A stretch of DNA of 33,076 bases, taken from Clostridia bacterium. Its GTDB lineage: Bacteria > Bacillota > Clostridia > Peptostreptococcales > Anaerovoracaceae. Location of the stretch: NCBI GenBank assembly GCA_024689865.1, contig JAILDA010000014.1, positions 1 to 33,076 of the forward strand, written 5' to 3'. The stretch's first letter is position 1, and the number at the start of each line of letters is the position of its first letter. The position numbers were made by a program, and so were the translations under genes. The notes under the pieces were generated by a model that saw only the letters and a list, made by a program, of their open reading frames with translations, ran no database searches and had not been told where the DNA came from. This document shows positions 1 through 33,076 of the stretch, one piece after another.

Positions 1-1
1 C

Positions 2-1546
2 TACGGCTTGGGCAGCCCGGACGAATACAAAGGGCAGATGATATCGCTGCGCCCCGGCATGCAGAAGAGCCGCATGGACATCCTCCGCAGCCTGGTGGAC
101 ATACAGTACACCCGCAACGACATGGGCTTTGAGCGAGGCACATTCCGCGTCCGCGGAGACATCATAGACATCATCCCCGCGGGCATGGAGAACGCTATAC
201 GCGTGGAGCTTTTCGGGGACGAGATAGAATCCATAAAGGAACTTAACCAGCTTACCGGCGAAGTGATCGCCACACGCAGCCACGTTTCCATTTTCCCGGC
301 CAGCCACTATGTTACAAGCAAAGAACATATGGAGAGGGCCCTCGTAAGCATAGAAGAGGAGCTGGAGGACCGCCTTAAGTGGTTCAACGAGCGCGGCAGA
401 CTGCTGGAGGCTCAGCGCCTGGAGCAGCGCACGCGCTATGACCTGGAGATGCTCCGCGAGATAGGCATGTGCAAGGGCATAGAGAACTACTCGCGCCACC
501 TTATAGGCAACCCGCCGGGTGCCATGCCGTACACGCTTCTGGATTTCTTCCCCAAGGACTTCCTGATAATAATCGACGAGTCGCACGCCATGCTTCCGCA
601 GCTCAGGGCCATGGCCAACGGGGACCGCGCCCGCAAGGAGAGCCTTGTGGAGTACGGATTCCGCCTTCCCAGCGCTCTGGACAACAGGCCGCTTCGCTTC
701 GACGAGTTCGAAGGCAAGGTAAACCAGATAGTATACGTAAGCGCGACCCCGGCCGAGTACGAAAAGGAGAAAGCCGGCGGAATATCCGCGGAACAGGTGA
801 TAAGGCCCACGGGGCTTCTGGATCCGCCCATAGAGGTGGTCCCCACGGAGGGTCAGATAGACCATCTTATCGGGGAACTGCACAAGGAGATAGACAGGGG
901 ATACCGCGCGCTGGTCACCACTCTTACAAAGAAGATGGCGGAGAGCCTTACGGATTATCTTAAGAACGCGGGGCTTAAGGTCCGCTACATGCACTCGGAC
1001 GTGGATACCCTGGAGCGAAACGTAATAATACGAGATCTGCGCCTGGGGCGTTTCGACGTTCTGGTAGGCATCAACCTCCTGAGAGAGGGCCTGGATCTGC
1101 CGGAGGTTTCGCTGGTGGCGATACTGGACGCGGACAAGGAAGGGTTCCTGCGTACGGAAACGTCGCTCATCCAGACGGTAGGCAGGGCGTCCAGAAATGC
1201 GGACGGACGCGTAATAATGTACGCGGACAGCATCAGCAAGGCCATGAAGGCCGCGATTGACGAGACTGACAGACGCCGCAGCATACAGCAGGCGTATAAC
1301 GAAGAACACGGCATAACGCCGCAGACCATAAGAAAAGCCGTAAGGGACGTAATAGAAGTCACCACCAAGGTGGAGGCGGAAGTGGACGAATACGAGGGCA
1401 AGGATCTTCTGGAACTTACCAAGAAGGAGCTCTCCGAGTATGCGTCCAAACTGGAGAAAGAAATGCGCAAGGCTGCCGCGGACCTGCTGTTCGAAAGAGC
1501 GGCGGTGCTGCGCGACAGGCTGCTTGAAGTGAGGTCTAAGCTTTAA
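2..1546 (+). CDS. uvrB: UvrB, excinuclease ABC subunit B (5' truncated by window edge)
   Basis: UvrB is the damage-verifying helicase-like subunit of nucleotide excision repair. It is loaded by UvrA and then recruits UvrC. The frame is already open at the window edge (YGLGSP, a typical UvrB stretch), so the TTG at base 8 used in the ORF track is not the start. About 514 residues are present and roughly the first 150, including Walker A and the beta-hairpin start, are missing. Visible landmarks are the DEExH-type box as IIIDESHA, helicase C motifs ([22 protein letters not shown]) and a C-terminal UVR motif ([17 protein letters not shown]...[11 protein letters not shown]) that would contact UvrC. 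The stop codon abuts the next gene's ATG. uvrA follows one gene later, as in many Firmicutes. The family assignment is certain. Confidence 0.98.
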
Positions 1547-2461
1547 ATGAACTGGTACGAAAAAACAAGACATAAACTGAGTCCGCAGACTGCGTCCATA
1601 ATAGGATGGGCAGGTTTTTCCGGGTCATTGATCATAGCCATCATAGTAATGGGCGCCGGTGCTGCGGACGGAATGACAAGGGAGACCGGCGGAGCAGTTC
1701 TTTTCATCGGTTTTCTGATAGCTGCAATTTTCGTGGCGTTCTGGTTCGCTTTCGGAAAGTGTTACGAGTGCGGCCGCATGCCAAGACCTTTCGAGACCTT
1801 CTGCGCAAACTGCGGAGCCAGACTGGACAAGAGCAAGGCTCAGATGGAAGCAGAGACTTCAAAAGAGCCGTCAGCGGGGCCTTCCGAAGCCCTTGCAGAA
1901 GCAGAGAAGAACGGCAGAGACCTTACGGAGACGACGGTCTCTTCCGAGACCATATTCGACGGCGTGGTGCTGCACGTCTTTAAAGATACCGTAAGCCTTC
2001 CGGACGGAAGAACGTCCACTCGGGAGTTCTTACGGCACCTCGGTGCAGTGTGCGTGGTGCCGGTAACGGCGGACGGCAAGATAGTGGTGGAGCGCCAGTA
2101 CCGCTACGCAGTAGGGCAGACCATGGTGGAGATACCCGCGGGCAAGCTGGACTACAAGGGTGAGGACCGCCTGGAGGCCGCCAAGAGAGAGCTGCGCGAA
2201 GAGACAGGCTACACGGCAGACCGCTGGACGGACCTGGGCACATATCTTACGGCGCCGGCCTTCAGCGACGAGAACATTAGCATGTACATGGCGGAAGGAC
2301 TCCACAAGGGCGACCAGGATCTGGACGACGACGAGTTCCTGGACGTTGTGGAGGTACCGCTGGAAGAGCTGGTAGCGGACGTCATGGCCGGCAGGATAAC
2401 GGACGCCAAGACGCAGACCGGCATACTGAAGGCGGCGGCGATCCTGAACGCCAGACTGTAA
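1547..2461 (+). CDS. Membrane-anchored zinc-ribbon NUDIX hydrolase (ADP-ribose pyrophosphatase-like)
   Basis: This 304-residue protein has three parts. Residues about 18-38 and 48-70 are hydrophobic and probably span the membrane. C72, C75, C86 and C89 (CYEC...CANC) form a zinc ribbon. Residues about 130-304 are a NUDIX domain resembling ADP-ribose pyrophosphatases of the NudF type (EIPAGKL followed by REETGY). The Nudix box is G-x6-E-x7-RELREETGY, one residue longer than the usual G-x5-E. The catalytic RE and EE residues are present. NudF proteins are normally about 180 residues and soluble, so the N-terminal 125 residues are an added module, possibly tethering the enzyme to the membrane with its active site in the cytoplasm. 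The ATG follows the uvrB TAA with no gap. A weak GAGGT lies 11 bases upstream, so translation is probably coupled to uvrB. The substrate is inferred, not shown. Confidence 0.9.
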   Translation: MNWYEKTRHKLSPQTASIIGWAGFSGSLIIAIIVMGAGAADGMTRETGGAVLFIGFLIAAIFVAFWFAFGKCYECGRMPRPFETFCANCGARLDKSKAQMEAETSKEPSAGPSEALAEAEKNGRDLTETTVSSETIFDGVVLHVFKDTVSLPDGRTSTREFLRHLGAVCVVPVTADGKIVVERQYRYAVGQTMVEIPAGKLDYKGEDRLEAAKRELREETGYTADRWTDLGTYLTAPAFSDENISMYMAEGLHKGDQDLDDDEFLDVVEVPLEELVADVMAGRITDAKTQTGILKAAAILNARL

Positions 2462-2510
2462 GGCTGCCGCAGGATCCGGGGCTCTTGTCTGCGGGCGCTG
2501 TGCGGCGTCT

Positions 2511-2538
2511 GTGACCGGGCTTTCCGGCAAAAAATAAT
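2511..2538 (+). promoter_or_regulatory. Possible promoter upstream of the hairpin/uvrA
   Basis: An AT-rich island in GC-rich surroundings carries AATAAT (2533-2538). Sixteen bases upstream is GTGACC (2511-2516), a 4/6 match to TTGACA. A start near 2545-2550 would place the RNA 5' end at the foot of the long hairpin. The boxes are imperfect, so this is only a candidate. Confidence 0.35.
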
Positions 2539-2551
2539 TTGTTTATTGCCG
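2525..2551 (+). repeat. Short hairpin before the long inverted repeat
   Basis: CGGCAA (2525-2530) pairs with TTGCCG (2546-2551), extended by further A-T pairs around a TAATTTG loop. No T-run follows, so it is not a normal intrinsic terminator. It overlaps the candidate promoter and may be only a DNA-level palindrome. Confidence 0.4.
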
Positions 2552-2693
2552 CGGCACACAGTCAGTGCGTCACGGACAATTGGGGAACCCGGTGCTCTGC
2601 GACTGGCAAGCCGGCAGCGCAGACAGAGCAGGAGCACCGCTGGGAGGGGCCCCATTAGCGGGAGCGTGTCCGCCAGCACTGACTGCGTGCCGC
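2551..2693 (+). ncRNA. Long imperfect hairpin: structured leader of uvrA or small RNA of 6S-like shape
   Basis: GCGGCACACAGTCAGTGC (2551-2568) pairs with GCACTGACTGCGTGCCGC (2676-2693) with one mismatch. After a 4/3 internal loop, CGGACA (2573-2578) pairs with TGTCCG (2667-2672). Next is an asymmetric open region (2579-2589 against 2640-2666). Then an upper stem forms: CGGTGCTC (2590-2597) with GAGCACCG (2632-2639), and further pairs inside it. A closing stem, a central bubble and a terminal stem over about 143 nt is the general architecture of 6S RNA. The stem ends only 20 bases before the uvrA ATG, however, and no terminator follows, so a cis-acting leader is equally possible. No coding potential is apparent. 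The inverted repeat is seen directly; its function is inferred. Confidence 0.5.
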
Positions 2694-2712
2694 TCCGTAA
2701 AGGAAATCATTA

Positions 2713-5559
2713 ATGCAAAAAGATCTGATCATCAAGGGCGCAAGGGCCCACAATCTTAAGAACCTGGACGTTACGATCCCGAGGGACAAGCTGGTCGTGA
2801 TCACTGGCCTGTCCGGCTCCGGCAAGAGCTCCCTGGCTTTCGACACCATCTACGCCGAAGGTCAGCGCCGCTACGTGGAGAGCCTGTCGGCATACGCCAG
2901 GCAGTTCCTGGGACAGGTGAGCAAGCCGGACGTAGACTCCATAGACGGCCTGTCGCCTGCCATCTCCATAGACCAGAAGACGACGTCCAAGAACCCCAGG
3001 TCCACCGTGGGCACAGTTACGGAAGTCTACGACTACCTGAGGCTTCTTTACGCACGCATAGGCGTGCCTCACTGCCCGGTCTGCGGCAGGGAGATAAGCA
3101 GCCAGAGCGTGGACCAGATAGCGGACCTTATAATGGCTCACGGCGAAGGCGCAAGGGTAACGATAATGGCTCCCGTCGTCCGCCAGAAGAAGGGCCAGCA
3201 CGAGAAGATCCTTGAGCGCATACAGCGCGAGGGCTTCGTACGCGTGCGCGTGGACGGCGAGATAAAGACGCTGGGCGAGGATGAGATAACGCTCAGCAAA
3301 ACATACAAGCACAGCATAGACATAGTGGTGGACCGCATAGTAATAAAGCCCGGCGCGGAAGGACGTCTTTCCGAGAGCGTGGAACTTGCGGTAAAGCACA
3401 GCGAGGGAGGCCTTGTCTGCGCGCTCATCCAGAGCGGCGAGGAAAAGGAAGAGCACCTGTTCTCCACCAGCCTTGCCTGTCCGGAGCACGGCATAAGCGT
3501 AGGCGAGCTGGAGCCGCGCAGTTTCTCGTTCAACTCCCCGTTCGGGGCCTGCCCGGTCTGCAACGGTCTGGGCTACATAGAGCGCATGGATCCGGACCTG
3601 ATAATCGACGACCAGAACCTTTCGCTGAATCAGGGGGCGCTCACCAAGGCGTTCGCCAGCATGGAATACTCCGGCTTCTACAAGCAGCTGATAGAAGCTC
3701 TGGCAGCCTATCACAAGCAGAGCATGAACACTCCGTACAAGGACCTGTCGGAGCCTTTCAAGCACGAGCTTTTATACGGCACGGACGGCAGAAAGCTGGA
3801 CTACGGCTACGTGCGCAGGGACGGTTCCATATCGCACAGGCACGACACGTTCGAAGGCGTAATACCCAACCTTATGCGCCGCCACGCCTACACCAATTCG
3901 GAGCTCATCCGCGACAAGCTGGAAGCCTACATGACCGTGGACGTCTGCGAAAAGTGCCACGGCAAAAAGCTTAAGGACGAGATCCTCGCCGTAACGGTAG
4001 GAGGCAAGAACATAATCGAATACACGGAGATGTCCGTGCGCGAGGCGCTGGCCTTTACGGAGGAACTGGAGCGCACATTAAGCCCGCGCGACATGTCCAT
4101 AGCGCGCCTTATCCTTAAGGAGATAAAGGCAAGGCTGGGGTTCCTGGCGGAAGTGGGCCTGGACTATCTTTCCATGAGCCGCGCGTCCGCTACGCTCTCC
4201 GGCGGAGAGAGCCAGCGCATAAGGCTCGCCACGCAGATAGGATCGTCGCTGGTAGGCGTAATGTACATACTGGACGAGCCGTCCATAGGCCTTCACCAGA
4301 AGGACAACGCCAAGCTGCTGCAGGCGCTCAGAAGCCTTGCGGACATAGGCAACACGGTCCTGGTGGTGGAGCACGACCAGGAGACCATGGAGGCAGCGGA
4401 CCAGATAATAGACATAGGTCCGGGCGCCGGCATCCACGGAGGAAAGCTGGTCGCACAGGGCAGCATAGAGGACATAAAGGCCTGCGGGGAGTCCATAACC
4501 GGACAGTACCTCTCTGGCAAGAAGAAGATAGAAGTACCCATCGGAAGACGCCCCGGCAACGGACGCTTCCTTACCGTAAAGGGTGCGCAGGAGAACAACC
4601 TTAAGGACATAGACGTGCGCATACCGCTTGGCGAGTTCGTATGCGTTACGGGCGTGTCCGGCTCCGGCAAGAGCAGCCTCATAAACGACATACTGTACAA
4701 GTCCCTGGCGCAGTCGCTCTACCGCGCCAAGGAAAGGCCCGGCAAGTGCAGAGGCATAGAAGGCCTGGAGTACATAGACAAAGTCATAAACATAGACCAG
4801 AGCCCCATAGGTCGCACACCCAGGAGCAACCCGGCCACTTACACGGGCGTGTTCACCAACATACGCCAGCTGTTCGCGCAGACCAACGACGCGAAGATGA
4901 GGGGCTTCGACCAGGGCCGCTTCAGTTTCAACGTAAAAGGCGGGCGTTGCGAGGCCTGCGGCGGAGATGGTATAATCAAGATAGAGATGAACTTCCTCCC
5001 GGACGTTTACATTCCGTGCGAGGTCTGCGGCGGAAAGCGCTACAACCGCGAGACCCTGGAGGTAAAGTACAAGGGGAAGAACATATACGACGTCCTTGAG
5101 ATGAGCGTGGACGAGGCGCTGGACTTCTTCGCCAGCCAGCCGGCCATAAACCGCTACATAGAGACGCTCCATCAGGTGGGCCTGGGCTACATCAAGCTGG
5201 GGCAGCCCAGCACGCAGCTTTCCGGAGGAGAGGCGCAGCGCATAAAGCTTGCGTCGGAACTCTCCAAGCGCAGTACCGGCAGAACGCTCTACATACTGGA
5301 CGAGCCCACTACCGGCCTTCATTTTGCGGACGTGGACAAGCTTGTGGACGTACTGCAGAGGCTCGTGGACGCGGGCAACACAGTGCTTGTAATAGAGCAC
5401 AACCTGGACGTAATAAAGTGCGCGGACCACATAATAGATCTTGGTCCGGACGGAGGCGAAAGGGGCGGCCTCATAATAGCGCAGGGCACCCCGGAACAGG
5501 TAGCCGAAGTCGAAGGTTCCTACACCGGTCAGTATCTTAAAAAGATCCTAAATAAATAA
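2713..5559 (+). CDS. uvrA: UvrA, excinuclease ABC subunit A
   Basis: UvrA is the DNA-damage-sensing ABC ATPase that loads UvrB in nucleotide excision repair. It is complete at 948 residues, the usual length. Two ABC modules are visible. Module I has Walker A GLSGSGKS at about 32-39, signature LSGGESQRI and Walker [11 protein letters not shown]. Module II has GVSGSGKS at about 646-653, then LSGGEAQRI and [10 protein letters not shown]. Cysteine pairs for zinc binding are present ([23 protein letters not shown], and CEACGGDG...CEVCGGKR). The start is ATG with AAAGGAA about eight bases upstream. A long hairpin occupies the leader. The large antisense frames over this gene in the ORF track are shadows. 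The nearby uvrB supports the assignment. Confidence 0.99.
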
Positions 5560-5590
5560 CATAAAGCAGGTCGCTTCGGAGGGAAAAGCC

Positions 5591-7063
5591 ATGACCGAGA
5601 AAACGTTTTTAAGCAAGGACGGAAAGAGCACCATCCATTATTACGTATGGGAGCCTGCGGGCGAGCCCGTCGCCATTCTCCAGATAACCCACGGAATGGC
5701 GGAACACATGCTCAGGTACGAGCCGTTCGCGGAGTATCTTAACAGCTTCGGCATCCTGGTCTGCGGACACGACCACATAGGCCACGGACGCAGCGCGGCA
5801 CCGGAGGACTGGGGATATTTCGGAGAGCGCGACGGCTGGAAGATATTCGTTCAGGACGTTGAGCAGCTCCACCAGATCATGAAGGTACAGTACATGGATA
5901 CCCCGTACTTCCTGATGGGTCACTCCATGGGATCCTTCGTTGCAAGAGCATGGCTGGCGATGTACGGAACCGGCGTGGACGGAGCCATAATAATGGGTAC
6001 CGCCGGAGCCAATCCTGCGCTGGGCGTTGCGAAGTTCCTGGTAAAGACCATAAGGAATTCCAAGGGCAGCAGGCACATAAGCAAGCTCATAACCAATCTG
6101 GCGTTCGGATCCTACAACAAGAGGATAAAGCCTGCCAGGACTCCTTACGACTGGCTTACCAGAGACGGCGAGATAGTGGACAAGTACAACGCGGACCCGG
6201 CCTGCGGCTTTACCTTTACCGCCGCCGGATACGCGGACCTGTTCAACCTTATCGGATACATAAGCACGGAAAACTGGTACAAGCTTGTTCCCAAGAGTCT
6301 GCCCATACTTCTGGTAGCAGGCGCGGAAGACCCCGTAGGCGCTTACGGTGCAGGTCCGGCCGAAGTTGCCGAGGGCCTGGAGAACGCGGGCTGCAAGGAC
6401 GTTTCGCTCATCCTTTACGAAGGCATGCGCCACGAGATACTCAACGAGTTCGGCAAGGAAGCAGTCTACGAGGATCTTAAGAGATTCATCCTGGGCGAAG
6501 AGGCACTTGGCGCGGATGAAGACGAGGACGAGCCTGCGGAAGCCGTGGCTGCGGACATTGCAGAAAAGAAGCATTTCGACGCTGATCCTGAGGATATAAG
6601 GCCTGCGGCGGAAAAGGCAATGGACGATGCCGCGCAGCTTGATCACTCTTCTCCGGACATCAGCGGTGTTGAAAAGGCCGATGTGCCTCACAAGGGAATA
6701 AGAGGATTCGGATCCGAATTCAGCGAGGAACCTGCCGAAGATGCAGGTTCCAACGACGGCGAACTTAAGCTCAAGGCTGCGTTAAAGGATCTTATGGAAG
6801 AGCCTGCACTGGAAGTCGATGCTCCGGCTCAGGATAACAGACCTGCAAACGAGAAGGCGATGGATGCTGCTTCGGACTATCCTGATGCACCGGACCTTTC
6901 CGGCGTGGATAAGCAGGACGTACCGCACCGTGGCATCAGAAACGTATACGAGACTGTGGACGGACTGGCAGAAGGCGCTGCCGAAGCTGCTGAGACCGTT
7001 AAGGAAGAAGTCCGTAAGATCAGCGAGCAGGCCGAAGACCTGGCAGCAAAGTATAATGGTTAA
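5591..7063 (+). CDS. Alpha/beta hydrolase (monoacylglycerol lipase/lysophospholipase-like) with repeated acidic tail
   Basis: Residues 1 to about 300 are a serine hydrolase of the Hydrolase_4/S33 type. The nucleophile is in GHSMGS (S112), the probable acid is D247 in GAEDPVG, the histidine is H281 in GMRHEIL, and an HDHIGHG motif forms the oxyanion region. Such enzymes usually cleave monoacylglycerols or lysophospholipids and are about 300 residues long. This protein has about 190 extra residues, acidic and probably disordered. They contain two copies of a 38-39 residue module (335-373 and 415-452) sharing RPA-EKAMD and SGV-K-DVPH-GIR, then a charged helical end. There is no signal peptide. 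The start has GGAGGG seven bases upstream. The 3' end overlaps ung by eight bases. The exact substrate is unknown. Confidence 0.9.
   Translation: MTEKTFLSKDGKSTIHYYVWEPAGEPVAILQITHGMAEHMLRYEPFAEYLNSFGILVCGHDHIGHGRSAAPEDWGYFGERDGWKIFVQDVEQLHQIMKVQYMDTPYFLMGHSMGSFVARAWLAMYGTGVDGAIIMGTAGANPALGVAKFLVKTIRNSKGSRHISKLITNLAFGSYNKRIKPARTPYDWLTRDGEIVDKYNADPACGFTFTAAGYADLFNLIGYISTENWYKLVPKSLPILLVAGAEDPVGAYGAGPAEVAEGLENAGCKDVSLILYEGMRHEILNEFGKEAVYEDLKRFILGEEALGADEDEDEPAEAVAADIAEKKHFDADPEDIRPAAEKAMDDAAQLDHSSPDISGVEKADVPHKGIRGFGSEFSEEPAEDAGSNDGELKLKAALKDLMEEPALEVDAPAQDNRPANEKAMDAASDYPDAPDLSGVDKQDVPHRGIRNVYETVDGLAEGAAEAAETVKEEVRKISEQAEDLAAKYNG
6593..6946 (+). repeat. Tandem duplicated module inside the hydrolase tail
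   Basis: The coding sequence at 6593-6709 and 6833-6946 encodes two related modules. Both read D-RPA-EKAMDDA/A..., then a spacer, then SGV(E/D)K-DVPH(K/R)GIR. They are separated by about 41 residues of acidic sequence. The similarity is clear at protein level. It suggests an internal duplication kept for a binding role. Confidence 0.85.
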
Positions 7064-7724
7064 GCTGGGCAATTCCTGGGACGAAATACTAAAGGACGAG
7101 TTCCGAAAGGACTATTATCTTAAGCTGCGCGAATTCCTTAAGGAAGAATATTCCACGCGGACCATATACCCGGACATGCACAACATCTTCAACGCGCTTA
7201 AAAAGGCGTCGTACGAGGACGTTAAAGTGGTGATACTGGGGCAGGACCCCTACCACGAGCCGGGTCAGGCCCAGGGGCTGTGCTTTTCGGTTCCGGACGG
7301 TTTTCCGCTGCCGCCGTCGCTCAAGAACATCTATCAGGAGCTTGCGGAGGACCTGCGTGTAGTAAGGCGTTCCGGCAACCTGGAGGACTGGGCGGAGCAG
7401 GGCGTGCTGCTTCTGAATGCTGTCCTTACCGTAAGGCGCGGTCAGGCGGGATCGCACGCCGGAAAAGGCTGGGAGATCTTTACGGACCGTGTAATAGAAC
7501 TTCTCAACGAGCGCTCGGATCCTGTGGTGTTCCTGCTCTGGGGAGGCTATGCCAGGAAGAAAAAGGCCCTTATAACCAACCCGCGCCACTACGTGCTGGA
7601 GGCCGCTCATCCAAGCCCTCTGTCTGCCTATAACGGCTGGTTCGGATGCAGGCATTTCTCCCGCGCAAACGGCATTCTGGAGAGCCTCGGAAAGGCCCCG
7701 ATAGACTGGAAAGGGCGCGCCTGA
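7056..7724 (+). CDS. ung: Uracil-DNA glycosylase
   Basis: Family 1 uracil-DNA glycosylase removes uracil from DNA and starts base excision repair. The ORF track begins far upstream at 6819, inside the previous gene. The supported start is ATG 7056 (MVKLGNSWDEIL), giving 222 residues, the normal length. The water-activating loop GQDPYH is at 62-67, with D64 at the same number as the E. coli enzyme. The uracil-binding and minor-groove loop HPSPLS starts at H185. The start overlaps the hydrolase stop by eight bases and has no strong ribosome site of its own, so translation is probably coupled. A strong terminator follows about 40 bases after the stop, making ung the last gene of this unit. Confidence 0.98.
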   Translation: MVKLGNSWDEILKDEFRKDYYLKLREFLKEEYSTRTIYPDMHNIFNALKKASYEDVKVVILGQDPYHEPGQAQGLCFSVPDGFPLPPSLKNIYQELAEDLRVVRRSGNLEDWAEQGVLLLNAVLTVRRGQAGSHAGKGWEIFTDRVIELLNERSDPVVFLLWGGYARKKKALITNPRHYVLEAAHPSPLSAYNGWFGCRHFSRANGILESLGKAPIDWKGRA

Positions 7725-7766
7725 AGACTTCTGAAATTTGTTGAATAAATCAAATGTAACACCTGA

Positions 7767-7805
7767 GGAACGTTCGGCTCTTTGCGAACGTTCCGCACTT
7801 TTTTT
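7767..7805 (+). terminator. Intrinsic terminator after ung
   Basis: A perfect 10-bp stem, GGAACGTTCG with CGAACGTTCC, has an eight-base loop (GCTCTTTG). It is followed by GCAC and seven T residues. This is a textbook Rho-independent terminator separating the repair block from the purine block. Confidence 0.95.
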
Positions 7806-7837
7806 GTGAAATCTTTGGGCACTTTGCTGAATAAACT

Positions 7838-7865
7838 TTCACTTGAAATCTCAATGGTTTATAAT
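7838..7865 (+). promoter_or_regulatory. Promoter of xpt-bmp unit
   Basis: A perfect TATAAT (7860-7865) lies 16 bases after TTCACT (7838-7843), a 4/6 match to the -35 box. The start would be near 7872, leaving only about 20 bases of leader. That leader is too short to hold a purine riboswitch. Confidence 0.7.
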
Positions 7866-7892
7866 ATATCTGTAAGATTTTTCGGAGGCGTC

Positions 7893-8465
7893 ATGCAGGA
7901 ATTAAAGGACAGGATCTTAAAGGACGGAAGGTGCCTGGGAACAGACATTCTTAAGGTGGATTCCTTCCTCAACCACCAGATAGACGTAGGGCTTACTGCC
8001 CGCATGGGACAGGAATTCGCAAGGCTCTTTTCGGGACTTGGGATCAACAAGGTCCTTACCATAGAGACCTCCGGAATACCTGCTGCGTACGCGGCGGCGC
8101 ATGCCATGGGAGATCTGCCTCTGGTGTTCGCCAAGAAGACTTCTCCCTCCACCATGGTGGACGGCGTGTACAGCGCCCCGGTAAAGTCCTTTACCAAGGG
8201 CACGGTAAGCAACGTGATCGTTTCCAGGCGCTACATAGGCCCCGGCGACGTGGTCCTTCTGATAGACGATTTCCTGGCTCACGGCGAGGCGGCCGGCGGT
8301 CTTTACGAGATCTGCAGGCAGGCTGGCGCGCAGTGCGCGGGTCTGGGCGCGGTAATAGAAAAGAAGTACCAGGGCGGTGCGGAGAAGCTCCGCGAAAAAG
8401 GCCTTAAGGTACAGTCTCTTGCGGTAATCACGTCCCTTAAGGACGGAAAAATAGAATTCGAATGA
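7893..8465 (+). CDS. xpt: Xanthine phosphoribosyltransferase
   Basis: Xpt converts xanthine and PRPP to XMP for purine salvage in the cytoplasm. The ORF track start at 7782 runs back through the terminator and promoter. The supported start is ATG 7893 (MQELKDRIL), with GGAGG four bases upstream, giving 190 residues, the normal Xpt size. Features are the type I PRTase PRPP loop VVLLIDDFLAHGEAAGG, the N-terminal LKVDSFLNHQID and the xanthine-family IETSGIPAAYAAA. A nucleoside-import lipoprotein gene follows 33 bases downstream, so uptake and salvage are probably co-transcribed. No guanine/xanthine aptamer is seen upstream, unlike many Firmicute xpt genes. Confidence 0.96.
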   Translation: MQELKDRILKDGRCLGTDILKVDSFLNHQIDVGLTARMGQEFARLFSGLGINKVLTIETSGIPAAYAAAHAMGDLPLVFAKKTSPSTMVDGVYSAPVKSFTKGTVSNVIVSRRYIGPGDVVLLIDDFLAHGEAAGGLYEICRQAGAQCAGLGAVIEKKYQGGAEKLREKGLKVQSLAVITSLKDGKIEFE

Positions 8466-8498
8466 TCGATTCTGAAGAAGAAAAGGAGAAACAGTAAA

Positions 8499-9779
8499 AT
8501 GAAAAAGATCATCGCTGTTATTCTGGCGCTCGTACTGGTCCTCGGACTTGCTGCATGCGGAACGCCGGCTAACAACACCCCGGCCAACAACACCACTCCG
8601 GCTAACAACACTACTCCGGAACCGCAGGCTAAGACCTACAACGTAGGCATGGTCTGCATAGGCGACGACAACGCCGCTTACGACAGAAACTTCTACATGG
8701 CAGCCGATGCCGCCAAGGCCGAGCTCGCCAAGAAGGGCATCAACATCGAGTGGCAGTACACCTACAACCACCCGGCAGGAAAGGACGTTGCCGACGACTG
8801 CGAAAAGCTGGCCGGCGACCTGAACTGCGTAGCAGTATTCCTTAACTCCTACGGCCAGGAAGACGCGATGCTTCCCATAGCCAAGGATTATCCCAACACC
8901 GTATTCGTGGGAATGACCAACGAAGGTTCCATGAGGGACGATCTTGACAACACCGTAAACTCCTTCCCCAGCATATTCGAAGCCAGATATCTGGCAGGCG
9001 TTGCCGCAGGCTGCAAGCTGAACGAGCTCATCGAGAACGGCACCATCAAGGCTGAACAGGCTGTCATCGGTTACGTAGGCGCCTATACCTTCGCCGAAGT
9101 AGTTTCCGGCTACACCTCCTTCTATCTTGGAGCAAAGAGCGTTTGCCCCTCCGCTACCATGATCGTTAAGTTCATCGGTTCCTGGGGCGATCCTCAGATG
9201 GAAGCTACCACCGCTCAGGACCTTATCGATAACGGCGCCGTGCTGATCTCCCAGCACTCCGACTCCACCACTCCGGCTACCACCGCTCAGGCTAACAAGA
9301 TAAAGGGCACTGACGTTCCCGTAGCTCACGTAGGATACAACATCGACATGAGCGACGTTGCTCCGGAAAGCTCCATCATCTCCTCCAGAATAGACTGGAC
9401 CAACTACATGGTCTACGTCATCGAGAAGGCTGTTAAGGGCGAGAAGGTAGACAAGGACTACACCGGTCACGGACTTAAGGACGGAGACGTTAAGCTTACC
9501 GCTCTCAACGAAAAGGTAGCCGCCAAGGGCACCGCGGAAGCAATAAAGGCTGCCGAGGACGAGATCAAGTCCGGTAAGCTCCAGGTATTCGACGTTACCA
9601 AGTTCACCATCGGCGGAAAGACCGCAGAGCACGCTCTTGTGGACATGACCGGCGACTTCGTGGGCGACGAGGGATTCGACGCCATCTTCGACGGTTACTA
9701 TCACGAGTCCTACTTCAAGTCCGCTCCGGCATTCGACCTCAGAATCGACGGAATAACCCTCCTCAACGAGGCTTACTAA
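8499..9779 (+). CDS. BMP-family ABC transporter substrate-binding lipoprotein (nucleoside-type)
   Basis: This 426-residue protein begins with a lipoprotein signal (MKKIIAVILALVLVLGLAAC), and C20 is the lipid-modified residue. A low-complexity linker with three PANNT units follows, then a BMP/PnrA-like domain with landmarks ARYLAGVAAG, YVGAYTF and HVGYN. The family mostly binds purine nucleosides and passes them to an ABC permease, which fits xpt upstream and the importer genes downstream. The ribosome site AAGGAGA is strong. Codon use differs from its neighbours: isoleucine is mainly ATC here and mainly ATA elsewhere, as expected for a highly expressed protein. Hairpins and an internal promoter separate it from the ATPase gene, consistent with more binding protein than transporter being made. 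Confidence 0.95.
   Translation: MKKIIAVILALVLVLGLAACGTPANNTPANNTTPANNTTPEPQAKTYNVGMVCIGDDNAAYDRNFYMAADAAKAELAKKGINIEWQYTYNHPAGKDVADDCEKLAGDLNCVAVFLNSYGQEDAMLPIAKDYPNTVFVGMTNEGSMRDDLDNTVNSFPSIFEARYLAGVAAGCKLNELIENGTIKAEQAVIGYVGAYTFAEVVSGYTSFYLGAKSVCPSATMIVKFIGSWGDPQMEATTAQDLIDNGAVLISQHSDSTTPATTAQANKIKGTDVPVAHVGYNIDMSDVAPESSIISSRIDWTNYMVYVIEKAVKGEKVDKDYTGHGLKDGDVKLTALNEKVAAKGTAEAIKAAEDEIKSGKLQVFDVTKFTIGGKTAEHALVDMTGDFVGDEGFDAIFDGYYHESYFKSAPAFDLRIDGITLLNEAY
8562..8627 (+). repeat. PANNT micro-repeat in lipoprotein linker
   Basis: Three near-identical 15-18 base units coding for PANNT(T) follow the lipidated cysteine. They form a flexible tether between membrane and binding domain. Slippage could change the copy number. 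Confidence 0.85.
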
Positions 9780-9821
9780 TTACATTCCGGCGCAATTTAC
9801 CGCGACTGATGCAGATTAGTG

Positions 9822-9830
9822 TGATATAAT
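9822..9830 (+). promoter_or_regulatory. Extended -10 promoter before the nucleoside ABC ATPase
   Basis: TGATATAAT is an extended -10 element with a perfect TATAAT. The matching -35 position (GCGACT at about 9802) is poor, as is usual for extended -10 promoters. It would give the ATPase and permeases a transcript separate from xpt-bmp. Confidence 0.6.
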
Positions 9831-9834
9831 AAGA

Positions 9835-9868
9835 CGAAAGGGGACAGCTTGCGCGCCGCCCCCTTTCG
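9835..9868 (+). repeat. Hairpin downstream of the bmp gene
   Basis: CGAAAGGGG (9835-9843) pairs perfectly with CCCCTTTCG (9860-9868) around a 16-base loop. No T-run follows. In the read-through message it could protect the 3' end of the bmp mRNA or slow polymerase. It starts almost at the predicted start site of the internal promoter. Confidence 0.7.
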
Positions 9869-9875
9869 CCGTATT

Positions 9876-9917
9876 CAGGCCGGGATCACGATCCGGGCCT
9901 GCCCGATTTCCTCTTTT
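9876..9917 (+). terminator. Possible weak terminator/attenuator before the ATPase gene
   Basis: CAGGCC (9876-9881) pairs with GGCCTG (9896-9901). One mismatch follows, then GGAT/ATCC around a CACG tetraloop. The tail CCCGATTTCCTCTTTT is T-rich but interrupted, so termination would be partial at best. Confidence 0.45.
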
Positions 9918-9932
9918 AACCAGGAGACAGCA

Positions 9933-11465
9933 ATGGATAAAGTACATGCTGTGGAGCTTAAAGGTGTTACCAAAAGCTTCGGCAGCAACATGGCAAACAA
10001 GAACATCGACCTTTTCGTGGACAAAGGGGAGATAATGGCTCTGCTGGGCGAGAACGGCTCCGGCAAGACCACACTCATGAACATCCTCGCCGGCATTTAT
10101 CTTCCGGACGAGGGCCGCATATTCGTGGACGGAAAGGAAGTAACGATACGTTCTCCCAAGGACGCGTTCGACAACCGCATAGGCATGATACACCAGCACT
10201 TCAAGCTGGTGGATGTGTTTACCGCGGCGGAGAACATAGTGCTGGGTCTGGAAGGCACTGGCAAGCTGGATCTAAAGGCTGCGTCCTCCAAGGTGAGGGA
10301 GATAAGCAGAAAGTACGGTTTCGACATAGACCCGGACAAGAAGATATACGAAATGTCCGTGTCCGAAAAGCAGACCGTAGAGATAATAAAGGTGCTGTAC
10401 CGCGGGGCGGACATACTGATACTGGACGAGCCCACGGCGGTGCTTACGCCTCAGGAGATAGAAAAACTCTTTGCCGTAATGCGGGCCATGCGCCGCGACG
10501 GCAAGTCGATCATAATAATAACGCATAAGCTCAACGAGGTAATGGCGGTGTCGGACGTGGTGGCGGTGCTGCGCAAAGGCGAGCACATAGGCACGGTCCG
10601 CACCTCGGAGACCAGCCCCCAGGCTCTTACGGAGATGATGGTGGGCCGCAAGGTGGAGCTCAACATAGGAAGAAAGGATCCGGTGGATCCCAAGCCTCGC
10701 CTTACGATAGCCGGTCTTACGGTGCGCGACGGCGAGGGCGTAAAGAAACTGGACGACGTGGGCTTCATTGCATTCGGCGGCGAGATACTGGGGATCGCAG
10801 GTATTGCCGGCAGCGGACAGAAGGAGCTTCTGGAAGCCGTGGCAGGCCTTCGCAAGATAGAAAGCGGTTCCATAATCTACACCCCGGAGGGCAAGTCTCC
10901 GGCGGAACTTGTAGGCAAGACCCCCATGGAGATAAAGGACGCCGGCGTTGCCCTGGCCTTCGTGCCGGAGGACCGTCTGGGAATGGGCCTTGTAGGCGGC
11001 ATGGGCATGACAGGCAACATGCTTCTAAGGTCCTGGCACAAGAACAAGGGCATATTCGTGGACAGAAAGGCCCCGGAAAAGCTGGCGGCGGACGTAATGG
11101 AAAAGCTGGAGGTCGTAACTCCCGGAATCTACTATCCGGTGCGCAAGCTCTCCGGCGGAAACGTCCAGAAGGTGCTGGTAGGAAGAGAGATAGCGTCCGC
11201 GCCGTCGGTGCTGATGAGCGCCTACGCTGTCCGCGGACTGGACATAAACACTTCGTATACGATATATAACCTGATGTGTCAGCAGAAAGAAAAGGGCGTA
11301 GCGGTAATATTCGTCGGGGAGGACCTGGACGTGCTGCTTGAGCTCTGCGACCGCATACTCGTTCTGTGCGGAGGAAAGGTCTCCGGCGTTGTGGACGCAA
11401 GGACGGCCACCAAGGAACAGCTTGGGCTTCTGATGACGTCGGTAGGCGGAAAGGAGGCAAACTGA
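9933..11465 (+). CDS. Nucleoside ABC transporter ATP-binding protein (two fused ATPase domains)
   Basis: This is the cytoplasmic motor of a BMP-dependent nucleoside importer (NupA/YufO-like, RbsA architecture). The ORF track starts at 9849, but ATG 9933 has AGGAGA five bases upstream and gives MDKVHAVELKGV, 510 residues. NBD1 has Walker A GENGSGKTT at 39-47 and Walker B ILILDEPTAVLTPQE at about 161-174. Its signature, MSVSEKQTVE, departs from the usual LSVGxQQRVE. NBD2 has a lysine-free Walker A-like GIAGSGQKE, as is normal in this family, a good signature LSGGNVQKV, and VLMSAYAVRGLD where the family usually has a QPTRGLD-like sequence. ATP hydrolysis is therefore probably asymmetric. It overlaps the next gene by one base. 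Substrate inferred from context. Confidence 0.95.
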   Translation: MDKVHAVELKGVTKSFGSNMANKNIDLFVDKGEIMALLGENGSGKTTLMNILAGIYLPDEGRIFVDGKEVTIRSPKDAFDNRIGMIHQHFKLVDVFTAAENIVLGLEGTGKLDLKAASSKVREISRKYGFDIDPDKKIYEMSVSEKQTVEIIKVLYRGADILILDEPTAVLTPQEIEKLFAVMRAMRRDGKSIIIITHKLNEVMAVSDVVAVLRKGEHIGTVRTSETSPQALTEMMVGRKVELNIGRKDPVDPKPRLTIAGLTVRDGEGVKKLDDVGFIAFGGEILGIAGIAGSGQKELLEAVAGLRKIESGSIIYTPEGKSPAELVGKTPMEIKDAGVALAFVPEDRLGMGLVGGMGMTGNMLLRSWHKNKGIFVDRKAPEKLAADVMEKLEVVTPGIYYPVRKLSGGNVQKVLVGREIASAPSVLMSAYAVRGLDINTSYTIYNLMCQQKEKGVAVIFVGEDLDVLLELCDRILVLCGGKVSGVVDARTATKEQLGLLMTSVGGKEAN

Positions 11466-12544
11466 TGCACGGAAAGACTCCTTTCGTAAGGCTCACCAAG
11501 CGCGAGAACATGCCCAGGGGCAAAGTGTGGATGATACGTTTCGGATCGTTCATATTCGCGCTCCTTATAGGCATGCTAATATTTGCGGTAATAGGGGCCA
11601 AGCCGCTCAGCGCGTACGGTTCCATAATACAGGGCGCTCTGGGAAGGCGCACGGGAATACGCCAGGTAGTGCGCGACGCCATACCTCTTCTGGGAACGGC
11701 TCTGGCTCTTGCGCCTTGCTTTAAGATGCGCTACTGGAACATAGGCGCGGAAGGCCAGATAACCATAGGCGCGGTGGCTGCAACGTTCTTTGCAGTGCAC
11801 TTCAAGACCATGCCCGCCGTGGCTCTGCTGCTTATAATGGCCGTGGCCGGAATAGTCCTGGGCGGCGTGTGGGCGCTGATCCCGGCGATCTTCAAGTCCC
11901 GCTGGGGCACCAACGAAACGCTCTTTACCCTTATGATGAACTACATCGGCATAGGCATCGCAGCCTGGCTGGTGGGCGGTCCGTGGGAAGGCAAGCCCGG
12001 AAGCCAGATAATGCCTGTGTTTACCCGCAACGCAATGCTTCCCAAGGTGCTTGGGATCAACTGCGGATGGATAGTAGTCATAGTGCTTACCGTGCTGATG
12101 TTCATATACATGCGCTACACCAAGCATGGCTACGAAGTCCATGTTCTGGGCGAGTCCGAGAACACCGCCAGATACGCCGGCATGAACGTGCCTAAGATAA
12201 TAATGCGCACGGCGGCTCTGTCCGGAGCCATCTGCGGACTGGTTGGATTCCTGGTGGTAAGCGGCACGGACGGAACGCTTTACGCGGACGTTGCCGGAGG
12301 CGCCGGATTCACTGCCATAACGGTGTGCTGGCTGGCTCAGCTGAACCCATTCGCAATGATCGTGATAGCTCTGATGCTGTCCGTGCTCTCCAAGGGTGCA
12401 AGCACGCTGCAGAGCGCCATGGGAATACCGGCGTCCATAACGGACATACTTACCGGAATAATACTCCTGTCCATGCTGGGCTGCGAGTTCTTCATAAACT
12501 ACAAGATGCACTTCCGTAAGTCGTCGGATAAGGAGGCCGCATGA
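11465..12544 (+). CDS. Nucleoside ABC transporter permease, subunit 1
   Basis: This is an integral membrane permease of the BPD_transp_2 family. The ORF track starts at 11366, but the supported start is ATG 11465, overlapping the ATPase TGA by one base, with AAGGAGG seven bases upstream. The 359-residue protein has about eight to ten hydrophobic segments. It carries the family sequences RYWNIGAEGQITIGA and ARYAGMNVPKII, typical of NupB/YufP-like permeases that pair with BMP lipoproteins. It overlaps the second permease by four bases (ATGA). The two permeases would form the heterodimeric channel. Confidence 0.95.
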   Translation: MHGKTPFVRLTKRENMPRGKVWMIRFGSFIFALLIGMLIFAVIGAKPLSAYGSIIQGALGRRTGIRQVVRDAIPLLGTALALAPCFKMRYWNIGAEGQITIGAVAATFFAVHFKTMPAVALLLIMAVAGIVLGGVWALIPAIFKSRWGTNETLFTLMMNYIGIGIAAWLVGGPWEGKPGSQIMPVFTRNAMLPKVLGINCGWIVVIVLTVLMFIYMRYTKHGYEVHVLGESENTARYAGMNVPKIIMRTAALSGAICGLVGFLVVSGTDGTLYADVAGGAGFTAITVCWLAQLNPFAMIVIALMLSVLSKGASTLQSAMGIPASITDILTGIILLSMLGCEFFINYKMHFRKSSDKEAA

Positions 12545-13536
12545 TGGGTACTCTGGACTTCATAATAGCTCTTATAAGGGCAGCCGTGTTCAACGGCACT
12601 CCGCTGATGTACGGAACCTCCGGCGAGATCCTTACGGAGAAGTCGGGCAACCTTAACCTGGGTGTGGAAGGCCTGATGTTCATGGGCGGAGCCTTCGGAC
12701 TGCTGGGTGCTTTTACCTACGGCAACGCCATGGGTGACAACGCGAGCGGCGTGGTAGCCGTTATAATTGCTCTGGTATGCGCTTTTGCGGCAGGCTGCTT
12801 CGGATCGCTGATATTCAGCTTCCTTACGATAACGCTGCGCGCCAACCAGAACGTTACAGGTCTTGCTCTTACGATACTCGGCACCGGCGTGGGCCAGTTC
12901 GTAGGCGAGATGATGCGTCTTAAGGTGGGCGGCAACGTTGCGATAAGCAATGCTCTTAAGCTTGCGTTCGCAAACTCTCCGTTCCCGCAGACGCTGCAGA
13001 ACATCCCGGTCGTGGGACCGCTGATCTTCGGATACAACATATTCGTGTATCTTGGAATAATCATGATCATCGTCATGCATCACTTCCTGGCTAAGACCCG
13101 CAAGGGCCTGTATCTCAGGTCCGTGGGCGAGTCCCCGTCGACGGCGGATTCCGCGGGAATAAACGTTACCAGGTACAGATACATAGCAACGGTAATAGGC
13201 GGGGGCATCTCCGCGATAGGCGGCATGGTCTACACCATGACGATCTCCGGAACGGTCTGGAACCACACCGGTCTTTCCGGCGAAGGCTGGGTAGCCGTGG
13301 CGCTGGTAATATTCTGCCTGTGGAAGCCTATCAACAGCCTCTGGGGATCCGTGCTCTTCGGCGCTCTGCTGATACTCTACATAAGGCTGCCGCTGCCGTT
13401 CATACCCACTCAGATCTACAAGGTGGTGCCGTACATCGTTACCGCCCTGGTCCTTATAATGGTGTCCATACGCCAGAGGCGCGAGGATCAGCCGCCGGCA
13501 GCGCTGGGCACGGCATATTTCCGCGAAGACAGATAG
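12541..13536 (+). CDS. Nucleoside ABC transporter permease, subunit 2
   Basis: This is the second BPD_transp_2 permease of the importer, 331 residues and almost entirely hydrophobic. Landmarks are GTSGEILTEKSGNLNLGVEGLMFMGGAFG near the N-terminus and RSVGESPSTADSAGINV in the coupling region, both typical of NupC/YufQ-like proteins. The ATG at 12541 overlaps the previous stop (ATGA) with AAGGAGG upstream, a tightly coupled operon junction. An adjacent second ATG (12544) is possible. This completes a binding protein-ATPase-permease-permease set. The next gene starts seven bases downstream but belongs to a different pathway. Confidence 0.95.
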   Translation: MMGTLDFIIALIRAAVFNGTPLMYGTSGEILTEKSGNLNLGVEGLMFMGGAFGLLGAFTYGNAMGDNASGVVAVIIALVCAFAAGCFGSLIFSFLTITLRANQNVTGLALTILGTGVGQFVGEMMRLKVGGNVAISNALKLAFANSPFPQTLQNIPVVGPLIFGYNIFVYLGIIMIIVMHHFLAKTRKGLYLRSVGESPSTADSAGINVTRYRYIATVIGGGISAIGGMVYTMTISGTVWNHTGLSGEGWVAVALVIFCLWKPINSLWGSVLFGALLILYIRLPLPFIPTQIYKVVPYIVTALVLIMVSIRQRREDQPPAALGTAYFREDR

Positions 13537-13543
13537 AAGTTGC

Positions 13544-15787
13544 ATGAGCGCGCCGGACCGCAGGCCGCGGTGCGCAGCAGGTATCAACTTGTTCAGACAA
13601 GCAAAAGAAAAAAAAGGCGTCCTTATCTGCGGAGCCTACGGGCTCGGCAATTCCGGGGACGAGGCGATACTGGAGGCAGTCCTCTCCCAGATAAAGGAGG
13701 CGGACAGCACGGTACCCGTTACCGTAATTTCAAGAGATCCGCGCCGGACCGCAGACCTTCACAAGGTCCGTGCGGTCTGGTCTTTTAATGTTTTCGGACT
13801 CATCCGCGCTTTCAGGCGCAGCGGCCTTTTCTTAAGCGGCGGCGGAAGCCTCATCCAGGACGTCACCAGCCGCAGGAGCCTGCTGTATTACCTTGCCACC
13901 TTAAGGCTTGCGAAGCGCTTCGGGTGCAGCGTGGTTATGTACGGCTGCGGCATAGGACCGGTGGAAAAGACTGCCGACAGAAAGCTTGCGGCCAAGGTCA
14001 TAAACAAGTGCGCAGACTGCATAACGCTGAGGGATTCCAGGGCGCAGAAGGAGCTGGAGGCATTGGGCGTGTCCGGCAAGGACGTGCGTATAAGCGGTGA
14101 TCCGGCTCTGTCGCTTGCGGCAGCGGAAGGAACGGAACTGGACAGGGCGATGAGAGCTCTGGGCATGGATCCGGAGGAAAGGTACATAGCGTTCTCCCTA
14201 AGGGACATGGGCGAGGACAAGCTGCCGGCTTCCCTGGTGGCGGGCGCTGCGGACGAATGCAGCAGAAAGTTCGGCTGCCGCACCGTATTCATCTGCAACA
14301 GCAAGGAAGACGGCGCGTTTGCGGAGCGTGTTTCCGAGCTTATGGAAACACCTTTCATGATAGTTATGGAGGGCCTGAGATCCTCCGTCGTGCTGGGAAT
14401 AATGTCCAGGGCGGCGGCATTGGTCTCCGGACGACTTCATTCCCTTATATTCGCCGCGGGCGCAGGCGCTCCGGCAGTCGCGGTGTCCTACGACCCCAAG
14501 GTGACCGGTTTCATGGAAGACCTTGGCTGCGGCAGAACGATAGCCCTGGAAGACCTTACTCAGGAGCTTCTGGTGGAGAGCGTGGAGCAGGTGCTGGGCG
14601 AAGACAGACAGCAGCTGGCGGCCCGCGCGGAGGAATTAAAAAATCAGGAACTGGTCAATTCGGAAGTCCTTAAGGAATTCATGGAGAAGACCGGAGTAAG
14701 CATTCCCCGCGAGGAAAAGCCGGACGGCCCGGTAAAGCTTGCGTTCTTTACGTCGGACTTTAAGATAGGCGGAATGCAGAAATCGCTGGTCAATCTGCTT
14801 AAGAACCTGGACCACGAGCGCTGCGAGGCAGACGTGTACTACTACGAGGACGAGATCTTCTACGAGCTGCCTGTCTGCAAAGGCATCAACTACATAAAGC
14901 TGGAGCCCAAACCCTACTGGTACCGCTTCGTGTACTTCCGGCTTCTGATGCAGTTCGCAAAGGACCCGGCCCCCGGCAAGCACTACGATGTTGCGATAGA
15001 CTTCAACAGCTACCAGAACGAATGCGCCCTGTACGCCTGCACCGTAGACGCGGACAAGCGCGTTATGTTCGTGCACAACGACGTGGAGCGCAAGCTGGAG
15101 GAAGAGCCGAAATACAGGGTGCTGTGGCATTTCTTTAAAGGTAAGTTCGCGTATTACGACGAGTTCGCGGCGGTTTCGACGGGCATCGTGGAGAGCTTCC
15201 GCAGAGCGTCCGGCACCGATAAGCCTATCTGGATAGTGCCGAACTACGTAGACACCGAGGAGATATTCCAGAAGGCGGACAAGCCTCTGGTGTTCCGCTT
15301 CGACAACAGCAAATACAACCTCTGCGCCGTGGGCAGGCTGTGCCACCAGAAGGGTTTCGACATCCTGCTGGATATCTACGGCCGCGCGGCGGAGCTTAGG
15401 CAGGATCTGCATCTTTACATCATCGGCGACGGTCCGGACAAGGATTCCTTAAGGCTTAAGGCCCGCGAGATGGAGATAGACCGCAGGATGACTTTCCTGG
15501 GCAACCAGCCGAACCCCTACGCGTACATGTCCCACATGGACGGACTGGCTCTTACCAGCCGCTACGAGGGGCAGGGCATGGTGATAATGGAAGCCAAGGC
15601 GCTGGGTCTGGATCTTTACGTTTCCAGAAATCTGGAAGGATGCAATCAGGGCATACGCTGCAGCGACGACATCGCGGCGGAGCTTCTGACCGCGGACAAG
15701 AAGGTCAAGGTGCGCGACGACCTGAGCGCGTACAACAGGAACATAACCAGGCAGCTGGCCAGGATATTCGGCATCCCGGCAGAATGA
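13544..15787 (+). CDS. CsaB polysaccharide pyruvyl transferase fused to a GT4 glycosyltransferase
   Basis: This 747-residue protein has two enzymes in one chain. Residues about 25-380 match CsaB, which adds pyruvate ketal to secondary cell wall polymer ManNAc so SLH-domain proteins can bind. Landmarks are LICGAYGLGNSGDEAIL, LSGGGSLIQD, YGCGIGPV and SGRLHSLIFAAGAGAP. Residues about 397-747 are a GT4 glycosyltransferase: KIGGMQKSLVNLL, VGRLCHQKGFDILL, IIGDGPDK and the EGQGMVIMEA E-x7-E motif. CsaB is normally a single-domain protein of about 360 residues. No stop or frame change separates the two parts. The start is uncertain: ATG 13544 lacks a clear ribosome site and begins seven bases after the permease stop. 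A TTG about 45 bases downstream is an alternative. TagA and a ligase downstream support a wall-polymer role. Confidence 0.92.
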   Translation: MSAPDRRPRCAAGINLFRQAKEKKGVLICGAYGLGNSGDEAILEAVLSQIKEADSTVPVTVISRDPRRTADLHKVRAVWSFNVFGLIRAFRRSGLFLSGGGSLIQDVTSRRSLLYYLATLRLAKRFGCSVVMYGCGIGPVEKTADRKLAAKVINKCADCITLRDSRAQKELEALGVSGKDVRISGDPALSLAAAEGTELDRAMRALGMDPEERYIAFSLRDMGEDKLPASLVAGAADECSRKFGCRTVFICNSKEDGAFAERVSELMETPFMIVMEGLRSSVVLGIMSRAAALVSGRLHSLIFAAGAGAPAVAVSYDPKVTGFMEDLGCGRTIALEDLTQELLVESVEQVLGEDRQQLAARAEELKNQELVNSEVLKEFMEKTGVSIPREEKPDGPVKLAFFTSDFKIGGMQKSLVNLLKNLDHERCEADVYYYEDEIFYELPVCKGINYIKLEPKPYWYRFVYFRLLMQFAKDPAPGKHYDVAIDFNSYQNECALYACTVDADKRVMFVHNDVERKLEEEPKYRVLWHFFKGKFAYYDEFAAVSTGIVESFRRASGTDKPIWIVPNYVDTEEIFQKADKPLVFRFDNSKYNLCAVGRLCHQKGFDILLDIYGRAAELRQDLHLYIIGDGPDKDSLRLKAREMEIDRRMTFLGNQPNPYAYMSHMDGLALTSRYEGQGMVIMEAKALGLDLYVSRNLEGCNQGIRCSDDIAAELLTADKKVKVRDDLSAYNRNITRQLARIFGIPAE

Positions 15788-15817
15788 CAGGACGGACCGG
15801 ATGCCCGGAGGAAGCGT

Positions 15818-16948
15818 TTGAAGATCCTTTTTCTTATAAACAAGGCCGGCGGAGGCGGGAGCGAGCGTTTCGTACTGGATCTGGCGGAGGAGCTTAAGAG
15901 CCGCGGCATCGAGTGCGTCCTGGCCTACGGTCTGGAAGGGCAGCTTGCGGACAGAGCCCGCGCGGCAGGCATTAAGACCGTTAAGCTTGGGCTTAAGCGC
16001 CGGGACTTTTTTTCGGCGTCCGGAAGGATAGCGGAGCTTTGCAGAAGCGAAGCCATAGACGTTATCCACGCACAGTTTCCGCGCGAGAACTTATATGCTC
16101 TGCGTTCCCTGAAATATTACGGCAGACCGAAGGTGGTCTGGACCTGCCACTGGTATCAGGCCCAGGGCATCAAGTGGCGGCTTATCAATAAAGCATATGC
16201 AGAAAAGCTGTTCGCTGCAGCAGCCGTCTACGAGGGCGGCATGCAGATCCTTAAGGAGAACGGGATTCCGGCGGACAAGGTCTGCTTCATTAACAACGGG
16301 GTAAAACTGCCGGAGGATGCAAAACTCTCAGATGCTGCCGGAGCCGCGGAAACAGCAGGTGCTGCGGAAGCGGCAGAGCCGGACGTTTTCGAGTGCTGCG
16401 TGCTCAGCAGATATTCCCCGGAAAAAGGCTTGGACATGCTTTTGGACAGCATCAAACTGCTGGATCCGGACAAGCCTTTCCGCTGCACGGTCTGCGGAGA
16501 CGGAGGGCTATACGGGCACATCGGAGACCGGATAAAAGCTGAAGGTCTGGAAGGCAGAGTGGTGCAGGCAGGATACCTTACGGACGCATTTCCTGTGCTG
16601 CAGGGATCGCAGCTTTTCCTAAGCCCTTCGTACAAGGAAGGCTTAAGCCTGGGACTTTTAGAGGCGCTTGCGGCAGGGCTCCCGTGCGTTGTAACGGACG
16701 CGGGCGCGTCGCGAAGCGTGGCGGAGGACGATCCTCGCTGCGGCATATGCGTAAGACCGGGCGACGCAAAAGCCTTCGCGGCAGCGATCGACAGGTACAT
16801 GAACGATAAGGATCTGCGCCTTGCGCACTCAAAAGCGGCGCGGGAAAAAGCGCAGAAATACAGCGTCCGCCGCATGGCAGACGAATACATAAGGCTCTAC
16901 GAATACGGGCCGGGCGGAATTTCGGGAGGACAGCATGAAGATCGCTGA
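15818..16948 (+). CDS. GT4 family glycosyltransferase
   Basis: This 376-residue glycosyltransferase has the GT-B fold. The start is TTG 15818 with GGAGG six bases upstream; the nearby ATG 15801 is out of frame and hits a stop. The N-terminal domain starts KILFLINKAGGGGSERFVLDLAEEL. The C-terminal nucleotide-sugar domain includes LSRYSPEKGLDMLL, VCGDGG and SPSYKEGLSLGLLEALAAGLP, with the E-x7-E pattern. Between the domains, near residues 170-190, is an alanine/glutamate-rich stretch (AAGAAETAGAAEAAEP) that looks like a low-complexity insertion. It would act at the inner membrane face, adding a sugar to a lipid-linked wall polymer. Donor and acceptor are unknown. It overlaps the DUF4330 gene by 14 bases. 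Confidence 0.93.
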   Translation: MKILFLINKAGGGGSERFVLDLAEELKSRGIECVLAYGLEGQLADRARAAGIKTVKLGLKRRDFFSASGRIAELCRSEAIDVIHAQFPRENLYALRSLKYYGRPKVVWTCHWYQAQGIKWRLINKAYAEKLFAAAAVYEGGMQILKENGIPADKVCFINNGVKLPEDAKLSDAAGAAETAGAAEAAEPDVFECCVLSRYSPEKGLDMLLDSIKLLDPDKPFRCTVCGDGGLYGHIGDRIKAEGLEGRVVQAGYLTDAFPVLQGSQLFLSPSYKEGLSLGLLEALAAGLPCVVTDAGASRSVAEDDPRCGICVRPGDAKAFAAAIDRYMNDKDLRLAHSKAAREKAQKYSVRRMADEYIRLYEYGPGGISGGQHEDR

Positions 16949-17414
16949 CGAAAAAGGAAGACTCTTCGGAAAGATCAACATCATAGATCTGCTGGTGATA
17001 ATAGTTGTACTGGCGGCGGTCTGCTTTGCGCTGTTCCGCTACGTTCTGCCGAAGACCGACAAAGGCGAGGAGCAGGCCTGCGAAATGGTGCTCTTCTGCC
17101 ACGACGCGCCGCGTTTCACGGCGGAGCAGGTAAAGACGGGCGACAGCGTCTGGGACCAGAGCTACGACGTAGATCTGGGTACGGTAAAGAGCGTGGAGAT
17201 ACTTCCGCTCATGGAGACGCAGACCGGTCCGGACGGCAGGACAGTTTCGACCGAGAGCGACTGGCTGGTAAGCGTGGTCCTGGTGCTGGACTCTAAGGGC
17301 GTAAAGGAGGAGCACGGGCTGCGCATAGACGGGTCGCTGTACGCCTCCGGCCATACCATGACCGTGTTCGCGGGGGAGGCCAAGCTCTACCTTAAGGTCC
17401 GCGAGATCCGTTAG
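16935..17414 (+). CDS. DUF4330 membrane protein
   Basis: This 159-residue protein matches the DUF4330 pattern: the N-terminus KIADEKGRLFGKINIIDLLVII is followed by one membrane span (about 16-38) and an extracytoplasmic domain of beta character. The biochemical function is unknown. In Clostridia such genes are often found with CsaB, TagA and glycosyltransferases, so a role in wall-polymer assembly is a context inference only. GGAGG lies six bases before the ATG. The start overlaps the previous gene by 14 bases, a translational-coupling arrangement. Confidence 0.85.
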   Translation: MKIADEKGRLFGKINIIDLLVIIVVLAAVCFALFRYVLPKTDKGEEQACEMVLFCHDAPRFTAEQVKTGDSVWDQSYDVDLGTVKSVEILPLMETQTGPDGRTVSTESDWLVSVVLVLDSKGVKEEHGLRIDGSLYASGHTMTVFAGEAKLYLKVREIR

Positions 17415-17494
17415 TTTTTACAGCAGAGTCCGCAGGCTCCGGCAGCATTTCTTGCAGGTCTTTGCCGGGCCGCGGCTCTTACGAGGTCCGATCC

Positions 17495-19087
17495 ATGCTT
17501 TCAGACAGCATTCTTGGAAAGATAGACAGGATATGGGGACAGAGCGCATGCTTTAAGCTGTGCTCTGCTGTTTTATCGTTCTTTTCAAATGCCTGGAGCA
17601 GCAGTTTTTTAAGGAAAGTGCTGTACAGACTGTCCGGCCTTGGGCGAATGGATAACGGCGCGCGGAAAAGCGGCGGCACAAACGTGCGGGCCGCCGGTGC
17701 ATCTGTTGCTGCGGCAAAGAATGCTGTTTCCGGCGTGGTAAACGCTTACGACAGCAGCGCGTTCGTGCGCATCGCATCCGGTTCCGCGCTATTCAGGCCG
17801 GGAAGGATATCCGGCATCGTTTTTCTTGTAATGTTCTGCGTTCTGCACACTGCATGGCGCAACTGGTATGCGCTTGCGGCGGCTGCGGTGCTTTTTGTCT
17901 CCGTACTCATTCTGTCTGCGGCAGGCAGAAGACCGTTCCCTGGAGCAGTGGACCTTGGCCGTCCCATCATTGTCTTCGGCGTCTGCTGCATTATTTCCCT
18001 GCTTTGTTCCGAAGCGGTCTACGACAGCGTAAGAGTACTGGCATTCTTCGCTTCTGCGTTCATGTTCATGTGGTCTGCAGAGGCAGGCATAAAGGACAGG
18101 GAGGCGCTTAAAGAGTATCTGGTTTGGATCTACGCGGCGGTAATGATCGTCTCGCTTCTCGGCATAGCGCAGAAGATCGCCGGTGTTTCCGTAAATGCTT
18201 CGCAGACGGACCTGGCGCTCAACCCGGGGATCGGAAGGGTGTGCTCCTCGCTGGAGAATCCTAACAACCTGGCGGAATTCCTGGTATTGTTCTCACCGCT
18301 CTGCGCGGTATTCGCGGCTTCCGGGCGCACGGCAATGCAAAGGCTCGTCCTGGCCGTAGGCCTTGTGCTGCCCGTGACAGCGCTTCTTCTTACATATTCC
18401 AGATCCGGGTGGCTCTCCGCGGCGCTTACCGCGGTGATCTTTGTGTACTTTACCAGGCGCAGGATACTGCCTCTTATCATAGTCCTTGCCATCCTTGCGG
18501 TCCCGCTGTTGCCGTCCGGCGTGCTTCTCAGGCTCTCCAACATGTTCAACCCGGCGGATACCAGCGCGGACTACAGGATAAGGATATGGGAGGCCACGCT
18601 GAGGCTGCTTGCGGACCAGCGCAGGTTCATTACGGGCATAGGTCCCGGCACGGCCACGCTTGCCGCGCAGATACAGTACTTCGCCGACGAATACGTGCTG
18701 TCCGGCATAGTGCATTCGCAGATGCTGTACCTGGAACTTATAGTGGAGTTCGGGCTTCTGGGAGCCGTCAGCGCGCTGCTTGCGTTTGCGGTCCCGTCCG
18801 TAAGGGCGTCGTTCGTGCTGAAGCGCTGCGATGCTGCAAGTCTTCCGGCTCGTGTGCTTGCCGCGTGCGTGTCCTCCATGGCAGGAATGTCGCTGTTCGG
18901 CCTGTTCGAATATTCATGGTTCTATCCGCGCATCCTGTTCGGATCGTTCCTGCTTCTCGGGATAATGAAGGCTGCAATGCGCATGGCGGAGGCGGAAGCA
19001 AACAGTGCGCAGACAGGATCGACCGCCGGGGACTGCCGGCCGCAGACCTTAAAGCGCGGCCTGCTTGTATCGGAGGCGCAGCAATGA
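17495..19087 (+). CDS. O-antigen ligase/polymerase-like (Wzy_C) membrane protein
   Basis: This is a multi-spanning membrane protein with about ten hydrophobic segments after a cytoplasmic N-terminal region of about 90 residues. The conserved periplasm-facing signature includes TYSRSGWLSAAL, GIGPGTA and the histidine in VHSQMLYLELIVEFGLLG, characteristic of the PF04932 ligase/polymerase family. These proteins transfer or polymerise undecaprenyl-linked glycans outside the membrane. The ORF track begins at a TTG at 17462. I prefer ATG 17495 because GAGG lies eight bases upstream, giving 530 residues. The end overlaps tagA as ATGA. Its likely substrate is the cell-wall glycan made by the neighbouring transferases, but whether it polymerises or ligates cannot be told from sequence. 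Confidence 0.88.
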   Translation: MLSDSILGKIDRIWGQSACFKLCSAVLSFFSNAWSSSFLRKVLYRLSGLGRMDNGARKSGGTNVRAAGASVAAAKNAVSGVVNAYDSSAFVRIASGSALFRPGRISGIVFLVMFCVLHTAWRNWYALAAAAVLFVSVLILSAAGRRPFPGAVDLGRPIIVFGVCCIISLLCSEAVYDSVRVLAFFASAFMFMWSAEAGIKDREALKEYLVWIYAAVMIVSLLGIAQKIAGVSVNASQTDLALNPGIGRVCSSLENPNNLAEFLVLFSPLCAVFAASGRTAMQRLVLAVGLVLPVTALLLTYSRSGWLSAALTAVIFVYFTRRRILPLIIVLAILAVPLLPSGVLLRLSNMFNPADTSADYRIRIWEATLRLLADQRRFITGIGPGTATLAAQIQYFADEYVLSGIVHSQMLYLELIVEFGLLGAVSALLAFAVPSVRASFVLKRCDAASLPARVLAACVSSMAGMSLFGLFEYSWFYPRILFGSFLLLGIMKAAMRMAEAEANSAQTGSTAGDCRPQTLKRGLLVSEAQQ

Positions 19088-19815
19088 GAACCGGAAGAAC
19101 AGAACTAAGGGGCATCCCGCTGGACGTCCTTACAAGGGAAGAAGCCGGAAGATGCATGGAGCAGCTGCTGGAAACAAACGGCTGCAGCGTTGTCGTAACG
19201 CCCAACTGCGAGATCCTTTATGCCGCGGAAAAGAACGCGGAGCTTAAGACCGCGCTGATCGGTGCGGATCTTGCGGTCCCGGACGGCATAGGCGTGGTAA
19301 AGGCCGCATCCATGGCCGGAAGCCCGCTTAAGGAAAGACTCGCAGGCATAGATATCTGCACTGATTCGTTAAAGATCTGCGCTCAAAAAGGCATGTCCGT
19401 ATTCTTTCTGGGAGGAAAGCCCGGAATAGCGGAGCGCGCCGCAAAAAACATGGAGCAGCAGATCCCCGGTCTTAAGGTCGCAGGAACTGCGGACGGATAC
19501 TTTCTCCCGGAGGAAGAAGAACGGCTTGTCCGCCGCATCTCCGAAAGCGGCGCGGCTTTTGCGGTAATTGGTCTCGGTTCCCCGAAGCAGGAGCTTTTCA
19601 TGCATAAAAACGCCGCGCATTTAGGCGTAAAAGCGTGCATGGGCGTCGGCGGGAGCCTGGACGTTTGGGCCGGAGAAGTAAATAGAGCTCCGGAAAAGTT
19701 TACCCGCGCAGGTCTGGAATGGCTCTACAGGCTTGTTCAGCAGCCTTCCAGAATAAAGCGCATAGTTAAGATCCCTGCTTACCTGTTTTTGGTAAAATTC
19801 ACAAAAAAAACATAA
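19084..19815 (+). CDS. tagA: WecG/TagA/CpsF family glycosyltransferase (N-acetylmannosaminyltransferase)
   Basis: TagA-type enzymes (GT26) add ManNAc to undecaprenyl-PP-GlcNAc, making the linkage unit of teichoic acids or secondary cell wall polymers. The ORF track extends back to 18409 through the ligase gene in another frame. The supported start is ATG 19084, overlapping the ligase TGA, with GGAGG six bases upstream, giving 243 residues. Motifs are VTPNCEILYAA, DLAVPDGIGVVKA, VFFLGGKPG, IGLGSPKQELFM and GVGGSLDVWAGEVNRAP, plus the basic C-terminal membrane-association segment (EWLYRLVQQPSRIKR). ManNAc is also the sugar pyruvylated by CsaB, which links this gene to the fusion protein upstream. 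Confidence 0.95.
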   Translation: MRTGRTELRGIPLDVLTREEAGRCMEQLLETNGCSVVVTPNCEILYAAEKNAELKTALIGADLAVPDGIGVVKAASMAGSPLKERLAGIDICTDSLKICAQKGMSVFFLGGKPGIAERAAKNMEQQIPGLKVAGTADGYFLPEEEERLVRRISESGAAFAVIGLGSPKQELFMHKNAAHLGVKACMGVGGSLDVWAGEVNRAPEKFTRAGLEWLYRLVQQPSRIKRIVKIPAYLFLVKFTKKT

Positions 19816-19832
19816 GTATCCATAGTAAAGAC

Positions 19833-19861
19833 TTAACATTTACGGTGTTATGTAGTATACT
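19833..19861 (+). promoter_or_regulatory. Sigma-A-type promoter of the ftsEX operon
   Basis: TTAACA (19833-19838) and TATACT (19856-19861) are separated by exactly 17 bases, each a 5/6 match to consensus. A second TATACT (19861-19866) directly overlaps the first, so two start sites about five bases apart are possible. I see no clear terminator between tagA and this promoter. Confidence 0.8.
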
Positions 19862-19904
19862 ATACTGTGATTTAAAGCATCTTAGGGGTAAAGGAGATGT
19901 CCTG

Positions 19905-20588
19905 TTGATCGATTTTAAGAACGTGACCAAGGTCTACGCGGATACTGTGGCACTTAAAAATGCGACCCTCCATATAGATCAGGGCGATTTTGTATTTGTC
20001 GTAGGTCCCACCGGATCCGGAAAATCCACGTTTATCAAGCTCATCACAAAAGAGATAGAGCCGGACGAAGGAGAAGTTTCGGTAGAGGGCAAGCCTCTCA
20101 GCAAAATGTCCAACCGCGACGTTGCGTTCCTCAGAAGGGACATAGGCATGGTGTTCCAGGACTTTAAGCTTCTGGAGAACAAGACTGTTTTCGAGAACGT
20201 GTCGTTTGCCATGGAAGTGGTGCGCTGCAGCAAGAAGACCATAGACAGGCAGGTGCCCCAGATGCTCTCCGTCATGGGAATAGAGGATAAGGCGAACAAC
20301 TTCCCGAGCGAGCTTTCCGCGGGAGAGCAGCAGAGGGTCGCCATCGCCAGGGCAATAATAAACAACCCGCGCATACTGATCGCGGACGAGCCCACAGGCA
20401 ATCTGGACCCGGAGACGGCCTGGGAGATAATGCAGCTGCTGGAGCTGGTAAACAAGCGCGGCACCACCGTAGTGATGGTAACGCACGCCAGGGACATAGT
20501 TAACCGCATGAACAAGCGCGTAATAGCTATAGACCAGGGCACCATAATCCGCGACAGCAGGGGAGGAGATTACGGGTTCGATGATTAG
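19905..20588 (+). CDS. ftsE: FtsE, cell division ABC ATPase
   Basis: FtsE is the cytoplasmic ATPase of the FtsEX complex, which couples ATP hydrolysis at the septum to peptidoglycan hydrolase activation. The ORF track start at 19845 lies inside the promoter. The supported start is TTG 19905, eight bases after AAGGAG, giving 227 residues (MIDFKNVTKVY...), the usual FtsE size. Motifs are Walker A GPTGSGKST, Q-loop VFQDFKLLENKTVFENV, signature LSAGEQQRV, Walker B ILIADEPTGNLD and the switch histidine in VTHARD. It overlaps ftsX by eight bases. Confidence 0.97.
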   Translation: MIDFKNVTKVYADTVALKNATLHIDQGDFVFVVGPTGSGKSTFIKLITKEIEPDEGEVSVEGKPLSKMSNRDVAFLRRDIGMVFQDFKLLENKTVFENVSFAMEVVRCSKKTIDRQVPQMLSVMGIEDKANNFPSELSAGEQQRVAIARAIINNPRILIADEPTGNLDPETAWEIMQLLELVNKRGTTVVMVTHARDIVNRMNKRVIAIDQGTIIRDSRGGDYGFDD

Positions 20589-21474
20589 GGGTGCGCTTTA
20601 TTCGTTAAAGCAGGCGTTCAGGCACGGATTCAGGAACAAGGGCATGACTCTTGCTTCAATATTTGCAATTACCGCAATGATGCTTATCCTGGCGCTGTTC
20701 TTCTTCCTTACGGTAAACGTCAGTTTCCTTACGGAAAACGTTAAGGATCAGTTCGGCACCATAGAAGTCTTCCTTAAGGATGAGACTACGCAGGAACAGG
20801 CCGCCAACATGATAACCAGCATCAAGGGAATGCAGGGCGTCCAGGACGCGACCTACATTTCCAAAGAGCAGGGCATGGAAGAGTTCAAGGCGCGCTGGGG
20901 CAGCAACGCCTACCTGCTGGACGGACTGGATGAGAACAATCTGCCCAACTCCATAAGGATAACTCTTTCCGAGCTGGAGACCGGCGAATTCATAGCTACT
21001 ACCGCCGCCGGACTTCCCGGGGTGGATGTGGTCCGCTTCTACAGCGAAGAAGTAGGGAAGGTAATAAAAGTATCCAACACCATACAGCGCGGCGCGCTGG
21101 TGGTAATAATCTTCCTGGTGATAGTCTCTCTGGTGGTCGTTTCCAACACCATAAAGCTTACGGTAATGGCTCGCCAGGACGAGATACGCAACATGCGCTA
21201 CGTGGGCGCTACCAACTGGTTCATAAGAGGCCCCATGTTCCTGGAGGGAATAATAATAGGCTGTATTTCCGCGGCCATCTCCGTGGGACTTTCGGCTCTT
21301 ATATATACAAGGCTCTGCGACACTCTGGGCGAGCAGGCATTCCAGCTGTTCTCGGCCAGTCTTGTGGATCCGCAGTTCCTTATCAAGAACATCGTATGGA
21401 TATTCTTTGCTCTGGGCATAGGCATAGGGGCCTTCGGAAGCATAATATCCATGAGGCGTTATCTTAAATCATAA
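20581..21474 (+). CDS. ftsX: FtsX, cell division membrane subunit
   Basis: FtsX is the membrane partner of FtsE; its extracellular loop binds coiled-coil murein hydrolases or their activators. The protein is complete at 297 residues, with an N-terminal cytoplasmic helix, TM1 (about 24-45), a large extracellular domain (about 50-170) with TIEVFLKDE and DVVRFYSEE, and three C-terminal membrane spans. The motif RQDEIRNMRYVGATNWFIRGPMFLEG is characteristic. The ATG overlaps the end of ftsE. A GGGGAGGAG site lies about 12 bases upstream, slightly far. The M23 hydrolase downstream is its natural partner. Confidence 0.96.
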   Translation: MIRGALYSLKQAFRHGFRNKGMTLASIFAITAMMLILALFFFLTVNVSFLTENVKDQFGTIEVFLKDETTQEQAANMITSIKGMQGVQDATYISKEQGMEEFKARWGSNAYLLDGLDENNLPNSIRITLSELETGEFIATTAAGLPGVDVVRFYSEEVGKVIKVSNTIQRGALVVIIFLVIVSLVVVSNTIKLTVMARQDEIRNMRYVGATNWFIRGPMFLEGIIIGCISAAISVGLSALIYTRLCDTLGEQAFQLFSASLVDPQFLIKNIVWIFFALGIGIGAFGSIISMRRYLKS

Positions 21475-21482
21475 ATGGGAAA

Positions 21483-21502
21483 ACTGCTTTGGGGAAAGCA
21501 GT
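21483..21502 (+). repeat. Perfect hairpin between ftsX and the M23 hydrolase
   Basis: ACTGCTTT, a GGGG loop and AAAGCAGT form a perfect 8-bp stem. It ends two bases before the ribosome site GAAGGGGGAT of the next gene. There is no T-run, so it is not a terminator. It may mark an RNA processing point or adjust translation of the hydrolase. Confidence 0.7.
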
Positions 21503-21517
21503 CAGAAGGGGGATAAA

Positions 21518-22678
21518 ATGAGAAGGAAAGGAAGAGCGAAAACAGCCGTTAAGGTCATCGTCCTGATGATGGCCCTCGTCTGCGTCTGCGCGCCGCTTCT
21601 GTCGCCGCTTGGCTTCGGAAGCTCGGCTTACCAAAAGCAGAAGGAATACGACGAGATCCGCTCCAACATCATAAAGTCCGAGCGGGAGCTGTCGGCAGGC
21701 CAGAAGCAGGCCAAAGAGCTGCAGGCGGACATCAAGAACTACGAGACTCAGATCTACGATACCCAGGTAGAGATCAATCTGCTTACGGAGGACCTGAACT
21801 CCACAAAGGAGCGTGTCACCAAGGCCCTCGCCGAGCTGGACGAGATACAGGGCAGGATCACAGAGCAGAACGAAGCTTTGTGGAGCAGGCTCAGGGTAAT
21901 GTACATGCAGGGCGACGCCGGAATGATCTCCATCCTTCTTGGTTCTGCCAGCATGACGGAGCTTCTGACCAACGTCGAGATGATGAAGCGCATCACGGAG
22001 TCCGACTCCGATCTGATAGCGTCTTTGGAAAAGCAGCACGCAGCCGTTACGGAAAAGAAAGACGAGCTGGTAGCGCTTAAGACGGAGCTCGAGACCAAGC
22101 AGGCGGAGCTGGACGCAAAGAAGTCCTCGCTGGACAAGGATCTGGCGTCCGTAGCATCCCTCAAGAAAAAGATAGAAAAGAACAACGCCGCTCTGGAAGC
22201 CCAGATCGACGCGATGAACGAAGAAGCCGACGCTCTTAAGAACGAGATACTTAAGCTGCAGAGCGGCGGAGATTACAACGGCGGAGCAATGGGCTGGCCT
22301 TCCAGATCCAGCAACAGGATAACGGACGTGTTCGGAATGAGGCTCCACCCCATACTGCATTACTATAAGATGCACACAGGTATAGACATCGGTGGAGGAA
22401 CAGACATACTCAGCGCTGCCGACGGCACCGTAATAAGGACCGCCTACAGCAGCGGTTACGGCAACTACGTAATGGTGGACCACGGCGGCAAAGTCGTAAC
22501 ACTGTATGCCCACTCCAGCAAAATACTTGTTAAGGTCGGCGATAAGGTAAAGCGCGGCGACGTGCTGGCGCTGGTAGGTTCCACAGGCATGTCCACCGGA
22601 CCGCACTTACACTTTGAGGTAAGGGTAAACGGAGTTTACAAGGATCCTCTGGATTGGGTAACTCCGGGTAAGTTCTGA
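21518..22678 (+). CDS. Secreted coiled-coil M23 murein endopeptidase (PcsB/EnvC-like)
   Basis: This 386-residue protein cuts peptidoglycan cross-links during division. It has a basic N-terminus and hydrophobic signal sequence (about 12-36), a long coiled coil (about 40-250) rich in K, E, Q and L, and a C-terminal LytM/M23 domain. The zinc ligands are intact: H286 and D290 in HTGIDIG, and H365 in HLHFEV, with H332 and H363 as catalytic histidines. In E. coli EnvC the ligands are lost and the protein only activates others; here the enzyme looks active in its own right. The position directly after ftsX suggests gating by FtsEX through the coiled coil. The start has GAAGGGGGA upstream. Confidence 0.95.
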   Translation: MRRKGRAKTAVKVIVLMMALVCVCAPLLSPLGFGSSAYQKQKEYDEIRSNIIKSERELSAGQKQAKELQADIKNYETQIYDTQVEINLLTEDLNSTKERVTKALAELDEIQGRITEQNEALWSRLRVMYMQGDAGMISILLGSASMTELLTNVEMMKRITESDSDLIASLEKQHAAVTEKKDELVALKTELETKQAELDAKKSSLDKDLASVASLKKKIEKNNAALEAQIDAMNEEADALKNEILKLQSGGDYNGGAMGWPSRSSNRITDVFGMRLHPILHYYKMHTGIDIGGGTDILSAADGTVIRTAYSSGYGNYVMVDHGGKVVTLYAHSSKILVKVGDKVKRGDVLALVGSTGMSTGPHLHFEVRVNGVYKDPLDWVTPGKF

Positions 22679-22679
22679 T

Positions 22680-24404
22680 ATGGCTAGATGGGTCATCGCC
22701 CGGGAAAACAACGATCAGGAGCAGGGGCTTTTAGGAGTCCCTGCTTCCGTGCTCAATATACTGACTAACCGCGGCATCCCCGCGTCCGAACTGGAGGACT
22801 TTCTGTCGCCTGCCCCCAAGGTAACGTACGACCCCTTCCTCCTTACGGATCTTAAGGAAGCAGCGCAGTTTCTGATCGACGCGGCAGACAGCGGAAAGAC
22901 CATCTGCGTGTACGGAGACTACGACGCGGACGGCATTACTTCCACTGCTCTCATGACCAGCGTCCTGGTGTGCCTTACTGACAAGGTGTTCAGCTACGTC
23001 CCCAGCAGGTTCACGGACGGCTACGGCTTAAGCGTCAGCGCCGTTCAAAAAATAAGGGATCAGGGCGCAGACGTACTGCTTACCGTGGACTGCGGAAGCA
23101 CAAGTCCCGCGGAAGTAAGATATGCCAAGGAACTTGGCATGGACGTCGTCGTTACGGATCACCACATCCTGCGCGACGGAATGGATCCGGAGTGTCTCTT
23201 CGTAAATCCCAAGCGCGACGGAAATTACCCGTTCAGCGAGCTCTGCGGATGCGGAGTGGCTTTCAAACTGGCACAGGGGCTTCAGCGTCTGCTGGAGCAG
23301 CGCGGCGACAGCCGCTTTACCAAGGCAAAGCTTAATTCGCTGCTGGACCTGGTAGCGATCTCCACCGTGGCGGATATAGTGCCGCTCAGGGGAGAAAACA
23401 GAAATCTTGTAAAATACGGGCTGGACAGGATAAACAGGAAGGAGCGCGCCGGGCTCAACTGCCTCCTTAACGCTCTGGATCTTTCCGGAAGGATAATAGA
23501 TTCCTCCAGCATTTCCTATATAATTGCACCCAACCTTAACGCGCTCGGCCGCATGAACGATGCTGCCCCCGGCGTGGAGCTTCTGGAGAGCAGAAGCACG
23601 GAGGAGAGGCTGGACGAGCTGGCCGAGCTTACGATAAAGACTAACATAGAACGCAAGGCCGAGCAGGAAAAGACCTTCAGGATATGCAGACAGAGCCTCG
23701 CAAAAGGGGACTGCGGCGAGTACGCACCGGTAATACTTGCGGATGGGGCTCACGAAGGCGTAGCCGGAATAGTTGCCGGCAACCTGAAGGAGCAGCTCTA
23801 CAGACCGGTGTGCATAGTAACGCCCACCGGAGACGGTCTGCTTAAAGGTACCGGAAGATCCATTCCGGGAGTAAATCTGCACCAGTGCTTCGAGAACTGC
23901 GGCGACATATTCACAAGGTTCGGAGGACACGCGGGAGCGTGCGGCTTCAGCCTTAAGGAAGAGAACCTGGACATATTCAGACAGCGCATGCAGGAGCAGG
24001 TAAAGTCTCTTGCGGACAATGATCCCGGACTCTTTACGGAGACCATATACATAGAGCACGAGCTTTCTTCCGCAGAGAAGAACATAGGCTATGCAGAAAA
24101 ACTTCAGCTGCTGGAGCCCTACGGTGAAGGCAACCCGGTGCCTCTGTTCTGCATAAAGAACGCGCAGGTAGGTTCGGTAAGGACCATGGGCGCGGACGGA
24201 CAGCACATTCGCTTTACCGCCATGACCGACGACAGGATACCGGTGGGCTGCGTGCTCTTCGGCAGAGCGGAGCAATACAAGGACATGATCTTCAGCCATT
24301 CGAGAATAGATGTTGCCGGAGAACTGGACATAAACGAATTCAGAGGAGAGCGCAAGCTCCAGATGAGAGTGAAGGACATACGCGTGTCCGGACAGGAAGA
24401 ATAG
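22680..24404 (+). CDS. recJ: RecJ, single-stranded-DNA-specific 5'-3' exonuclease
   Basis: RecJ degrades single-stranded DNA from the 5' end in recombination and mismatch or base excision repair. The protein is complete at 574 residues. DHH-family metal motifs are VYGDYDADGITSTALM, LTVDCGS, VVTDHH and ISTVADIVPL, followed by the APNLNALGRMNDA motif. The DHHA1 domain contains GVAGIVAGNL and FGGHAGACGFS, and a C-terminal OB-like region contains NPVPLFCIKNAQV. The ATG starts one base after the M23 stop without a good ribosome site, so it depends on coupling. It lies between a cell-wall hydrolase and an envelope protease and is out of place functionally. Confidence 0.97.
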   Translation: MARWVIARENNDQEQGLLGVPASVLNILTNRGIPASELEDFLSPAPKVTYDPFLLTDLKEAAQFLIDAADSGKTICVYGDYDADGITSTALMTSVLVCLTDKVFSYVPSRFTDGYGLSVSAVQKIRDQGADVLLTVDCGSTSPAEVRYAKELGMDVVVTDHHILRDGMDPECLFVNPKRDGNYPFSELCGCGVAFKLAQGLQRLLEQRGDSRFTKAKLNSLLDLVAISTVADIVPLRGENRNLVKYGLDRINRKERAGLNCLLNALDLSGRIIDSSSISYIIAPNLNALGRMNDAAPGVELLESRSTEERLDELAELTIKTNIERKAEQEKTFRICRQSLAKGDCGEYAPVILADGAHEGVAGIVAGNLKEQLYRPVCIVTPTGDGLLKGTGRSIPGVNLHQCFENCGDIFTRFGGHAGACGFSLKEENLDIFRQRMQEQVKSLADNDPGLFTETIYIEHELSSAEKNIGYAEKLQLLEPYGEGNPVPLFCIKNAQVGSVRTMGADGQHIRFTAMTDDRIPVGCVLFGRAEQYKDMIFSHSRIDVAGELDINEFRGERKLQMRVKDIRVSGQEE

Positions 24405-24407
24405 AAC

Positions 24408-25616
24408 ATGTATATAAGAAAAGGCGCATTCGTATTGTTTCTTGTCGTAGCGCTGATACTCGGCGGGGTGGGCATACTGTTCGCCCAGAGGGTCGGCGTA
24501 AGCAACAGTTCGCTGCTTACGGATGAAGAGTATAAGGAATACCAGTATCTTAAGGATACTTACGGCAAGTTCGACGACATAAAGAACTTCGTGGAGGAGT
24601 ACTATTACATAGACGTGGACAGCAATGCCATCATGGAATCCTCCTACAGCGGTCTGCTCGACGGTCTTAACGATCCCTATTCCGAGTATGTATCCGCGGA
24701 GGAATACGCAGATTATCTTGCATCCATGCTGGGCGAGTATTCCGGCGTGGGAATGTCGTTCTACGGCAACGAAGACGATGTTCTGGAAGTAGTAAAGGTA
24801 TACAGGAACAGCCCGGCTAAGCAAGCCGGAATGCAGCCCGGGGACATAATCGTAAAGGTTGACGGCAAAGAGTATTCCGGAAGCGAGTCTTCGGAAGCAG
24901 CCTCCAACATCAGGGGCAAGGAAGGAACGTCCGTAGAGCTGACCTACCGCCGCAGCGGTGTGGAGCATACCGTTACCATGGTGCGCGCATCCATCCAGGT
25001 GGATACCATAGAGTATAAGATGCTCGAGGATGACCTGGGCTACATACTCATCGACGGTTTCGAGAGCGCCACAGCCAAGGATTTTAAGGAAGCGCTGGAT
25101 GACCTTACCGCAAAGGGCGCCAAAGGTCTTATAATAGATCTAAGGGACAACGGCGGCGGACTTGTGGACCAGAGCATTAAGATAGCGGACATGCTGATGG
25201 AGCAGGGCACCGTGGTCTACACGGAGGATCACAACAAGAAAAAGGATTACTACACCACTTCCGCGGGACGCACGGAGCTTCCCTATGTGGTGCTCGTAAA
25301 CGAGTATACGGCTTCCGCCTCCGAGATACTGTCCGCAGGCATACAGGACAACAACGAAGGAATAATAATAGGCACCAAGACTTACGGCAAAGGAATAATA
25401 CAGAGCCTCTACCCCAGCAGCATGGTCCAGGACCGCGGCAGCTGGGACGACGGCAGCGCCGTTAAGATAACAATAATGCAGTACTTCTCCCCGTCCGGAA
25501 AGACCATACACAAGGTAGGAATAACTCCGGACTACATCGTGGAGCTCGTGGAAGGCGACGAGACCGACTACCAGCTTCAGAAAGCCATCGAAGTTCTTAA
25601 AACGGAGGTAAAATAA
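24408..25616 (+). CDS. S41 family C-terminal processing protease (CtpA/CtpB-like)
   Basis: This 402-residue protein has an N-terminal membrane anchor (about 7-27), a PDZ domain (about 100-185) and an S41 protease domain. The catalytic serine is in TASASEIL and the general-base lysine in TYGKG about 24 residues later, both intact. A C-terminal extension follows. Homologues cut secreted proteins at their C-termini; in Bacillus, CtpB acts in regulated intramembrane proteolysis and lies next to ftsEX. The ribosome site is AGGAAG. The stop overlaps the PrsW-like gene by one base, suggesting joint expression of the two proteases. Confidence 0.95.
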   Translation: MYIRKGAFVLFLVVALILGGVGILFAQRVGVSNSSLLTDEEYKEYQYLKDTYGKFDDIKNFVEEYYYIDVDSNAIMESSYSGLLDGLNDPYSEYVSAEEYADYLASMLGEYSGVGMSFYGNEDDVLEVVKVYRNSPAKQAGMQPGDIIVKVDGKEYSGSESSEAASNIRGKEGTSVELTYRRSGVEHTVTMVRASIQVDTIEYKMLEDDLGYILIDGFESATAKDFKEALDDLTAKGAKGLIIDLRDNGGGLVDQSIKIADMLMEQGTVVYTEDHNKKKDYYTTSAGRTELPYVVLVNEYTASASEILSAGIQDNNEGIIIGTKTYGKGIIQSLYPSSMVQDRGSWDDGSAVKITIMQYFSPSGKTIHKVGITPDYIVELVEGDETDYQLQKAIEVLKTEVK

Positions 25617-26359
25617 TGTTCTTGTTCGCAGCCCCGTCGTTACTCCTGATTGCTCTGGCGATACTGCCGGCCATACTGCTCATGATATACATCTACAAGC
25701 AGGACAGGTTGGAGCAGGAGCCTACAAGGATGATCATCAGTCTGGCCACGCTGGGCGTGGTTTCAACGTTCCTTGCCATGATAACGGAGACCGTAGGCAT
25801 GGCAGTCCTTGGCCGCATGTTTTCGGAATCCAGCGTTGTATACAGGCTTCTGCTGTACTTCATAGTTGTAGGTCTTTCCGAGGAAGGGTTCAAGTATCTG
25901 GTGCTTAAGATAGGCACCTGGAGGAGCCCGGAGTTCAACTGCAAGTTCGACGGTGTGGTATACGCTGTAGCGGTATCTCTGGGATTCGCCGTATGGGAGA
26001 ACATCAAGTACGTAATGACCTACGGACTTGCGACCGCGCTCGTAAGAGCGGTCACCGCGGTGCCGGGCCACGCGTGCTTCGGCGTAATAATGGGAGCCTG
26101 GTACGGGCTTGCCAAGAGAAAGCAGCAGCAGGGCTGGGACAGCGCTTCCAGGCTTGCCAGGTTCATGGCAGTGCTTCTTCCCACGATCATCCACGGGATC
26201 TACGACTTCATAGCCACGGCTAATACAAGCTCCATACACTTCATAATGTTCGTGGTAATAATGTTCGTGGTATGCTTCTACACAGTCAAGAGACTGTCGG
26301 CGGATGACAAGTATCACAACGACGATCAGGGTGAGGACCTGAACATAATAGACATATAG
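25616..26359 (+). CDS. PrsW-family intramembrane metalloprotease
   Basis: This 247-residue, mostly hydrophobic protein has about seven spans. The PrsW signature is clear: EEGFKY with E89/E90, the glutamate in GFAVWENIKY (E128), H152 in GHACFGVIMGAWYG and H193/D197 in HGIYDF. PrsW cleaves membrane anti-sigma factors at site 1 in Bacillus and Clostridioides. No sigma or anti-sigma gene is in the window, so the target is not known. GGAGG lies seven bases upstream and the start overlaps ctp by one base. A small GC hairpin (26369-26387) follows the stop without a T-run. Confidence 0.92.
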   Translation: MFLFAAPSLLLIALAILPAILLMIYIYKQDRLEQEPTRMIISLATLGVVSTFLAMITETVGMAVLGRMFSESSVVYRLLLYFIVVGLSEEGFKYLVLKIGTWRSPEFNCKFDGVVYAVAVSLGFAVWENIKYVMTYGLATALVRAVTAVPGHACFGVIMGAWYGLAKRKQQQGWDSASRLARFMAVLLPTIIHGIYDFIATANTSSIHFIMFVVIMFVVCFYTVKRLSADDKYHNDDQGEDLNIIDI

Positions 26360-26397
26360 CAAAAGCGCGCAGCGGAAAGAGCCGCGCAAGGTTTCAA

Positions 26398-27771
26398 ATG
26401 ACTGCACTCAACTGGGTCGCGCTGGCGATCTTCGTAATTACATATGTACTGATCTTTACATTGGAAAAGGGCCGGCCTTACGTAGCCCTTGCCTCGGCGC
26501 TTGTTTTTGTGGTGCTGGGGATCATCCGTGTGTTTCCGGATTATTCCTACGGACCGCTTGCGGCGCTTAGGGAAATAGACTGGAACGTCCTTATGATGAT
26601 AGCCGGAATAATGGGCACCGTCGTGCTTTTCATAGATTCCGGCATGCCTAAACTGATCAGCGAGATGCTGATCTCCAAGGTCAGCTCCCTTAAATGGATG
26701 ATAGTGGTGATGAGCCTGTTTGCAGGCATAGTCTCCGCTTTCGTGGACAACGTTGCCACGGTGCTGATGATAGCTCCGGTGGCTCTTGCCATCTGTGCCA
26801 AGCTGGGTGTTTCCCCTGTGCCGATGGTGATCTGCGTGTCCATCTCGTCCAATCTCCAGGGCGCCGCAACGCTGGTAGGCGACACCACATCCATACTTCT
26901 TGCCAAATATGCCGGCCTGGACTTTACGGATTTCTTCTTCTTCCGGGGCAGGCCCGGAATGTTCTGGGTGACTGAAGCAGGCGCGCTGGTAAGCGCTCTT
27001 ATAATCTGCTTCATGTTCCGCAAGGAAAACAACAAGTTAGAGCCCTTTACCGAAAGGACGAAAGTAGAGGACAAGTTCCCCGGAATAATGCTTGCGGGAA
27101 CCGTTGTCGCTCTGATCGCTGTGTCTTTCATTCCCTACAAGGACGCTGCTGCGCCGGGACAGTTCTATAAGCCGGACTGGAGCAACGGAACGATCTGCAT
27201 TCTGTTCTTCCTTGTATGCATGGTGAGGACCTGCATAAAGGAACACTCTCCGAGAGCCGCAAAAAAATCCCTGAAAGAACTTGACCTATACACAATAACT
27301 CTTCTGGCCGGTCTGTTCATAGTGATAGGCGGAATAAAGAGGGCCGGAATAATAGACCTTATCGCCCGCGGAATATTCGATCTTTGCGGAGGCACCACAA
27401 GAGGCGCACTCTTCCTGACCTTCACGATAATTGTGTGGATGTCCGTACTGGTATCTGCTTTCATAGACAACATTCCGTACGTTGCCACCATGCTGCCGGT
27501 CGTGAGATCTTTGGCTGCCGGTTTCGCGGTGTCTTCGGATCCTGCGGTGGCAGGCAGCAGCACCATTCTGCTCTACTTCGGACTGCTCGTGGGGGCAACG
27601 CTCGGCGGAAATCTTACTCCTATAGGTGCTTCGGCGAACGTTCAGGGAATAGGTCTCCTCAGACGGGCTGGCTATACGGTAAAGCCTAAGACCTTCATGA
27701 AGTACAGCGTGCCGTTCACGCTCTCCGCGGTATTCGTCGGATACGCGCTGCTCTGGATCATCTGGATATAG
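26398..27771 (+). CDS. ArsB/NhaD-type (SLC13, ion transporter superfamily) permease
   Basis: This 457-residue membrane protein has about eleven spans arranged as two similar halves. The repeated signature is VSAFVDNVATVLMIAP in the first half and VSAFIDNIPYVATMLPV in the second, with GDTTSILLA and GGNLTPIGASANVQG re-entrant motifs. This is the ion transporter superfamily pattern of ArsB, NhaD and citrate transporters. Substrate cannot be fixed from sequence; anion, arsenite, dicarboxylate or Na+/H+ are all possible. No arsR or arsC lies nearby, which argues against a dedicated arsenic operon. The ribosome site is weak (CAAGG). Confidence 0.85.
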   Translation: MTALNWVALAIFVITYVLIFTLEKGRPYVALASALVFVVLGIIRVFPDYSYGPLAALREIDWNVLMMIAGIMGTVVLFIDSGMPKLISEMLISKVSSLKWMIVVMSLFAGIVSAFVDNVATVLMIAPVALAICAKLGVSPVPMVICVSISSNLQGAATLVGDTTSILLAKYAGLDFTDFFFFRGRPGMFWVTEAGALVSALIICFMFRKENNKLEPFTERTKVEDKFPGIMLAGTVVALIAVSFIPYKDAAAPGQFYKPDWSNGTICILFFLVCMVRTCIKEHSPRAAKKSLKELDLYTITLLAGLFIVIGGIKRAGIIDLIARGIFDLCGGTTRGALFLTFTIIVWMSVLVSAFIDNIPYVATMLPVVRSLAAGFAVSSDPAVAGSSTILLYFGLLVGATLGGNLTPIGASANVQGIGLLRRAGYTVKPKTFMKYSVPFTLSAVFVGYALLWIIWI

Positions 27772-27783
27772 GCGGCACTCGCC

Positions 27784-28821
27784 ATGAGGATCCATCTTAT
27801 CAGGAAAGAAAAGGGAAAAGTATACAAGTCGGCGGACATAGTAGACGCCCTTTTTGGTTACGGGCTGGATCACGACGACGACCGCGCGCCGCACCTTAAA
27901 GGCCCCGGATCCGAAGGGTTTTTCATTTCCATAAGCGATACCGTTAATTACTGGGCCTGCTGCATAGAACCTCACATTGTCGGGCTGGACATGGAGGAGA
28001 GTTCCAGACGCGTAAAGCCCGCGATAGCAAGGAAGCTGCACAAGGCGGAGCAGGAATACCTTTCCGTGCTCTCCGAGGGAGGCAGCGAGTGGACGGAGGA
28101 ATTCCTGTCCATCTGGACGCGCAAGGAGGCATGGTCCAAATACAAAGGAGCCGGGCTGTCCCTTGGCTTCTCTTCTTTTTCCGTTCTGGACGGCAGCATA
28201 GAAGGTGTGCCGGTAGCAAGCTTTACCTACAAAGACCTTATCTTCGGGATAGCCGGGGACAAGGAGGCAGAAGTTCAGCGCACGGAGTACGACGCCCCGT
28301 TTGCCAAAAGCGCTCTGGAATACGGCGCGGATCTGCTGGACGTAAGGGGATACTCTTCCGGAGAACTGCGCAAGAAGCTGGAGGGCCGCGGATACGGGCC
28401 GGAGGAAGCAGCGCAGGCCATAGAAAAGTTTAAGGAATACGGATACATAAACGACAAAGAATACGCGGGCAGCGTCGCCCGCAAGGGTTCCGAGTCCGGA
28501 AAGTCGTCGCGGCGAGTGGAGACCGAGCTTAAGCGCAAAGGTCTGGATGCGGAGACTGCCAGAGACGCTGCGGAGGAACTTAAGGAAGGCGACTACGAAA
28601 GAGCGCTTGCCGAAGCAAGGAAGATGCTGGAAAAGCTCGGCGGACTGCCGTCTGTAAGCAGAGAAGACGACATCGGCAGTACGGAGGAAGCCCGCGAACG
28701 CGTAAGGGAAGCTTACGCGAAACGTCAGAAGATATACGGTAAGATATCCCGGAGGCTCTCAGCCCTCGGCTACGAGGCTTCGGTAATATATTCTGTTACG
28801 GAGGAACTGGTAAGATGGTGA
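27784..28821 (+). CDS. 4'-phosphopantetheinyl transferase fused to RecX
   Basis: This single 345-residue frame joins two unrelated functions. Residues about 1-165 resemble the Sfp-type phosphopantetheinyl transferase core: VGLDMEES (D69, E71), KLHKAEQEYL, then WTRKEAWSKYKGAGLSL (E115), the metal- and CoA-binding motifs. The N-terminal half of Sfp is shortened, and the usual NISHSG is FISISDT, lacking the histidine. Residues about 175-345 are a RecX-like three-repeat helical protein: ALEYGADLLDVRGYSSGELRKKLEGRGY, then YINDKEYAGSVARKG...ELKRKGL, with a third repeat at 316-343. RecX modulates RecA filaments. No internal stop or ribosome site separates the parts. The start lacks a clear Shine-Dalgarno. 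It overlaps the DUF554 gene by seven bases. Confidence 0.9.
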   Translation: MRIHLIRKEKGKVYKSADIVDALFGYGLDHDDDRAPHLKGPGSEGFFISISDTVNYWACCIEPHIVGLDMEESSRRVKPAIARKLHKAEQEYLSVLSEGGSEWTEEFLSIWTRKEAWSKYKGAGLSLGFSSFSVLDGSIEGVPVASFTYKDLIFGIAGDKEAEVQRTEYDAPFAKSALEYGADLLDVRGYSSGELRKKLEGRGYGPEEAAQAIEKFKEYGYINDKEYAGSVARKGSESGKSSRRVETELKRKGLDAETARDAAEELKEGDYERALAEARKMLEKLGGLPSVSREDDIGSTEEARERVREAYAKRQKIYGKISRRLSALGYEASVIYSVTEELVRW

Positions 28822-29510
28822 TCCCGATAGGTGCGATCACATGCGCGCTATGCATAGTGGTCGGGGGCCTGATAGGCTCGGCAGCCGGAGAAAAGATAAG
28901 CAGCAAGGTAAAGGATACCCTTAACATGATATTCGCGCTCGTGGCGCTGTCCATGGGCATAATCCCGCTCCCCGGGCTTAAGAACCTGCCCGCTGTGGTG
29001 CTGTCGGTGATCCTCGGCACGCTGCTGGGCGTTAAGCTTAAGCTTGGCGACAAAGTGCGCTCGGGCCTAAGCAAACTTGCCCGCGGACGCTGCACGGAGG
29101 AGTTCCTTACTATAGCGGTGCTGTTCTGCGTAAGCGGAACAGGCTATTACGGGGCGCTGGTGGAAGGCGTTACAGGAGACCACAGCATTCTGCTGGCCAA
29201 GGCGATACTGGACATATTTACGTCCGCGATACTGGCCTGCAAGCTTGGAAAGTCCGTGTCCCTTCTGGGCATACCGCAGGGCGTGATCCATCTTGTGATA
29301 TTCTTCATAGCCAGGTGGATATACCCGCTTTGCACACCGTCCATGATAGCGGACTTTAAAGCCGCGGGCGGCTACATAATGCTTGCGACGGGGCTCAGGA
29401 TGCTTAAGCTTCGCGAGGATCTTCCCACTGCGGACATGATACCGTCGCTGATAATCGCCCTGCCGGTGTCGTGGCTGTGGAGCACTTACATTACTCCGCT
29501 GCTTGGCTAG
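28815..29510 (+). CDS. DUF554 membrane protein (YdfK/YqgA-like)
   Basis: This 231-residue integral membrane protein has about six or seven spans. The N-terminus (IPIGAITCALCIVVGGLIG), the central VSGTGYYGALVEGVTGDHSILLAKAILD and the C-terminal SLIIALPVSW fit DUF554, a conserved bacterial family of unknown function. The start overlaps the upstream fusion gene by seven bases and has no strong ribosome site, so it is probably translated by coupling. A GCCGGC-TCT-GCCGGC hairpin follows the stop, without a T-run. Confidence 0.88.
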   Translation: MVIPIGAITCALCIVVGGLIGSAAGEKISSKVKDTLNMIFALVALSMGIIPLPGLKNLPAVVLSVILGTLLGVKLKLGDKVRSGLSKLARGRCTEEFLTIAVLFCVSGTGYYGALVEGVTGDHSILLAKAILDIFTSAILACKLGKSVSLLGIPQGVIHLVIFFIARWIYPLCTPSMIADFKAAGGYIMLATGLRMLKLREDLPTADMIPSLIIALPVSWLWSTYITPLLG

Positions 29511-29568
29511 AAAACAATGCGCCGGCTCTGCCGGCTTCTCGGAGACCATAGATTACAGGAGTTTAAAC

Positions 29569-31752
29569 ATGCGCTGCAAACAATGCGGGAGCGAAATTCC
29601 CGAAGGCTCAAAATTCTGCATAATGTGCGGAGCAAAAGTGGGACCGGAAGAACAGGAAGAAAAGATCCCTGCGTCTGTTCCTGAGCAGAATACCGCGTCA
29701 AAAGCATCACCGGCTGAGCCAGAATCCGAAAGACAGAATGAACGGCCAAAGACCAGGATCGTCTACAAACTGCCGGATAAGGCGGAGAAACACTCTCTTA
29801 AGCTGCCTCTGATCCTAGCGGCGGCCATAATTGTAATTGCCGCGCTGCTTCTGATAATAAAGCCTTGGAAGGGCTCGTCCTCGCAGACTGCCAGAGCATA
29901 TAAAGCCTACAACGATATCCTTAACGAAAAGGCGGACGATCTTGCAGCCTACGACTGGCAGCTCAACCTTGCCGGCTCGGAGAACGGAACAGAGTCCAGA
30001 CCGGTCCTTTTCCGCGACATCTGCGGAAACGAGATCCCGGAGCTTATACTTGTGCGCGCCGCGGACAAGGAAAAGCGGACCGCGATGCTGGAGATCTACA
30101 CCTTCGAAAAAGGAAAGGCAAAGCTGATCTTCTCGCAGGAATGGAACCTGGGGCTTAAATACATACTGTATCAGAACAAGGACGATAAAGCGCTGAAGCT
30201 TTTCACTAACGAAGGCTACGGCGGATACCTGTTCGAAAAGTTCGTCAGCTTAGAAGGCGGCAGTGGAAGTCTTACCGCAAGGGAGTCCGCCGGACGCAGC
30301 ACGGAAAAGCCGGAAAGCGCGCTGGTGGACAAGTTCCGCGTGGACGGTAAAGAGGTAACGAAAGAAGAATATGCACAGGCCGCGGCCGAAGCTCTGGAAG
30401 ACGTTGACGAAGTGCTCATGTACAGCGACGGCACCGTAAGCTACGTGGTGGACCGGATATACGAGAAGGGCTGTCCGGCGCAGACGGTAAGGGACGCAAA
30501 GCTGCATGCTGCCGCGGAAATGGGGAAGCTTTACGAAGCCTCGGAAAAGGCTCCGGCGGAGTTAGTGCCGGGCGGGATGCCGGACTCTCTGAACAGGTTC
30601 CTTCTTTACTTCAGTTCGTGGTACGACGGCGGCTCAGGTAAAAAGGAATACGACTGCACCAAGGCCGCGGAAGACAGCGGCAACATTCTGGCCGAGATAG
30701 TAGGCAACGGCTCCATCGTGGACTTTAACCTGTATCTGAATGCCAAACACATGTCCGTATGGGACAATAAGACTCAGGATCCGCGCGGCTGGAACCAGAA
30801 AAACGGCTACTTGGGTTTTGCGGTCAACAGGGAAGAAGGCGTGGACTGGATAGCCAGGAACATATTCAACGTTTCGGATAAGGACATCCAGACGCTTAAG
30901 AAGTCCGGCGAGGAGAAGGAGCTCTTCTACATCGACAAGGATACCGAGGGCAATTCCAACTACTACAACGTCATCGGCGGCGTGGGAGATCCGTTCATAC
31001 GTGTCTCCGTAGGCAGCGTGCTCTACGACGGCAGCAAGTACTACGTGTCCTACGATCTGCTGCGGATCGATTACGGCAGGAACGGCAATCCGTCCTATAC
31101 GTACGACAGCACTTACAGCGCCGTAATGGAGTACAAGATCATAGACGGCAGATGCTACTGGAGCATGTACAGCAACACCCCGGCAGAGAACGCGGAAGAT
31201 CCTTCCGTCTGGGGCACGGCAGGAGACATAGCGGACGGCACCAAGGTCCCGGATCTGTTCGCCAAGATGCCCAAGGAATACATATTCACCAGCGGCGTAG
31301 GCGGCTGGGGGACGGTCATTACTATAAACGACGACGGAAGCTTCAGCGGCTCGTATGAAGACCATAATTACGGAGAGTCCGGCGACGGATACGACGGCAC
31401 GCAGTACGTCTGCGAATTCACCGGAAAGTTTACGGATCCCGTGCAGATCAACGCATCTACATATGCGTTCAGGCTTTCGGACCTTCAGTATCAGACAGGT
31501 CCGGTCGGCGAGAGCCGCATAGAGAAGGATCCTTCCGGCTACAGGATGCGTATCGTTAACAGCGAGGCGTACGGCATCAACGGCGGCAGCGTGTTCTATC
31601 TGTTTGCCAAGGGTGCGCCGATAACCAGGCTGCCCAAGGAATTCATGGAATGGATGTACCTGCCCCTGATCTCCAGGCAAAGCGACATATACCTTAAAGG
31701 CTTCGGACTCTACAACCAGGAACAGCAGTGCGGCTTCTACGGTGCGAACTGA
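29569..31752 (+). CDS. Zinc-ribbon, membrane-anchored protein of unknown function
   Basis: I do not recognise the main domain. The ORF track starts at 29503, but ATG 29569 has AGGAG seven bases upstream and places a zinc ribbon exactly at the N-terminus (MRCKQCGSEI...CIMCG; C3, C6, C17, C20). The protein is 727 residues. The ribbon is followed by a polar linker rich in P, E and S (about 25-75), one membrane span (about 79-97), then about 630 residues outside the membrane. The outer part is rich in Y, G, D and S, with beta-type stretches such as FRVDGKEVTKEEYAQAA, VGSVLYDGSKYYVSYDLL and GGWGTVITINDDGSFSGSY. The last looks like a small beta-sandwich or lipocalin-like module. A cytoplasmic ribbon with a large outer domain could be sensory or structural; this is a guess. 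Confidence 0.85.
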   Translation: MRCKQCGSEIPEGSKFCIMCGAKVGPEEQEEKIPASVPEQNTASKASPAEPESERQNERPKTRIVYKLPDKAEKHSLKLPLILAAAIIVIAALLLIIKPWKGSSSQTARAYKAYNDILNEKADDLAAYDWQLNLAGSENGTESRPVLFRDICGNEIPELILVRAADKEKRTAMLEIYTFEKGKAKLIFSQEWNLGLKYILYQNKDDKALKLFTNEGYGGYLFEKFVSLEGGSGSLTARESAGRSTEKPESALVDKFRVDGKEVTKEEYAQAAAEALEDVDEVLMYSDGTVSYVVDRIYEKGCPAQTVRDAKLHAAAEMGKLYEASEKAPAELVPGGMPDSLNRFLLYFSSWYDGGSGKKEYDCTKAAEDSGNILAEIVGNGSIVDFNLYLNAKHMSVWDNKTQDPRGWNQKNGYLGFAVNREEGVDWIARNIFNVSDKDIQTLKKSGEEKELFYIDKDTEGNSNYYNVIGGVGDPFIRVSVGSVLYDGSKYYVSYDLLRIDYGRNGNPSYTYDSTYSAVMEYKIIDGRCYWSMYSNTPAENAEDPSVWGTAGDIADGTKVPDLFAKMPKEYIFTSGVGGWGTVITINDDGSFSGSYEDHNYGESGDGYDGTQYVCEFTGKFTDPVQINASTYAFRLSDLQYQTGPVGESRIEKDPSGYRMRIVNSEAYGINGGSVFYLFAKGAPITRLPKEFMEWMYLPLISRQSDIYLKGFGLYNQEQQCGFYGAN

Positions 31753-31796
31753 GTCGCTCCGGATCTGTGCAGGACCCGGCGATCTGTTTTCTGCGC

Positions 31797-31825
31797 TTGT
31801 TCAAAGAAGAAAACGATGTTATTAT
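31797..31825 (+). promoter_or_regulatory. Candidate promoter of ileS
   Basis: TTGTTC (31797-31802) and TATTAT (31820-31825) are 17 bases apart, 3/6 and 5/6 matches to consensus. The expected start near 31832 leaves a leader of about 60 bases. Confidence 0.55.
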
Positions 31826-31844
31826 TAATAAGTTATGGAACAGT

Positions 31845-31859
31845 CGCCCGGAAAGGGCG
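31845..31859 (+). repeat. Small hairpin in the ileS leader
   Basis: CGCCC and GGGCG flank a GGAAA loop. The downstream bases GTAATACCCGG only loosely recall a T-box antiterminator element. There is no specifier stem and no terminator, so regulation by tRNA is not supported. Confidence 0.5.
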
Positions 31860-31892
31860 GTAATACCCGGTTCGATATAAAAGGTAGTTAAA

Positions 31893-33076
31893 ATGTACAA
31901 GAATCTTTCAGACAAACCTATCGCGCAGGTGCAGCTGGCACAGGCGGACAAGTGGGACGAGATGAACATGCTCCAAAAGTGCGTGGACCTGAGGGAGGGT
32001 CAGCCGAACTTCCTGTTCTACGAAGGCCCGCCCACCGCTAACGGCAAGCCCGGCATCCATCACGTAATAGCAAGGACACTTAAGGACTCCGTCTGCAGGT
32101 ACAAGACCATGCAGGGATTTAAGGTGCGCCGCAAGGCAGGCTGGGACACCCACGGACTGCCGGTGGAGATAGAAGTCGAAAAGCAGCTGGGATTCTCCGG
32201 CAAGCAGGACATAGAAAAGTACGGCATCAAGGAGTTCAACGAAAAGTGCAAGGCCTCCGTATTTACCTACGAGGCAATGTGGCGCAACATGACCCACCGC
32301 ATGGGCTACCTGATCGATCTGGACAACCCGTACATTACGCTGGACAACAACTACATAGAGACCGGCTGGTGGATAATCAAGGAGTTCTTCAAGGCCGGAC
32401 TCATATACGAAGGACATAAGGTAGTTCCTTACTGCCCGCGCTGCGGAACAGGACTTGCTTCGCACGAGGTAGCTCAGGGTTACAAGATGATAAAGGTAAC
32501 TTCGCTCTACGTTCCGTTTAAGAAGAAGGGCGAGGAGAACACATACTTCATGGCATGGACCACCACCGCGTGGACCCTTGCCGCCAACGAGTTCCTGGCA
32601 GTAGGCCCGGACATCGACTACGTTAAGGCGGAGCAGAACGGCAGATTCTACTACATGGCAAAGGCCAGAGTGGACGCAGTCCTGGGATCCCACGGAGAGT
32701 ATAAGATCGTGGAAGAAATGAAGGGCGCGGATCTGGAGGGCATGGAATACGAGCAGCTGATGCCGTTCGTCGAGATCCCCGGAAAGGCCTTCTTCGTAGG
32801 CACCGCGGACTATGTTACCACGGAAGACGGTACCGGAATAGTACACTGCGCTCCCGCGTTCGGCGAGGACGACTACGTTGCCGGCAGAAAGTACGGCGTG
32901 GCCGTGGTCAACCCCGTGGACGAGGAAGGCAAATACACCGCAACTCCCTGGAATGGCCGCTTCATCATGGAAGAGGGTCTGGACGTAGAGATAATCAAGT
33001 GGCTGGCTGCGGAAGACAAGATCTACGACAAGCAGAAGCTGGAGCACAACTATCCGCACTGCTGGCGCTGCGACAC
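31893..33076 (+). CDS. ileS: Isoleucyl-tRNA synthetase, type 2 (3' truncated by window edge)
   Basis: IleRS charges tRNA-Ile with isoleucine. The frame is open from ATG 31893 to the window edge (394 full codons of roughly 1,030 expected). It was missed by the ORF track because no stop is reached. The sequence is of the eukaryote-like IleRS2 type: FYEGPPTANGKPG, RKAGWDTHGLPVEIEVEKQLG, KVVPYCPRCGTGLASHEVA, and the editing-domain start MAWTTTAWTLAANEFLAV with GTGIVHCAPAFGEDDY. The class I HxGH signature, which binds ATP, here reads G54-I55-H56-H57, with the first and third positions exchanged. IleRS2 enzymes are known to tolerate mupirocin. The leader carries AAAGGT about eight bases before the ATG. 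Assignment is secure; the resistance level is inferred. Confidence 0.97.
   Translation, partial: MYKNLSDKPIAQVQLAQADKWDEMNMLQKCVDLREGQPNFLFYEGPPTANGKPGIHHVIARTLKDSVCRYKTMQGFKVRRKAGWDTHGLPVEIEVEKQLGFSGKQDIEKYGIKEFNEKCKASVFTYEAMWRNMTHRMGYLIDLDNPYITLDNNYIETGWWIIKEFFKAGLIYEGHKVVPYCPRCGTGLASHEVAQGYKMIKVTSLYVPFKKKGEENTYFMAWTTTAWTLAANEFLAVGPDIDYVKAEQNGRFYYMAKARVDAVLGSHGEYKIVEEMKGADLEGMEYEQLMPFVEIPGKAFFVGTADYVTTEDGTGIVHCAPAFGEDDYVAGRKYGVAVVNPVDEEGKYTATPWNGRFIMEEGLDVEIIKWLAAEDKIYDKQKLEHNYPHCWRCD

Follow-up and report, generated by a model that had tools for sequence, protein, structure and literature searches.

The 33,076-nucleotide stretch of DNA analyzed here (the window) closes with the 5' part of ileS, which encodes a type 2 isoleucyl-tRNA synthetase (IleRS2) with the non-canonical class I signature GIHH. 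We consider it highly probable (roughly 93%) that this is the sole housekeeping IleRS2 of an Anaerovoracaceae-type clostridium, carrying a natural GxHH motif that goes back to the ancestor of a large clade and binding mupirocin only in the millimolar range by a published mechanism. The enzyme is intact, conserved across its clade and belongs to a kind that has already been described; within this explanation, its identity, type, motif position, conservation and single copy are direct observations.

Recovery and classification of the complete synthetase

The ileS open reading frame begins at an ATG at position 31893 and runs past the end of the contig, so that the window (31893..33076, + strand) holds residues 1–394 of 1034 and the first two bases of the next codon. 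The source is a rumen/gut metagenome-assembled genome (MAG) of an uncultured Anaerovoracaceae-type clostridium (1.5 Mb in 100 contigs, 68.6% complete), in which the gene is split across two contigs: tblastn against this genome located the continuation on contig C78, which overlaps the end of the window through its opening 141 bases without a mismatch and carries the stop codon at about position 2062. The joined product of 1034 amino acids scored 975.8 bits against the ileS family model TIGR00392 (cut-off 621.4). Its best matches in the PDB were four Priestia megaterium IleRS2 structures, aligned over residues 19–1018 and led by 8C8W, an engineered GVHH mutant (~1081 bits, E=0). IleRS1 structures scored only 290–405 bits (P. 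megaterium 8C9F, 405; Staphylococcus aureus 1FFY, 395), and their alignments covered the catalytic part alone, ending near residue 800. These full-length matches to IleRS2, which take in the C-terminal anticodon-binding region, together with the weak and partial ones to IleRS1, identify the enzyme as type 2, and the fold can be regarded as settled because the sequence matches solved IleRS2 structures. The TIGR00392 and PDB results thus agree with the first-pass annotation, which had recognized an IleRS of type 2 with a published non-canonical GxHH signature. The staphylococcal plasmid enzymes MupA and MupB are homologous type 2 synthetases (the window protein is ~43–44% identical to MupA), but the protein falls well below the thresholds of their models (963.5 and 920.7 bits against 1900 for NF000257/NF000258) and is encoded by a single chromosomal-type copy.

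T-box elements often precede clostridial ileS genes. None was detected in the upstream region (window 31753–31892), nor was any other Rfam RNA, even at a permissive threshold. Elsewhere in the window, reading the open reading frames by eye revealed an apparent operon for a BMP-family lipoprotein and an ABC transporter (a nucleoside-type importer) at 8499–13536.

The GIHH signature and its surroundings

Class I synthetases usually carry the signature HxGH. At 32052..32063 (+ strand) the window reads GGCATCCATCAC (GGC ATC CAT CAC), which encodes GIHH as codons 54–57 at offset 0 from the ATG, in the context FLFYEGPPTANGKPGIHHVIARTLKD. In the alignment with 8C8U/V/W these residues lie opposite HVGH of wild-type P. 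megaterium IleRS2 and GVHH of the 8C8W mutant, whose swap is the same as that seen here; the initial claim that these codons replace HxGH is therefore upheld both by the reading frame and by the alignment. The tetrapeptide fits the G/AXHH form of this signature, in which Gly or Ala is followed by a hydrophobic residue and two histidines.

The second signature, which the first-pass annotation had proposed to look for in the rest of the gene, is of the KMSK type and was recovered with C78 as KMSKH at residues 593–597. We also considered a coupling between GxHH and the fifth residue of KMSKS, and ruled it out: KMSKS and KMSKH were both seen with either form of the motif. A threonine-rich segment (TTT, residues 223–225, at 32559..32567, + strand) sits within WTTTAWTLAAN, which we take to be the motif of the IleRS CP1 editing domain, and HCAPAFGEDD is present in the joined protein. 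The alignment further shows that Trp130 (32280..32282, + strand) corresponds to W130 in the P. megaterium enzyme, a residue adjoining the motif that has been examined by mutagenesis (PMC10485003). In contrast to the P. megaterium wild type, which combines HVGH with His582 at the adenine-stacking position and occurs alongside an IleRS1, the window enzyme has Leu585 at that place (as does Thermus thermophilus IleRS2, which also has Leu), and hence the exact mupirocin Ki cannot be transferred from the enzymes that have been studied.

Conservation among relatives and copy number

The motif lies near the end of one metagenome-assembled contig, a setting in which a sequencing or assembly error in codons 54–57 of a canonical HIGH enzyme would be conceivable. 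The relatives speak decisively against it: GIHH is present in the ileS start of all ten other genomes of the genus in which the region was recovered, every ileS sequence read in the Anaerovoracaceae-type family has G[IV]HH, and the GIHH codons differ synonymously among relatives, so that an error would have had to introduce four wrong bases across two codons in each of them. The sharing of GIHH by relatives refutes the error, whose probability we regard as negligible. The relatives with names are MAGs from rumen and gut, along with members of the Anaerovoracaceae, for example Emergencia timonensis (GIHH), and within this named set all those above ~60% identity to the window protein carry GIHH. 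The IleRS of RGIG2909 is 93% identical to that of the window.

The first-pass annotation had left open whether ileS is the housekeeping gene or one of two copies. Apart from ileS itself, tblastn of the source genome returned only ValRS-like (HMGH) and LeuRS-like matches, and no IleRS1 was found in this genome (68.6% complete), in the ten congeners (tblastn) or in the family sample. A family-wide search with TIGR00392 gave ileS matches in 167 of 167 genomes, 156 of them above the cut-off; each of the ~150 full-length matches listed came from a different genome. Given the incompleteness of the source genome, it is mainly these relatives that argue for a lack of IleRS1; taken together, the genome, the genus and the family sample indicate that IleRS2 is the housekeeping enzyme, so the first of the two options holds and a second, type 1 copy finds no support. 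The same evidence bears on the alternative that the gene is a secondary, acquired resistance copy accompanying a type 1 housekeeping gene, as in the case of mupA and P. megaterium ileS2. The incompleteness of the genome makes the missing IleRS1 a weak argument by itself, but the genome and its ten congeners have one IleRS2 and otherwise only ValRS and LeuRS paralogues, the family has no duplicated genome among the listed matches, and no mobile-element features were seen adjoining ileS. Such an acquisition is very improbable.

Distribution and phylogeny of the swap

To follow the motif more widely, we searched genomes with an IleRS2-context DNA pattern (GP[PA]xANGxP followed by four open codons, the last of them His). 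In the phylum sample the pattern matched 81 of 300 genomes, with GxHH in 31 (30 GIHH, 1 GSHH) and HxGH in 50 (HIGH, HPGH, HAGH). Matches in the phylum Patescibacteria (33 of 145 genomes) comprised 24 GxHH, 1 ALHH and 8 HxGH. Among 79 genomes of the marine group II class (archaea of the Poseidoniales type) there were 67 matches, each of them GIHH. In its main text, the 2023 paper refers to archaeal IleRS solely as a group apart (PMC10485003); the marine group II sequences read here (L100–L108 and the 67 genomes) are bacterial-like IleRS2 with GIHH in each match. Single-swap intermediates were absent from all 181 open-motif matches of the three pattern surveys, and targeted patterns for HxHH and [G/A]xGH had no hit in the 391 genomes surveyed at class level (a total of genomes with and without IleRS2). 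In one Lactobacillales MAG (SIG196, contig SVAG01000004) both signatures of a single IleRS2 are altered, to GVHH and to KMHKS in place of KMSKS.

In a maximum-likelihood tree inferred by a quick run from 82 IleRS2 proteins (LG+C20+F+G4; motif columns, 4 of 1045, kept in the alignment), the motif state has to change only 3 times, compared with 27.2 when the labels are shuffled. The Bacillota GxHH sequences, the window one included, form a single clade (SH-aLRT 100), which unites with GxHH sequences from Zixibacteria, Parabacteroides and archaea at SH-aLRT 86. The swap is therefore old and clade-wide, having been passed down from the ancestor of a large group, rather than a recent or local adaptation. 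Being unrooted and built without IleRS1, the tree does not polarize gains against losses; it agrees with the published account, in which the swap arose on two or more occasions and was reverted on one or more (PMC10485003). One HIGH sequence on a long branch within the Patescibacteria GxHH group (G630:C23:6900-10550) may be a further natural reversal.

Proposed mechanism of mupirocin insensitivity

In their collection of IleRS2 sequences, Brkic et al. (2023) described 86 with the G/AXHH motif, and they tied the GxHH swap to mupirocin hyper-resistance, with Ki values in the millimolar range (PMC10485003). The Ki of DrIleRS2 (ALHH), 6.6 mM, drops 823-fold once the motif is made canonical, and this enzyme bears the swap without a catalytic trade-off; GVHH introduced into TtIleRS2 and PmIleRS2 raised the Ki ~200- to 430-fold with a modest loss in catalysis, and the same signature swap kills IleRS1 (PMC10485003). 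According to the structures, the third histidine puts its nitrogen where that of the first usually acts, which the shifted tip of a helix in IleRS2 permits, and modelling indicates that this histidine clashes with mupirocin (PMC10485003). The window enzyme has in common with the described G/AXHH enzymes (D. radiodurans ALHH, Streptomyces griseus) the type 2 architecture, the exchange of the first and third signature positions, the PGxHH context and an intact KMSK loop; it differs in its origin from Anaerovoracaceae-type Clostridia, in having GIHH rather than ALHH, and KMSKH, and in being known from sequence alone.

Applied to this enzyme, the mechanism would run as follows. The shifted helix α1 would leave room for a histidine in the third position, enabling it to take over transition-state stabilization from the missing first histidine, with the adenine of ATP undisplaced. 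That same histidine would clash with both the pyran and the nonanoate moieties of mupirocin, leaving an active enzyme that binds the antibiotic at millimolar levels only. Catalysis through the third histidine, a millimolar Ki and resistance of the organism are thus what we infer by analogy, and near-insensitivity of both enzyme and organism is predicted. As a member of the G/AXHH group, the enzyme would be expected to go on aminoacylating while its mupirocin Ki lies somewhere from high µM to mM. Drawn from the enzymology of other GxHH and AxHH IleRS2, the resistance is a sound prediction; the literature searched contained no mupirocin assay of any enzyme or strain of the Anaerovoracaceae-type family.

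Origin and significance of the swap

Why the swap exists is a separate question, and here the chances are even that mupirocin was not involved: GxHH may be ancient and roughly neutral or catalytically equivalent, or selected by another IleRS inhibitor, with insensitivity as a by-product. Its fixation across very different habitats (gut Clostridia, 67 of 67 marine group II archaea read and most Patescibacteria), the few motif changes on the tree and the lack of a catalytic trade-off in DrIleRS2 (PMC10485003) all point this way, as does the canonical motif in the copy read of MupA, whose plasmid-borne gene is selected for by mupirocin. On the other hand, swaps shift the mupirocin Ki directly, by 200- to 1000-fold (PMC10485003), and deep ancestors may have been exposed to mupirocin-like polyketides. 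The alternative concerns why the swap evolved and not its effect. With slightly less than even confidence, we suggest that GxHH represents a second stable, ancient solution for the active site of class I enzymes, one that is fixed in whole lineages including the marine group II class and most IleRS2-bearing Patescibacteria, without viable single-swap intermediates and with the antibiotic effect as a by-product.

By this wider sampling, a large clade of gut Clostridia and the marine group II archaea are predicted to be hyper-resistant to mupirocin by default. Since the variant is widespread and was known before, the significance of the present survey is modest and lies mainly in the breadth of the motif and in the missing intermediates: a catalytic swap at two positions, with HxHH and GxGH unseen in the sampled genomes, sharpens the question of the evolutionary route.

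IleRS2 copies on mobile elements

MupA is a mobile mupirocin-resistance gene and provides the contrast case: the copy read, on plasmid pUSA03, has the canonical HAGH and is a mobile second copy, unlike the single GIHH gene of the window. We considered GxHH IleRS2 as a mobile trait and rejected it, as the true plasmid copies and two putative phage contigs that were read all have HxGH; the few read of 270 plasmid records and the phage records yielded no clear case of a mobile GxHH enzyme. A Paenibacillus plasmid IleRS2 carries HIGH, and so do the full-length enzymes of the two contigs labelled 'Bacteriophage sp.' from human faeces (MT835536.1 and MT835484.1), the first of which groups closely with Clostridia and is probably bacterial contamination. 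A Parabacteroides 'plasmid' with GIHH (NZ_OY725767) is typed as non-mobilizable and has housekeeping neighbours, which gives it the appearance of a chromosomal stretch. Finally, the IleRS2 of Sutcliffiella horikoshii plasmid pBH-BAT-167 (HAGH) adjoins genes for thiopeptide-type bacteriocin biosynthesis and a CBASS phospholipase, and may be a self-resistance copy.
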